Source: Diplonema papillatum
Taxonomy: Eukaryota > Euglenozoa > Diplonemea > Diplonemida > Diplonemidae
DNA: 64,000 bases
Reading direction: 5' to 3'
NCBI GenBank assembly: GCA_030068145.1
Contig: JAPJBO010000592.1
Coordinates: 62,001 to 126,000 of the forward strand
A model generated the notes under the pieces. It saw only the letters and a program-made list of their open reading frames with translations. It was not told the DNA's origin and did no database searches. Made by a program: the position numbers and the translations under genes. Below, piece after piece: positions 1-64,000 of this stretch (position 1 is its first letter; the number at the start of each line of letters is the position of its first letter).

Positions 1-15
1 ACTCTACCCCCTGCA

Positions 16-408
16 TCAGGGTGAATCCGCTTCGTCCGGTCGCGCCCCACCAGATGCAATGACGATCCTTGCCACCCCTCGGGCTATAGAAAAGCTCAAG
101 CGGTGGAAGAGGTCCTGGCAGGCGGCCGAAACGGTCCGGTCTTCACGGAGGGCGTTGGCGCGGGCAATGTGCCGCAGCTCCGTGATTGCTCCTGGGCACC
201 AGGCCCCGAACGTGTCTACAACTAGCGACACCGCCTTCCATTCCCGCGGGTCTGGCTCATTGGCGATGATTGCGTTGTAGACACGCTCCTTGACGGCTAC
301 AGCGTACGCGGCTGCTGCGCCCCCTGGCTCTGCCGCCGCCCGGGCTGCGTAGTGCGGCTGCGAGAGTTGCAGGGGGTACGTGACAGCGACGTCAAGTAGC
401 AGGGCTGG
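16..408 (-). pseudogene. C-terminal fragment of a LINE-type reverse transcriptase polyprotein
   Basis: The minus strand is open from 408 down to a TGA at 16-18, about 130 codons without a start. The text has the usual shape of the far C-terminus of plant/oomycete-type LINE ORF2 proteins: an 'LLLDVAVTYP' strand (the 'LDV' after the RNase H-like region), an Ala-rich 'GAAAAYAVAVKERVY' helix, then 'VVDTFGAWCPGAI' and a terminal helix ending 'ISFARG'-like (here 'SFSIARGVARIV'). The RT palm is absent. The open frame is cut at its 5' side by an in-frame stop exactly where a palindromic GCCACAA cluster starts (409-480), so this is a transposon relic truncated by another insertion. Family recognition is by remembered motif pattern, not a search. 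Confidence 0.6.
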
Positions 409-480
409 TTAGCCACAACTTGCCACAATGTGGCCCATTGGGCCACAACTTTAGCCACAATGTTGTGGCTAAAGTAGCAA
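409..480. repeat. GCCACAA palindromic cluster (possible inverted-repeat element end)
   Basis: Four copies of GCCACAA or its complement in about 70 bp (TTAGCCACAACTTGCCACAA ... TTGTGGCTAA) form nested inverted repeats and abut the truncated LINE fragment. This resembles the short-word arrays at the ends of other elements in this window. No partner end was found. Confidence 0.45.
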
Positions 481-2309
481 CGTCAGGTATTGCGGTGAAA
501 AGACCAGCCACGTCTAACTGGTGAGCGCGATACGTTCTCTTACGGCGGCCTATAGCCACACCGCCTGGCTTTCGGTCTCCCTCCCACAGTATACGTACAC
601 TCAGCGACATCCCCGTTCCAACCCGGGTGATGTCCTGATCATGATGACTTGATCTCTGTCGTGTCGTTGAGACTTGCCCTCCTACAAAATGAGAGGCGTT
701 AAACTGACGGAGAAAAAAGGAGGAGGTGGAGAGCCTGCTTGGGACCGGCTGTGCGCACAAATAGAGCCACGACACTTTTTTGTGGTAACAAGCTTGCTTG
801 TCTATCAAAAAGTGTCGGATGGCAGCGTGCTGCGTTAAATCACTCAAAACAGGGTTTACACACGTACGCACAAACAACTGGTCGTCCCCCGGGGGGCGCG
901 GGTTTTTCAAGAGTTGTGGGTTGCTCAGTCCCACCGGGGGGTCCTTTCTCTTGAGTGCCTGTGGGTTTGTTTCGGATGCATGGGCGTTTTTCGGGGGGGG
1001 TGGCTCTCGTTTTTTGGGGGGTGGTTGGCGTTTTTCCCGGCCTCCAGGACCGCAAGTCCTGGAGGCCGTGGGGGGCAGGAAGTCTGGACGCCTCCGTTGT
1101 CTCGGCTCCAAAGCCCCCGCTTGCGACCGCGTCCTGTTCGTCAGCGCGTCGAACAGGACGGCGTCGTCCCCTGCCTCCCCTCGGGACGGTAGCCTGCCTC
1201 CGCCTGCGTCTTGCGATTCATCGAGGGAACTCCACGAGGCATTACGAACGAACTTCAGGTTCCTTTGGGCCGGCTGGCCTATATCCTTATCATGTCGCCG
1301 CTACCGCGGGGGGATCGCTATGAGACGAGGTTCCCGCCCGCCCTGGGCTTCATGGGAGGCCCGGTTCAAGAGCGAGCCGGCAGAGAAGATGCGGCTGACG
1401 AGACATCGGCTGGAGAAAATCGGGGAGGAACACTTCGGTCCTCTCGACGATAAGACCGTGGAAAAGGCGAGGGCCGTGACGGCCGACGTTCTGGCTGTTC
1501 CGGCGGGGGCGCCTGCAGGGCGTCCTTGAACCGGAGCGTGCCAGTGCAAGAATCCAGGTCCGGTGTTGGAGAACGATCCGATTCGTGCTGAGGCCTGGCG
1601 AGTTGACTGCAATTCATTCGTAGTTGTGTCCGCCTGCAGCCACGTGGACAAGTGTCGTGTGATCTGAGGATACCGACAACCGGATTTGAGGTAGGGCCAC
1701 CAATCCTAGCTTCTGGTTCATAGTTAGCTCCGAGTATGTTGCGTCCGCGTACTGAGGGCGGGCCGCATCAGGGGGACGTCCTCGAGGGCACGCTTTAGCG
1801 CCCGCCGCTGAGACGTTGACCTCTTCTCAACCCGTGTTACGGGACTGCCCAGCGCAGGAGAGCTCTGATCACGCGTTCTCACCACTCTGCGGTACAGCTC
1901 AGGACTGGGCACACGAACCGGAAGTGCCCACATCGGAAGCTTCTCCAGTGGATGAAGGGTCGTATCGTCCGGGAGGCCTCGGAGGCTTCTACTCACGTCC
2001 CTCCACTCTTCCTCATTGAACGAGGTCCGTAGAAACGCGACCCCCCCAATCATCTTTTCTGGGGCAGGGTGGGCGGGAAAGAGAGACATATATAGAGACA
2101 GAGAGGGTTAGGAGGAGGACGCTGGCGTGCGTCGGGGCCAGTGAGAAGCACCGGCTACCTTGCTAATTGAAGAATAAATGGAAATGATGAACGACGTAGG
2201 GAGGGGTTCGTCAGCAAGCTAAATCTTGCCACTTTGCAACGTTCCGGAACACTGGACATCATCAATACACAGCAGGGTTTGCAATTTCAGGACTGGGGGG
2301 TGCATCTCC
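481..2309. other. No convincing gene
   Basis: Weak open frames exist at 798-1529 (+) and 1724-2089 (-), but neither shows a recognisable domain and their composition tracks local G/C-rich runs (for example G runs near 995-1020). Part of this may hold the promoter and 5' UTR of the Sey1-like gene starting at 2310; a TATA-like 'atatatagag' lies at about 2088 but cannot be assigned. Confidence 0.4.
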
Positions 2310-2801
2310 ATGACCGAGAGTATCGAGCGCGAACCCGAGGCATCAACAATGCCGGTCTACCACTTAATTGATGGCGACCTTCACCACAAGGGCTTCGGCT
2401 CGTTCTTGAAGCAGGAGGGACTTGCTGACAGAGAGTACGACTATTCCGTTCTTGCAGTTTTCGGTGGACAGAGCACTGGAAAAAGCACGTTACTCAATAG
2501 GCTTTTCAACACCGACTTTGCTGAAATGCAGGCAGACGATGGGCGCCAACAAACGACGCAGGGTGTTTGGTTGTCCCGAGCATCAGGTTCGAACCGGCTG
2601 TTGCTACTTGATTTTGAAGGCGCTGACAGTGCTGAGAGGGGCGAGGACCATACATTCGAGAAGAAACTCGGGCTTTTCGCACTTGCCATGGCAGATGTCT
2701 TGCTCATAAACTTATTTCAGTACGAAATCGGGCGTCGAAATGCCATGAGCGTGCCGTTGCTGGAAAACATTCTCCAAATTAATTTCAAGATTCAGCTCCA
2801 G
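2310..2801 (+). CDS. SEY1: RHD3/Sey1-type dynamin-like GTPase, exon 1 (GTPase core)
   Basis: This exon encodes the first 164 residues of an ER membrane-fusion GTPase of the atlastin/RHD3/Sey1 family, which tethers and fuses ER tubules. The P-loop GGQSTGKST is at residues 52-60, the switch region QTTQGVW at about 80-86, and the G3 motif DFEG starts at D101, followed by the family-typical 'DSAERGED' stretch. I chose ATG 2310 because it is the first ATG in frame; upstream the frame is open only from a TTG. Homology stops after 'NFKIQLQ', exactly at CAG|GTATAC (intron from 2802), and resumes in phase 0 at 2923. Later exons of the same protein lie at 22.6, 29.5 and 39.4 kb on the same strand. Confidence 0.85.
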
Positions 2802-2922
2802 GTATACTTTTTCATGGCCTCTCGTGTTACCGGAGTCCCCAGCTGCATGTCTTCCGGAGCTCTTGCAATCAATGAAGTGCAACCGTAAGAAGATATACTA
2901 ACCGACACGACCACGAAAACAG
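2802..2922 (+). other. SEY1: Spliceosomal intron 1 of the Sey1-like gene
   Basis: A 121-bp phase-0 intron with a GTATAC donor, a perfect TACTAAC branch-point sequence at 2896-2902 and an AAACAG acceptor. Splicing joins the GTPase core to the RD-motif exon without a frame change. Confidence 0.8.
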
Positions 2923-3024
2923 CTCGCTGAGTCGCAAACAAATACGCGTGGCTCCAAGAAGCTACTCATGTTCGTTGTTCGCGACTACGACGGTCGGACC
3001 CCGAAAAGCAAACTATCAGACCAG
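2923..3024 (+). CDS. SEY1: RHD3/Sey1-type GTPase, exon 2 (G4 'RD' motif)
   Basis: A 34-codon phase-0 exon that reads directly on from exon 1. It carries the strand 'KKLLMFVVRDYDG', matching the G4/RD motif of Sey1, RHD3 and atlastin (RDxxG; R184-D185 counted from ATG 2310), which gives guanine specificity. It ends at GACCAG|GTGTGA. The next recognisable piece starts 19.6 kb downstream at 22634 in a different phase, so at least one small exon (about 30-40 residues, the end of the GTPase domain) lies unseen between 3025 and 22631. Confidence 0.82.
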
Positions 3025-3105
3025 GTGTGACAACATGTTTGTTCCTTAGCGGGCCGACTGCCCGCTGAGATGGAAGTGGTTCTTTCGTTGTATTAACGGT
3101 GCGTT

Positions 3106-3204
3106 TAGTTTATACTCCGACAGCCCTCACACGGACCCCAGGCGGACCCCCAGGACCCTAGGCGGAATCCGTGTGAGTCCGCCTGGGGTCCGCGTGAGTG
3201 TTTT
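3106..3204. repeat. GGACCCCAGGCGGAC inverted repeat
   Basis: Inverted copies of a 'ccctcacacggaccccaggc' word surround a short centre, with GTCCGCCTGGGGTCC on the return arm. It can fold as a GC-rich hairpin inside intron 2 of the Sey1-like gene. It is probably a small foldback element. Confidence 0.55.
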
Positions 3205-3305
3205 CAATGTCAAAATGTTCGGTATTTTAGTATTTTCTGAAGTATACCAAGGACTAAAGGGGGGGGTCGTGGGGTGATCCACCTATTTTTTAGCACAAAA
3301 AATCA

Positions 3306-3489
3306 CAACTTTTCGTCGTCTTGTTGCGTTAGTGGGGAGTCATTTGCAAGCAAATGAGTACCACACTCTGTTTGACACATTGTTCTGCAGAGCTCTGCAA
3401 AGGTCTGCAAAGTTGTCTGCATAGTGTGGTACTCATTTGCTTGCAAATGACTCCCCACTAACGCAACAAGACGACGCAAAGTTGTGAAA
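3306..3489. mobile_element. Foldback/MITE-like palindrome, about 67-bp arms
   Basis: The arm 3306-3372 (ending in GAGTACCACACT) is repeated almost perfectly as its reverse complement at 3423-3489, separated by a 50-bp loop of 'tctgcaaag'-type words. The arms contain the nested palindrome CATTTGCAAGCAAATG. There is no coding capacity. A weak match to one arm ('ccactaacgcaacaag') recurs at about 59692. Confidence 0.75.
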
Positions 3490-4097
3490 AGTTGTGAATT
3501 GATTTTTATTTTCCTGGAGTTTTTTTCGTGCCCCTGTCCCCCTACACGACCCTAGCCCTACAGCCACCGTCCATGGCGGTCCCCAGGGGTGGGTCAAGGA
3601 AAAAGAAATTTTTTTTTTTGGGCCGCAATACCTCAAAACTCGCACTTTAGGGTTTTTTTTTGGGCCGCAGTTTTCCCGTGGATTTTGACCTTTTCACCTT
3701 AGAGAATTCTTCCGCCCAGCCTCCAGTGGTACCCAGGAAAAGGATGATGAGTCCCGAGTGAGCAGCCTTTCGCTTGATTCCGGAAGGGTTACTCGGCGCT
3801 GTTGACGTGGTGCAACTCGTGACGGTCGCAATGCCACATTCTCCCTCGCTCGTCGATGACACTTCGTCGACGATTTACCACACCCCACCGTCGATCCTCC
3901 TGTGAATCATTTTTCCTGGGATTCACTTTCTTCGCCGAGGCACCGACTGACACGCCTTTTGTTTCTAGACCATTGTCAGCATGGACCCTGTGTTTCTGGG
4001 CTCGTCAACGCCGTGCGTCCTGTCCGGCACGGTTACTTCCTCGCATTCAATGTAGAGGCACCGAGTAAGTGGCGTGTAGGCGTCTGTTGTCCTTCTT
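3490..4097. other. Intronic spacer, no gene seen
   Basis: Low-complexity T runs (3610-3662) and short frames only. This lies within the 19.6-kb Sey1 intron. No RNA gene or clear repeat was recognised. Confidence 0.4.
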
Positions 4098-5112
4098 GTT
4101 GCGAAGGCGCACTTGTGCGATCCGGCATGCGCCTCCGGGTACAGCTCACTCCGCACCGCCGCGAAGCAATACCAGAAGGAGAGGTTTCGGCTGCGAATGG
4201 ATGCCCTCCTTGTATCCGGGGCTGACGCCTCCTTAAAGGGCCCCGTCGGGCTGCTATCCAATCTCCTTCGGGAGATACGTTTCTTGCCGGCGAAGCGGCA
4301 CAGTTTCGAGTTGCTATCGTTCGAAGGTGCGACCGTGCCTTTTTCCGGGAAGGAGGCACTGCACTTCGTCCGTGAGGGCCTGCGTCTTCGAGCGTGGCGC
4401 TACCTGACGACACAAAGGCAAGGCTACTCGGGTATCGAGAGGGGGGTGGATGTGCGCCTGCTGAACAGACTGTGGCAGAACCGCGCGACGGGGGACAGGC
4501 TCAGCTTTGCAATCCGCAAATGCATCGCAGGAGCGGTGTACTCTCGCGAGTGGTGCAACAGAAAATGGGGAATGGGTGACGGCGTATGCGAGTTCTGCGA
4601 CGGTGGGACGCCGGGGACCCTGCTACACTATTTCTGGGAATGCCCGCAGGTGGGTCAATCTACGCTGCCGACTCGACGTCGCAGGAGTGGCGGCACAGAA
4701 TATGCCCCTATGCCTGAGCACACGGGGGATTCCCCCCATCGGAACCCCGCCGGTACTCGTGGAGAGGGTCCAGAAGCTGATCGGGACCATCTCCATCGAG
4801 ATGGCGCAAGCGCAGCGCAATATCGCGACGACGCGCCCCTGGGAGCTTGCCTCCGCCGCGGCAGGGAGATATGACGTTGAGCTGGCAAGGGACAGCCGTG
4901 AGCTCCTCACGAAGCAGATCAGGACGCGCTTCGCGGCGACGCTAGTCTACTGGCTAAGGAATCTACGTTGGGTCAACACCCCCCCTCTCCCTACGACCGG
5001 CGTGGAACTCGCTTTGGGTTTTGAGGCCTACACGCGATCCAAGCTGCCTGGGGAAACGTTTGCCGAAAAAGGGTTGCAGATAGGATATCTAGCACGAGCT
5101 AGGCTTTGCTGA
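4098..5112 (+). pseudogene. LINE family A, 5'-truncated ORF2 C-terminal fragment
   Basis: This is the same protein family as the longer LINE at 25.7-28.4 kb: shared segments include 'LRLRAWRYLTTQRQG', 'GTISIEMAQAQR' and 'PLPTTGVELAL'. It keeps the post-palm region and the C-x2-C-x8-H-x4-C knuckle (CEFCDGGTPGTLLHYFWEC, about 4588-4645) typical of LINE ORF2 C-termini. The reading frame changes near 4640 (from the frame of 4113 to that of 4507) and the palm motifs are absent, so it is a dead truncated copy. The left border is approximate. It sits directly upstream of a LINE-B copy. Confidence 0.8.
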
Positions 5113-5330
5113 CACGGAGGCCTCAGCCTTCCCCGGGAAGTGCACATCGCCCACTTGCCTGCGGTTTCCGTCCCTCGTATGCTTATGCTTGGCACTTCTG
5201 GGGCCAGACAGTGGTCAACATGGTCGCCCATGGGCCAGTCAGGGGTCCACCAGTGGTCGAACCCAAAATACTAGTGTCAATCTCGATCACACTCTACAAC
5301 GCTCTACTACACTCTACTACACTCTATTAC

Positions 5331-6242
5331 GCTGGGATCCGTGGTACGTGCCGGAAGGGGTTCCCCGACACGAAAAGTGGGGTGAGCGGGTGTGCCTCGA
5401 GCACCAAAAGGTGAAATGCGACGGGTGCAAGCGCCAGGGCAAGTCGGTGGCGTGGTGCTGTAAGGCCCACCACAAGGAAGACGACGGCCTTGCGGTGAAG
5501 TTCTGCGCGCAGCACCGCCTGACGCAATGCGCGACGTGCAAGACGATCGCGGAGTGCTGCCGCAACGGACACCACCGGTGCCTTGATCATGGCATGCCGA
5601 CGTGTGCGCACTGCAGCCGGCTAGCGGACTTGCGGAGTCAAAGGCCCAAACTGTGCTGTCGGAAGGGGCACCACCGGGCGGCCGTGGCGAGAGGAGAAGA
5701 AGCAGCATCGAAGAAGAGGAAGGCGGAGCCGGAGGGCGCCGCGACAGCGCCGAGACAGGCGAGACGTGAGAACGTGGTGTTCATTCTGCGGGAAGCAGCG
5801 GAAGGCGAGCGAGAGCCCGCAGCATCAACGACGACATCAGCAGCGAAGGTCGGGAAGACGGCATCAACGGCAGCGAAGAAGCGGCAATCGGACTCCGTGG
5901 CGGAGCCGGTACCGAAAAGACGCAAAGGACGCGTCGATGTGCCACGACCATCGCCCAGGCGCCGAGAAAAAGCAGAAATCGACGCGCAACCGATGAACCT
6001 CGACGAGCAATCGAAGAAGAAGCGAAGCACCAAACGCGCGCCTGAGCGCGACGATCAAGACGAGCTAAAGAGGCGAAAGCATGACACTTCACGTGCGAAG
6101 AGATAACCGCGCCGTCGGCGATGCAGATTATCGCCACAGATTCTTTGCATTTTTACCCAAACGATTACACTCGATTATCGCCACAGATTCTTTGCATTCT
6201 AATCCAAACGATTACGCTCGATTACACTCGATCAGGGGGTTG
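5331..6242 (+). mobile_element. LINE family B, 5'-truncated copy 1 (Cys/His-rich and basic C-terminal module plus 3' tail)
   Basis: The frame ending at TAA 6104-6106 encodes an unusual tail. First comes 'WYVPEGVPRHEKWGERVC', then repeated C-x2-C / C-x4-H / CCR-HHR-type pairs (about 5395-5670) suggestive of zinc binding. About 130 Lys/Arg-rich residues follow, with 'KKRK', 'KRRKGR' and 'KKKRSTKRAPERDD' nuclear-localisation-like patches. The 3' UTR carries the family signature GCCACAGATTCTTTGCATT, partly duplicated (6130-6200), and ends in a 10-bp simple repeat (CGATTACRCT). At least six other copies in the window share this 3' end, showing it is a transposon end rather than a host gene. The 5' border is by homology. 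Confidence 0.75.
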
Positions 6243-6247
6243 GCTCA

Positions 6248-6302
6248 ACGTTATATAACGTTATCACCGTTATAACGTTATATAACGTTATATAACGTTA
6301 TC
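6248..6302. repeat. (TATAACGT)n palindromic array
   Basis: Five copies of AACGTTATATAACGTT-like words in about 55 bp, each its own reverse complement. It is one of several palindromic word arrays in the window (compare CTAGTTAT, ACTAGT, TGTACA). The partner end was not found. Confidence 0.7.
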
Positions 6303-6350
6303 AACCGGCCATCTATGCAGGATTCGTTTTTTTGCCTTCATTGGGGGGGT

Positions 6351-6912
6351 AAGCTCGGCACCCGGTTGCTTTGGCAACCTGTCACTTTTGTGACGCCACA
6401 AACTTCGTTTCCCGAGACGTTACCATACGGCCCAACCCCCGAACACCAAGAGAGGTACAGTTTGGAAGGGACTGCATGTCAAAGCAGGAAAAGGCATATG
6501 GAAACGCTCAGAACCGATAAAGAACAAAAAAAGTCGTAACCCAACACAGGACGAGAAGGAAGGAGCAGCACCACCAGAACCGAGAAAGAACAAAAAAAGA
6601 AGAATACTACGCACCAAACCCACCACCCTCCCCAACCCGGGCTTCCTTTTTACCCCTGCAAACCCGTGAATAGGTGCTACGGGAGTATCTGGCAACCGCT
6701 GCTTAACAGTGCTCACGTGGGCGGTGTCTTCGGACAGCACCTCGTGATGTTCGCATCACAAAACAAAGAAGACAGTGAAATGGTCGTTACCTGGTCGGGT
6801 TTCGCTCGCGACCGTTTCCTGAACAATCCTTCACTAAATCCGCGGTTAAATAACCTGGCCTCAGTGGTGCAAGCACCACGCGCTCTTCAAACCCAAGAAA
6901 CATTTTCCCCCC
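6351..6912. repeat. 562-bp direct repeat, copy 1
   Basis: It is nearly identical to 6975-7536 (offset exactly 624 bp; the open frames in both copies translate identically over about 100 residues). No credible protein is encoded. The last 92 bp (gaacaatcc ... cattttccccc) recurs alone at 20421-20513 and partly at 19310-19344. The high identity implies a recent duplication or an LTR-like pair. Confidence 0.85.
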
Positions 6913-6974
6913 GTTGAGACCTGCCGGCCCTAAAACGGCACAGGACTGGTTCTCCATTGACAAACGCCTTGCTT

Positions 6975-7536
6975 AAGCTCGGCACCCGGTTGCTTTGGCA
7001 ACCTGTCACTTTTGTGACGCCACAAACTTCGTTTCCCGAGACGTTACCATACGGCCCAACCCCCGAACACCAAGAGAGGTACAGTTTGGAAGGGACTGCA
7101 TGTCAAAGCAGGAAAAGGCATATGGAAACGCTCAGAACCGATAAAGAACAAAAAAAGTCGTAACCCAACACAGGACGAGAAGGAAGGAGCAGCACCACCA
7201 GAACCGAGAAAGAACAAAAAAAGAAGAATACTACGCACCAAACCCACCACCCTCCCCAACCCGGGCTTCCTTTTTACCCCTGCAAACCCGTGAATAGGTG
7301 CTACGGGAGTATCTGGCAACCGCTGCTTAACAGTGCTCACGTGGGCGGTGTCTTCGGACAGCACCTCGTGATGTTCGCATCACAAAACAAAGAAGACAGT
7401 GAAATGGTCGTTACCTGGTCGGGTTTCGCTCGCGACCGTTTCCTGAACAATCCTTCACTAAATCCGCGGTTAAATAACCTGGCCTCAGTGGTGCAAGCAC
7501 CACGCGCTCTTCAAACCCAAGAAACATTTTCCCCCC
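6975..7536. repeat. 562-bp direct repeat, copy 2
   Basis: Second copy of the unit at 6351, after a 62-bp unique spacer. The arrangement could be a tandem duplication, or two LTR-like ends with the interior lost. Ends do not show a TG...CA pattern. Confidence 0.85.
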
Positions 7537-8444
7537 TCTACAGTGCAGTTGCCTTGGAGGCTGGGTGGTCAAATTCTCTTAGGTGAAATGGTCAAAATTC
7601 CCTGCCAAAAGTGTGCCCACAAAAAATTTCCAAAGTGTGGTATTTGGGGTATTTGGGGCAAAAAAAAATTTTTTTTTTCTGACCGCCCACCGTGGTGACC
7701 ACCTTAGAGAGTGACAGGTAGCGTCTCCCCCCTCACACAGTGAAAATAGCCTATGAGGGGGGGGGGGGGGGGGGGTCAGCCGGCTGATGGATGGATGGAT
7801 GGTTCTTAACAAGATGCCTGGGGGGGGGTAATATTGCATCATCCTGCGTAAAGTCATCTGCTGCTCATCAGTCTGCACTACGATCAACAGAATTCGCTCT
7901 CTAAGTACGGAGTCAAGTCTCGTCTGTATACGCGATGCGGTTTACCGAAGCCATCGAGCGCCACGGCCAGGGATGGATGCGTTTACTCGCTGATCGATGC
8001 TACGACCGTACAGCAAACCCACTATGCAGCCTGAGTTCAGCCCCGCGCACCTAGCGCTCACAAGGCAACCCATGATCACTTCGGTGTGAGGGATCAGTCC
8101 TGACCGAGCCTAATGCCTGCCGGGCGCCTGCTCCGTTGCGGTGTTTTGAAAACTAGGTAACTTTGTGCTCAGCGGTCCTACGAATCATGTTCCACGTCCT
8201 GTGATTCGTACTTTCAAACTTAATGCCATGAATCATGTTCTACCTCCTGTGATTCGTGTGTTTTGTGTGTCTTTTAACAATCTTGTCCTTTCATCCCCAC
8301 TCCTTCCTACAGCAGGACAGGTCCTGCTCTGTGGGCAACCAATGTTTTCCCACTCAGGCTGGTAGAACTGGTCATCCTGTCCAGGCGTCCAGACTGGTGG
8401 GACTGGTGTGGTCAAGCTGTCCAGGCTGGTGGACTGTTCTGGTC
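7537..8444. other. Spacer with poly-G tract and degenerate short repeats
   Basis: It contains a 19-base G tract (about 7757-7775), GGAT repeats, a pair of related hairpin-like words around 'atcatgtt...tgattcgt' (about 8180-8260) and CTGGTGGACTGG-type repeats at 8350-8440. No gene recognised. Confidence 0.45.
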
Positions 8445-8645
8445 AACTGCTATAAGGGAATTAAATTTGTTTTGCTGGCTGTACGGGAATGCAATTGTTT
8501 TCGCTGGCTGTTAGGGAATTAAATTTGTTTCTGCTGGCTGTTAGGGAATTACATTTGTTTTGCTGGCTCGAAGGGAAATAATTTTGTTTTTGCTGGCTGT
8601 TAGGGAATTAAATTTGTTTTGATGGCTCGAAGGGAAATACCCCAA
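8445..8645. repeat. Tandem repeat of about 34 bp, six units
   Basis: Units follow the pattern GCTGGCTGTTAGGGAATTAA then ATTTGTTTT, with single-base changes and two units ending in 'cgaagggaaat'. Non-coding minisatellite. Confidence 0.8.
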
Positions 8646-9139
8646 TTTAAATTAAAATTTTAAATTTATCTCCAAAACCAGTCGACCTATTATCCTAGGA
8701 GAATAGGTCCCCCTGGATAGTAGGTCTACCCCCCCTTTATGCAGACTCGAAAACTGAATCTTTTACCCTGCTCTACTTGCCCCAATCAAAAGAACGCCGT
8801 CATTGGCAACCGACTGAGCGAAGATGAACTTAGAGTCTTACTATTGACATGCTCTTGGTAGTCGGTCTCTTGAGCCGAAAGCTTTTCCCGACCGCTGCTA
8901 CTGATGGATCACACACACACACAGCTATTGGAAGTCATCACCCAAATATGGAGTCGCATCACCAAGCCAGATCAAAACAAAGACGACGAATTGCAGAGAT
9001 GGTATGTTTAACCACTTACGGACGAACTACCACTTTTGTGGTAGCTAGTGCAAAAAAGTTCCCGGGTGCCGGTGAGAGGCAAACGAATGGCCGAAAGTAG
9101 TCGCCATTTGCTTTATTGAAAAGGGAAGGTGTTTTTTAT
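8646..9139. other. Spacer, no gene seen
   Basis: Short frames only; nothing recognisable. A short hexanucleotide-like (CA)n run lies near 8912. Confidence 0.4.
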
Positions 9140-9142
9140 TAG

Positions 9143-9243
9143 GTGTAATGCCCTTATATCCCGGTCAAAACAAATTTGTGCCCTTATATCCCGGTTCGGG
9201 ATATAAGGGCACCAAATTTGTTTTGAACCGGGTTTTTTAGGGC
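9143..9243. repeat. CCCTTATATCCCGG foldback repeat
   Basis: Two units of CCCTTATATCCCGGTTC / CAAAACAAATTTG face their reverse complements, giving a near-perfect hairpin centred at about 9195. The same unit and the same flank (TAGGTGTAATGCCC) occurs at about 33460, and a longer foldback at 12541-12722. Confidence 0.75.
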
Positions 9244-9249
9244 AGGTGA

Positions 9250-9492
9250 AAATTGGGTCCAAAATTTGGGTCCAAAATTTGGGTCCAAAATTTGGGTCCA
9301 AAATTTGGGTCCAAAATTTGGGTCCAAAATTTGGGTCCAAAATTTGGGTCGAAAATTTGGGTCCAAAATTTGGGTCCAAAATTTGGGTCCAAGATTTGGG
9401 TCCAAGATTTGGGTCCAAAATTTGAGTCCAAAATTTGGGTCCAAAATTTGGGTCCAAAATTTGGGTCCAAAATTTGGGTCCAAAATTTGGGA
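9250..9492. repeat. 13-bp minisatellite (TTTGGGTCCAAAA)n, about 18 copies
   Basis: Near-perfect tandem array of TTTGGGTCCAAAA, in which each unit is itself close to a palindrome around GGTCC. A few units carry single changes (ccaag, gagtcc, gtcgaa). It is open in several frames on both strands only because of its repetitive composition. Confidence 0.9.
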
Positions 9493-9654
9493 AACTGCGT
9501 CGCGCACTCAGACAGAATTGAGAGCATGTACTTGGAACCCTTTCTCACGGTCAGTAATCTGGACAACCATTACGCTGGACGAATATCAGGAATCGACGAA
9601 TATCTTCGGGCTGTTTCAAAAATCTTCTCAAAAAGTATTTTCCTAAAAAAATTT

Positions 9655-10040
9655 TTTTTACTACCGAGAGCAACGACGCCGCACTTCGAAAAGCGCAACG
9701 TTCGCTGCTACCAGCAAACCTCTCTGAGCTATTCTACACTCTACTCTACTTAGAGCCATGGTGCGAACAATGGACCGATACGGTTTACAGGGCAACTCCT
9801 GCTCAACTTGTAAGACGTGGGGAGCCCAAGAACACTCACCTAACCTGGCGAGAACTTGGTGTCGGTCACAAATTGTTTCGAACCTGACTCGCCAAAGCGA
9901 CCAAGTAAGGTGTACACGAAAGAAGCCATGCATGCCCCCCCAAACCCACCCGTAATAGCTTTAAAAGAACCCATTCGACGAAAGTCACCCGGAGACTCTA
10001 AAATCCCGGATTCTCAAGCGAACTATAACTCTAAAAAATA
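9655..10040 (+). mobile_element. RT-USP retroelement family, 3'-end-only copy
   Basis: The block is collinear with 36110-36410 plus 38955-39055, which follow the RT-USP coding region; identity is high across 'cactaccgagagc...', 'ggcaactcctgctcaacttg' and 'gactctaaaatcccggattc'. It contains the conserved 95-nt element (9773-9867). No protein is encoded. Because this copy is uninterrupted at the C tract (9944-9950), it shows what the other locus looked like before its insertion. Confidence 0.8.
9773..9867 (+). ncRNA. Conserved 95-nt 3' element of the RT-USP family, copy 1 (predicted structured RNA)
   Basis: It begins GACCGATAC and ends GTGTCGGTC, which pair over 9 bp. An inner TTACA/TGTAA stem encloses GGCAACTCCTGCTCAAC. 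The same length and pairing, with compensating changes, occur at 13837, 20085 and 36237. Confidence 0.65.
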
Positions 10041-10640
10041 CAGGGTCGAAAGGGCCTTCCCCCCCAAAAAATAAGACTCCAGATACGCAAACTCTTTCGA
10101 ACGCTGCACACGGGTACGGGTATCCTTCAAGTGACCTCTAACTATCTGTTGCATACGCGTATCCGGATCTGAAAGCCGAAGACTTTGTAACACTTTACCG
10201 CAACCGAAGTCGCGAACCGGGTTCGGCTTGCACTGCAAAAGCAGCATAATTGTGTCTTGCGCCCGAGCGCGGAATTCCGCCACCCGCCATTCGGCTAGAG
10301 TGCAAGAACACAATTGCGAAGCGTACTACAAACGGATAGTGTTACAAAGGCGAACGAATCATGCGAGAACCTATGGAGGGGCCCCTCGACAGCTTTCAGA
10401 ACACGGCATAGTAAGTCAAGAGTCGGATAAGCGTGTGCACATTCTACTCCCGTTTGATCTGCATTTTCCACCTTTCCCCCCTGTCTTTGATCTGTTGCGT
10501 GTATTTGCGGGGCTCTCTCTATAAGTCTAGAGCCAATACCACATCTAAGGACGGCAGCAGGTGACCGCTAAGCGGAGCGCATCAGACGACGCAACGTGTT
10601 GCAACTGGCGTGTAAAGGGAAAGCAAAGGGGGTAGTCGGT
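10041..10640. other. Spacer, no gene seen
   Basis: Short frames only. It separates the RT-USP 3' end from the MULE-OTU transposon remnant. Confidence 0.4.
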
Positions 10641-10644
10641 TTCA

Positions 10645-11970
10645 ATCCGAAACGGAGCGCCTCCGCTTCTGGCTTCCAGTTTTTGCGGCCGCTTTCTTGG
10701 AGGCTGGCTTTCCGGCCGCTTTCTTGGCAGCTGGCTTTGCGCTAGGCGCTGGAGCTGGCGCTGCCGGTGGCAATCTAGCATTAAACCGCAGATGCATTCT
10801 TACCTTGCGGAGCGCTGCCGACGGTTTCCCCCGTATTAGGGTGAAGTGGTCGCTCATGCCCAACAAGTCGTCTTCGTGTATCAGATACACTGTCGACAAT
10901 CTTCACCTGGAATACGATAGCCGCCAATAAAACGGCTTGTGTGTCCGCCCACGCTTTTCTCGCAGACTGCAGACGAACCCAACAGTCAAACTTGGACTCG
11001 TGTTCGTTGTGGAGGTCAATGGCTGCCCCGTCTTCTATTCGCTGTTTGAACAGCTCTCTCGTATTCAAATCCAAGTTGTCTAACTCTTGGAAAAGGATTG
11101 TGCGCAATGTGTGCCCTCCGTGGTCGTCACCGTTGTGCGAAGAAAAGAACATGTTCTGGCAGTTGGGTACGTTGGCGAGGCTGCTATAGAAACAGTCGCC
11201 ATCTCCGGCCACCAATACCAATTCCGTTCCGGTGTTCTGCACCCAGGTGAGCACAGAGGACAAATGCAGCTTTGGTTTCGCTTTGGACGAATGCTTTTTG
11301 TTTGCTGGTTTGGGAACAGGCACCGGCGGTGCTGGTTCTTCCCCCTTGTCGTCCTTCTTTGCCTGTAGGGGCGGCTTCGTGCACGTAACCTTATAGTGCC
11401 CCTTTGAGCCGCACCTGGTGCACGTGACTTGCCGCTTCTTGGCATCCCTGAAAGGCAATTCGTCATCGTCGACCTCCCCTCGGCTCGGGATGCGCTTTTC
11501 TTTTGGTCGACCTGACGATCTCTTGGGTCGCGGGGGTGCAAGATTGTCGAGCGCAAGGGTCTTTATATCGTGCACAGTCGGAACGCTGATGTCGTAAAAC
11601 TCCCGTAACGATCCCACCGTGTACTTGCTGTCGACAAGGGCCAAGGGATGGACCTTTCTCTGGCCGCAAGCACACACGATGTGCACACACGGAAACGGCG
11701 ACACGCACTGGCCAATGCATGAGCACTTGTACACGGTGCCATTGCTTAAAACGCGCACCCTGTGCTTTACTCCGCTTTTCGCTTCGTTTACCTCGTACTC
11801 TGCTTGTCCGGCAGGCGTGGCAGAGAAACCCCGAGCAAGGTACTCAATTTTCCCCAACCTCTTCTCGACCCATGGAACAAATGTAGAGGCATCTCTCTGT
11901 GCGTACTGCCCTGCTCTTGCTGAATACAGATGCATGAGACTGTGTCGCGGTGAAGTCAGCAGCACTTGCA
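10645..11970 (-). pseudogene. MULE-type transposase C-terminus fused to an OTU cysteine protease (one frameshift)
   Basis: Reading down the minus strand: a MULE-like helical segment; a SWIM zinc finger (C83-x-C85 ... C95-x-H97, 'YKCSCIGQC...PCVHIVC'); a CCHC knuckle (CTRCGSKGHYKVTC, residues 184-197); a Lys/Pro linker; then an OTU-family protease with the Asp-Cys motif DGDCFYSSL (D257, C260) and the helix 'AWADTQAVLLAA'. The expected catalytic His (SDHFTLI) is present but in another frame, reached by a 1-nt shift near 10893; that frame ends in an Ala/Lys tail at 10645. The DDE catalytic core of the transposase is missing. OTU domains in MULEs are known in plants and protists. The inferred role is removal of ubiquitin-like marks by the element's own protein. 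Confidence 0.8.
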
Positions 11971-11984
11971 AATTGCGCTTTCAT

Positions 11985-12383
11985 GACGACACCTCCAACA
12001 GGACTCGCCTCAACTGTGTGTGAATCAACAGACTCAACCGCAACGTCTGCCTGAGGCGGACCGGCTAAGGGAGAAGGAACGGCGGGTACAGTGGCAGCGG
12101 GAGGCACGGCAGGGCTGGTCCAGGTTGGTGGGTAGTTGTGGATCGTTACAGGGGTGGGGGCGGGAGCGCTATGCCGCGCGTGAAGATCAAGGAGGGCCCC
12201 GTAGAGAATTGCCGGAGACAACTGCGCGCCAACGATGTGTCCCACGTCTGTAACCGCTGCATAAGCAACGATGGCACACAGCTCCTTCTGCGAAGCAATG
12301 CTCGCCAATTGGCTACCCAGAGCCGCGATTGTCGAAGCTGATGACATTTTCAATTGATTTACCCACTGATCTTTATCCTGCAA
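11985..12383 (-). pseudogene. N-terminal ORF possibly belonging to the MULE-OTU element
   Basis: An open frame from 12383 with a good ATG at about 12347 ('MSSASTIAALGSQLASIAS') encodes an Ala-rich helix and a Pro/Ala/Val linker. It then runs into the SWIM-OTU region in a different frame. It may be the authentic N-terminus of the element joined to its C-terminus by an internal deletion that removed the DDE core. No domain recognised; the assignment is by position only. Confidence 0.35.
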
Positions 12384-12439
12384 TTTGAGGACTGTTACGA
12401 AGCCACTTGAAGCTGAAACTCACGTTCGAATGTGATCTT

Positions 12440-12531
12440 ATAGAATTTTTTTCGAATTCTTTTCGAATTCTTTTCGAATTTTTTTCGAATTTTTTTCGAA
12501 TGTTTTTCAGAATTTTTTCAAATTTTTTGGC
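12440..12531. repeat. T-rich TTTTTCGAATTC array
   Basis: Seven TTCGAA-centred words (palindromic) in a T-rich run directly beside the MULE-OTU N-terminal ORF and before a foldback. It may be the element's end. Confidence 0.6.
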
Positions 12532-12540
12532 CCCAGTATC

Positions 12541-12722
12541 TTGGGTCCAAAACAAATTTGGTGCCCTTATATCCCGGTTCAAAACAAATTTGGTGCCCTT
12601 ATATCCCGGTCCGGGATATAAGGGCACATATTTGTTTTGAACCGGGATATAAGGGCACCAATTTTGTTTTGAACCGGGATATAAGGGCACATATTTGTTA
12701 GGGGCGGGATATAAGGGAAATT
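12541..12722. repeat. CCCTTATATCCCGG foldback, three units per arm
   Basis: Two to three units of GGTGCCCTTATATCCCGGTT/CAAAACAAATT face inverted units from 12614 on. This is the same repeat family as 9143-9243 and 33460-33535. Confidence 0.75.
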
Positions 12723-12849
12723 TACCTTTTTATTATTTGGTGAAACTTTGTATGAGCCCCCCCCCCTCCCCCAGTGCTGATGCTAAGGCCCCTAAACTCG
12801 GCATCGTTGTCAGCCGGACGGCAACGAGGGTGGGTGGGCCCCCTAAACA

Positions 12850-13620
12850 CCCCCCCCCGGGACACAACCGCTGAGGCTCAGAGCAGTTGTTGCCCACGCA
12901 GGACGAGACAACGCGGGACACTACACTGTACACGTGTTAAACGATACCCCATACAATGACGCAAGATGGACACACTTCGACAACGCCAACATCACGCATT
13001 CAGCCAATCGCGGCTACACCGACCAGAGTACGAATGTACTCTTCTATACGTTTGACCCAACAGAACCTGTACACGAACCGGTTCCCTGCCACCTCGACGA
13101 CGACGCAATGACAAACTCAACACCGCACACCGCACTTCAGACCCCAACGCGCACGGGGAACGAAACCGCACAACGCAGCTCTCAATCCACCACCGACGTC
13201 CCATCATCCGACAAGAGCAGCGGCACTGCCACGCCAACCCAACAAATTCTCGAAGAAATGCGTGGCCTAGAGCCTACTCCGGGCCACACGCCCGACACGG
13301 AGGCACTCCAATGTCCGAACTGCCACACACGAACGACGAAAACTGGCACTGCAATAAAAGGCATCCACGGCCTGAGCATCCACCTGCGTTTTTGCAAGAA
13401 GAAACTACGACGCACACCACCACGCCACAGCACCACGCCTGCAAGCTCAGCAGGCAAAAGGGAGATTTGCCCGTACTGTCACAGCGACGGACAGACACCG
13501 AACAAACCACAATTCACAAGCCTACGACACCACAAACCGTGGTGCAAAACTAAACACCGCAAACCAGGAGCTACGACCAGAAACCAGCCACGATGCCAGA
13601 GTGCATTCAGAGTACCTTAA
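12850..13620 (+). pseudogene. RT-USP retroelement family, 5'-truncated copy: USP His-box and zinc fingers
   Basis: Directly after a C tract (12851-12858) the frame encodes the end of a USP-type peptidase: 'LRLRAVVAHAGRDNAGHYTV' (His box, GHY) and 'RWTHFDNANI' (the WxxFD segment). A Ser/Thr linker and two Cys/His fingers follow (CPNC...HLRFC, about 13312-13395; CPYC...H..WC, about 13470-13540), ending '...FRVP' at TAA 13620. The same architecture and the same final residues occur at 34.5-36.07 kb. The RT and the USP Cys box are missing, as expected for a 5'-truncated retrocopy. No frameshift was seen in what remains. Confidence 0.8.
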
Positions 13621-14055
13621 CTGCGGAGGACAACAAGCAGTCGCCACTTACTCAAGAAAGAATTTTTTCTTAGCAGCAAACAGTTCACACATAAACTACA
13701 GCTAGGTCTACAACCAGTTGCTGAGTTTTCACCACTACTACTACACCTGCTGTTGCCAAACCTTCTCTTTCTACTACCCGACCCTCCCCACCGCACGTCC
13801 TCCTCAACCTAAAAGAAAGTAAGAACGCATATTACAGACCGATACGAGCTGCATGGCAACCCCTGCTCAACATGCATGCGCGTGGGGGGCCCAAGGCTAA
13901 ATTCAAAGCGAATTTCTTCTTGGTGTCGGTCGCAACACTTACAAACATGGCTAGCCGTAGTTAAAGTGTATAAGCATACCTACTACCCTCATACCACCCG
14001 CCTCACAGCTCAATGGTCAACCGGAGACCCTAAAACACCGAACCTCTAAACCACA
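13621..14055 (+). mobile_element. 3' UTR and end of RT-USP copy
   Basis: It aligns in order with the 3' end of the 33.5-kb copy: 'ctgcggaggacaacaagcag', the 95-nt structured element (13837-13931), then 'ggagaccctaaaacaccgaa' near 14020-14045. Ends are approximate. Confidence 0.65.
13837..13931 (+). ncRNA. Conserved 95-nt 3' element, copy 2
   Basis: GACCGATAC pairs with GTGTCGGTC. The inner stem is TGCATG/CATGCA, replacing TTACA/TGTAA and CTACATG/CATGTAG of other copies (compensating changes), around an unchanged GGCAACCCCTGCTCAA loop. Confidence 0.65.
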
Positions 14056-14289
14056 ATGAACGCTAGGAAATTTGTGTACAGTCTCCTTCTACAGTTCTTC
14101 AAATCCTTTCTGCTTAGATCGGTTGTCACATTCTTGCTTGACGAAGAGACAACCGAGACAGCCGAGCAGCAGATAGCAAGAAAAAGCGGGCCAGGATACC
14201 CAGTCTGAGCGCTGAAGTTGGAAGACACCGTCCTTTTTGACTCAGCTCAATGCAGTTTCACTGTATTTCACTGGTTATTCTACTGGGAG

Positions 14290-14362
14290 AGCTAGTTATA
14301 TAACTAGCAGAGCTAGTTACATAACTAGCACGCGCTAGTTATAGAACTAGCTCTGCTAGTTA
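14290..14362. repeat. Left CTAGTTAT palindromic subterminal array
   Basis: Five CTAGTTAT / ATAACTAG words in 73 bp; mirrored by a looser array at the right end (16672-16740). Confidence 0.8.
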
Positions 14363-14579
14363 TATGGTACGATGCCAAAAGGGGGGGGGGGGGGGGGGTT
14401 TGGGCAGATGTTTTCTGGCACAGTAAGATACTGGACAAGTGGGGTATAGGACCTACGGCCCCCCAAAAACCATGTTTGCGAGCCGATTTCGAGCTCAAAT
14501 GCTCTCGGCGAGCCTTCTTTTGAGCACAAAACGCGGTTTTTCTGGATTTCGAGGCCCCAGGTAGGGTAACGCCTGTACA

Positions 14580-16430
14580 ATGACTTTGATACAGCACCCA
14601 CCCACCAAAGGAACTGAACAAAATCTTAAAATGCGCGACTCGGGAATGCGTTTTGTCGAAACATCGGTTGAAGAATTCGCGAGGCAAGACGCGTATACGA
14701 AGTACGATAAGTCATCGGGCACCATGAAGAGACGCTTCAAAGTGACGAGAGCCTTTCTGGAGAAGGTCGCAGGAGCTGACCCGATCGGGTTCGTTGTATC
14801 TCTGTGTACAGAGACTGAGAAGGCCCGAATCTGGCGTGAGTTATCCGGTTCATTTCCTGAAACGTTCAACAGCATCACGCACGAGCTGACACGGCGCAAG
14901 ATCGTGCAGGGTTTGGGATGGGTGAGGCAGCGGTACGCGGTAGTGGGCATGAAAGTTGGGGACAAGCTGTGGGCCAACAGACAGAACGGGGAAGAGGTGG
15001 CAAGAGGCGGGCGACCAACAAAGGTGACCCCGGAAATGAGGCAGCAGGCATTCGACGATCACGAGCAGGCATCGACACCAACGTCACGTGTCATCAAAAA
15101 GCTTTGCACCGCAGACGAGACGGTTGTCGCACAGAACGTTCTCGTACCCTTCCAGCTGGTGTACGAAGAAAGCGACCTGAATCAAAAGGTGTCGTACACC
15201 ACGTACCGCCGGCTACGTGGAGCCCAGTTCCAGCACCTTTCTCGACGGACCGATGTGTGTGACACCTGTGCAGAAGGGAACATGATTAACAATCGCCTTC
15301 GTGAGTACATTGCCAGTAACAAGAAGTGGCTCACTTCGCAGTACTGGCGATCAGACGCGAGCCCCTTTTTTCTGTTCGGCGCTTTGGACGAACCTACTAT
15401 TCCCCCCCAAGTCAAGAGCAGTTTAGCAGTTATGTTGCACCAGCTCATGGAAGTCCAGCTTCATCAGGAATCTGCGGCACGACAGAGGGCAGCTTACAAT
15501 GCTCACCTCAAGAACCCACCACCCGGCTGTGTCGTGGTGACATTCGACTTTAAGCAGAAGGGAAAGTTGCCGATGCTGCCAGAAGAGCCTGGTCAGCTTT
15601 TTTACAACCAGGGGGCCTTCTCTCTCCTTGGGTTTGGCTTGCATTGGACAACTGGTGATTCGACCAAACGCCAGCACATTGACATACTGATGCGCACGCA
15701 CAATCAGTGCTCGTTTGCCGCAGTGCGTGCTCTGGAGCGGGCAAAGGAATTCTTTCCGGAAGACAAAAAGTGTGTTTACTGGTGTGATTCTGGTAGGCAT
15801 TTCCGAAGCCTCCTCTTCATCAGTCGCCTTCTCGAAGAAAAATCGACGGCTTCGATAAACTTCTTTGAGGGCGGGCACGGCAAGAACGACCGTGACCAGC
15901 ACTTCGGCTCTGTTAGCCGGGCACTCGACATGGCATCCCGCAAGAACGCCGTGCAAACGTTGAACGATGTCAAAGGAGTGATAGAAAGGATTGCTTGCAC
16001 AGCGGCAGTTCAAGTTCGTATCCGTTCACAAACCGCCACTTTCAACGTCAGAAAGATAGGGAACGTCATGGTCATCGGGTCATATGAGAAAGACAGCCTT
16101 GGCAATGTGACAGTTCATGACTTCAGTGGTGAACCGGGGTGCAAACTTCGAGCGAAAACCCGCCCTGTGGCCTTCACGTTCACGCCAAAGGTCTCGGACA
16201 AGCTGCCGCTGTGCAACTCAGATAGTGAGTGTGACGTACTGAGTAGCAGGAGTGAGTGCTCGTCATCTAGCTCAAGCGAAGGTCTGAAAGGAAGGCTCCA
16301 TAAAAAGCGGCTCAAGAAGAAACAGGTTTTCGACGAGCTGGCTGCGAAAGACCAAAAAGAGGCTAAGAGAGCAAGAACCACTGGCAGGAAACCTGTAGCA
16401 AAGTCAGCAAGTCGCGGCACGAAGCGGTAG
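14580..16430 (+). CDS. Putative DDE-type transposase, superfamily not recognised
   Basis: 616 residues, uninterrupted, starting 27 bp inside the left inverted repeat and ending 58 bp before the right one, which itself argues that it is the transposase. Visible features: 'GRPTKVTPE' HTH-like start at about 144-152; a C-x2-C pair (DVCDTCAEG, 226-233); a likely RNase H-fold core with D323 (TFDFKQK), D403 (YWCDSGRHFRS) and a Gly/His block GHGKNDRDQHFG (432-443) whose Asp residues could supply the third acidic residue; a Ser-rich and then Lys/Arg-rich C-terminus (from about 548). The role (strand cleavage and transfer) is inferred from context. I cannot name the superfamily; it does not look like MULE, hAT, piggyBac or mariner by motif. 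Confidence 0.75.
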   Translation: MTLIQHPPTKGTEQNLKMRDSGMRFVETSVEEFARQDAYTKYDKSSGTMKRRFKVTRAFLEKVAGADPIGFVVSLCTETEKARIWRELSGSFPETFNSITHELTRRKIVQGLGWVRQRYAVVGMKVGDKLWANRQNGEEVARGGRPTKVTPEMRQQAFDDHEQASTPTSRVIKKLCTADETVVAQNVLVPFQLVYEESDLNQKVSYTTYRRLRGAQFQHLSRRTDVCDTCAEGNMINNRLREYIASNKKWLTSQYWRSDASPFFLFGALDEPTIPPQVKSSLAVMLHQLMEVQLHQESAARQRAAYNAHLKNPPPGCVVVTFDFKQKGKLPMLPEEPGQLFYNQGAFSLLGFGLHWTTGDSTKRQHIDILMRTHNQCSFAAVRALERAKEFFPEDKKCVYWCDSGRHFRSLLFISRLLEEKSTASINFFEGGHGKNDRDQHFGSVSRALDMASRKNAVQTLNDVKGVIERIACTAAVQVRIRSQTATFNVRKIGNVMVIGSYEKDSLGNVTVHDFSGEPGCKLRAKTRPVAFTFTPKVSDKLPLCNSDSECDVLSSRSECSSSSSSEGLKGRLHKKRLKKKQVFDELAAKDQKEAKRARTTGRKPVAKSASRGTKR

Positions 16431-16744
16431 CCAACTCGATGGTATTCCGCTGCTCTTTTCCTTCCTTCATCAGAATCAATCAAGGGACATCGAAATCCAG
16501 AAAAACAGCGTTTTGTGCTCAAAAGAAGGCTCGCCGAGAGCATTTGAGCTCGAAATCGGCTCGCAAACATGGTTTTTGGGGGGGTGTGGGTCCTATACCC
16601 CACTTGCCCAGTATCTTACTATGCCAGAAAACATCTGCCCAACCCCCCCCTTTTGGCATCGTACCATATGCTAGTTGCTAGTTATGTCCGAGCAAGTTAT
16701 AAATTTCACTAGTCATTGAGCTAGTTAATAACTAGTGAAACCCC

Positions 16745-19399
16745 ATAACTAGTGCGTCGTGTTGAGAAACCTTGTATTTTATGGTATTTTTTGAACTTGT
16801 ATTTTTTGTATTTTTTGTATTGTTTGAACCCGGAATTTGTAATTTTTGTATTTTTTGGATTTTTGGAATTTTGGAGTTTTTGATTTTTTGGGAATGTTGG
16901 GGGGTCCCGGTGTTCTCTGCCGGGACGGGTTTCGTGTGGGTTGGAGTGTTCCCCAGCTGATGAGGAATATTTTGGGGCAAAACACCACCCGAAGGATGTT
17001 AGTCCGACGTAGCAACCCCAGCAAGTGGTGAAAAGTGGTGCTCATCGTACTATTTGTTGGATAAATAGCTACTACTACTAGTAGGGGCTATTCTCTGGAA
17101 TGTCGATTCCCCAAATGAATCTGCATGTATGCCCCGGAATGTCTGAAGTTGAAAGGGACAGCATGCAGCAATGCATCAGATGTGTTTTTGCAAGCCTTTC
17201 TTCACTGTGGATCCTCTGTTCCGCACAGTGCTTCGAAATGTGCGCCGAATTTCACAAGGCGCGCACTTTCTCCCGACAGCACCAGCAAAGTGATTCCTTA
17301 CTTTGCCAAGGATTCCAAGGAGATATTTGCTGTGCGTAGAAGACGGTAGAAATGACTCTATCAGATGCGAGCAGAGAGATACGTGAGTGCGTCATGATGA
17401 GGCTCCACCAGGATTCCTCTGGGCTGGCTCTTGGAAGTGTTTGCAACTGAGGCTAACAGTGTCCAAAAAGCCCGCGCAGCGGGGAAAAAACTTTGAGGTG
17501 TTTTTGTCACCCCCTGTGTTTAAGATCGTCCACTGCTGGCAATCCATAAAATACCAAAAAATACAAAAAATCACGGTTGTGATACGAATTGTTTATTGTA
17601 TTTTATTGTATTTTTATTGGTGTGATCCATATGCCCGGTGCAAACCCGGCAAAAAAACCGGCACAAACCCGGAAAAACTCAAGGGGGGTCCGATTTTTTA
17701 TTTTGCACCAACCCTTCAGGTTGTGGCAGGTGATCGCTGCAATCAAGCTAAACCGAGTGCACCAGTCCTGTCGAGTAAAAACCAACACCAATTAATATGT
17801 AAGGCGGCACCGAAAGTGTAGGTCCACCGCAGAGAAGGTACCCGGAATGCTTTGCCATTGCAGCGCTGAATGCACATCGCTGACAGACAGGAACCACTAT
17901 TTTCCAAAGCCTCCAGAGGGCAAGCCCGGTTGTGCTTGACACAACGGACTACAACCGACCACCAGCCAGCAATTGCCTCAAACTCCCCCGATACTACGGG
18001 AACCGAGGAGCCTAGTACAAGCAGATTAACCCTCTGCCCTCGCTGTTTCCAAATGAAGCATCATTTCCAAATTCGTGTGTCATGCTGGCTCTTGCCGGAT
18101 GCTAGCGAGCGAGCGTTACTCTGATGAGTCTCATGCTTCTGCAATTCCCATAGACTATCGCGTCTGGCCGCGGTCTTCATCGTTCCCAGAGCCAAGACAT
18201 CCACCGATAAGTGCAATTGATGTCACCCTCGATCAACCGCAGTTGAGCCGAGGGGAACAGTTGTTTTGCCTTTCCGATTGCTCGGGATTTTTGATTTCCT
18301 TCATGACCATGTTTGAATGAGTCGGTGTTTCCTCGTCTTTACACTTCTTCTTCAATTGTTTAACCCCAACGTCCGGGTGCGGCCCCGTTTCTCCGCTCCT
18401 CTGCTCTTCTGCTTCACCTCATGCTTCCATCCGGGCCTGCCTGCGCTTCCAGTCCGCTGGGTATTGTTCCTGGGGTATCTTCCATTACGGGTCCCCGTTT
18501 TCGAGCGACCTGCCTGAGGTACGGCACGCTCTCTCGCTTGCCATCTTGCCTGCTCGCAGAACGGCCTCGAATGCCTGCATTTACGGCACTCATCGTCTGC
18601 ATCGATGCTGCATCCGCGGTACGTGCTTACTTTTCAGTCGACAACTACTGCTCCCGACACATTGAGCTAATGCTAACTCCACTGCAGAACTGTCTCTGCT
18701 AATTACGTGACGCTTGTTTGCACGCAGTTGCGCGTCCACGAACGCCACGCACCCATGCTCGGTAGCCATTCCTCCCAGCTGCCGGGGTTGTTGGTACCCG
18801 CATTTCGGAGTGCATCGAAACCCCTGCAGAGCTCAAACAGCGGCTTGGTCAGCCACAGTTTGAAAGGATGCGGAACCAAAGGTAGCAGTCCATCTTAAGC
18901 CATCCGACAGCACCTTCTAGGCGAGAGGGAAAACCGGTTGTACTTGATGGGCGGGGAACCCGCCCGTCCGAACCGCTTGTTGCCGACTTCTGTTCCGATG
19001 GCACAGCCGAGCGGGTTGAGTGTGGGAACTTCTGTCCCTCGTTCTGATCCGATGAAGATGCTGCTTCTCTTTCCGTTTTCCAAGCTACAGAAGGGGCCTC
19101 AAACCGACAAAATATTCACGATACCGAAGCCCATAGGCTGAACATAACAGAAGGGCGAGGGACCGCAAAGAGCGGGACAAACCCCCACGAGCACCAGACG
19201 ATCATGAAACGTGGCAAAATCCACCGCGAAGCCTGAAATCTCCACGACCAAGGGTGCTATCGGGTGCTGGGGAGACAAAAATAAAAACCCCGGACCCCCC
19301 CCCCCCCCCGAACAATCCTTCACTAAATCCGCGGTTAAATAACCGTGGGGTGACGTTTACCTCGCGGCCTTTGTCCGGATCCCCCGGAATGCCCACGAC
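16745..19399. other. AT-rich low-complexity stretch, then spacer without a clear gene
   Basis: 16780-16900 and 17545-17620 are TTTTTGTATTTTT-type runs. 'aacccggcaaaaaaaccggc'-like words at 17640-17680 recur near 20520. Short frames at 17100-18900 show no domains. A C tract followed by the 35-bp 'gaacaatcc...' repeat lies at 19297-19344. Confidence 0.4.
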
Positions 19400-19743
19400 A
19401 TGACTGTCCGTGCCCCGTCACCCTCCATGGTGCTTCCTACTCAGGATCGGCTACCCGACTTGCCTGCACCCCCAGGTTCAGCCGGTAATTTGATGAGCCG
19501 GCAGTCGGAAGGATCACCTGACTCCTTCTGCCCCTTTGGTAATTCGCCACCCTGCCCGCCCTTGCCGGACTCCCAATGTCTGACACCGCATGGTCAGTTG
19601 TTTGAACAGCAGTTAACAGGTTCCCCGGTGCTGCGATGTCAACACTGCTCCGTCGAATGCACGAAGGATGGCCAGACGTTCCAAGGTCTGAGGGGACTCC
19701 GCGCGCATGAGAGACGTTGCCACCTCGCGGGTGTGAGATTCTG
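19400..19743 (+). pseudogene. Zinc-finger ORF related to the RT-USP family C-terminus
   Basis: A 114-codon frame, Pro/Ser-rich, with one finger near its end: 'LRCQHCSVECTKDGQTF' followed by 'QGLRGLRAHERRC'. Spacing (C-x2-C ... G-L-x2-H-x3-C) matches the fingers of the RT-USP proteins at 13.3 and 35.75 kb. The conserved 94-nt 3' element follows 340 bp downstream (20085), as in those copies. The first ATG (19400) lies just after a divergent junction, so this is probably a diverged, 5'-truncated member. Confidence 0.55.
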
Positions 19744-20084
19744 ATCCGCGTCGTTTGAGCCTCATCGGATTCTTGATTGCTGGCTGGTCTATATTTCACT
19801 CCGCACCCGTTTACCCTGACTAACGGGAAAAACTCGAAGTGTCTGTACGAGTGAACGCACACTAACATGAGAGGATGAAGGCACGTATATGCCGCCTGGC
19901 CCTGTGCTAGGCGTAGTTTGAGGTTGTACTTATTTCCGAACAACCTACCACGAGCTTATCCACCCACACCCCCATTTTTCCCCTTTCTTTTTATTTACTT
20001 TTTCCCGCCCGATGTCGCTGATGACTAACGGACCGTCGGACCCGTCCCAACGGGGGTGCTTATGGAAGCTGCAATGAAGGCTTA

Positions 20085-20178
20085 GACCGGTACGGGCTAC
20101 ATGGCAACCCCTGCTCAACATGTAGAACGTGGGGGGCCCTTGATCACATTCATTACGGGTGTGGTCGTGGTGTCGGTC
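20085..20178 (+). ncRNA. Conserved 94-nt 3' element, copy 3
   Basis: GACCGGTAC pairs with GTGTCGGTC (one G-U). A perfect 7-bp inner stem CTACATG/CATGTAG surrounds GCAACCCCTGCTCAA. Confidence 0.65.
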
Positions 20179-20420
20179 GCAATAGTCGCTTTGCTAGCCA
20201 AAGAGAGAGATAGAGAGAAAAAGAGCGCCAGAGAGAAAAGAAAAGATAACGTTATCTTCCGGAAAAGAAGGGTTACGCGAACCCCCGAAAAAATAATTAC
20301 CCCCCAAAAAAAATATACAGAAAAAAGTAAAAACACAAACCGACGGTGACCCCCAAAACCTTTTTCAACCTTTCCAACACCCTTCAAGCTAAACCATTAT
20401 ACAACGACCCCCCCCCCCCC

Positions 20421-20513
20421 GAACAATCCTTCACTAAATCCGCGGTTAAATAACCTGGCCTCAGTGGTGCAAGCACCACGCGCTCTTCAAACCCAAGAAA
20501 CATTTCCCCCCCC
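20421..20513. repeat. 93-bp dispersed repeat bounded by C tracts
   Basis: Equals the last 92 bp of both 562-bp repeats (6821-6912, 7445-7536), here isolated between C13 on the left and C8 on the right. A 35-bp piece also follows a C tract at 19310. Confidence 0.8.
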
Positions 20514-20559
20514 GGTACAAACCCGGCACGAACCCGGAAAAACTCCAGGGTGGATCACA

Positions 20560-20672
20560 CCATTTATTGTACAGATTTTCGTACATTATTGTATACAATA
20601 CTGTACAATAATACAATAATTTACAATAATGTACAAGAATGTACAATAATATACAATACATTATTGTACGAC
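20560..20672. repeat. TGTACAATAA palindromic array, copy 1
   Basis: Repeated TGTACAATAATGTACA-type words. A similar, longer array is at 21593-21765. Together they could be the two ends of one 1.2-kb element. Confidence 0.65.
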
Positions 20673-21592
20673 TGCAGTCCCAGCGATCCTGATGCTCCAG
20701 CAGCAATCAGACACTCTTCTGATATCCTAGAAATGACGGGAACTGCCTCCCTTTTCTGCAAAATAGAACACATGGCCCACGGTTCTGAGGCCAAACTCCT
20801 GCAGAAGGGAAGAAACTCCACGAAAAGGTCAACGAACAAACTGGGCCGCAACAAGAAACTGCCCAGTGCACTTAAACATCTGCGAGATCGAGAAAGGATT
20901 GAGCAGAACAGCAAACTCGAAAAAGGCTTTCCCAGATGTTGAAGACTGGAATACACAGTCCGAGCATTTACCAAAAATGCGCGTACTCCATAACCCCTTT
21001 AGGCGCATCAGGCGCACCTGGATTTACCACCCAATTCAAAAAGTTAGTTTGCAGAGATGTATATTCCGTTGCGGGAAGCTTCTGACAGCTATCTCGCTGC
21101 GCCCAATTGCAGCAGATATCTGAATGAAAGGGGCAGTATTTCCGTTCACGCCCTGGAGAGCATGCTCGGTCGGGGAAACGAGAAAGAACGAAATACGATG
21201 TATTTCACTTCCCTGCTGCGTTCGACCCTGAAAACGTCGTTTTGAAGCAAACGTCTGTATCAAGGGTCTTCACCTCGGGAAACCTTCACTCAATTTCCGG
21301 ACTGAACTGAGTCCGAAGTGAAGATTGCCGAAGTGACGATTGTCGAAGTGAAGATCCACCAAGACATCTCGCCACGACACCTGTCGTGGGCAACTGCCTT
21401 TCGAATGTTTGTCGCTCTTTGTGGTAGCCCATGATATGACACCTGCTGCATCTTCACCCTCTTGAACTGCAACGCTGTCTTTTTGCGCTCGAACACCCAT
21501 GACAAAGACACCATGTTCGGAAGTCTGTCGAGTTCATCGGGTCATTCCATGTCGTGAACCTTCCACACGCCTTACCTCCTGTACCACTGCGT

Positions 21593-21765
21593 GTACAATA
21601 ATGTACAATAATCGTACAATAATATACAATAACTGTACAATAATGTACAATATTGTACATTATTGTACATTAATGTACATTAATGTACAATAATGTACAA
21701 TAATGTACAATAAAAATACAATAATTCTTGGTCGGCGGGGGAAATACAATAATGTACAATAGTCC
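21593..21765. repeat. TGTACAATAA palindromic array, copy 2
   Basis: About 14 TGTACA words with AATAA spacers. The 920 bp between the two arrays has no recognisable gene. Confidence 0.7.
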
Positions 21766-21832
21766 ATCCGTTTCACAACCGTGAAAAATACTGTATTTTC
21801 CGAGACTAGAGGTATGCTAATAGCTCTATCGA

Positions 21833-21895
21833 GCCAACCCCACTTTTTAGGGGGTCGGGGGCGAAGCCCGGGGGCACTTTTTCGTAGTGTTTTTC
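21833..21895. repeat. Dispersed GGGCGAAGCCCGG repeat, copy 1
   Basis: 'gagccaaccccac...ggggcgaagcccggg...tttttcgtagt' recurs at 23203-23262 as 'gagccaacctc...gggcggagcccggc...tttttcgtagt'. Confidence 0.6.
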
Positions 21896-22409
21896 GTAGT
21901 GTTTTTTTGGGTCAGAATTTTTGTCAGCGGCCATAGCTTTTTTTGCCCCTGGAAATTGACACCGTGATGGCAGAGTGAACGGCGCCAGGGTTTAGGGCTG
22001 GAGTTCCCGGGTACGGTACTTCAACCGTCTTAGGTTTTAGACACTGATATAAAGCTTGGGCGATGCTAAGTTCTGGCGATGCTTAGTTCGAGGGGGGAGT
22101 CTAGAGTCCCCGTGTGGCAGAGGAAATCGTTGAAGAAAACACAAGAAGCCGCAGCAGGAGAAGTCGCACTCACAGTGGCAGGCGGAGCACTTGTTGTGAA
22201 GCGTGTTTTCGACCACTATTCAAGCATTGAAAGCAGCAACCATGGAGCAACCAGAGTTGTGCGGCGTATTGTGTCCTGAAAGCAAGGCACAATGCCAGCT
22301 GCAAAGTTGCAGTTGGCGTAGCCTTATTCCGTTATTTTGCAATCTTCACTTGGTATTCCTGTCGGTGCCTCGAATACGGGCCAAATACATGGTTCTTCAG
22401 TGGCTTACA

Positions 22410-22475
22410 CATTCTCGCATGCGAGAATATGCGAGAATTTCATGCGAGAATGCGAGAATCATTCTCGCATACGAG
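22410..22475. repeat. CATTCTCGCATGCGAGAAT palindromic array
   Basis: Four nested ATTCTCGCAT/ATGCGAGAAT words in 65 bp; another of the palindromic word arrays. Confidence 0.75.
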
Positions 22476-22633
22476 CCGGATCGGATATATGCCTAGGGGG
22501 TAGATGACAACGAATTATACTGATCCAAATATTTTTCCTATTCAAATACTTTCCTATCAACCCGAAAGACGGTAAAAAAAGAGTTCATACGCGATGTTGG
22601 GCGAAATTATTCATTCGGACTTTAAAACAACAG

Positions 22634-23185
22634 GTTCGATTTCCGTGTTCAGTTCCTTCCTCACATCAGTCTTCCGGCGTTTCAAGACGCAGTTGTTGTG
22701 CTTCGTGATGAGTTCTTAAAAGAAAGCACTGAGGACTACGCCTTCAAAAGCAGTGGGGAGTGGAGGAGCAGCGGTGTCGTTATCGGGGAACTGGACAGCT
22801 ACTCTCAAAGCTGCTGGGAAGCCATTAAGAGTGACCGTGATATCAATATTCCAGAGGAAAAAGAGTTAGTTGCTCGCCATCGTGCCGCCGAAGCCAGCAA
22901 GAAGATTAAGGCAGACGCCGCACAGCGGGCCGATGGGATTAAGCAGCAACTGAAAAACGGTGAAGTCATTAAAGGTTTGCGGAAAGCATTCAAAGCGTCA
23001 ATGGAGGCTGGCCTGATCGCCTTCCGGGAGGAAACCCAGCAGTTCTCCCGCTACCAGGATATTCTCGATGCGGAAATGGTTCAACTACGTGAAGAGTACG
23101 CGGAGAAGATTGAGTCGACAATGGAAGTCTTTTATGCCTCAGCCTGCAAATCAGTTGATCGAGATGCGAAGGATGCCCTTGCCAC
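22634..23185 (+). CDS. SEY1: RHD3/Sey1-type GTPase, middle exon (GTPase end and helical bundle)
   Basis: Directly after an ACAACAG acceptor (AG at 22632-22633) the frame reads 'FDFRVQFLPHI', matching the Sey1 segment just after the GTPase core. It then carries 'SYSQSCWEAIKSDRDINIPEEKELVA', corresponding to the conserved 'W..I..N.DLDLPTQQELLA' helix start, and a long charged helical region, as in the Sey1/RHD3 stalk. No stop interrupts 184 codons. The likely donor is CCAC|GTATGC (23186); the frame beyond it turns into the GGGCGGAGCCCGG repeat. The phase (one base of a split codon at the start, two at the end) requires further exons on both sides. Confidence 0.8.
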
Positions 23186-23202
23186 GTATGCACTGTTGCT
23201 TT

Positions 23203-23262
23203 TTTTTACGAGCCAACCTCTTTTTTGGTCCGGGCGGAGCCCGGCAGCTATTTTTCGTAGTT
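23203..23262. repeat. Dispersed GGGCGAAGCCCGG repeat, copy 2
   Basis: See 21833. It begins less than 20 bp after the presumed splice donor of the Sey1 middle exon. Confidence 0.6.
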
Positions 23263-25575
23263 GCTAACTTTACTCCAGCGCTGCATGCGGGCACTGTTGT
23301 TCTTCATGCCGCAAAGACCAGCACAGCGAATGGGGTGTTTTGCAGGGAAGTACCCCTTTAGTCCAATGTTCAGCGCGTGGCCGAATTGGTGGACACGATC
23401 TCATCCCATTTGTACGTTGAGCCCCTTGCACGTTGTCACACGACAGCCCTACGAACAACCGCCAATGCTGCGTCATCTATGGTGAACTTGGAACCAGTGT
23501 GATGTCTCATCTCACCTTTTAGACACAGCTGTGCCACTATTTTCCAAGCTTCGCTTGGTGGGCACAAAGACTGCGACGGCATCTTGAGGATGACTCCCTA
23601 GCAACTATTCTGTTCGTCGGAGTTGAACCAAGATGGACGATGGGGCATACCCGAGAACATGCACCAGTACATCAATACTCAATCTTCTCACCTTGCCCCC
23701 ACCCACCCGCAGTGTCCTGAACGTCTGTGGTGCATCACGACATTCAATGATTCGTGCAGACACGGTAGTCATTGCACGGCTTTTCTACGTTTCATTTCGA
23801 GTTGCACCACGACAGCGAGAACGAAGGGGCGGACAACCTCCGGCGTCACCCCTTGGACGTGCAGGGAGGCCAAAGGAGCGTAACGTAAATCACACCTAAT
23901 GCATCGCGCTACGAAGAGGTCGCCGGATTCACAAAGAAACAGCAAGACTATAGCTAACTACACGTTCCGGAGAGCAGCGTCTTTCATCGGACAATCGAAC
24001 CACAGAGCGACAAAGAAAATTGACTCTTCTCAAGACTACAACCCTGACGTGTTCTGGCTGTTTCTCAGGAAGTCGGTATGCTATTGACGTGCTGTTGACA
24101 AAATACCCACGATGGGCACGTATCCACGGGGTGGGGGGTGGAATGGGGGGGCGCCCAGGGTTAACGGACATCCAGGCGATTAGGAAATCACAAGGGGCGT
24201 TGTTGATTTGGCTAACATTTCGGTCTTGCTTTACAACAGGAACCCCCCTGGTCCGGGTTCCTGGTAAGGTCCCCGAAACTCCCCGATACTCAGCCCGATT
24301 TTGGTGGGGAAAATGGGGCTGCAGGTGTACAGGTTGGTAGTTGGGTGGACAGATGGGTGGATGGGGGCCCAACTGTTTTGGTCGTCGCGCGGTCCAGCAT
24401 TTGTCCGGTCCAATATTTCCGGTCCAACTTTTTTGAGTTAACAAAGCATTGTTGGTACTAAAAATTAGTAGTTGGCAGCGTACTAAAAGCAACAAACAAA
24501 CGGAAGCGCCATTGGTGTGGTCGGTATAGCCAGGGGGAACTACCAGGATTTTTCAAACGCCACGCACCGGCGCCAAACCGGGAGCTTTGGAGTGAGCAAA
24601 ACGGTTCCTCTTGCTTGGGCTTTCCACAGAAGGGCCAAGCCTTTTGAAAAATGGAGCCTTCGGGGTGTCGGGGGTGGTGCTTTCGTGACGCCGTGGCATG
24701 AAGGATTCGTTGGAAAGACGCTATCGCAGGACTCGCAAAAGTCGGTTGGCTCACGCTTGCAGGAACCTAAGTAAAGCTCGCTACCGGGCCCCCTTCAAAG
24801 TTCCCCAAGAGGACTGTAGGAAAAGCACAGCTGCCACCATTGCGTGCTTGTACTGGTCCTTGAACATAATCGCGTTATCGTGACGGATGGCAGAAGCCTG
24901 ACCGATCGAGATCTGCAGAATATCTTGGACAGCCCACAGATAAAATTGGCAGCACGCAATCAAGAGTCCGGTGATAGACGAAAATATGTGCTTGAGCCCA
25001 ACTTGTCTGCATGGAAGGGAAGCTAAGGGCAGCTGACAAGAAGTTACTTCCTGATAAACTGCATGCCCTCACCCGAAGCATGCCATTCAAGGCTAATGTT
25101 GTTGTTGGCAAACTGCTCTACGATCTCTGGAATAGAAGGATGCAGAGCCCGAAGAACCCAAGGCTTTGCCGTGTCCGAAGTCTCCCTCTCGCCAGCGAAA
25201 GAAGCAAACAAGCCAGAGCCTCTCCTTGCGCGCCATTCCGACACTCCAATCCCTCTTGGGTTTGGGCAAGAAGGTGATCCGCAATCACGTTCAGAAGCCC
25301 AGGTGGCGTTTGCATCAGCTCCTCTACTCTGGGAGAAACCGGAAGCTCTCCGGAGATGGTACCTGCATTCCAACTCGTCCTCTTGGGAAAGGCCAGTCGA
25401 CGGCTGTATGCAAGTGGGCGGAGGTCCTGGGACTGCGAAGGCGTGACTCGGCCAAGCACCAGTTTCTCCTCCTGCAACGCAACCTTGCCTTCAGCACGGC
25501 CATTATGACTGTCATTCTGGTTATCAACCTTGCTCCTCGCTCGGGTTGCCGTCTTCAACCGCGACCGCCTCTGAT
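23263..25575. other. Intronic spacer; one or two exon-like frames, unassigned
   Basis: A missing Sey1 exon is expected between here and 29491. A frame at 25029-25160 ('KKLLPDKLHALTRSM', preceded by a possible GGGCAG acceptor) looks protein-like but does not clearly match the family, so I do not call it. No other gene seen. Confidence 0.35.
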
Positions 25576-25576
25576 A

Positions 25577-25655
25577 GTTTGGGTTAGAATGCAAATAATC
25601 TGTGACGATATGCGGTGTCGCGGTTATCTCTTCGTACGTGATGTGTCATTCTTTC
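25577..25655 (-). mobile_element. LINE family B copy 2, 3' end (split from 28441-29345 by LINE-A)
   Basis: Minus strand: '...CACATCACGTACGAAGAG' then the family 3' signature CACAGATTATTTGCATTCTA. The rest of the copy lies beyond the LINE-A insertion; the 10 bp TCATTCTTTC at 25646-25655 are repeated at 28441-28450. Confidence 0.8.
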
Positions 25656-28440
25656 ATCGTCTCCCCTGGCCCTTTGCCTTTCCAGCTTGAGGGACAGTGG
25701 ACGAAAATACGCTCCTTTCGAAGTTTCGTGTTGCAGCGCACGGATGGGAAGTGTGCTCTGCCACCCGAGCCGCCGTCAGCGAAAATCGGAAGAGGCCTCG
25801 CGTTTACCGTCTCAGGACTGTGTCGTGACCTGGCGCATAGCATGCTAACTTCGAGGTACCTGAAGAGTGCGAGGAGTCAGCGGGAGCTTCGCGACCCCCT
25901 GGGGAAGGAATCGTTCGCTTGGGTGAAGAAAGACGCGCCATCGGGGTTATCGTTTGTAACTGGGGCCGATGGGCGGCTCACTGCGAACTTGGCAGAAGTT
26001 GACGCGTTGGTGAGGAGGAGTTGGGATCCAGTGCTCCGCATGTACGCCGAGAAGAGGGAACCCGAGTTTGCCCCTTTCTTCCAGGAGTACAAAGACTTTA
26101 TCACGCAACACCCATGCAATCTAAATCCGATCACGGCCGAGCGGCTTCGTCAGGTGGCGAAAAAGAAGAGCGTACAGACGTCTTGCGGTGTAGACGGCTG
26201 GCGCATGCGTGAAATCGCCGCTCTGCCGAATGCAATCCTGGAAAGCTTTGTCGTGGTGCTCAACGAGGTAGAGGAAACCGGCTTCTGGCCCGACGGAGTC
26301 CTGGACGCAATGGTCACCTTAATTCCTAAAGGAGAAGGGAGTGATCCACTGAAGCTGCGTCCGATTACTGTCTCGAGCGTGGTATATCGACTCTGGGCTA
26401 GCGTGCGCCTACAGGATGTCATGCTCTGGCAAGAGCTATGGATTCACGGGTCTCAACATGGTTTCCGGCACGGCCACTCCTGCGACGACGTGGTCATGGA
26501 TATCGCCCTATCGATAGAGGAATCACTGACAAACGGTACACCCCTGTGCGGGGTCGCACTCGACTTTGCAAAGTGCTTTGACCGCGTCCCTCAGGCCCTG
26601 GTGCTCGACTTGACGGAGGCGCTTGGGCTTCACGAGCGTGTGCTGGCACCCTTACGCCACATATACAAGCACCTGAGGCGTCGCTTCCGGTACCCTTGGG
26701 AGTCGGCGAGATATCCACTGTCACCAACGGAATTCTCCAGGGCTGCCCAATATCAGTGGTCCTGATCAACGCGCTCCTCTCTGTTCTCTCGAAGGCCTTG
26801 GTCAGCCGAGCTCGGGTGAGTCCAAAGTCGTTCGCCGACGATCTGTACCTGCTGTCGCAACTTGCGAGGCTCCCTCGATCTAACCGGGCGAAGAGCCCTC
26901 TTGCGGTTCTCTCCCTGGATGCAAAAGCACACCTGTGTGATCCGGCATGCGCCTCAGGTTTCAGCTTATTCCGCACGTTCGTGAAACAATACGGGAAAGA
27001 GAGGTTTCGGGTGAGGATGGACGCTCTCCTTGGCGTGGGAGCCGACTCGTCTATCAAGGGTCCCGTAGGTCCTATAGCTAATCTTCTGCGGGAGATAATA
27101 TTCCTACGGGCCACGCAGCACAGCTTCCAGTCCCTGTCTTTCGACGGGACTCCCGTGTCGCTACTCGGAAAAGAAGCCCCACACCTCTTTCGTGAGGGCC
27201 TGCGTCTGCGCGCGTGGCGTTACTTGACCACACAGAGACAAGGATTTGACGGAATCGAAGGAGGGGTGGACGTACGTGCCATGAATCGGCTTTGGCTGAA
27301 CCGCGCGACGGACCACAAATTGAGTTCCGCGATCAGTCGATGTATTGGGGGAGCGGTGTACTCACGGGAATGGTGCCGCAGGAAGTGGGGTTCGGGGAGC
27401 GGCGACTGCGAGTTCTGCGACAGCGGTGCGACGGGGACCCTGTGGCATTACTACTGGCAATGTCCGGGCCCAGGTTGTAGATGGAACGAGCTGCGATCCC
27501 GGTTTTGCATTGCTGAGGCGATGGTCCGGGACATGCCCCAGTGCTTGTGCATTAGAGGGATACCCCCCTACGGGACCCCTCCTGACCTCCTGGAGAAGAT
27601 CCAGAGGCTGATCGGTACGATCTCAATCGAGATGGCGCAGGCGCAGCGGAGCCTTGCGGCAACACGCCCTTGGGAACTCGCCTCAGGTGCGTCGACGAAA
27701 TACGACGTACACTTAGCAACGGACAGTCGTAAGTTGCTTACGACCAACATCGGAACCCGCTTCGCAGCGACGTTGGTCTTCTGGCTGCGGAGTCTATCGT
27801 GGGTCAGCTCCAACCCTCTCCCGACGACAGGCGTGGAACTCGCGCTTGATTTTGAGGCATTTACGCGTTCGAAGCTCCCGGGGAGAACCTTCGCCGAGAA
27901 GGGGCTGCAAATTGGGTACCTTATGCGAGCCATCAACGACCTGTGCTGCGCCGACTCAGCAGGGGGTCTGTTCCCTCCGCTGTTTTGGTGCGCCGGCTAT
28001 GCCGGGTTGTACCCACCGCCCACGCTTTGCGGCTGGACGGAAGACCGAGTGGATGTTGGGCAAGCTGGAAACAATTTGCGCCCGTAACAGCTGGAACGAT
28101 GCCGTGCCTGAATATCCGCACGACGTACCCTTTGTTCAGTGGGAGTTGAGATTCTCTGTCAAGATGCTAGCCGCCGCCATAGGGCGGGCTATTGCCAAAA
28201 GGAGGAGAGCCCGCGAAACAACGTGTCAACACACGCCTGCCAGGCGGTCTCGTCCGCCAGTCAGAACGCCCCCGGCTGCGCCACCATCGGTGCAACAATC
28301 ATCTTTGACAGGGCCACGGCTCGCTCCGCGCCCACGGCGCAACGACTTGCGCCCGCCGTAGTAGTACGGGATAGTAGTGGGGCGACCGGATACTCCTCGG
28401 AGAGATGGTCCCTGCACTCTAACTCGTCTCTCTCTCTCTC
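25656..28440 (+). mobile_element. LINE family A copy, 5'-truncated, with (TC)n tail and 10-bp target-site duplication
   Basis: It is bounded exactly by TCATTCTTTC (25646-25655 and 28441-28450). The 3' end is a TCTCTC simple repeat after 'gcactctaactcg', as in tail-repeat LINEs. It is inserted into the antisense LINE-B copy between its ORF end and its 3' UTR. The 5' end starts inside ORF2, so it is truncated and has no endonuclease. Confidence 0.85.
25680..28361 (+). pseudogene. LINE family A ORF2 (reverse transcriptase) with frameshifts
   Basis: A non-LTR reverse transcriptase in three frames. Segment 1 (to about 26690) has the fingers and palm start: 'LIPKGEGSDPLKLRPITVSS', 'GFRHGHSCDD' and motif A 'ALDFAKCFDRVP' (26555-26590). 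After a 1-nt shift near 26690, segment 2 (to about 28035) has motif B 'NGILQGCPIS', catalytic 'FADDLYLL' (26831-26854), and the C-terminal CEFCDSG...HYYWQC knuckle (27409-27470). A second shift near 28035 leads to the basic end ('AIAKRRRARE', stop 28361). The nearest relative in the window is 4098-5112. The shifts make it inactive unless they are recoded. Confidence 0.85.
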
Positions 28441-29345
28441 TCATTCTTTCGCCTCTTTAGCTCGACTTGATCGTCGCGCTCAGGCGCGCGTTTAGTGCCT
28501 CGCTTCTTCTTCGATTGCTCGTCCAGGTTGCACCGGCGCACTTCACTTTCTGGTGCTCGTGGCACACTCCACTTTTCGTGTTCCGTAGCGTTGAACACCG
28601 CCCATCTCGCCGCACGCTCTGCCCTTCCACCTCCACACGTAGGGAAAAGATCCATCCCCACGCCTCGTCGCTGAACTCGTGCTGTCGTCAGCTGTGTCTC
28701 GAGCACTTCCATCGTCTCCGTACCACCACGGAAGATCGGCCTCATCTCGTACCCGGCTCCCACCGTTCTCAGCGACCCTATCTTCCCCAGTTTCCTGTCT
28801 GGCAGAAGCGGTCCGTCGCAGTTACGCTCCAGCGCATCCCCGACGGTTTTTAAAAGTTTTGCGAGTACCCTCGCACGCATGTCAACGGTGTCCCGTCCAT
28901 CGTCGCTACGACACTGCCCGGAAGATCTAGTTTGGTGCACACTTCAAAGTCGACGGCGAGCTCTGCCATCGAGACGTCACCCACCACCGACCAGCACATC
29001 CCATCCAGCCAATACTGCAGCGCCCGGAACCACCTCTCTCCTCCGACCGCCGCGAAGGTCTGCGGTCCCGCGATCGCTTCGGAACCCGGACGGCGCGGGG
29101 CCTCTGGTAGAACATTTCCTGCTCTCCTTACCGCAGCTGATCCTGTCACTACCTGTCAAACCGTGACTCGCAGTCTGTCCTTCCTTCTCATCCAATTCCT
29201 TCCTCTTCGGGGCACGCATAGCACATGGCCGCTCCGCGCAAGTTGGGGCCGTAATACTGCACCTTTGTAGCTCTTCCGCCCCACCTTCGCCAGGGCTGAC
29301 TGCAGAAAGTGGTCGCCACAAAGGAATTACCCCGAAATTCACCGA
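28441..29345 (-). pseudogene. LINE family B copy 2, ORF2 C-terminus
   Basis: Reading down the minus strand: a segment like the LINE-A C-terminus ('AELAVDFEVCTKLDLPG' compare 'VELALDFEAFTRSKLPG'), a frameshift near 28900, then 'GYEMRPIFRGG' and 'ETQLTTARV...GMDLFP', and the basic end 'KKKRGTKRAPERDDQ'. This links the B module seen elsewhere to a LINE ORF2. The Cys/His-rich part is deleted in this copy (jump from 'WAVF' to the Lys-rich tail). The upstream border is approximate. Confidence 0.65.
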
Positions 29346-29491
29346 TTTTGGCCTGGACCAGGTGGCTTGTCTCCTGGGGTCTTTGATCTTGATACGCTCG
29401 AATTACCCGAAATTGTCCTTCCACTTTGTCGTGTTCCCAATATGAAACCGAAGACGGTAGGCGTAAATGCCACAAGCAAAAAACACTGCAG

Positions 29492-29619
29492 ATTGACAGG
29501 ATCGCGCAAGATAAACTCGCCCCTGGCCTCGCGAACCTCGTCAAAGAAGGAGTTTTGGATGCTGAGGAAAAAGACATTTGCTGCGCAAAGCTCAAGGAAG
29601 GACTCGAAACTATGCTGAG
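29492..29619 (+). CDS. SEY1: RHD3/Sey1-type GTPase, probable penultimate exon
   Basis: After a CACTGCAG acceptor the frame is open for 42 codons ('IDRIAQDKLAPGLANL...EGVLDAEEKDICCAKLKEGL') up to ATGCTGAG|GTATTC. The helix pattern and position fit the part of RHD3/Sey1 just before the 'F..xD..GxxR.W' segment, and strand and order agree with the other exons. It starts in phase 0 but ends in phase 2, while the next exon starts in phase 0, so a further small exon is needed. This match is weaker than for the other exons and rests on short similarity plus good splice signals. Confidence 0.5.
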
Positions 29620-29695
29620 GTATTCCATGGTATGTCTTTTTTCTTGAACGGGAAAAACACGCAGTCTTTTATCCCCGAGGTTTTATTATCCTGCA

Positions 29696-30305
29696 TCAGC
29701 GCATTGGGTGTCTGCGGTGGGCGCTGCACGTCATGCGATGTCCCCCTGCGGCATACCCCGGGCTCATGCGGGCGAATCGGTTGCTGAGTAGCAGGTGCGT
29801 CACCCACCGCGACTGGGACACGGTTGTGAAGATCCCGCGGGAGCTGCTGGCGGAGCTGAAAAATGGCGAGCGCTGGATGGGAGACGCTTCTCCCCGAAAG
29901 GTCAGGCACCCAGCGCGGCGAGTACACGTCTGGACGGATGCGTCCGATCAAGGCGGAGGTGTGGTCGTCCTGGATCCGGGGCGAAGAACGATCCTCGCAC
30001 GCGAGCGGTGGAGGTGGAAAGACAGATTGGCGAGCCTGGCTCCGCCAACGCCCATAAGGCGACGCGAGTTGGTGGCAGCGATTCTGGGGGTTCTTCTGGC
30101 TAGGAGCGTGACCACAGGATGGGTAGCGTTCGACGCTTTTCACGATAACAGCACAGCGGAGAGCCGTCACAGAAAGCTTGCGTCCCCCCATCCGGCGGAA
30201 AACCGGCTCCTTGTGGAAATGCAGGAGCGCCTGCGAGGAGCGGACGTAGCAACTCACCTGGTCCCGGGAGGAAATATGGTTGCCGATCTCGATACTAGGG
30301 ATTAA
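29696..30305 (+). pseudogene. Reverse transcriptase connection and RNase H domain of the Ngaro-like element
   Basis: The open frame begins within A1-derived sequence ('RIGCLRWALHVMRCPP', the RT thumb/connection) and continues into an RNase H domain. It shows 'VHVWTDASDQGGG' (first Asp), 'RRRELVAAI' (Glu), 'AFHDNSTAES' (second Asp) and 'GNMVADLDTRD' (the usual N-x-AD-x-x-SR position). This is the RNase H type found next to DIRS/Ngaro and LTR polymerases. The RT palm is missing; the stop is at 30303-30305, just before repeat B1. Non-functional alone. Confidence 0.7.
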
Positions 30306-30352
30306 GAGAAAAGAGGGGGGGGAGAGGGGCGCGGCGTTTCTTCTTGAATAAT

Positions 30353-30621
30353 GCCCAGTGTCCTTCCGCATGGAGGCACACGGAAGAGCTCCCCCGCAAG
30401 GGTGCTTACCCCCGCGAGTAAAAGGGTGCTTCTTTCCAGGGCAGGTATTCTCATCTTGCAAGGTGGCCGGTGCTTCCTCACGGGCCCCGACGCACGCCTG
30501 CGTCCTCTCCATCCAACCCTCTGTTTTTTTTCTTTCTCTGTATCTCCAAGTTTCTCCCCTCGTGCTGGCACCGCGAAGCGAGGTCCGTCGCTGCTAGCGG
30601 GCCTAGAGAAGGGAAATAAAA
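30353..30621 (+). repeat. Direct repeat B1 (269 bp)
   Basis: GCCCAGTGTCCTTCCGCATG ... GGGAAATAAAA; nearly identical to 31976-32242. A 4-bp difference lies around 'cgacgcacgcctg'. Confidence 0.9.
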
Positions 30622-30799
30622 TTGAACGGGAAAAACACGCAGTCTTTTATCCCCGAGGTTTTATTATCCTGCAATCGAACCAGGTTGTAATACCTAAGCA
30701 CATACACACCTTCTCCGGTAGCTCCCGGCTCAGCCGACTCTCGCGGCCTTCTTAAAAGGTCCCTCCCTCCCTCCCAGCTCGGCTGAGGAGAGCGCGTGT

Positions 30800-31850
30800 T
30801 AGCGGTTTTTTTTGCGCCAGCATTGCGTACGGTCTTCGTTCCCGACTCCCAGCGGGGTAAGCGGGCCTACTATTCCCTCCGCGTCTTTGAGGGCTCCCAG
30901 CAGAGGAGAGCGTTTTAGCGTAGCGTACGGCATTTCCTCCGCGCTAGGAGGGCTCCCCTGCGGGGGAGGCGGGCATGCGAACTGGGGTTTTTCCTCCCTC
31001 CGCGTCTGAGGGCTCCTCGTAGAGGAGAGCGTCTGGCGTTGCGTGCGGCATTCTTCCCTCCGCGCTCGGAGGGCTCCTCGCAGAGGAAAGCGTTTTAGCG
31101 TAGCGTACGACATCTTCCCTCCGCATAATGAGGGCTCCCCACGGGGGAGGCGGGCATGCGTACGGGGTTTTCCACCCTCCGTGTGAGGGCTCCTCGCAGA
31201 GGAGAGCGTCTGGCGTTGCGTACGGCATCTTCCCTCCGCGCAAGGAGGGCTCCCCGGCGGGGGAGGCGGGCATGCGAACTGGTGTTTCTCCTCCCTCCGC
31301 GTCTGAGGGCTCCTCGTAGAGGAGAGCGTCTAGCGTTGCGTACAGCATCTTACCTCCGCGCAAGGAGGGCTCCCCAGCGGGGGTGGCGGGCATGCGTACT
31401 GGGTGTTTTCCTCCTCCGCGTATGAGGCTCCTTGCAGAGGAGAGCGTCTAGCGTTGCGTGAATCGTCTTCCATCCGCGCAATAAGGGCTCCCTAGCGGGG
31501 GAGCCGGGCTATGCTGATTTTCCTCCCTCCTTGTCTGACATATTTTCTCTGAGGGCGATATTGTTTTTGCGCACGTCTTGGTCCTACTGTATTTTCTTAC
31601 TTGAGAGCTCCCCAGCGGGGGATGCGGTTACGCGCACAAGCGTTTTTCTCGTTTTTACGTCTGCGGGCAGTCTTTCTTCTCTCTCCTCTGATCCTCGCGG
31701 AGAGGACACCTCCACAAAAGAGGATAGTTGCGTGCGTTTTCCTTCGTCCCTCGGCGAAGAGGGCTCCGTAACAGAGAAGAACACTGCATCTGGCTTCTGT
31801 CCTCCGAAGAGGGCTCCCCCGCAGAGGAGAGCGTACTGGGTCTCTCTGAT
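30800..31850. repeat. Hairpin satellite, about 60-bp monomers in about 120-bp dimers
   Basis: Alternating monomers contain GAGGGCTCCTC-GCAGAGGAGAG and GAGGGCTCCCC-GCGGGGGAGGC hairpins joined by 'gttgcgtacggcatcttccc'-type linkers; 8 or more dimers, decaying after 31530. Three units also occur at 57085-57212, so the satellite is dispersed. Confidence 0.8.
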
Positions 31851-31975
31851 ACTTCCACGAAGAGAGCATCATATACGTGAGGAGTGGGAGCGTGCATTAC
31901 GCATTCCCTCACGGTTCTTCTGTTCGGCTTCTTACTTCCTACATGGCGGCGCGGAAAAATCCTTGCCTTGAACCT

Positions 31976-32242
31976 GCCCAGTGTCCTTCCGCATGGAGGC
32001 ACACGGAAGAGCTCCCCCGCAAGGGTGCTTACCCCCGCGAGTAAAAGGGTGCTTCTTTCCAGGGCAGGTATTCTCATCTTGCAAGGTGGCCGGTGCTTCC
32101 TCACGGGCCCCGACGCGCCTGCGTCCTCTCCATCCAACCCTCTGTTTTTTTTCTTTCTCTGTATCTCCAAGTTTCTCCCCTCGTGCTGGCACCGCGAAGC
32201 GAGGTCCGTCGCTGCTAGCGGGCCTAGAGAAGGGAAATAAAA
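31976..32242 (+). repeat. Direct repeat B2 (267 bp)
   Basis: Partner of 30353-30621; its end marks the right border of the Ngaro-like element. Confidence 0.9.
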
Positions 32243-32675
32243 ACAGTTCAACCTAGCATGGGACGCTAAGGTCCAGCGGGTGGTGGAGGCCACCAGGCAG
32301 AGAACCGTGCGGCCGCCGCGGAAGACGCGGAAAGGCATGAAGGCACGTGGCACCGGATCCGGACGACCCCGGAAGCGCGTGATCTCGCAGGCTGCGCGGC
32401 GCATGCGCAAGGTTAATGCGCTGAAGTACATCGACCAACTCATTTGTGCGGCACCGACCTGCCACGTTCAAGCTTGCTCCGACCACTGCACCCTCTGCCG
32501 ACACTCGCTAGCCGTCGACGCTCATGACGGCAGCCCCATCCTGAAGTGCAAATACTGCCGACGCGTCACTGCTGCTGTGTGCGCTCGGATTGGCGCCGCT
32601 CAAGCGGCCACCTTATGTCACTCGTTCGTTTGTAAAGATTGCTCCGTTCTTCTCCCTGACTTGTTCCCGGATTAG
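32243..32675 (+). CDS. Cys/His-rich ORF of unknown family (exon-like)
   Basis: Directly right of repeat B2, after 'aaaaacag', an open frame of about 143 codons reads 'FNLAWDAKVQRVVEATRQ', then a basic region ('RPRKRVISQAARRMRK') and a Cys/His-rich part (C-x4-C-H ... HC-x2-C, C-x2-C, C-x2-C; 32440-32650), ending TAG 32673-32675. It has no ATG near the start, so it would be an internal/terminal exon or a truncated transposon ORF. Family not recognised; the spacing suggests zinc binding. Confidence 0.35.
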
Positions 32676-32684
32676 GATGACACA

Positions 32685-32899
<215 letters not shown>

Positions 32900-33007
32900 G
32901 TTCAACCACATCGCCTCGCTCTGAAAGTAATTAGGTTGTCATGGTTGACAGAATTCTTCAGTAGTCGGTAGTGCACTTTTTACTACTTTGACCTGTATCG
33001 CGTAGCT

Positions 33008-33045
33008 TTTGGGTTAGAATGCAAAAAAGATGACGATAATCTGAA
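33008..33045 (-). mobile_element. LINE family B, 3'-end fragment (copy 3)
   Basis: 'tttgggttagaatgcaaa' followed by 'gatgacgataatctg' matches the family 3' signature on the minus strand. Only the last 35-40 bp remain. Confidence 0.6.
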
Positions 33046-33459
33046 CTCTGGCTTCGAGGTGACGGCAAATAATTCCGGTTCAAGATCTTTGTGCGGTGAA
33101 ATCAAAGCCTTCAGCGAACATCTTAACCACAGACGGACGAACGACGCATATATGCGTCGTTTAATACAAGGTTATTCCTTCGAGCATGTCCGAAGCCAAG
33201 TACTCATGAAAAGTGGTCGTCGTTTGTTTTATTGGAAATATATGGCACAGGTCTTCAAATGCGACTTTCGTCGACAGTGATTTATATATGGGTCTGGGGC
33301 TCGGGGCCACCCCGAGCCAGTGCTCCCGCTAACGAAAAAGTGCGAGGAATTCCTCAAAATCTCTGGTTTGCATCTACTCGTGGCAATGATTTACCAGCAC
33401 ACAGTATCGAGTGGTGGTTGAATTTGAAATGGGCTGTTGCCTTCAGGAATGTGCAGTGT

Positions 33460-33535
33460 TTAGGTGTAATGCCCTTATATCCCACTCAAAACAAATTTGT
33501 GCCCTTGTATCCCACTTCAAACAAATTTTGTGCCC
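33460..33535. repeat. CCCTTATATCCC repeat, third locus
   Basis: TAGGTGTAATGCCCTTATAT flank and two units as at 9143, here without the inverted return arm. It abuts the RT-USP element. Confidence 0.7.
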
Positions 33536-33559
33536 AAGAGTGGGTTTGACCGTTGACGA

Positions 33560-34470
33560 AGCGTATGACTACGAAGAGAAGCATGGTCACAACCACCTCA
33601 CCAGGGGCTCAAAACAACAGGGTAAAAAGACCTCCAACTTCGGCAAAGGAGCGAACAACACCAACCGAAACTACACAAGAGAAGAAGTCAAAGCCCTTCT
33701 GAATTTCGTCATCGACAACGCCTCACATCGAGCAAGGCGATACGATTTTCAGACAGACAGGAGGCATACCGATGGGAGGTAACGCAAGTTCGGACTTAGC
33801 AAACCTTTACTGCTACAGCGCAGAGTCCGAAAACATCGACGGCCGTCTAGCACAGGGCAAACACGACGAAGCCAAAGCGTTCGTGAACACCTGGCGGTTC
33901 ATCGACGACTTCTTACAATGGGACTGTAAACCCCCACCTGAAGCCTTATACCGAATGGAGTACAAAGAAACAGTCTAGAAACAACAACGGCGCGAGACGA
34001 CACCGTTTTTTTAGGCATACGAATCCGCATCGAACGTCCAGAAGCACCACACCCAGCACACATACGACTCAATGTTCATCCTAAAACATACGGTACGCGC
34101 TTCACACACCACCAGACCACAGCCCCCAAGACTCAAGCAAGCGGCATCTTTAAAGGCTCGCTGATACGAGCGATGCGGCAAACCAACCATTGGCAGGACC
34201 TCCGCGTAGAGATACAGCGGAACGTCTACGCGATGCTCGAACGAGGGCACCACCCGAGAGTCCTCTACCCCCCATGGCAAGCCTGGCTAACCGAGGAATT
34301 TCGAAGCTTACCACGACTGCACAACCAGCTGAAACCATTCCTCGGCTACAGTATCGCGCGATACAAAGCCGCGCATCGCAGAAGCCGAATTTGCCGGAAA
34401 ACACCAACCTATCAACTTCAGACCAGCCGAACTACCAGTCACGCCGGACGACCTCGCTTCTTCCTTAGAT
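33560..34470 (+). pseudogene. Reverse transcriptase of the RT-USP element ('GIPMG...DLANLY' type)
   Basis: Three frames spell one RT: 'EVKALLNFVIDNA' (33687-33725); after a shift, 'TIFRQTGGIPMGGNASSDLA' (motif B region, 33745-33800) and the catalytic 'WRFIDDFLQW' (33889-33921; Y/F-x-DD motif); after another shift, 'TVFLGIRIRI' and 'GIFKGSLIRAMRQ...MLERGHHP' (34010-34260), a thumb-like region. The GIPMG-N...DL-NLY and F-I-DD pattern recalls Penelope-like and related RTs rather than LINEs. I see no GIY-YIG or other endonuclease. Two frameshifts make it a pseudogene. A Ser/Thr linker leads directly into the USP domain, suggesting one original polyprotein. Confidence 0.7.
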
Positions 34471-34498
34471 AGCAGCACCTCTACGACACACGAGCACG

Positions 34499-36069
34499 AT
34501 GAAAGTCGAAGACCGACGGCAACAAACACCAACGCACTTCACCCTCAAACAAAGAGTAGCCAACATCGTAGCAAGCATCACCCTCGCAGCAGCAGTCGCG
34601 GCGGCCGGAGCCAAAACACTCTCAAAGCTCGCACGGTTCACTACAACAAACTCCTGCTTCCTTCAAGCCGCGTTGAACCTAATCGCCGCCACCGACATGG
34701 CCCAACAAGTGGTTACATACAACGAATGTGCATCGCACGCGAAGGGCGATTGTACGGCAGCCGTAAGCGATTGGGTTACAGGAAGACGGACGCAAGTGAC
34801 ACTTCTGCATGTTTTCGCCAGCATCGACGGCCCCTTCGGGGACGGGCAGCAGTGTGATCTCGGGGAAGTCCTTCGTGCAATCACTACAGCCCTACTGAAC
34901 GAAAACGCAGCGCACCAAGCTTGTCAACAGAATCGGCAAGACGCATTCGTCGGCCTCCAGCACAACATTACAACAACCACAACCTGCAAACAATGCAGCC
35001 ACTCCAAGTCCAACTCACCGGAAACTCAAGACATTACGTACCTTCCACCAGGCGGCAATTCGATACAGAGATGTCTGAACCTCTGGAGCACACCCCGCTT
35101 AGCCGTCGACTACAAATGTGAAGCTTGCAAACTCACCAACACCACTTTGACAAGACCTTGCTACCAACACATCAACACAATGCTGCTTATCCAACTTCAA
35201 AGGGCACGCAAAAACGACACAACAAACCGCACCGCCATACACGCAGACCACACCATCACACTCCCAGGACGTAACGCCCCCCTCAATCTAAGAGCGATAG
35301 CCGTACACTCCGGCCACAACAATGCAGGCCACTACGTCATCCACGCCCTCAACGAGTCTGCAGACGCAGGCCAACGATGGTCATGTTTCGACGGTGTTCG
35401 GACGCACCACACACCGGCCCCGACGTACTCCAGCAACGAGATTTTCCTCTGCGTCTACCAGCCTCAAGACGTCCAAGTAATGGTGGTCCCCCCACCAGTC
35501 TTCTTACCATTCAACGACCACAAAACTACACCCACCTCGCCGATAACCATGTCTGCAGACGCGGGTTTAACCCAGGACCTCTTAGACGCCATACGAGGAG
35601 ACGAATTATCCGCCACTCAAACTGGAACGCAGCTCGACGAGCACACCGCCGCCGACAACAGCAGAGCCACCACACCTACAAGTTTAAATACCCCGCAAAG
35701 CACCACCTCTACCACGGAACCAGAATCTAGCAGCGACGACGACTTGCAATGCCCCTACTGCCACGCACGAACAACGGCAGCCGGACACCTTTTTAAAGGA
35801 AAGCAGGGACTGCGCGTGCACCAACGGTTCTGCAAAGAAAGACCACCAACGGTTCAACTAGAATACACACTGCAAGGTCCCGCGAAGAAACGAGACAGAT
35901 GCCCATATTGCAACAGCGACTAGTGGGGAAACCACTTTTCACAAGTCTACGCCATCACGATCCCTGGTGCAAAAAGAAACACAAAGCAAAGCGACGCGCT
36001 ACCTCTAAGAAACCGACGGACGAAAAACTAGATACACCACGGGTACCCAGTGTGCCCAGAGTGCCCTAA
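34499..36069 (+). pseudogene. USP-type deubiquitinase with C-terminal zinc fingers, encoded by the RT-USP element
   Basis: The 474-codon frame 34499-35923 has every USP landmark: Cys box 'NSCFLQAALNLI' (C53), the paired C-x2-C zinc ribbon (C163/C166, C207/C210), 'HINTMLLIQLQR', and the His box 'NNAGHYVIHAL' (H278) with 'RWSCFDG' (W294, D298). A Ser/Thr linker and a C-x2-C...H-x3-C finger (C418-C445) follow. The second finger is cut by a stop at 35921-35923; a 1-nt shift restores 'FTSLRHHDPWCKKKH' and the same end ('RVP', TAA 36067-36069) as the 12.9-kb copy. USPs cleave ubiquitin from proteins; here the inferred use is protection or release of the element's own proteins. Confidence 0.8.
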
Positions 36070-36236
36070 CTGTGGCGAGCAACGAACAGTGCAACTACTT
36101 ATCTTCTAAATTGTTTTTTTCACTACCGAGAGCGACGACGTCACGCACTTCGAAAAGCGCAACGTTCGTTTCTACCCGCAAACCTCTCTGAGCTATTCTA
36201 CACTCTTCTCTACGTAGAGCCATGATGCGAACAATG

Positions 36237-36331
36237 GACCGGTACGGTTTACAGGGCAACTCCTGCTCAACTTGTAGGACGTGGGGAGCCCAAGAGCACT
36301 CACCTATCCTGGCGAGAACTTGGTGTCGGTC
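36237..36331 (+). ncRNA. Conserved 95-nt 3' element, copy 4
   Basis: GACCGGTAC pairs with GTGTCGGTC; inner TTACA/TGTAG stem. It lies 168 bp after the end of the USP/finger reading frame, in the 3' UTR of the longest RT-USP copy. Confidence 0.7.
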
Positions 36332-36410
36332 ACAAATTGTTTCGAACCTGACTCGTCTAAGCGAGCAAATAAAGTGTACACGAAAGAAGCCATGCATGCC
36401 CCCCCCCCCC

Positions 36411-38940
36411 AACGAGCTACGAACACACGGTGCACTAGTCAAGGACTTTTTTGACTTTGACTAGTGGTTTTACTAGTCAAATTTGACTAGTAAAATGACT
36501 AGTGCCACTAGTAAAAATGACTAGTGCACTAGTAAAAATGACTAGTGCACTAGTAAAAATGACTAGTGCACTAGTAAAAATGACTAGTGATTTAGACAAA
36601 ATCCACCTAACCTGGACCCAAATCCTGGGTGTTTCGAGAGTTTTCGAGGGGTTTCACGGTACTACCGTGACCACCGGTGCCCAGACACCACAAACCACCT
36701 GGGCAACCCCAGTTTTCGCGAGCGACAGGCCGAGTTGCGAGGTTTTTGGTTGGAAAGTTCCTGAGCTTGTATGGCTTAGCAAACATAGTGCAAACGACAG
36801 TGCTATCCCTACGGTGAGGTCAGAGACATGTCGTGACAGGTCTCAGACACTGGACATAATGCGGGCTTCCGACCACATTCAAACTCTGGTCCGTAGATTC
36901 GGCTTGTCGCTCATGGCGCTCCTATCGCCTTGGCATCGCACCCGACCAGTAGTGGGTTCCCTAAAACCCACGAAGATATGAGAGATGGTCGGCAGGTCTT
37001 CTTGCCGAGCTTCCCAACATGAATGTGCAACAGGTGCTGGCTTTGTCCGCCTGCGAACTGTTTGCAGGCAAGGCTTTGTGTTGTGCACATTCCACAAATA
37101 GTTGCTCACTGCTATGTGCTCCGCTTTCAAGTGTTGGAGGCACTCTCTCATGGAGTGCTTGGAGACTTCCTCTTTCACGCCGCCGCGGAAAACCATTCTT
37201 GTAGCCTGTGGCGCGCGCGTTGTGTGCCAGTCAACACGTCGTGGTGCTTTGTCCGGTCATTTCGAATGCCTGGAAGTCACGTTTCTTTGTCTTTTCGGGA
37301 CGTGAAGACGACCATTGAGCCCACCGATCAATTGCTCAAAGCTTTCGTCGGGTGGGACACCAGCAGGTTCTGGTTTCTACTCGTCGGGTTTACGGCACGG
37401 TGAATCGCGTAGCCGGTGTACTTTTTGTGGAAACAGCTTCTTTCGCATCTTCGGTTGTTCACATACGACGATAGAAATCACCGCCTCGGAGTAGCTTGAA
37501 CTCACAACGCACTGTCTATCGGGCATTGGGAGCTACTAGTAGTAAGTGCGGAAGAGCATGAGGCAGGCAAGCTGTATAACACTCCTAGTAGGCAACAAAT
37601 TCCCAGAAACTCCCCGTACTCAGCCGTGGTGCTCGCCTGCCTTCATGGCACTTGCACTTTACAGAACTCAATACTCAGCCCGATTCCTGTGGGGGAAGAG
37701 TGGGGGTGGGTGGCCCACCAAAAAAGCGACCACAGTTCTCCGCAAAACACAAACCGACGAGTAATCGTGACTTATTCCTGCAGAACTGGCTTTGTTGAAT
37801 GACGCTCGTGGCAGACAACTGACCCCAAGCTTTCGTCTATCGCACAGTAAGGATTCGCGTTGGGAACTGCGTTCGGAAAATCATTGGACCGGAATTTCTT
37901 TTTGGACTTTTTGGAGGTTCTGAAAGTTTTGGACTTTTCCCTGGGGTTTTCACTTTTTGGCGGTATTTTGAAGTCTGACCCAAGCAGCTTTTGCACTCGT
38001 TTCGTGTTTCCGTTACACAAATGATGGGACCGGCAGAATGTACGAACATTTCAAAGCTTCCCGAATTCCGGGCCGAAACGCGTCCAAATTGGTTCAGGTT
38101 ACCTTTAGTTTCTGTTTGTCCTTAAAACCCGTGGTGCACGATCATGACTATGGGCATAGCCTGGGTCGCTTAGACAAGCACATGACGGGGGCGACTCATG
38201 AGATTGCCCCCGTCGCCGACCACGTGCCGGAACACGACGTCCGGGACCGGCTATACTTGATCAACTCCTTGAACGTCAGCAGCCCGCTGTCGTCGGCATC
38301 CACCGCGTCAAAAACGCGCGTGTCCGCCACTCGGCGGCCAGGACGTCGCCTTCACTCAGCGACGCTCGCTTCACTGCGAGCTCACCGAGGTCGAGTCCTT
38401 CCGCGGCATGCCGGCTTGCTCCGTAAGTCCTCACTTGGACCGGAACCTTTTTGGACTTTTGGCCCAAGTTTTGGGGGTTGGAAAAGTATTTCGACTTTTT
38501 CCCGGTCCAACATTATTCCGAACACGGTAGCAAGCGCAACGGTAGGGTACAGTTTTGCGGTGGGACCCTCTGAAATTTACAAACCAGCCCAGATTTCGGT
38601 TCGGAACAGGTGGATTTCTACGAGGACACTAGTCATCTTGACTAGTGCACTAGTCATTTTTACTAGTGTTTTTACTAGTGCACTAGTCATTTTTACTAGT
38701 GCACTAGTCATGCTTTTTCACTAGTAAAATGACTGGTCAAAACACCTTTTTCACTTTTACTAGTGCACCGTGCAGCCGCCTGACAAACCAGACTCACACC
38801 GCAGTCCTGTCTGCAGACACTCAGGTTCCGCGCTGATGATGGTCCGCCTTATGTGTCCGTGGCTTAAAGGACCGAAACACGGCGCAGACGGGACCAGTGC
38901 GGTGTTGAGCACATACCCATTCCAAGCACGTTCTTGCAAA
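36411..38940. mobile_element. 2.5-kb insertion in the C tract of the RT-USP 3' end
   Basis: In the intact copy (9930-9960) 'catgcatg', C7 and 'aaacccacccg' are contiguous. Here the same sequence is split: C12 at 36399-36410 and C14 at 38941-38954 flank 2530 bp of foreign DNA. The inserted DNA contains the CACGGTG-ended element 36426-38772 plus 170 bp to its right, part of which (38780-38880) recurs at 41960-42040. Confidence 0.75.
36426..38772 (-). mobile_element. CACGGTG/ACTAGT transposon, degenerate copy
   Basis: Starts CACGGTGCACTAGTCA, ends TAGTGCACCGTG, with TGACTAGTGCACTAGT arrays at both ends (36440-36595; 38628-38768). The interior resembles the 48-51 kb element on the same strand: for example 37018-37080 matches the finger-coding region (compare 'CKQFAGGQSQHLLHIH' with 'CKKTVRKGGLTQHLLYVH'), and 37265-37310 and 37810-37850 match further stretches. 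Coding is broken in all frames. Confidence 0.8.
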
Positions 38941-38954
38941 CCCCCCCCCCCCCC

Positions 38955-39060
38955 AAACCCACCCAGTACGTATTAGCTTTAAAAGAACCCATTCGACGAA
39001 GGTCACCCGGAGACTCTAAAATCCCGGATTCTCAAGCGAACTATAACTCTAAAAAGTTGT
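38955..39060 (+). mobile_element. RT-USP copy, displaced 3' end
   Basis: 'aaacccaccc ... gactctaaaatcccggattc' equals 9951-10035. It is the continuation of 36410 across the insertion. Confidence 0.8.
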
Positions 39061-39099
39061 AGTTTTCTGTGCATATATCTGCAAGTTTCCCTAAAATTT

Positions 39100-39158
39100 T
39101 TTACTAGTAAATTTGCTAGTAAAAGGGTCATTTTACAAGTTTACTACTGCACCGTGTA
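39100..39158. repeat. Solo right end of a CACGGTG/ACTAGT element
   Basis: Degenerate ACTAGTAAA words ending in CTGCACCGTG at 39149-39158. No left partner adjacent. Confidence 0.55.
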
Positions 39159-39359
39159 CGACGATTTTTGGGGGGGGGACCCTCTTCGATTTTGTTTCCA
39201 GGGACCATATTGACGATTCAGAGACATTCTGAGCCATCGGAACAAAATAGTTCTGAATCTTTTTCCCAAGTTATCCCACCCCCTCCGTCCGAAAATGGTT
39301 AATACACTTATGTACGTCTGATGCACTCTCCAAACCATGATCTCACCAAACCGCTGCAG

Positions 39360-40010
39360 GATGAGAAAGCGGCGACAGTAGGCGACTTGATGGCCGACCG
39401 GTTCTTGTTCCGGCTTCTTCACGACGCTCAAGGCATCGAGGAGAGTGTGAAGGCTGATGAGCTCGCCTCTGTTCGTGGTCCGGACGCTTTCGTGGATGCT
39501 TGCAAAGTCTTGGAGGCTTTATCCGTGTGGCGGCTGAAGCCGGATACGCCAGCTCGTCACATCGAGTTCCCCACGTACGGTGGTCGTAACGAGTCTGAGC
39601 AGGTCCTACCTCAAGCTTGCGCTGCCGTTGATGACGATGTGCTCATACCCTCGGATAAACTGCGGGAGAACTACACGGTCTTCGTCGGTAAAATTGACCA
39701 GAAGCTACTCGAGGCAAAACTCAGCCTGAAGGACCGCCTCGTGCTGCCCTCCTGGGTGTACATCATCATCTTCGTGCTTGGAATCGATGAGATGATGTGG
39801 GCGGTATCGAACCCAGTGGTCATCATAGCCATTGTGGCCGGAATCTACCTCTTTGCAAAAAATCTGGTCCGGCAGATTTACTACGACACGCTCCGGAACG
39901 GCAATCCCATGGTTAAGGGGTTGCTCGTTCCTCTGAACCCGTTCATCGATCAGTACTTCACGGAACCTACAGGGGAACAGAAGTCGGCGACGGCGAAGAA
40001 GAATGATTAG
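39360..40010 (+). CDS. SEY1: RHD3/Sey1-type GTPase, last exon (stalk end, membrane hairpin, tail)
   Basis: After CCGCTGCAG| the frame (phase 0) encodes 216 residues: the segment 'RFLFRLLHDAQGIEES' (the Sey1 'F.yDe.GvPR' region in degenerate form), an Asp/Ala helix, and 'LPSWVYIIIFVLGIDEMMWA' followed by 'NPVVIIAIVAGIYLFAKNLV'. This is the double membrane segment (39750-39790 and 39815-39860) with the family pattern W-x-x-x-x-x-x-LG-x-x-E-x...NP. The protein ends in a polar tail at TAG 40008-40010. An AATAAA lies at 40315-40320. This fixes the 3' end of a gene whose 5' end is at 2310. Confidence 0.82.
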   Translation, partial: DEKAATVGDLMADRFLFRLLHDAQGIEESVKADELASVRGPDAFVDACKVLEALSVWRLKPDTPARHIEFPTYGGRNESEQVLPQACAAVDDDVLIPSDKLRENYTVFVGKIDQKLLEAKLSLKDRLVLPSWVYIIIFVLGIDEMMWAVSNPVVIIAIVAGIYLFAKNLVRQIYYDTLRNGNPMVKGLLVPLNPFIDQYFTEPTGEQKSATAKKND

Positions 40011-40660
40011 TTCTGCATCGGAAAGATTCATCTCTCTTGCTACCCCGCGAGCAATACGCAAGGATGGGGGTTGCGCAAAACACCTTGGAGAGCCTTGGAT
40101 TGACTGCCAGTCTTTCCGGCTCGCAAAGGAGGGATACTATCCTTGCGAGCCCGTTGCGAGTTAGGCGTGTCAGATGCCTGCCTCTTCGTTAATGATGTAC
40201 ACACACTTCCCGAATACCGCCAACCTTCCGAAGATGCGCACCCAACTTCTCTGCGAATGTTTGGTCCTCGTGATCCCGAGACCGGAGAACTATTCTTTTG
40301 CACCATATTCTCGCAATAAACAGGCGAAGAAGACAGCTGAATTGACGAGATAAACGAAAAGTGAGCTTGCGCCAATCCGAGCGCAGCTCATTAGGGACGT
40401 CAGTTAGAGGTTCTTTTTAATCGATTAGACGCCCTCTAAGATAGCTCTCGGTTCAGACCTCACGTTCAAAAGCTTCCGCTTTCGAGCAGCCCCCTTGCCT
40501 GGAGGCTCGGAGGCTCCTGCACTACCCTGAATTGTCGACATGCAGAGTCGTCGCTGGACGGTGGTGATAAGGCTGTCTGACGTTGTGATTCTGGCCATTG
40601 ATAAATCCGTTGTTGTTCCATTCGGCTTCGCGGGGCGCCGCCGTGCGTCGCATAGTAGAA
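40011..40660. other. 3' flank of the Sey1-like gene
   Basis: Contains the possible polyadenylation signal AATAAA (40315). No gene recognised. Confidence 0.4.
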
Positions 40661-40790
40661 TTTGCCGCCAATTATCACCCTCGCTTTTCTTCAGAAGGTC
40701 AGCTTTTGACGGTAGTGCCGTGGCTGTAGCGGGTAACGGAAAATTAGAGTTCGATTCCGGAGAGGGAGCTAAAGAAACGGCTACGTTAAA
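40661..40790 (+). pseudogene. Degenerate SSU (18S) rRNA fragment
   Basis: 'CAGCTTTTGACGGTAGTG...CCGTGG...GCGGGTAACGG' and 'AGTTCGATTCCGGAGAGGGA' plus 'AGAAACGGCTAC' match, in order, the highly conserved 5' domain of eukaryotic 18S rRNA, with a short internal deletion after GGTAGTG and substitutions (CTAAAG for CCTGAG). Similarity fades before about 40660 and ends at about 40785. Too short and altered to function. Confidence 0.75.
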
Positions 40791-41874
40791 GTGTGTCTCA
40801 CGATGGCGGGCACTTTGTGCATGGCTTTGGAAAGCTTACCACGCGCTGGACATCACTCCGGAGCTTATTATTACCACAGCTTTTTTTCTGCTGGTGTGGC
40901 AAAGGCGCACTGAGTGTTGTAATGGAGCCAAAACGCGTTTTCGGTGCGGCTTCACGCAGTTTTTAAGCCCAGTTTTGCAACCGCAAACTCCTTCTCGTAG
41001 GGACCCGAGCTACCGCAGTGAGCGAAAGGCTTTTGGGGGGATCTGAAAAATATTTGGACTGTTTTCCTGTCCAACTTTTTTCCAAACACGGTATTATTCT
41101 TGCCGAATAAATGCTTATTTCCTACGTCGTGCATTTCCCTGGGCTGCCCATAACGAGCTGTGCCCCCACTGAGGCCGCCTTTGCGAAAAGGTACACCTCG
41201 TCCGAATGCTGTCACGGCTTTGCGATTCGTGCTGCCACTCTCGAATCGTTTGAAAGCAAACACTGCTCCGTTTTACTCCCCCTATCTGCGATGACGAGAC
41301 GACAACTGCTGAGACCGTATTTATCATCCTTGGGGAGGGGGATACTTGACTAAAAACTATATTATTGATGCCGCAAGATTTGTCCACGAACCTTACTGAT
41401 GTGTGTAACTCTTCTTCTGCCGACGGGTGTTGATCGCATGCACAACGTTGCGCTATGGGACCGTCCACTGATGCCTCGCTTCGTTGGTGTTGTGTCTTCC
41501 ATAGCACTGCTCATCCACTTCGTGTTCCGTCTCCCTTCATCTAACAGCGTCCGCCAATATGAAGCACCGCGCCATGTGAGCACCAAGCGTGCTGTGTCAG
41601 ACAATTCCTGGCTTACCTCTTGTTTCGTGCTGCTGAACATGCCTCTTTTCCCTGCGTTTGATCACGAGTCGAACCCGTCGAGAGAATCGTACGTGTGCAC
41701 TTGTTAATTCGGCGCTTTACGTTGCCTCTTCTCGGCGTGCCGTTCAGCGGCAACGCCGCTCTGATTGCTAGCTACCAGCACTGTCACGAGTTGCACCCCA
41801 ACAAAACGCACCAAAGGTGCCCTCCGGAGTCACGTAGGGAAAGGCTGACTCATTTGCATCGTCAAAATCCATAA

Positions 41875-41956
41875 TAGGATGCCAAAGGGGAGGGAGGGGT
41901 TTGGGCAGAAATATTCTGACGAAGTACGATGCACGTGGGGCATACGACCCCCTTTT
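41875..41956. mobile_element. Relic of the 14.3-kb transposon inverted repeat
   Basis: 'ggatgccaaaggggaggg', 'tttgggcagaaatattctg' and 'gtggggcatacgaccccc' follow the left arm of the 14251-16744 element in order. Confidence 0.6.
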
Positions 41957-42042
41957 TTTAAGCCAGACTCACCGCTGTGCTGTTTGCAGACATTATGCTG
42001 ATGATAGTCCGCCTCACGTGTCCGTGGCTCAAGGACATTGCA
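41957..42042. repeat. Dispersed repeat shared with 38780-38880
   Basis: 'ccagactcaccgctgtgctg ... ctgatgatagtccgcctcac ... gtccgtggctcaagga' matches 38785-38875 on the same strand. Confidence 0.65.
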
Positions 42043-42160
42043 TCCCCCCATCACGTACTCGTCATACGACACTTACAGGCAATGTCGGGAACATCATCTC
42101 ACCTCAGGTTACGTTTCCACCCTCATTATTATAACCAAAATGACCACCAACTTATCAAAA

Positions 42161-42311
42161 ATTACCAGAATGACCACCAACTTTTCTGAAGTTGGAATGA
42201 AGATGATGATTGTGAGAAGTTTTTGCGTCCCCAGAAATTACCAGAATGACCACCAACTTTTCGGAAGTTGGAATGAAGATGATGATTGTGAGAAGTTTTT
42301 GCGTCCCCGAG
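42161..42311. repeat. 76-bp tandem duplication
   Basis: Two units starting ATTACCAGAATGACCACCAA, differing at one or two bases. An extra partial unit (42136-42158) precedes. Confidence 0.85.
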
Positions 42312-42557
42312 GGAGGTCTTGATACAACCAAAGAACGAGGAGCAACGAGATGGCAGACGAGATGTTGGGGAATGAATTCGAAACTATGGATGCCCTCAAA
42401 GAGTAATCGGTTGCGGCGCCGTTGAACGGAAAAGATGGTTCAGCGTCATCTGTCTTCCTATCGATACCAGATCAATTTCGATGTTGAAACCACAAGAGTC
42501 CCCCAACGCCTGCAGTTCGCCGTAACAGGACACCGTGCTACCGGCTGTTAACCCACG

Positions 42558-43115
42558 TTAGTTCCGGATCCACGACGACGGTGCTGGGATGAGCTGCGCC
42601 GGAACGGGCTCAACCAGATCGGGGACGAAGTTGGTGGTGACGCTGCCTGGCGGCGCCGGCAGCTCGACAAGGAAAAACCCGGGGCTCTTTTGAAAACCAA
42701 AAGCATCGCCTGTTCCGGTGCACGGTTCCTTTTCGTACAGGCAGACGTGCACGTCTGCCTGCACCTCTGAACCCGCGCCGTTGTAGGTGTACTGACCCGG
42801 CGCCCTCTACTCCTGGCAAGTCCCCTGTTCCGGGCACACACTTCCCTCGTTCACCCCACATTCGGAAAGAAGCATCGGGTACAACTCAACGTACTCGATC
42901 TGGTCAAGAGTGGTCGGCAAGTTGTACGGGTCACTGCTGGGCCCCCGTACAACAACGTCGTTTTCGCCATGGACGATCCCGAAAACTTCGGATCCAATTG
43001 ACACCTCGTCGTCGCGGTTGTTCGATTGTCCCTCGCAAAAGTCCCCCCAGCTGCCGGTGGCTGCTCGCTTCGGCGTGAACACGGAAACACCGGGGTGGCC
43101 GGCTACATTGGACAC
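42558..43115 (-). pseudogene. ORF of unknown function with one in-frame TAG
   Basis: The minus-strand frame is open for 186 codons except for a TAG at 42807-42809; the text on both sides looks like one protein ('SDPYNLPTTLDQIEYVELYP' before; 'GQYTYNGAGSEVQADVHVCL' after), Cys-poor then Cys-containing, Pro-rich at the end. No ATG precedes it (a stop lies two codons upstream of the GTG at 43115), so it is a partial exon or a broken gene. It abuts a LINE-B 3' copy at 43190. Domain not recognised. Confidence 0.35.
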
Positions 43116-43191
43116 ACATTAGATTCACGAAAATCCCATGTCTTTCACAATGTGTGTGTACGACTGCATACTGTGTACGACTGTAATAGTT

Positions 43192-43480
43192 TTGGGTTAG
43201 AATGCAAAGAATCTGTGGCGATATTCTGCATTTGCCACTGGATGACGACCTCTTCGATCGTACCGTGTCGTGCTTCTGGCGTTTGCACTCATTCGAATCG
43301 TCGTCCTCGCGCGGTCGCTTTGCGGTTCTTCCCTTCCTTGCCGCTCTTCCTCCCGCGAGCCAAGAACTGTGAGCGCATACGCTGCGCCACATGAACCGGT
43401 GTTGCCGAGGAATAACTGATCGCGGCCTCCATTTCGCCATCGAGCTGGAGCATCTCCTCCACCGCTGGCGTGGCGTTGAG
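43192..43480 (-). mobile_element. LINE family B, 3'-end copy 4
   Basis: On the minus strand the basic tail ('KRPREDDDSNECKRQKHDT') is followed by a stop and the 3' signature ending 'cattctaacccaaa' at 43192. The frames are broken upstream; the left-hand limit near 43480 is approximate. Confidence 0.7.
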
Positions 43481-44726
43481 GGCTTTCTCGGTGAAGGAGT
43501 GCCTCCTCAGAACATCCTGAATCTCGCCGGGCGACAGATGGCTGCGTCATGGTGGAATTCCGAAGACGCCCTGTTGCTGATTAACAGACACGGCAGAGCC
43601 GAGTGGGGTATGGTACCGATGACTCGGCTGATGGTGATGTTGATTTCTTGATTTCTTGATATGATAACCAGGTTCGGTTGACAGGCGTGGGGCAGGGAAG
43701 GCGAAGATGTCATGTCACCTGGGAGTCAGTTGCCCGACTCAGACCTCTTCAGTAAAGCATCGTCCTCGGGCCTTGCGCCGTTCCGCTTACGATCATTCCC
43801 GCGGGCTTGGTCCCTCGGCCGAGATGCTGGTCGAGATGGGATCGGGAAGGTCCGAGTCAACCGATTCAATTTGCCTTGTACGTCTTTCATGCTCGTTCTA
43901 ATCGGCATCCCTCTTCTGGAATCGCGAACGATCCCTTCCGTGGAATGTGAACACCGCCATTTGAGATTATCGAGGCGAGGTCATGCCAGATTAGTCAGCT
44001 ATGTCACTAGAGCGGAGTGCTGCTCCGAGCAGTAAGAAGGGACTTGAGTTCTTGCTGTGCCTGGGGAGGGCCCTGGCGCTTCCCGGAGTCCGATGCGCAG
44101 TGGAGACTCATCACAGTTTCCCCTTCCAGGGCCGGGAGGCGCTCCACAGCCTCGATCAGGAGCAGAGTCCGCGGTGCAGCCCATACTGCCCGAGCGACTT
44201 CGTTGACATTTCCCTCAGGAATCAAGAGGTCATACCTCGCAGCGGCCGCATTGTGTGATGTCCCCAGAGAAACCAGCCAGTTCATACAGAGATAAAAGAA
44301 AGAGAAAAGTACCTTAGGGGCCTAGGAACAAATATAAATGACCTTAGGGGCCTAATCGGGGACCTTTAGGTCCTCGGAATGAGTTGGAAATTTGTTTTTC
44401 CTGGGGGAAAAATACGAACATGCTCATAAATCGCTAAGTACAATGCCTGCACAAATTACTGGGCAAAATTTGTCAACAATTTGAAAAATGCATTTTGGGG
44501 CCTTTAGGTCCTCAAAATGATTTAAAATTTGTTGTCCATTGGGAATTGTGCCGAAAACGTACTTGTCAAAAAAATTTCGAAATTTTTTTCGAAAAAATGA
44601 CTTGAAAGGCGGCGACGGTGCGAGCCACTTCACGGCAATTCGTGGACAGCCGTCGCGTTCTCTGCTGAGGTTCAGTGAGGCCCAGTCGTACATGAGTCAC
44701 TGTAGCCCCCTCCTGGTACGTGTTGG
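43481..44726. other. Spacer; one protein-like frame, unassigned
   Basis: A minus-strand frame at 44007-44285 ('MNWLVSLGTSHNAAAARYDL...') is plausible coding but has no recognised domain and no splice or expression support. The rest, including 'gaccttaggggcctaa' repeats (44310-44380), shows nothing. Confidence 0.35.
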
Positions 44727-44950
44727 CCACCACGGTTTTTCGTCTTTACCCGAAAAGCGCTTGTAACTCTAAAGCTGTGCACCACATGGTAGAGCACTTA
44801 AAGCGTGGAAAATGAGAACATGTATCTGAGTGACCGGTCCACCACGGTTTTTCGTCTTTACCCGAAAAGCGCTTGTAACTCTAAAGCTGTGCACCACATG
44901 GTAAAGCACTTAAAGCGTGGTAAATGAGAACATGTATCTGAGTGACCGGT
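44727..44950. repeat. 112-bp tandem duplication
   Basis: CCACCACGGTTTTTCGTCTT ... GAGTGACCGGT twice, with three single-base differences. Confidence 0.9.
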
Positions 44951-45147
44951 TAGGTTGAAACTTTTCCAAACCTCTGGTTGTTGGTCGCCACGGTTACCGA
45001 GACCTATAACACCAAGTCAGGTCATGTCCTTGCTGCTACACTTTTGATTTAAATATGACCCACCCACCCAGCACACACACGCACAACTAACCCAAAGTCG
45101 CCGCCCTCCGGAGGTGGGCGACGCCATGGACGACATCGACCTGATGA

Positions 45148-45519
45148 TACGCCGCTGACTTCGAGCTCGGGGACAGAGACACGGACCCCTGCGCGTGGGC
45201 GTACAGGACAGGGGTGGTGCACAGCATAGTCTCAATTGACGAAGGGCTCCACAACGGGATCCTGAGGCCGGATGCAAACTGGAGCCCCGAGGAGACAAAG
45301 AGGAAGGCCGCGGAAGTGAACATGTCGCACCTTGGAGTCATGGACGTCACGGTTGCCCCACCCCCGTCAGGGAGTAAGCCCCGCAGGATGGAAACCAGCT
45401 CCGAGCCCAGCCCGGAGGGCGGACCTGCATGGGCGGGCAGACGTTCAGGCAAGCAGCCTATGTCCGGGCAGCGGAATGGCAGAGGGCCACCCCTCAGGCA
45501 CAGGGCCTCTTTCAGCTAA
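45148..45519 (+). pseudogene. ORF fragment of unknown family
   Basis: Open from just after a TGA (45145-45147): 'DRDTDPCAWAYRTGVVHSIV' and 'NGILRPDANWSPEETKRKAA' look like genuine protein text, then Pro/Gly-rich. The preceding words ('AMDDIDLMI' in another frame) suggest a frameshifted longer gene. No domain recognised. It lies 90 bp upstream of the PC-esterase gene on the same strand. Confidence 0.35.
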
Positions 45520-45611
45520 AGCCACAGACCCATTACCATTACTGAATATGAGTGCCTTCACAGTGCAGGTCAGTCTTGCTGAGGGTGTGGTCGTGAGGGG
45601 GGAAAAGAAAC

Positions 45612-46910
45612 ATGAAGAAGCGCGTCCAGGGCTTGGTTGCTGCGTTGTTCGGTCTTTTTCTCTTTGTTTTTGCGGGAGGCAGCGCGAAAACATCGGCGGA
45701 AGGCCGGGGAACGGTGCGTCGTGACGTGGTCAAGTCCGATTTGATTGACACGGCAACGGGTCTCACCGCTGCCGCGATGGCGAGGCGGGTGGAGCTGAGC
45801 GCTCGGCTCCACCACACCTTCACCGACCTCGGGTTCTTCAGGCGTGAAAGGGACAACAAAAGAGGCAACCACACCGCGGTCATTAAGAAGCTGGAGTCCG
45901 AAGCATACCCGCTCAGCGACCAGCTTGCGGAGCAAGACCTGTTGCTACCCAGGTGCACGTCGGTGGACCAGTATGCGAGCGGATCCCTTCGTGCCCTGTT
46001 GCGGCGCAATGGTGCCAGGTTCCTGCACTGGATGCCGGACACGTGCTTCGTGCCGCCTCTAGAAACCGTTCCCGGCAAGAAAGTCACGGAATGCATGAAG
46101 AACACCACGGTCATGTTCTTAGGTGACAGCTTGCTGGCTTCTTTGGTCATAAGCTACGTGCAGTTCAGTCCCCCCCTAGTCCGGGATGAGGTGTTCGGCT
46201 CGCCGAAAACGGCCAACACCATTAGCGTCTACACCCTGAGGAACGAACCCACTAATAAGCCACCGATCATCAGCTTATGGTTCCAAGCCATCAAACAGCA
46301 GGGCGCCTTACGCGAGAACACCAGCATCGCGCTGATCAAGACGACAGACTATGCCGTGATCGGGGGTGGTATGCACGACATGGGCGTCAGCTTCCACACT
46401 GACCCGCAGGACTACTTCCATGGCTTCTTGGAAGCGCTCGAATTCCTGAAGAAGCACATGAAGTCAGGAGCCACACTGGTTGTCTTCATCCTGCACCAGC
46501 TCCACACAGAGACACGGTGCCCGAAGGAACTTGCCTGCCGTCGCTGCAACAACCCAGTCAAGGAACAGGCGATGCGTGAAGCACAGATCCTCGCCGCGTC
46601 GTGCGCAGGGGCTGAGATCTTCGACACGACGTCGTTCACCCAGCACCTCGCAAACTTCACCAGAGACGGCGTTCACTTGGACGGCAGTATTCGCCTGGAG
46701 GCAGACCTCTTGATTGAACATATCTGCACCAACCTCCCCTTCAGTAACACCCGTCGGATGCCCTGCACACCCGAAGTCATCGACAAGATGAAGGCGAAAT
46801 GGATTGCCGCCCCGGATTCACAGGTGGGGTGCCGGACCATCGAAGGACAGGTTGACAGCAAGGTGGAAGCGGAAAGGCGTCGAGAACAAAACAGCATGCG
46901 TGCAAGCTGA
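45612..46910 (+). CDS. PC-esterase/TBL-like SGNH-fold protein, probable type II membrane or secreted polysaccharide-modifying enzyme
   Basis: Intact intronless ORF of 432 residues. A hydrophobic N-terminal segment (about 6-22) suggests a signal anchor, so the catalytic part would face the Golgi lumen or the outside. SGNH/PC-esterase landmarks: GDS at 171-173 ('VMFLGDSLLASLV'), 'VIGGGMHDMG' at 249-258, and the C-terminal D-x-x-H pair in 'RDGVHLDG' (D352, H355), followed by a long helix as in TBL/NXPE/Cas1-type proteins. Members of this superfamily acetylate or deacetylate glycans. Substrate unknown. The start ATG 45612 follows 'gaaac'. A minus-strand GTPase exon converges 20 bp downstream. Confidence 0.72.
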   Translation: MKKRVQGLVAALFGLFLFVFAGGSAKTSAEGRGTVRRDVVKSDLIDTATGLTAAAMARRVELSARLHHTFTDLGFFRRERDNKRGNHTAVIKKLESEAYPLSDQLAEQDLLLPRCTSVDQYASGSLRALLRRNGARFLHWMPDTCFVPPLETVPGKKVTECMKNTTVMFLGDSLLASLVISYVQFSPPLVRDEVFGSPKTANTISVYTLRNEPTNKPPIISLWFQAIKQQGALRENTSIALIKTTDYAVIGGGMHDMGVSFHTDPQDYFHGFLEALEFLKKHMKSGATLVVFILHQLHTETRCPKELACRRCNNPVKEQAMREAQILAASCAGAEIFDTTSFTQHLANFTRDGVHLDGSIRLEADLLIEHICTNLPFSNTRRMPCTPEVIDKMKAKWIAAPDSQVGCRTIEGQVDSKVEAERRREQNSMRAS

Positions 46911-46931
46911 TCTGGCAGGGTGAGTAGGCAT

Positions 46932-47360
46932 TCAACAAGCGGCACTTGCCACTCCCCCGCTTCTTCTCTTGCCTTGTGTAGGACATCCTAAGCCGTCGCC
47001 GTCGCACTTCGTGGCAACTAGAATGGACGGCTTGTCGCCCACGTTGGCGATGAGGTCGTCGCGAAGACGCGCGACATCCTCAATGGTGCTCTCCACCTTG
47101 GCATCAACCACAAACATGTTGGCCTTCGCTTCCGTGGATTCCCGATCGCGGACGGCCACAAGTTCATCGCACCCGCACACATCCGCAACGTCGATCACGA
47201 CCACGTCGCCGTCGACTGTGTCCTCCCTTTTGTATTTGTCGACCACGTGCGGGTCGTAGGCTTCGGAAAACGAGTCCTGCACATACCGCAGGACAACCGA
47301 TGTCTTTCCGGATCCTTCAGGACCTAAGAGTACCACGCTCTGCCTTAGCGGGAGAAGCAC
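46932..47360 (-). CDS. Ras-like small GTPase, partial exon with degenerate switch regions
   Basis: 142 codons: G1 'GPEGSGKTS' (13-21), a switch I resembling Ras ('FSEAYDPHVVDKYKRE', 31-46) but with His where Ras-type proteins have the Mg-binding Thr, G3 'VIDVADVCG' in place of DTAG, G4 'TKCD' (117-120). The frame ends soon after G4, where the SAK (G5) motif and last helix should follow; probably a splice junction or a broken end lies near 46985. There is no ATG at the 5' side (GTG 47360; the frame is open further upstream), so an upstream exon is likely. With the altered switches it may bind GTP without normal hydrolysis. Confidence 0.6.
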   Translation of the reverse strand: MLLPLRQSVVLLGPEGSGKTSVVLRYVQDSFSEAYDPHVVDKYKREDTVDGDVVVIDVADVCGCDELVAVRDRESTEAKANMFVVDAKVESTIEDVARLRDDLIANVGDKPSILVATKCDGDGLGCPTQGKRRSGGVASAAC

Positions 47361-47814
47361 CGAATCACCATCGAAGTGGGTCTCCCTTCTTTCCCCTGTC
47401 TTCCCGCCCTACTGCGAGTCCGTGAGGATCGCCACTGCGGGTATTCTCGCTGGGTGCGCATTCCGCATTCATCAGGACTGGCCGTATGCCACCATCTCTG
47501 CTTGGGATGAAGAAGGCTGATGCAGGGCGTGCCAGCGGTGGCCCGTACCGATGCCGTCCGTCACAAGACCCGTCCGTGCACGTGCGATTCGCACCCGGAA
47601 GTCTGCTCGGTAGCCTGTTCGGCGGCTTCTAGCGTCTCCGCGCTACCCCGTCCAGCTGGCCGTACGTCATTGCGCTGGTGCCGTTTCCATGAGATGTACC
47701 ACCTGGGGTGGACAGGCGTTTCAGCTTTCTTGCGGCGGGTGCTACTTGGTGTTGCCAGTTTCTGCATGGCCAACTTGCACGACCTCGTGGGCCGGAATAG
47801 CTAAAGCACCGTAA
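47361..47814. other. Spacer, no gene seen
   Basis: A weak + frame at 47520-47804 has no domain. The 5' part of the GTPase gene may lie here. Confidence 0.35.
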
Positions 47815-47912
47815 GCGAACGGCTCGTTCGCTTTTATTCGCTTCGAGATTAGCTTAAAACGAAGCAGCGAATAAAGCGAACGAAGCGAATAAAGGCCAAT
47901 AAAAGCGAACGT
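47815..47912. repeat. AGCGAAC / GTTCGCT palindromic array
   Basis: Seven GCGAACG/CGTTCGC-type words with 'aataaa' spacers. Lies 40 bp left of the CACGGTG element. Confidence 0.7.
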
Positions 47913-48463
47913 GCATATTTGCTGCAGCGAATTCCCATTTCCTGGTTTGGGGGGGCACGGTGCACTAGTCATTAGGAATTCAGTGTTCTTACTAGTAAAA
48001 TTACTAGTGAAAATGTCTTACTAGTGCCACTAGTCATTCTTACTAGTGCCACTAGTCATTCTTACTAGTGACACTAGTAAGAATGACTAGTGCACTAGTA
48101 AGAATGACTAGTGCACTAGTAAGAATGACTAGTGCACTAGTCATGTTTGCTAGTGTTTTACACAGTAAAGTCCATTTTTAGGCGGTGGATATGGTGTGGG
48201 TGTCCGACCCACGCTCGAATACTGTTCCGCAGGTTCGTCCTGCCGCTGTTGTGCACGCAGCAACATGAATGGTGAACACAACAGGTTGCCGAGAAGAACA
48301 AGTGAATGGGATAAGCATGGCCCGAAGTCTGGGGTGTGATGGGTGGGGGATTGCAAGAACGTGTTTGGAATGGGTATGTGCTCAGGGTGTGATGGGTGGG
48401 GGAGGGGGGAACAACGGAAAGAGGGCCATGTGACATAGAGTGCTGAATTCAGAGGAGGTAAGG

Positions 48464-49987
48464 CTACCTTCCACCCGTGTGGGCATCGCGCATGTGGGCA
48501 TCCCTTCTGCGTGCATCGGCGAACCTTTGCATGCACAGGGGGCAGGTCTTCTTGTCAAGCTTCTCAGCATGAACGTACAGCAGGTGTTGGGTCAGCCCGC
48601 CCTTGCGAACTGTCTTTTTGCACGATGGACATTGCGTTGATTCGCAGGTTACTGTAGGGCGGTGGTGTGCGTCGTAGTGTGCGAAGAGGCCGTGGATTCG
48701 CGTGTAGCTCTTCTGGCTGATAATACACCCGTGCTCGCTGCTCTCGTTTTCAGGGTCGGTTGTGCTGCTGTCCGCATCGTCATCCTCGTCCTGATCCTCC
48801 TCCTCATCGGAAGTCGGGTTGTTGTGCCACGGCTTCTCGTTGCAAATGCAAATCTTGAGAAGAACACCTTCACGAGCAGGACTGCTACGAAACTTCTGTC
48901 CCCATCGTTCAGTTCTCCGGCATACGTGGGCACCCAAACCAGCCCTTCGGAGGCGGGCCTCCAGGTTTTCTGCGGCTTGCTTCCACACCGTACTTCGTGC
49001 AGTGATGCACTTGCAAAGAAATATGGTGTCGTACTGGTACAGGTGTGGGAGGGGATTGCGACACGCGGGCGCGAGGTCAGGCGCGCTTCGCTTCGTGTCC
49101 AGGCTCTTGAGGTGCTTTGTCTGCAGCTCGATTGCCTGGAAGTCGCGTTCCATTGTCTTCTGGGACGTGCAGGCGGACCACTTTTGCGCTCACCGTTCAT
49201 CTGCATCCTCTTCTACCCGACTAGCATCCGGAAGTGTCCGGATCACGAGCCGTAGCATGCCCTTCACATCGTGCAAGGCTGGTGTGATGGCATGCGCTGG
49301 TTCCGTGATACGGGCGGCAATGTTGCAGTGGAAGCCCTGCGCATGCATTTCCTGGATGCTAAGCCGTTTGCATCTGTGCAGGTGTGCCAACCGCGTCTCA
49401 ATGCAGGTTGCACAAAAGGCACTTCGGTGCCCGCCACCGCCCACGCCTCGAAAGAGCGACCACAATTCTGCGTGGTCACCACCAAACACAAATCGACTCA
49501 GAGGAATGATTGCATTGTTCTTGCGGAACGTACTTTCCTGAATAGCGCTCAGATGCGGCAGGCAGCTGAAGATCCACCATGAGTGGAAGACAGGCTTCCG
49601 CTTATCGCACACAGTAAGAAACCGCGTCGCCTTGAGGTCCCCGGACAGTCCAAGACGCTGCCTCCCTGTTGCCCCACGGAAGGCGTTGCCTGGTTTGTAC
49701 GCGTCCATTGGCACAACCACTGCGGGTGGGCAGCCACCCTGCTCCAGTGGAAACTTGGACAACAGGAACGAAATTGCCTTCGGGGTATCCCCGACCAACT
49801 CGTCGGCCATCGCCTTGAACCCTGCTTCGCGTGCAGCAAGGGTGTTGTAGGACAGCCCCATGGTCAGGCCAAGTTCGCTATTAATTAGCGAGCCCAGCTG
49901 GGCACACTGACGCATAGACATGCCGAATCGCATTCTGTTCTCTGCAATGATGCCACCGATAGCGCGCTGTCGGTGCATGGTATGCAT
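48464..49987 (-). pseudogene. Putative transposase with C-terminal C2H2 fingers, interrupted by one in-frame TGA
   Basis: From ATG 49987 the frame runs 508 codons to 48464 with a single TGA at 49190-49192; both sides are in the same frame. Features: an N-terminal helical part ('NRMRFGMSMRQCAQLG'); 'FGGDHAELWSLFRGVGGGGH' followed by C-x2-C, resembling the GGD...G...C-x2-C block of little-studied DDE transposases; 'ITPALHDVKGMLRLV'; an acidic stretch (EEEDQDEDDD); and two C2H2 fingers at the end (CPSCKKTVRKGGLTQHLLYVH; CPLC...H-x3-H). The fingers may bind the ACTAGT arrays. It is either a pseudogene or needs readthrough. Superfamily not named. Confidence 0.65.
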
Positions 49988-50610
49988 CCATTGTTGTTGG
50001 TTTCCCCCTGCGGTGTTTCAAGGCTGGCGATGTGGGACCGTACGAGTATCATACTACGGAAGAACTATTGCAACGCGCCCTCCTCTCTGGCCGAGACCCC
50101 GACTCCTGTCCATCAGGGCGGACATCATCGTCAACACATGCTCATTTTGTTTTTTGTTGGGAGTAGTCCTGTTGACGATGACGATGACTGTTGACGAAGA
50201 CAATGGAGCCCTGATGGACAGGAGTCGGGGCCTGGTGGTTCATAAAGTATCCTGGTGGTTCCACAATGTTCACCAGCGAGTGCACTTGGGCCAGAGGATG
50301 GGGCGCGTTGCAAGAGTTCGTACGTAACTTTGTGTAGTATGATTCTCGTACGGTCCCGCATCGCCAGCCTTATCACTCACGAAACACCGCAGGGGAAAAC
50401 AACAATGGATGCATACCATGCACCGACAGCGCGCGCTATCGGTGCCATCATTGCAGGGAACAGAATGCGATTCGGCATGTCTATGCATCGTGTGCCCAGC
50501 TGGCTCTCTACAGCAGTGAATGGCGAGCTTGGCCCGACCACGGGGCTGTCCTCCACAACATCCTTGCTGCACGGAAACGCATGCGCAGGGCTTCCGCTGC
50601 AACATTGCCT
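49840..50610. repeat. Large internal palindrome of the CACGGTG element
   Basis: About 300 bp around the transposase start (49840-50140) reappear inverted at 50215-50610: 'gcatgcctgtcggtgcatgg'-type matches include CATACCATGCACCGACAGCG at 50416 and the pair gactcctgtccatcagg / cctgatggacaggagtc. The second arm encodes a mutated copy of the first 60 codons ('AIGAIIAGNRMRFGMSM'). Confidence 0.75.
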
Positions 50611-50956
50611 CACAACACAAGAGGTTCTTGGGAAACTCCTCTGCCAGGCGACTGGAAATGTTGTGCGCACTTACGGCAGGAGGCTTGGCAACCTAGTGTT
50701 CACCATTCATGTTTCTGCGTGCACAACATCGGCAGGACGAACCTGCGAAACAGTATTCGAGCGTGGGTCGGACACCCACGCCATATCCACCACCTAAAAA
50801 TGGACTAGTGCACTAGTCATTCTTACTAGTGCACTAGTCATTCTTACTAGTGGCACTAGTAAGAATGACTAGTGGCACTAGTCATATTACTTGTAAGATT
50901 TCTTAATAGTCAGTTCACTTTAAAATGACTAGTGATTGGCCTTACTAGTGCACCGT

Positions 50957-50957
<1 letters not shown>

Positions 50958-50992
<35 letters not shown>
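50958..50992. repeat. Poly-G tract, 35 G
   Basis: Uninterrupted G run immediately right of the transposon end; the longest homopolymer in the window. Confidence 0.97.
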
Positions 50993-50993
<1 letters not shown>

Positions 50994-52187
50994 CAAAAGG
51001 TCTTTTTTTGCGTCAAAATGGTGACATTTTCAGCCTGTAGACTTAACGGCAGTTTAAGGCTAAAAAAACATGCAACCCGCCTCAGAAATGCCCGGAAACG
51101 TGTTTTTGGGGAAAGTTTCATGGAAAATGGCCCAGGGGGGGGTGTATTAGGTGATGGTTTTAGGGTGGACACCGTTTGGTACCGGCTAGCTGCCTGTGTG
51201 TGTGCTTCACTGTTCATACCATGCAAAGATGAGGCTACAATCACGTGCAGGCAGCCACAAATGGAAGCAACAAAAGGGCAAACGACACCCAGGAGGAAGG
51301 CAGCTATGAACGTTGCTCGTCTGGATGGTTAACAACGTCCCAAAAGGCTCTCTGAGTCTTGCGCAAGCTGAGGTGTTGTTGACACCGCAGGCAGCAGCTC
51401 TTCCCCGAACTGCTGCTGGGGCGATATTCACAAAGTTCGATGTCTTTCCGAGAAAAACAATGAGATGCTCTCATCCGTAGTGGGATTTTCCAGATCCCAA
51501 CGTTTTTGTTGAAGGGATGCACGCGACAGTGTCTTTTATTCAAGTTCGCCTTTCGTACACCACCCCGAAAGGGTCGCATTGCACACGCACGGAAGACAAT
51601 ACTGGTCACCGGGGTGTATCTCTGGTACCTAACCCCAACGCACGTTGAGCTTGAACAAAAATAGAAAACTGGACTTGAACGAAAAGGTTCGGCGGTGGAT
51701 TTATAGGACTGCCACGACATAGCAGCTCAGGGCAGGGTATCTGCAGCTTGCGGTAGCACGCTACACGACACAGGCCACTACGAAAGCTGGCGCTGACGTC
51801 AAGGACTCGAGGGGGCGGCACGTTACGAAGCCGTACCTCATTGAGTCGCTTGTCAATGCCTCCTACGAAGCCCCACCATCCCCAACTCTCAGGAAAGTCT
51901 TTTGAGTAAAAATACATAGGTTTGGGCAGTGTTGTTTTCCTTCTTCGGTTCATGCTGTCACTATTTTTGGGGTTGTCACCTAAAAAGAAGAACACCGGTA
52001 CCAAACGGTGTCCACCCTGAGTCCAAAAATTGGGCACTCGTAAAAAGGCCTTTTCGGGGCACTTCAGCAGCCAAAAAGCATGTTTTAGGCATTTCTATAC
52101 GGTTCTGGGGCGGTTTACCAAATTTTATTGCCTTTTAGGAGCCCCTATGTGGTTCCCAAAAAAATGACCTATTTTGACAGCTTTTGA
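50993..52187. other. Spacer, no gene seen
   Basis: Short frames only; 'gtttggtaccggctag' and 'accggtaccaaacggtgtcc' words at 51165-51190 and 51995-52015 are inverted relative to each other, hinting at a degenerate 850-bp inverted-repeat element. Confidence 0.35.
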
Positions 52188-53491
52188 CCCCCCCTAGGGC
52201 TAAGTTGGATGGAAACGCCGTTTCTTTTAGTTTTTTCGAAATATGGAAACGGAAACGGAAACGGAAACGGAAACGTTTCCGTTTCTTTTAAAAGAAACGC
52301 CGGAAGGCTCCTCATGCTGAGGGGTCCTATAGGATACCACTTCGCGGGTCCTTCTGTGTGTCCGTCGGGTGTCCGTTTCCAGCCAAATTTTGGCTTTCCT
52401 TTCAGAGGGCGGGATCACCTTCTTCTTTTGATCTACCAGCGGGCACTTCTCTTCCTCCGTCTTCTGGCGGGCTCTCTGACTCTTCAGGGCCCTTCCTGGG
52501 CTGTTCTTCGACTTGGCTCGGCCCCTTCTTGTGTGTCGTCGCGGTCTCGTTTGTGCAGAGCAGTCGCCGGTGCTCACCGCTTTCACAAACAAAACTACGC
52601 ATTTCTTTCGTCGGCGATCTGGCACGAGCAAATTGGTAACCACAAGCTAGTGATGCAGAATGTCGTCTCGTGTGGATGTCTTCTGACACCAGATTCCACT
52701 CTGTGCCTACCACTTCGTCTTCTGCTGCTTCCAACCCACGTTCTCATGTGAGTGGGGCTTTTTGAATCTGCCGTCCTCTTCTGCATTGTTGGTGGTTCTT
52801 CCTGCCGTCGTTGTCTATGCTCCGACAACACCGCCCGATGGCGCCCCTTCCGGTGACGGTTGCTACCCGTCGTCGTATGCAAGGTGCACTGTGGCAAGTG
52901 ATGTTTAACGCACACGTTGCTGCGTGGCCATCGCTTTTCTGGCGGGTTCAACATTGCCCCGGCATACGTGTGCCCTTCTCACCTCCTGATGCTGATTGCA
53001 CTCCCTCTTTGTCTTACGCCGCCGAAAAACCCCGGTCTTGTAGCCTGTGGCGCTGAACGATCGTATCTGTAGAGTCTATTATTGGAAGCGGATGTGCTTT
53101 CCCGATCGTCTTCAGCGCGTTGGCCAACGGCCTCGCATAACAGAGCATCGTCGCCACAGCCATTGGTGTAAAGAGCTGCAGATCTCAAAGTCATCACAAC
53201 CGGATGCGTGTGGTTGCGTCTGCTCCACGCGGTCGCAACTTTTATGCTTCTTTCCTCCCTCCTTTTCGGAGCCTCCTTGTCCATGGTTTCCCACTGGATT
53301 GCGGGGTCCGCCGTTCGGAACACATTTCCGGTCGGACCTTCAGCCAGTATACTAGTGGCATACCAGCCGTTTCTTTTGAAAAGAAACGGCGTTTCCACCC
53401 ACCGCCAAAAAGAAGGAAACGGAAACGGAAACGGAAACGGAAACGTTTCCAACGTTTCCATCCTACATAGCCCTAGGGGGGGGGGGGGGGG
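52188..53491. mobile_element. Non-autonomous element with CCCTAGGGCTA ends and (GGAAAC)n arrays
   Basis: Left end: C7 TAGGGCTAAGTTGGATGGAAAC. Right end, inverted: C16 TAGGGCTATGTAGGATGGAAAC. Inside both are GGAAACGGAAAC arrays (52253-52284; 53417-53450) and TTTCTTTT-AAAAGAAACG hairpins. The interior has no intact ORF but includes 'tcttgtagcctgtggcgc' (53035), also found inside the CACGGTG element at 37198. Confidence 0.8.
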
Positions 53492-53495
53492 CATG

Positions 53496-53655
53496 CACGG
53501 TGGACCGGTCAAGGGCTGGTGCGGTCAATGACCGCACCACGCTGACCGCAATACTGTTGACCGGTACCTTGCGGTCATTGACCGGTTGGGTACTGGTCAT
53601 TGACCGCACCCATGCGGTCATTGACCGCAACATTGCGGTCAATAACCGGTACTTA
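53496..53655. repeat. CACGGTGGACCGGTCA end with TGCGGTCAATGACCGCA array
   Basis: It starts with the same CACGGTG heptamer as the ACTAGT family, then palindromic GACCGGTC and TGCGGTCATTGACCGCA words. A partner array lies at 57217-57290. It abuts the G tract that ends the previous element. Confidence 0.75.
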
Positions 53656-54503
53656 TGAAAGTTTGCAAGGTAAAATAGGCAGCAAAGTGTACCCACGCAA
53701 GGCCTAATTCTCGAAGTACGCACTTACAACTATACGTACCCCCCCCCGTGTAAGTGGCTCACCGTTTTTACCCGTGAAAGCGTCTCAAACCGACCTCGCA
53801 GAGGAGTGAGACACTTTCACGGGCAGCTGACAGTTTTTTGATTGGCAACGAGCCTGGTGGTGTAGCTCTCTCAAACGATGCGACGGTGAGCCCGTGCGAA
53901 GAAAGACACGGGACGCCACGCACCTTTCCATCGTAACAGACGATGTAAAACCCAAGGTTGACTGTCGACCTTTGCAAACTCTTCGATGCAACGAGTGCCT
54001 CCAGTCTCGCAAACAGTTGTGTACCGGCGTACACAAAAATTAGTGTGGCGTCCACTACTATGAGAACAGATGATTTCAACAGGAAGGCAGCCTTTGCAAA
54101 TAGCACAATATCTCTTCAACGAGAGAAAGTGCGAACAAAGGCTGCGAGCGCACAAACAAAGGCAAGTTGTCGACAAAGATTCTACTTGTCGACAGCGGAG
54201 TCGCAAACTTTGCCGTCGTCAGCTCGGCAAAGAAGATGTGCTGCGGGACATCTCTACGGGGCCCACATCGCCATGGAGTTTCTTAGAAAGGGAAAAGTAA
54301 GAACACGTCTTTGTAACTGATATCACTAGCGCAAGGGAATGTTGAGTGACTGCCTTAACCCGGGAAACGAGCTTGGGCGAGGTCACCTTCCATCCACCAC
54401 AACGCCAGTGAGAAACTGCCTCACCGTAAGTACAATCGAATCGAGCATCAGCGCCAATCATGGTCAGCGGATTGAGGGAACCGATTACTGACTCGGTTTC
54501 CAC
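53656..54503. other. Spacer, no gene seen
   Basis: Frames here are short and show no domain. Confidence 0.35.
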
Positions 54504-54812
54504 ATGAGGGAAAAACGTTGCTCGCCACGTATCGTCAAAGCGACAAAGAGCACACCCGGAATGCTACCTGAAGCAGCAGAAGACAAGCAACATCAGAGAC
54601 CCGCAACATCAACATTAAAGCCAGCGGTGAGGGTCAAGAAGACGGCACTGACGCGAGCGAAGAAGCGGACGAACTCTGCGTCGGAGCCGACAACAAAACG
54701 GCGTAGAAGAGCGCCCATCGAAGCGCGGCCATCGCCCAAGGGGGCTAAAGAGGCGAAAACATGACACATCACGTGCGAACCGGCGATGCAGATTATCGCT
54801 ACAGATTCTTGC
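54504..54812 (+). mobile_element. LINE family B, 3'-end copy 5
   Basis: The frame at 54504-54764 matches the basic tail in degenerate form ('LPEAAEDKQHQRPATSTLK', 'KRRRRAPIEARPSPKG'); the 3' signature 'gatgcagattatcgctacag' follows to about 54812. Confidence 0.75.
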
Positions 54813-54829
54813 ATGCTATCCCAAATCTC

Positions 54830-56518
54830 TTTTCGACTTTCGTGGTGCATCAACTCCCTGAGTGCAACTGTGAGAGCCCACCAGTCCCTGCGTGCCGGCA
54901 TCGGACCACGCCTCCACGAGGGTGCAGCTTCGAGTCGAAGCCGACCCACCGGTTGTCCGATAGACGCCGGCTCACCCCCGCAGGAACGAAACGATATCGT
55001 CCCTCACGCGGACTAGCGACTCGGGTCACCATCCGCAAGCACTGGGCTCACCCTGCAGTGCAGTGTGCCCCATACCATCCACGCTCAAATTGCGGTCTCG
55101 ACGACTTCCAGACGCCGCGCAGAGTCATTTGCGTCAAATCGACCGAGCAAAAGAGGAGGTGCGGCTTCTGCACCCACCCTTGCTTCAGCCGGTACCTCTT
55201 CGCTGCGAAGTCGAACTCGACTCCCAGGACAACCGGCGTCGAGCTGGGCTCGAGGACAGACTTCTCGTCCTTGCTCGAGGACAGACTACTCGTCCTTGAC
55301 CATCATGCGGGCACGCTGCAGGACCCGGTTGCGCACAGCGCGAAGCGCGCCCGGACAGGCAACGACGAGGGCCCAGTCGTCGTACCAGACTATCCTGTCG
55401 TCCCCGGCAACCTCCGTGATAACAAAATCAGAGTCCTGCGCAATCATAGAAAACGACCTGCCCAGGCGCCACCAATACAGAGCCACGCCCCCGTCGGGTC
55501 TCCTGGTCCGAAGCCCGAAGAAAGCGCCGTCTTCCCGACCTTCGCTGCTGAAGTCGATGTCGATGTTGCGGGTCCTCGCTCGCCTTCCGCTGCTTCCGGC
55601 AGAACGAGCACCACGCTCTCACGCTTCGCCTGTCTCGGCGCTGACGCGGGGCCCTCCGGCTCCGCTTTCCTCTTCTTCGTCGTTGATTCTTCTCCTCTCG
55701 CCACGGCCGCCCGGTGGTGCCCTTTCCTGCAGCAGTGCCCGCGTCTCCTACTCCTCAGGTCGGCGTGTTTCTTGCAGCTGTCGCACGTCGGCATCTCATG
55801 GTCGAGACATCGGTGGTGATGGTTGCGACAGCATTCCGTTGTCGTCTTACATGTGGTGCACTGCGTCATCCGGTGCTCGGCACACATTTCCGCTCACCCC
55901 ACTTTTCGTGTCGGGAAATCCCTTCCGGTACGAGCCACGGGTCTCCTCCGACAACGGCCGACTTCTTGCCCTTCTTCTTCTCCGTGGTGTCGTCGAAGGC
56001 CGTCCATCTCGCTGCACGCTCCGCCCTCTCTCTTCTGTACGTCGGGAAAAGGTCCATCCCCCACGCCTCGCCTTCAGCTGCGTCTCAAAGACCCCCATCG
56101 TCTCCTCGCCGCCGCGGAAAATTGGCCTCATCTCGTAGCCCGTTGGGCTCCCGGGCGTCGGCCGTCCTACTGGGAATTGGAAGAAATAGGACTTCAGGTC
56201 CCGAGCAGTTGTTGGTACTCGTGGCCCGGGAAAAGCAGGAGGTTCGGGCCCGAGATCCCATCGAGGTGCCGCAGCACGATGCGGACAGAGGAGCGGCAAC
56301 GAGTCCGCACCGCCCCTTGCCACATCAAAGCCTGGGCGGCGGCCGTCGGCCAAGCTCCCCAGGCAGTGATCTGGTCTGCCAGGTTCTTCGGCGGCGACGG
56401 CACCGAGTCCAGAAAAATCTGAAAACTCGTTAACACCGTCCGGGTGGCAGCTGAGTGATGGCCGCCGCCCAAGCTGCGCCATGTACTGCGCCATCTGCAG
56501 GGGGTCGTCGGTGTTCAC
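54830..56518 (-). pseudogene. DIRS-like reverse transcriptase remnant, interrupted by LINE-B sequence
   Basis: Minus strand, in order: 'RIVLRHLDGISGPNLLLFPG' and motif A-like 'RDLKSYFFQFPVG' (56165-56203); then LINE-B material (56140-55515); then 'DPTGAWLCIGGAWAGR', the catalytic-loop-like 'IVWYDDWALVVACPGALRAV' (about 55400-55345) and the thumb-like 'VVLGVEFDFAAKRYRLKQGW' (about 55255-55195), then 'DWWALTVALREL' (54885). W/Y-DD-W with 'VLG.EFD...K.FRL...W' is a pattern I associate with DIRS/Ngaro-type and related RTs. Several frames are used, so it is inactive. Confidence 0.55.
55513..56140 (-). mobile_element. LINE family B copy 6, internal fragment within the RT remnant
   Basis: It begins 'GYEMRPIFRGGEETM', includes 'WTFSRRTEERGRSVQRDGR', the Cys/His module ('CAEHRMTQCTTCKTTTECC', 'HHHRCLDHEMPTCDSCKKH', about 55887-55740) and the first basic patches, and stops at 'AAKVGKTA'. 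The 3' UTR is missing, so this is a doubly truncated or recombined piece. Confidence 0.7.
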
Positions 56519-56779
56519 CCCTGAGACCGATAAAGCTGTCCCCTTTGGCTCTGATCTTCACGCGTCAATGAAGATTCGGAGGACGAGAGCGTTGATGGGT
56601 TTGCGTTGACGACCAAAGTGAACTGGGTGCGGATGAGCAGGACAAGAAAGAAAGGTGCTGGGAATACAAGCTCTGGGAGGCCTTTATCCTCTTCTGCCGC
56701 TCTCCCACAGACGAGTCGAGGAGTCGCCTCGCTCGCGGCTGAGAACGGATCTACCTGGAAAACAGTAGAAAGTGTGTTC

Positions 56780-56882
56780 TATGCCCGTCCCTGTCGGGCT
56801 CCTGGAGCGCTCCGGGGCTGAGCCCCGGGCACCGACCAGCCCCGGGCACCGACCAGCCCCGGGGCTCCCTGCTCCGAGAGCC
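56780..56882. repeat. GCCCCGGGCACCGACCA repeat and hairpin
   Basis: Two tandem CCCCGGGCACCGACCAG units flanked by GGGGCTGAGCCCC/GGGGCTCC words. Confidence 0.7.
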
Positions 56883-57084
56883 ACGGACAACAGGCCCAAG
56901 TGTCGAGGCATGGGCGTCGGGCCCTACGGTGGCGGTGGTCGCCTGTTGCTGATGGGCGACAATGGGCCTATGGCGTGCCCGTAAACATCATGGTGTCCGT
57001 GCTGGCGGAGAACAAAGCGGCGGCGTGTGTCCTCGACGACCCGCTCAATGAAAGAGCGTGAGTAGGATGATAGCTGTCCTCAGG

Positions 57085-57212
57085 AGGAGTCGCCGGACCC
57101 GCGTCTGAGGGCTCCCCAGCAGGGGAGGCGGGTATACGTACAGATTCTTCCTTCCGCGTCTGAGGGCTCCTCGCTGAGGAGAGCGATCTTGCGTTGCGTA
57201 CGGTATCCCCTT
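57085..57212. repeat. Hairpin satellite, second locus
   Basis: GCGTCTGAGGGCTCCCCAGC ... GCTCCTCGCTGAGGAGAGCG ... GTTGCGTACGG, the same dimer as at 30800-31850. Confidence 0.8.
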
Positions 57213-57216
57213 TGCT

Positions 57217-57290
57217 TGACCGCATACCTTGCGGTCAATGACCGCAACATTGCGGTCAATGACCGCAAGGTTGCGGTCATTGAACGTATC
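57217..57290. repeat. TGCGGTCAATGACCGCA array, second locus
   Basis: Four palindromic units as at 53496-53655, directly right of the hairpin satellite. There is no clear CACGGTG terminus on this side. Confidence 0.75.
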
Positions 57291-60222
57291 CTGTGGTAAG
57301 CCACAAGGATTCCTGCCTTTTTGGGTTGAAAATCACCCGGTCTCGGTCTCTCTCTTTTCTGGTAAACGTGCTTCTGCGTTTCGGGGGTCAGAAACGCTGG
57401 TTGGAGAAAAGGTATGTTGGGTGTCACATACAGGGCTTTTTGGTGGGATTTCTGAGGTCACAATCACACGGTGTGCTCCAGCACCGGGTGAACTGTGCAG
57501 TCCATTTTGCGGGTGTCACACCTGCACCTGTGTAAAGTTTAGATGGCTTCGAAGTTGTAGACGTTGGAGTGCCGCGGTCTTGACCAGGACTCGCCTGGCC
57601 GCTCGCGCTCCGATCTGTGCCAAGCAGTCAGGGCGCGAGCGGAGGCATCAAATTTATGGCCTCATACGTCAAGAACCTTGTGCGCCCTGGACGCCCGCAT
57701 ACTCGAGGTTCTAAGCAGCGCCAGAAACTCGCCCAGAATCTGGGGAGCAGCGCCGTGGTCATGGACGGCATCGAAGATCGTCCTCCGAACTCCTTCACGC
57801 CCGGCGGCTTCGCCCGCCGTAGGGAAGTGGGAAGGCCCTCGAGGCTGAAGAAATGAAGGACTCATATTTGGCAAGCGGTCTGAGTCAGACAGAAATGACA
57901 TCAGAAGGAGACGAACCTCAACCTCAGCCGCGTAAACTTCCCGTTTTGGAGGCGAAACGGAGATGCGGGGCAGATGCCCGCGATGGACAGCCGACGTTCA
58001 CAGCTGAAGCGAGCCGCGGATGGCCCGCGAGGGGGAAAAGGAAGTGCGAAACGGGTGGATCATAGAACTCATCATACCTCGTGAACGTGGAGCGTGCGAG
58101 TGTTGCTGCTGCATACAAAGTCAAACGAGAACGCTCGAAAACTGTCGATAACGCCACATGGGTCGTTGCATAGAGAACAGGTCTCGACTTGGCCTGCGAT
58201 AGTGGCATCATGACGAACCATAAGAACCCCACTTATCACTTTCCACCGACGTGACGCCGAAAGTGTCGCGTTTCAGACGTCTACGAGGCGGAGACGCACG
58301 CGAGGGTGCAAGCAGCATTTCAGGGCCGCGCCACTTCGGCTGGTGACGACGAGGCATGGAGGCCTCCGGGTCGTGGGTTGGCGTTCCGTTTACGTCGACG
58401 CCGCGCACGGTTGGGTCTTTGCGCGACGCGGGAGGCTGCGAGGTCAGGAGCAAACGCCGTTCCCGGACACATGCGGAGATGTGGCTGGTTGGCAGGGAGT
58501 ACCCCACTGGCATGATCTTCGCCGGGCGTTGACGAGGCCTGGGTGCCTTTTGGTCGCGTACCGGCAACCCAACTGCGTTGACGCTGTCCCCCTGTGAGGG
58601 AGCGGAGGAGGTGTCCGAATAAAGAGCGTGTCGCTTCACGGTCCTGGAGGCGAGCACGGGTCGACAGGCCGTCGTCCTCAGCTTCGAGCAGGCATGGTAC
58701 GCAGGCACTTTCGTAGAAGTTCGTCTTCCTGCGATCTACGAATTTCATCTCTGACGTATGCACGACTGGTGCTGGTGCCAGCTCGGCTAGCGTGCCCCTA
58801 TTCGACACAAGAACGAGAGTGTGATCGTAGATGATCTGATACCGTCGTAATCCACTGTAAACGATCCCGGGAGCGCTGAGCGCAGTGGCATCGGCGCTCC
58901 CTAACGTTGTGTGTATCGCTCGCTGAACGCTTCGTACTGCAGGCAGGCGGGGCGGGGAGCGGCATGTGCCCCGGCGTCTGTGGCGGGGGCGCGGCCTTCG
59001 GGGACGAGCGCAACAGGTCTGCGAACTCGCCCTCGGTGGCGGAAGGCGCCGACGCGACTGCGAGCCACGCCAGTACCCACTGGGCCACGCGGCCTCCTCG
59101 TCGGTGTAGCCCAATTGGGCGCCTCCTGGGCGCCTCAGCCGCGGTGCCCTCGACGACCTTCAACACCGTCGAGAGACGGCGGTTGTTGGCGGTGAATGAA
59201 AAAAGGGACGGGACATCAGTCCCGATCACCAGCTCACCGCATCCGACCTATTGAGCTGCCTCGGCATTTTTTGTTGAACGCTTACGCCCGCCACTAAACC
59301 CAGATTTACCTGTGTTTCGTGTGGGCTACAGCACATTAACCTCCTTTGATCTATCGCAACTGGCAGTCTCCTCAAGCATTTCCTATAAAGCAGGTGCTTG
59401 AAAAAACAAAATAGTCTGCCCTTACAACCCTGCGGAAATGCCTCAAATCATGTTTTTTCCACGTTTTGAGCACCAAACCGGGCGTTTACACCGTGGTGCC
59501 ACCATTGGGTACCGGTTGATAGTTGAGGAAGGTGCAAACATGGAGACAGCTACAGGAGTCCTGGGCACGTGCCTCGCGGGGCAGGTGGGCCTGTGACCCG
59601 CTTTGAGAACCCTGGAGTCCGGCATGTGTGCCGTTACGGGATACGCTTCCTACTCATGGGAGGCACTCTCACACCTCAAAACCGGACCAACCACTAACGC
59701 AACAAGAAGACAAGAAGACGTACAACTGTGAAACCTTGTGAAACAGTGTGGGAACTTGGACTTGCTCGGCCACTGTGCCCTCCACGGCTCGCGTCCTCCC
59801 GCCGGCTCTTCCCGGCTACTCGCGTCCTCCGCATCTCGGCGTGCCCAAAACGTCCTGGATCTCCCCAAAACCAGTACCTGTTTGCTCTCTATTTTAGGAA
59901 AGACCGACTGGACAAAAAGAAATGTGGTGTCAGTTTCAAAGGTGGCCCACAATTGTATACCGGTAAGGTCCAACAAGGTCCACGCTAGCGGGTTGGCCGC
60001 CGCAAGTCGGGGCTGGTTGCAGTGCGGGCGACAGATTGCTGCAGTTGAGATGGCGCGTCGCGCAGACTTGGAGCCGGCATTGCCGGGACAACGACAGGCC
60101 CAAGCGGTCACCAACCAACCAAGCAGCCCACGAGCAATCATCGTCATCATGAGAGCGAGGCCCAAATCAACGCAATGAAAGTAGTAATTTCAACGCAGGG
60201 GGGCTGGCGGGTGGAGGGCAGC
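57291..60222. other. No convincing gene; 5' flank of Snu114
   Basis: GC-rich frames at 58320-59114 (-), 58798-59229 (-) and 57564-57856 (+) carry no recognised domain. The last few hundred bases probably include the Snu114 promoter and 5' UTR. A 'ccactaacgcaacaag' word at 59692 resembles the foldback at 3306-3489. Confidence 0.35.
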
Positions 60223-61854
60223 ATGTCGGATCAATACGATGAGTTCGGCAATTTCATCGGGAAGATAGACGACAGCGAACCAGAGGACTCGTCGTCGTCC
60301 AGTTCCTCCGATGACGAGGAAGATGAAGAGGAGGAACCCAAGGAGACGCCGATGGATGTGGACAATTCGGTCAGCCACGGGGCAATCGTGCTGCACGAAG
60401 ACAAGCAAGACTACCCGGAGGCCGAGGAAGTGTTTGGAAAGGGAACCGAAGTGGTCGTGGGGGAAGAGGATACGCAGCCGATAGAGAAGGCGATCATCGA
60501 GCCCAAGGTTGAGAAGAAGTTCCACGCCCCGGAGAAGAAGAAGAGCAAACGCATGAACGTACAGGACGACTACATCCACCACGTCATGCGTATGCCGAAG
60601 CTTATTCGGAATCTGACGGTCGCCGGCTCATTGGGACACGGGAAAACCACGTTTTTCGACTACGCCCTTGGCGAGTCCGGCCGGTACACCGACGTGCGAA
60701 AAGACGAGCAGGAGCGGGCTCTCTCGATCAAGGGGACCCCCGTGTCCGTCCTGATGGAAAATGACAAAGGGAAAAACTACCTGTTCAACATGATGGACAC
60801 CCCGGGGCACGTCAATTTTCTGGATGAGGTCGCGGCGGCGTGCAGGCTGTCCGACGGCTTGGTCCTGGCTGTTGACGCGATAGAGGGGCTCATGGTGCAG
60901 ACAGAGAAGGTCTTGAAGCAAGCACTGTTAGAAGGCTTATCGATGGTGTTGCTGATCACCAAGATGGACCGGTTAATCCTCGAGCTGAAGCTACCGCCGC
61001 ACGACGCCTTCAAAAAGCTGCAGCACGTCATCGGCGAGCTGAACGGGTTCATTCGAACCTGTCAACTCCACCCCCGTTACAACGGGGTTCACCCCCGGTT
61101 CTCGCCGGACAGGAACAACGTCTGCTTCTCAGCGGCGAAATTCGCGTGGAGCTTCACGCTTCTCTCCTTCGCGAAAATCTATGCTGGCTACTACAACAAC
61201 ATCGACCCGGTCCGCCTGGCGCAGCGGCTGTGGGGCGAGATTTACTACGACTCAGTGTCGCTGAAATTTTACAAGGAGAAGACGCGGCCGCGACCGGAAG
61301 GCAAAGATGATGACGACGACGATAGTGACGACGAGCTTCCCGAGAGGAAGCTCGCCTTCGTCGCGTTTATCCTCGAGCCCTTGTATAAGATCTTCGCGCA
61401 GGTTGCCGGAGAGGACCCCAAATCACTAGCACCGATGCTCGATGAGATTGGCGTGCGAGTTTGGCGGAACGAACTACGCATGGACGCCGACGATCTTCTC
61501 GGAATCGTGACGAGTCGATTCTTCACGGATCCTTCAGGCTTCGTCTCGATGGTGACCGAACACATCCCTGACCCCTCCTCAAACGCGACGAACCGAGTGC
61601 CGTGGCTGTATACCGGTCCTCAAGCCGGCCCGACGGCGGAAGGCATGCTGCGCTGCGACGCGAACGGCCTGCTTATGGTCTACGTTACAAAACTTTACAG
61701 CCGCGGGGACGCCAGCGCATTCGACGCGCTGGGACGTGTCATGTCCGGTACTCTCCGGCGAAGCAAACAAGTCCGCGTCCTCGGAGAAGCCTACACAGAA
61801 GAGGATCCGGAAGACATGTCTCTTGCAGAGACCAACCGCTTGTGGGTTCCGCAG
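60223..61854 (+). CDS. SNU114: U5 snRNP GTPase Snu114/EFTUD2, first coding exon
   Basis: 544 residues homologous to the N-terminal half of Snu114 (EFTUD2), the EF-2-like GTPase that drives spliceosome activation and disassembly in the U5 snRNP. Features: the family-typical start 'DQYDEFGNFIG' with an acidic stretch; 'LHEDKQDYPEAEEVFG' and 'EEDTQPIEKAIIEPK'; P-loop GHGKTT at 138-143; 'QERALSIKGTP' (G2) at about 163-173; DTPGH at 192-196; TKMD (245-249 region, G4); 'LILELKLPPHDAFKKL'; an inserted Asp-rich loop (about 363-372) and domain II ('LYSRGDASAFDALGRVMSG'). I chose the ATG at 60223 (not 60175) because family similarity begins there. Homology stops at 'RLWVPQ', at CAG|GTATGC; the rest of the gene lies beyond the window. 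Confidence 0.92.
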
Positions 61855-61918
61855 GTATGCCCAGCAGAGAGCAGTCCCTGCACTCTTCCTCGTTTCTCTC
61901 TCGGAAAGGGTCAACGCC

Positions 61919-62895
61919 TACTGGGGGGGCCAATTACAATTGAGTTCAATTGTAATATAACGATACACGGCGTGGAATTGGGGGGTCTCAGACCCCCCCC
62001 CCCAAAACACTAGTGTATTACAATTGAAGTGCAGCTTGCCTGTTAGAAACACGTTGTTGTCGGGACTAAATGACACAGTGTGAGTACAATGCAACTCCGA
62101 GCAAAAACTGAAGGAAAACCTTCACGCAACAAGCGAAAGGTTCGAGCCCGCAGTTCGGACTCCGAGCCCTGATTTCTCGTGCACCGGGTCGGAAATACCC
62201 AACTGGTGTATGCCGTGGGTGTTTCCACCAACACCTGGCAAGACTCCTGCCAAGACTCTTGGCAAGAGAGTACCCCGACTTGGGCCTGAGGTTGACTTTT
62301 TCTGGGGCGGTTGCTCAGTATCAGAGTTTCCAACAGCATGGCGACCGCAGTCCGACGAACTTACTGCTTTCTCTTTTTGACAGAGAGCGCTGGCGGCAGA
62401 CGGGCACCACTGATAAATCTGGGGATAACAAGATGTCCCATCCGATGGGCCATCGCCCCCATGCCGGGCCACGGTCACGATTGGCAGTGTCTCCGGCTGG
62501 CTCCGAAGCTCAACTCCGGAGCTGGCTCAGCAGCTCCGGAGCCACCGCCACACTGCGACATGATCCCCACACAGCCAGCTCCAAGACTTTGGCACGAGCA
62601 GCGACATCACCATGATCATGCTCAAAACCTTTAGAAGACCCGGGTTCGTAATGCACACCAAAACCTCGTTTTAAGATTTCTTCTCCGCTTTGGTTCCAAC
62701 ATGACTTTTCCAAAAAAAGCCGAAACGAAAACGGCCGCCTCACTGACTGGCTCACACTCAACGGCAGTACAGCAACATTACAATTCAATTGTATTATACG
62801 GTTGGGATGCGCCGATTCCCCGAAAAAAAAGTTCAATTGTATTATACGGTTCAATTGTATTATACGGTTCAATAGTAATTAGCCCCCCCCAGTAG
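61919..62895. mobile_element. MITE with CTACTGGGGGGGCCAATTAC ends and CAATTGTAAT words
   Basis: Left end CTACT-G7-CCAATTACAATTGA; right end, inverted, CTACT-G8-CTAATTACTATTGA. Inside are TTCAATTGTAATATA / TTCAATTGTATTATACGG words at both sides (61935-62030; 62780-62880) and a GTCTCAGAC hairpin with C12 at 61985-62008. The interior has no ORF. The G/C tracts are part of the inverted ends. Confidence 0.75.
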
Positions 62896-62999
62896 TGCTC
62901 ACCCTCTCTCTGTTTCGTACTTTACTAACAGGTCTACCGTAATTGGAATTCTGAACTGGACTAAGGCTACTAGGGGGGCTGCCAACTCACCTACCCCCT

Positions 63000-64000
63000 G
63001 ATCGAGCGTAATCGAGCGTAATAGCTTGGGTTAGAATGCAAAGAATCTGTGGCGATAATCTGCATCGCTGACGGCGCGGTTATCTCTTCGCACGTGATGT
63101 GTCATGATCGTCGCGCTCAGGCGCGCGTTTGGTGCTTCGTTTCTTCTTCGATTGCTCGTCCTGGTTCATCGGTTGCGCTTCGACTTCTGCTTCTTCTCGG
63201 CGCCTGGGCGATGGTCGCGTTGCCTTTGATTGCACATCGATGCGTCCTTTGCGCCTTTTCGTTACCGGCACCGCCGCGGAGTCCGATTGCCGCTTCTTCG
63301 CCGGCGTTGGTGCCGTCTTCCCGACCTTCGCTGATGAAGTCGATGTCGATGTTGCGGGTCCTCGCTCGCCTTCCGCTGCTTCCGGCAGAACGAGCACCAC
63401 GTTCTCACGCTTCGCCTGTCTCGGCGCTGACGCGGGGCCCTCCGGCCCCGCCTTCCTCTTCTTCGTCATTGATTCTTCACGTCTCGTCACGGCCTCCCGG
63501 TGGTGCCCTTCCTGCAGCAGTGTCCGGTCCTCAGGTCGGCGTGCTTCTTGCAGCTGTCGCACGTCGGCATCTCATGATCGAGACATCGGTGGTGATGGTT
63601 GCGACAGCATTCCGTTGTCGTCTTACAGTGGCGCACTGCGGCATCCGGTGCTCGGCACACATTTTGACGGCTAGGCCATCACCCTCCCTGTGATGGGCCT
63701 CGCAGCCCCTGCGCTTGCAAACATCGCACTTCACTTTTTTATGCTCGGGGCACACCCGCTCACCCCACTTTTCGTGTCGGGGAATCCCTTCCGGTACGAG
63801 CCACGGGTCTCCTTCGACGACGGCCGATTTCTTGCCCTTCTTCTTCTCCGTAGTCGTCATCTCGCTGCACGCTCCGCCCTCTCTCTTCCGTACGTCGGGA
63901 AAAGGTCCATCCCCCACGCCTCGCCGGTGAACGCATGCCGGCTCGCCTTCAGCTGCGTCTCCAAGACTTCCATCGTCTCCTCGCCGCTGCGGAAAACCGG
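63000..64000 (-). mobile_element. LINE family B copy 7, most complete C-terminal module, running off the window
   Basis: Minus strand from the window end: 'ETMEVLETQLKASRHAFTGE', 'WGMDLFP', 'KKKGKKSAVVEGDPWLVPEG', the Cys/His part ('CPEHKKVKCDVCKRRG', 'CAEHRMPQC'), a frameshift near 63550, then the basic tail ending 'KRAPERDDHDTSRAKR' (stop 63080-63082), the 3' signature (63027-63070) and a CGATTACGCT tail (63001-63025). It matches copy 1 (5331-6242) throughout. The 5' side continues past 64000. Confidence 0.8.

Follow-up and report, generated by a model that had tools for sequence, protein, structure and literature searches.

The window analysed here is a 64-kb stretch of the genome of Diplonema papillatum, and the retroelement copies within it are collected in Table 1. 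The copy that begins at 33,536 is a dead, frameshifted member of a D. papillatum retroelement family, with at least three frame changes, a 5′ start inside the reverse transcriptase (RT) and no endonuclease; it is 94.5% identical to the long copy on C233. The original prediction confined it to 33,560–36,069, but homology in fact runs to 36,406, beyond the stop and into the 3′ UTR. The RT of GIPMG...F-I-DD type that it described is borne out: GIPMGGNASSDLAN and FIDD both lie in the frame 33,703–33,978, and the RT part gives a 52% match to the family-B RT across the frame breaks. The full USP-type deubiquitinase (USP) is likewise present, with the Cys box, two C-x2-C pairs, GHY box and W-x2-FD all visible, and the open frame scores 39.3 bits against Pfam UCH (PF00443; cut-off 23.9). 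The two proposed zinc fingers stand as C-x2-C..H..C patterns, but no Pfam zinc-finger model comes above its cut-off in this copy. The 3′ UTR block was placed by eye from an alignment of relatives, outside which the window copy itself lies.

Table 1. Retroelement features in the 64-kb window.
Feature	Position	Strand	Basis
Degenerate, 5′-truncated family-A copy: RT remnant, USP, zinc-finger tail, partial 3′ UTR	33536..36406	+	98.0% to L031
RT remnant (GIPMGG, FIDD), frameshifted	33537..34184	+	tblastn of family-B RT
Open frame with USP domain and first zinc finger	34469..35923	+	Pfam UCH, E 7.5e-10
USP domain: Cys box, two C-x2-C pairs, His box, FD	34613..35470	+	Profile of relatives matches solved USPs
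Two C-x2-C..H..C/H zinc-finger-like motifs, second in other frame	35735..36024	+	Pattern
Conserved 3′ UTR block (GACCGRTACGG...GTGTCGGTC), putative RT recognition structure	36237..36331	+	By eye; fold of relatives
5′-truncated member of third, divergent family, with His-box half of USP, zinc fingers and 3′ UTR	12847..14070	+	3′ end approximate
Family-A copy, 3′ UTR only, 99.5%	9635..10040	+	
Family-A 3′-terminal fragment, 94.4%	38948..39055	+	

A second, truncated copy of the same element had been noted at 12.85–13.62 kb. The USP His box and the fingers are indeed there: 12,847–13,620 matches the His-box half of UCH (E 1.1e-6, 29 bits) and holds both fingers, and the 3′ UTR contains the conserved block common to the relatives. 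However, since identity to family B is 38% over the USP piece and 64% over the fingers, this copy belongs to a third, divergent family and not to the same one.

These copies lead to a large, recently active group of retroelements in D. papillatum, a marine flagellate of the Euglenozoa, in which a DNA cutter, an RT and a USP are fused. In family A, open-frame copies outside the window encode a single protein, at most 2663 aa long. It runs from an N-terminus rich in proline and threonine through a GIY-YIG endonuclease, the C-x-C..GHA motif, the RT and the USP to a zinc-finger tail. Genomic DNA shows the RT–USP fusion in A, B, D, E, G, G4, X, Y and Z, nine families or subfamilies in all, between which RT identity falls to about 36% (A–X). 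Protein lengths are 2663 aa in A, 2110 in B, 2199 in E (a frame open to the start of the locus), 1513 in G, 1448 in G4, 1562 in X and 1585 in Y, while D and Z are only partial. Most families have zinc fingers, and the N-terminus of A, B and E is long and rich in repeats; the USP follows a linker and lies at the C-terminus or close to it.

The GIY-YIG motif is present in all seven families read far enough upstream (A, B, E, G, X, Y and G4), always preceding GIPMG; the sequences of D and Z are too short upstream to include the endonuclease region. Its Pfam score lies above the cut-off of 22.6 bits in G (26.5), E (25.3) and X (22.9), and below it in Y (22.4), B (21.4) and A (18.8). Family B also matches TIGR01453 (E 4.7e-7, 30 bits), below that model's cut-off of 56.

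There are over a hundred copies by score, many of them dispersed and near-identical, with 5′ truncation and a precise 3′ end followed by differing flanks. Pairs of X and Y copies, their frames intact, share 99.76% and 99.95% identity, which indicates recent activity. On C510, one subfamily forms a head-to-tail array, seen as three RT matches at 5726-bp steps; a comparison of 4175 bp from two of the tandem units gives 99.98% identity. The proposal that the USP is part of the mobile unit, and not a chance neighbour, agrees with 41 genome-wide matches to the USP stretch in a single search. Linkage to the RT also holds across the genome: 39 of 44 family A/B/D RT matches have a USP 466–478 bp downstream on the same strand, and the open-frame copies encode the two domains in a single frame. 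USP matches without a listed RT make up 30 of 69 rows, and those checked are 5′-cut or partial. In X and Y, no terminal repeat is shared by the 5′ and 3′ portions compared, the 5′ ends themselves lying outside these portions. No hammerhead ribozyme was found with Rfam at E ≤ 5 in L031, L033, L035, L038, L039, L042, L043 and L061, a scan in which A, B, E, X and Y are covered incompletely at their 5′ ends; hammerheads are not universal among Penelope-like elements (PLEs).

The public gene models of X and Y bear the name 'ubiquitin carboxyl-terminal hydrolase 16', and the NCBI name 'putative ubiquitin carboxyl-terminal hydrolase 16' on P0004 and P0005 might be taken to mean that the loci are USP genes of the host lying next to RT-like sequence. 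Against this stand dozens of near-identical copies dispersed in the genome, their 5′ truncation and defined 3′ ends, and an RT and GIY-YIG domain in the same frame, and we find the reading scarcely credible. Clusters P0004 and P0005, although named as host USP, are thus transposon proteins.

A Pfam search had been put forward as a check on the USP, and it recovers the UCH model (cut-off 23.9 bits) in X (5.7e-23, 82.2 bits), Y (1.5e-20, 74.4 bits), G (3e-15, 56.9 bits), E (8.9e-14, 52.1 bits), B (1.3e-12, 48.3 bits, USP piece) and A (6.9e-9, 36.1 bits). When the whole 2110-aa family-B protein is searched at E ≤ 0.1, GIY-YIG alone is among the matches listed and UCH is absent, and NCBIfam, a prokaryote library, lists no family for the family-B USP. 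A single family-A USP matches solved USPs at only E 0.046. For a profile of six element USPs and one relative, L054, the best solved matches are USP36 (E 9.3e-28, positions 1–277 of 314) and USP12/46. The predicted USP structure has a mean pLDDT of 36.7 (four sequences). Cys and His boxes are kept in 9/9 families or subfamilies, the Cys box of D being NSCYL; the acidic position is FD or YD in seven of them, LD in D and HYNN in E.

A related USP is found in SLACS-like non-LTR elements of D. papillatum, which have the order OTU–RT–USP (P0001, L059 and L060). The USP of P0001 is 45–48% identical to those of A, B and D. Unlike the elements described above, these have an RVT_1-type RT (5.2e-20 in P0001, 3.2e-21 in L059 and 8.2e-20 in L060) and an N-terminal OTU domain, which scores above the Pfam cut-off in L060 and below it in L059. 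All three carry what we take to be restriction-like-endonuclease-type motifs, and a number of SLACS-like copies are situated a few kilobases away from the start of a contig. The original prediction had in view neither these USPs nor the upstream GIY-YIG domain and the range of at least nine families or subfamilies.

The USP is under purifying selection, judging from dN/dS values of 0.136 (A–B), 0.148 (A–D) and 0.125 (X–Y) in three unsaturated pairs and 0.204 in a SLACS-like pair; the B–D pair is saturated, and all the values are rough because synonymous distances are high or saturated. Retroelements do transduce host sequence, according to the Giant Transposons review (PMC6431247), and the USP could in principle be trapped host DNA without function. 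We regard such passive capture as very improbable, given that the USP and its Cys and His boxes persist in every family or subfamily despite the RT divergence, that dN/dS is 0.125–0.148 in three PLE-type pairs, and that SLACS-like elements have a related USP. The USP diverges faster than the RT in A–B and X–Y, as would be expected if its substrate or inhibitor were a moving host target; in the SLACS-like pair it changes no faster than the RT.

USP trees were calculated without P0002 and P0003 (incomplete USP), G4 and the window copy at 12,847 (half USP). On the question of a single capture, the split between element and host USPs has support of 93.8/52 and 88.1/61, and placement of X/Y/Z beside some host USPs is an unrejected alternative (p-AU 0.23). 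Grouping of A, B, D and SLACS is supported at 98.2/99. As to the direction of transfer, SLACS outside A/B/D/E (p-AU 0.06 and 0.10) and outside A/B/D (p-AU 0.34) are both unrejected, and support for D with SLACS goes from 83.9/90 to 59/77 once a second SLACS sequence is added. A position of the SLACS USP among host USPs was rejected (p-AU 3.5e-8).

Assignment of the elements as putatively Penelope-like draws on the GIY-YIG domain, its position N-terminal to the RT and the head-to-tail array. The RT matches RVT_1 weakly (E 0.04) and a group II RT model at E 9.7e-4 (18.3 bits, against a model cut-off of 300), with no meaningful match among solved structures in the PDB. With 8000 candidates scored in each case, the family-B endonuclease–RT has no relatives outside D. 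papillatum at E ≤ 0.001, and a four-sequence endonuclease–RT profile finds D. papillatum alone at E ≤ 0.01; no search linked the RT to Penelope elements. The RT motifs (KLHK, FDFxxMYT, GIPMG, RFIDD) and the C-x-C..GHA motif presumably resemble those of animal elements with GIPMGTNCAP-type RTs, which we treat as a lead only. If the RT placement holds, Penelope-type elements are added to the Euglenozoa; the word Penelope is absent from the main text of the D. papillatum genome paper.

The sequences thus show one frame running from endonuclease through RT to USP, many dispersed near-identical copies, precise 3′ ends, 5′ truncation, the array and purifying selection on the USP. We think it probable, with some reserve, that this is an autonomous Penelope-like retroelement in which the endonuclease precedes the RT, and that its one protein includes a USP deubiquitinase acting as follows. 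The GIY-YIG domain would nick the target, and target-primed reverse transcription by the RT would copy the element RNA, beginning from its conserved 3′ UTR. The USP in the same particle is predicted to remove ubiquitin, acting either on the element's own long protein or on proteins of the host where insertion takes place; the particle would thereby escape proteasomal degradation, or else silencing and repair signals that depend on ubiquitin. In families that have zinc fingers, these probably place the USP or bind nucleic acid.

A narrower proposal is that the USP is mainly a chromatin enzyme that deubiquitinates H2A/H2B at the nick, and so opens chromatin or mutes the damage response during target-primed reverse transcription. 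A deubiquitinase fused to the endonuclease–RT would work at the insertion site, the GIY-YIG/RT arrangement suits target-primed insertion, and the best solved match of the profile is USP36, a nucleolar enzyme. However, the likeness to USP36 is at the level of the fold and nothing in the sequence points to histone specificity, so that we consider this unlikely as the main role; it is a special case of the reading preferred here, from which sequence cannot separate it. Cleavage of the element's own polyprotein would be a different function again. Papain-like deubiquitinases of some RNA viruses cleave their own polyprotein, and the very long single protein (up to 2663 aa), with its USP at or almost at the C-terminus behind a linker, would suit a processing protease. 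Nevertheless, no [LV]x[GAR]GG, R[GA]GG or LRGG site occurs in eight family ORFs (two of them partial), no ubiquitin-like domain is among the Pfam matches listed, and USPs normally require folded ubiquitin; a processing role is therefore improbable.

Returning to deubiquitination in the service of the element, the presence of a related USP in an unrelated retroelement type suggests that countering the host ubiquitin system aids element survival. With somewhat less than even confidence, we propose that a Penelope-like lineage took up a USP, kept it through deep divergence and came to share it with SLACS-like elements, that ubiquitin evasion is a standing need common to diplonemid retrotransposition, and that the fast-changing USP reflects an arms race with the ubiquitin system of the host. 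A USP fused to endonuclease–RT in every family read, more than 100 copies by score and a relative in a second class of retroelement within one genome together make a natural replicated test of the value of a deubiquitinase to a retroelement.

The literature surveyed, which does not extend to the key Penelope survey (Craig et al., 2021), describes no retroelement with a USP. The element USPs share the Cys box, His box, Asp/Asn and zinc-binding cysteine pairs of cellular USPs, but belong to the polyprotein of a retroelement. Permuted-domain PLEs of the Chlamys/Naiad type were reportedly described by Craig and colleagues in 2021. Like these, the D. papillatum elements have GIY-YIG N-terminal to the RT in one ORF, 5′ truncation and, in one subfamily, a head-to-tail array. 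They differ in adding a C-terminal USP and mostly zinc fingers, at lengths of up to 2663 aa, in the long repeat-rich N-terminus of A, B and E, in that no hammerhead was found, and in an RT so distant that these searches join it to no known element. Among elements with other proteases, Dualen/RandI carry OTU. Helentrons also do so (PMC6431247). These OTU-bearing elements likewise place a deubiquitinase-type protease in a mobile element, but it is OTU and not USP, and Helentrons are DNA elements. Retroelements with SUMO- or ubiquitin-removing proteases, Ulp1-like or OTU, appear as scattered cases in the literature surveyed (PMC4640811, PMC6431247). Among them are the non-LTR retrotransposons NeSL and Utopia-1_TSP, which have a Ulp1-like protease (PMC4640811) and so likewise include a cysteine protease of the ubiquitin/SUMO-removing kind within a retroelement protein; theirs is Ulp1-like and not USP, is N-terminal, and accompanies a restriction-like endonuclease and another RT class.

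The window contains a degenerate copy of a retroelement in which a reverse transcriptase (RT) is followed by a ubiquitin-specific protease (USP). This agrees with the original prediction of an RT-USP retroelement at 33560-36069, although its limits are slightly wider (see table), and the full USP domain called there matches Pfam UCH above the cut-off. The copy aligns at 98.0% to a better copy (L031, family A) and at 94.5% to a long copy of the same family on contig C233. Its 5' start falls within the RT and it has at least three frame changes; this copy is dead. A long CTA trinucleotide microsatellite (32687-32898) lies immediately upstream.

Element features in the window, with the evidence for each
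Feature	Position	Strand	Evidence
Degenerate retroelement copy	33536-36406	+	Alignment to better copies
USP open frame	34469-35923	+	Pfam UCH, E 7.5e-10, 39.3 bits (cut-off 23.9)
3'-end copy	9635-10040	+	Sequence matches to element
3'-end copy	38948-39055	+	Sequence matches to element

A second copy had been proposed at 12.85-13.62 kb. Its His box and fingers are indeed present (12847-13620), but by similarity it is a member of a more distant family: the His-box half of the USP gives 29 bits against Pfam UCH and shares 38% identity with family B; the zinc-finger pattern after the USP, as in family B, is at 64%. Two other frames lie in the window. One, at 10781-11980 (-), combines SWIM-like cysteines and a zinc knuckle that scores below the Pfam cut-off with a GDGDCFYSSL motif reminiscent of an OTU protease, OTU being absent from the Pfam matches listed; it is perhaps a transposon of MULE type that carries a deubiquitinase of its own. 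The other, at 14565-16430 (+), has no Pfam match above its cut-off, and forms with L031:524-2845 a repeated reading-frame family of 621-774 residues, 73% alike in DNA.

The D. papillatum genome (271 Mb, 2910 contigs) was searched for further copies. In one search, which scored 40 of 155 candidates, the USP stretch has at least 41 matches. Of 30 USP loci fetched, 19 also match the RT on the same strand; the other 11 are 5'-cut or partial copies, because element similarity there starts at or downstream of the USP start. The USP is tied to the mobile unit, as had been proposed, since 39 of 44 RT matches of families A, B and D have a USP match 466-478 bp away on the same strand and five do not (150 of 664 candidates scored in the USP search). 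Of 69 USP matches in these families, 30, including the window copy, are not paired with any of the 44 RT matches, which is what 5'-truncated or partial copies should show.

The 3' end is precise across copies (..AACTCTAAAAA), with differing flanks beyond it; the copies on C2198, C1655, C1389 and C1222 were counted as one insertion because their flank is identical. Open frames reach 2110 residues in L035 (family B), 1648 in L033 and 2663 on C233, and the protein runs from a long proline/threonine-rich N-terminus through a GIY-YIG endonuclease, a C-x-C..GHA motif, the RT and the USP to zinc fingers. The family-B N-terminus at L036/L034 (C13) contains a 192-bp tandem repeat (8.4 copies) encoding a 64-residue repeat. 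A block of the 3' UTR is strongly conserved (L031:8781-8910, L033:7743-7890, window 13815-13960 and 36237-36331) and may form a hairpin, 4 of 17 predicted pairs being changed on both sides among four sequences; it is possibly the site recognised by the RT. The 3' termini are a run of C in families X (L038:6255) and Y (L039:6020) versus a short run of A in A and B. A piece of small-subunit rRNA (L031:3737-3999 (-), 65 bits) borders a family-A copy on its upstream side.

The fusion is not confined to these families. A genome search with Pfam UCH (149 of 935 candidates scored; representatives of X, Y and Z read, membership otherwise by score) gave at least 54 matches for X (85.3-85.9 bits), at least 41 for Y (76.5 bits) and at least 17 intermediate ones (76.7-81.1 bits), of which the one read is Z (L057); the remaining 37, of which 12 were fetched, are for the most part single USPs of host-like type or pieces of such USPs. 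Frames are intact in X (L038, L040; 1562 residues) and Y (L039, L041; 1585 residues), each with GIY-YIG, RT, USP and one finger. Matches to the family-B RT (121 of 582 candidates scored) include B, A, D (about 80%), E (62-63%; frames up to 2210 residues) and G (47%; up to about 1525 residues), and the G RT has at least 99 matches (98 of 635 candidates scored), in subfamilies at 99-100, 92-93, 81 and 77%. Nine families or subfamilies were read in DNA: A, B, E, G, X and Y, the 77% subfamily of the G search (G4) and, in part, D and Z. All nine carry the RT-USP fusion, no USP-less family of this RT clade being found among them (part of the subfamilies were seen by score), and the endonuclease motif is present in all seven whose upstream part was read far enough. 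In G and G4 the protein terminates at the USP, without zinc fingers. One locus chosen as a host USP gene (L054, C9:546040-546840) groups with X/Y/Z in the tree, and may represent either another element family or a copy that has been domesticated.

Against solved USPs, the family-A USP by itself gives a weak match, at E 0.046 and in the His-box region. With a profile built from six element USPs (A, B, E, G, X and Y) plus L054, 104 different solved sequences are matched at E <= 0.001, the best being USP36 (E 9.3e-28, positions 1-277 of 314). For the whole family-B protein Pfam lists GIY-YIG alone; the USP piece cut from it gives UCH at 1.3e-12. A structure model from four sequences had a mean pLDDT of 36.7, and no result was drawn from it. 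Public gene models of the element are variously annotated: P0004 and P0005 are named host USP16, P0005 (labelled D. papillatum) matching the L038 protein at 100% identity across the query; one model, P0007, is named ribosomal RNA-processing protein 12, and P0006 skips most of the USP.

For the USP, dN/dS is 0.136 (A-B), 0.148 (A-D), 0.125 (X-Y) and 0.204 (two SLACS-like elements, described below); for the RT it is 0.045 (A-B), 0.078 (X-Y) and 0.147 (SLACS pair), synonymous sites being saturated for the RT in A-D and B-D and for the USP in B-D. USP identity drops faster than RT identity (70 vs 86% in A-B, 36 vs 63% in A-E, 57 vs 79% in X-Y, 24 vs 36% in A-X). The SLACS pair is opposite in distance, with USP dN lower than RT dN (0.188 vs 0.293). 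A single conserved polyprotein in which the Cys and His boxes of the USP are kept is best fitted by a reading in which the endonuclease would nick the target, the element would be copied by target-primed reverse transcription, and the USP would strip ubiquitin to the element's benefit, candidate substrates being its own protein, histones or host restriction factors.

A related USP is found in SLACS-like non-LTR elements. Protein search identified P0001, a D. papillatum protein labelled SLACS with RVT_1 and UCH, and in DNA two loci have single frames of at least 3041 (L059, C364) and 3329 (L060, C2353) residues with OTU, RVT_1 and UCH. The OTU-like domain is N-terminal; its score passes the cut-off of 23.3 bits in L060 (25.6) but not in L059 (20.4). 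These two also share a further C-terminal region (GWAALNWLA..) of no assigned kind, and L059 runs to the end of its contig, where it finishes in a stretch of 138 A. SLACS-like copies are numerous, some at 94-100% and others at 72-75%, and their frames reach 4088 residues (150 of 664 candidates scored); a number lie a few kb from contig starts (e.g. C6:3444, C364:2216, C703:1272, C2353:1232). The P0001 USP is 45-48% identical to those of A, B and D and groups with them (support 98.2/99). Placing it among host USPs was rejected in the tree test. The tree favours transfer from the Penelope-like to the SLACS-like element without proving it, topologies with SLACS outside A/B/D or outside A/B/D/E not being rejected.

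The element probably belongs to the Penelope-like elements (PLEs), and would work like a PLE with permuted domains. PLE-type traits are GIY-YIG in the ORF of the RT (E, G and X pass the Pfam cut-off; A, B and Y fall below it), its place N-terminal to the RT, truncation of copies at the 5' end and a head-to-tail array, read in DNA as G-lineage RT copies on one strand in 5726-bp steps (C510:80909-93650). By position of RT matches, similar one-strand arrays in 5850-bp steps lie at C2819:1314-8453 and C61:769-7764. Other results are less favourable to this placement. The RT matches Pfam RVT_1 weakly, and no relative outside D. papillatum was found among 8000 candidates scored. Rfam scans of eight element loci (L031, L033, L035, L038, L039, L042, L043, L061) gave no hammerhead ribozyme, and no pseudo-LTR was seen in X or Y, in parts short of their 5' ends. 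Chlamys PLEs are present in Ectocarpus (PMC12477816).

The D. papillatum genome paper (about 280 Mb) mentions SLACS, LINE-1, R2, jockey, TATE, MULE and Helitron; neither Penelope nor ubiquitin appears as a word in its main text (PMC10161547). In the main text of a trypanosomatid mobilome paper, Penelope comes up a single time, as the name of a general class, and 'ubiquitin' and 'protease' are absent (PMC12278014). No USP-bearing retroelement is described in the titles and abstracts of the best-ranked open-licence literature on transposons with deubiquitinase or protease, or on Diplonema or Euglenozoa transposons or Penelope. Canonical PLEs, as described, have GIY-YIG at the C-terminus, tandem copies and pseudo-LTRs (PMC11167929); in the D. 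papillatum element GIY-YIG is instead N-terminal, and the tandem head-to-tail array (C510) is common to both. The nearest relatives in kind are NeSL and Utopia-1_TSP, which carry an Ulp1-like protease (PMC4640811), and Helentrons, which carry OTU (PMC6431247), whereas the protease here is a USP.
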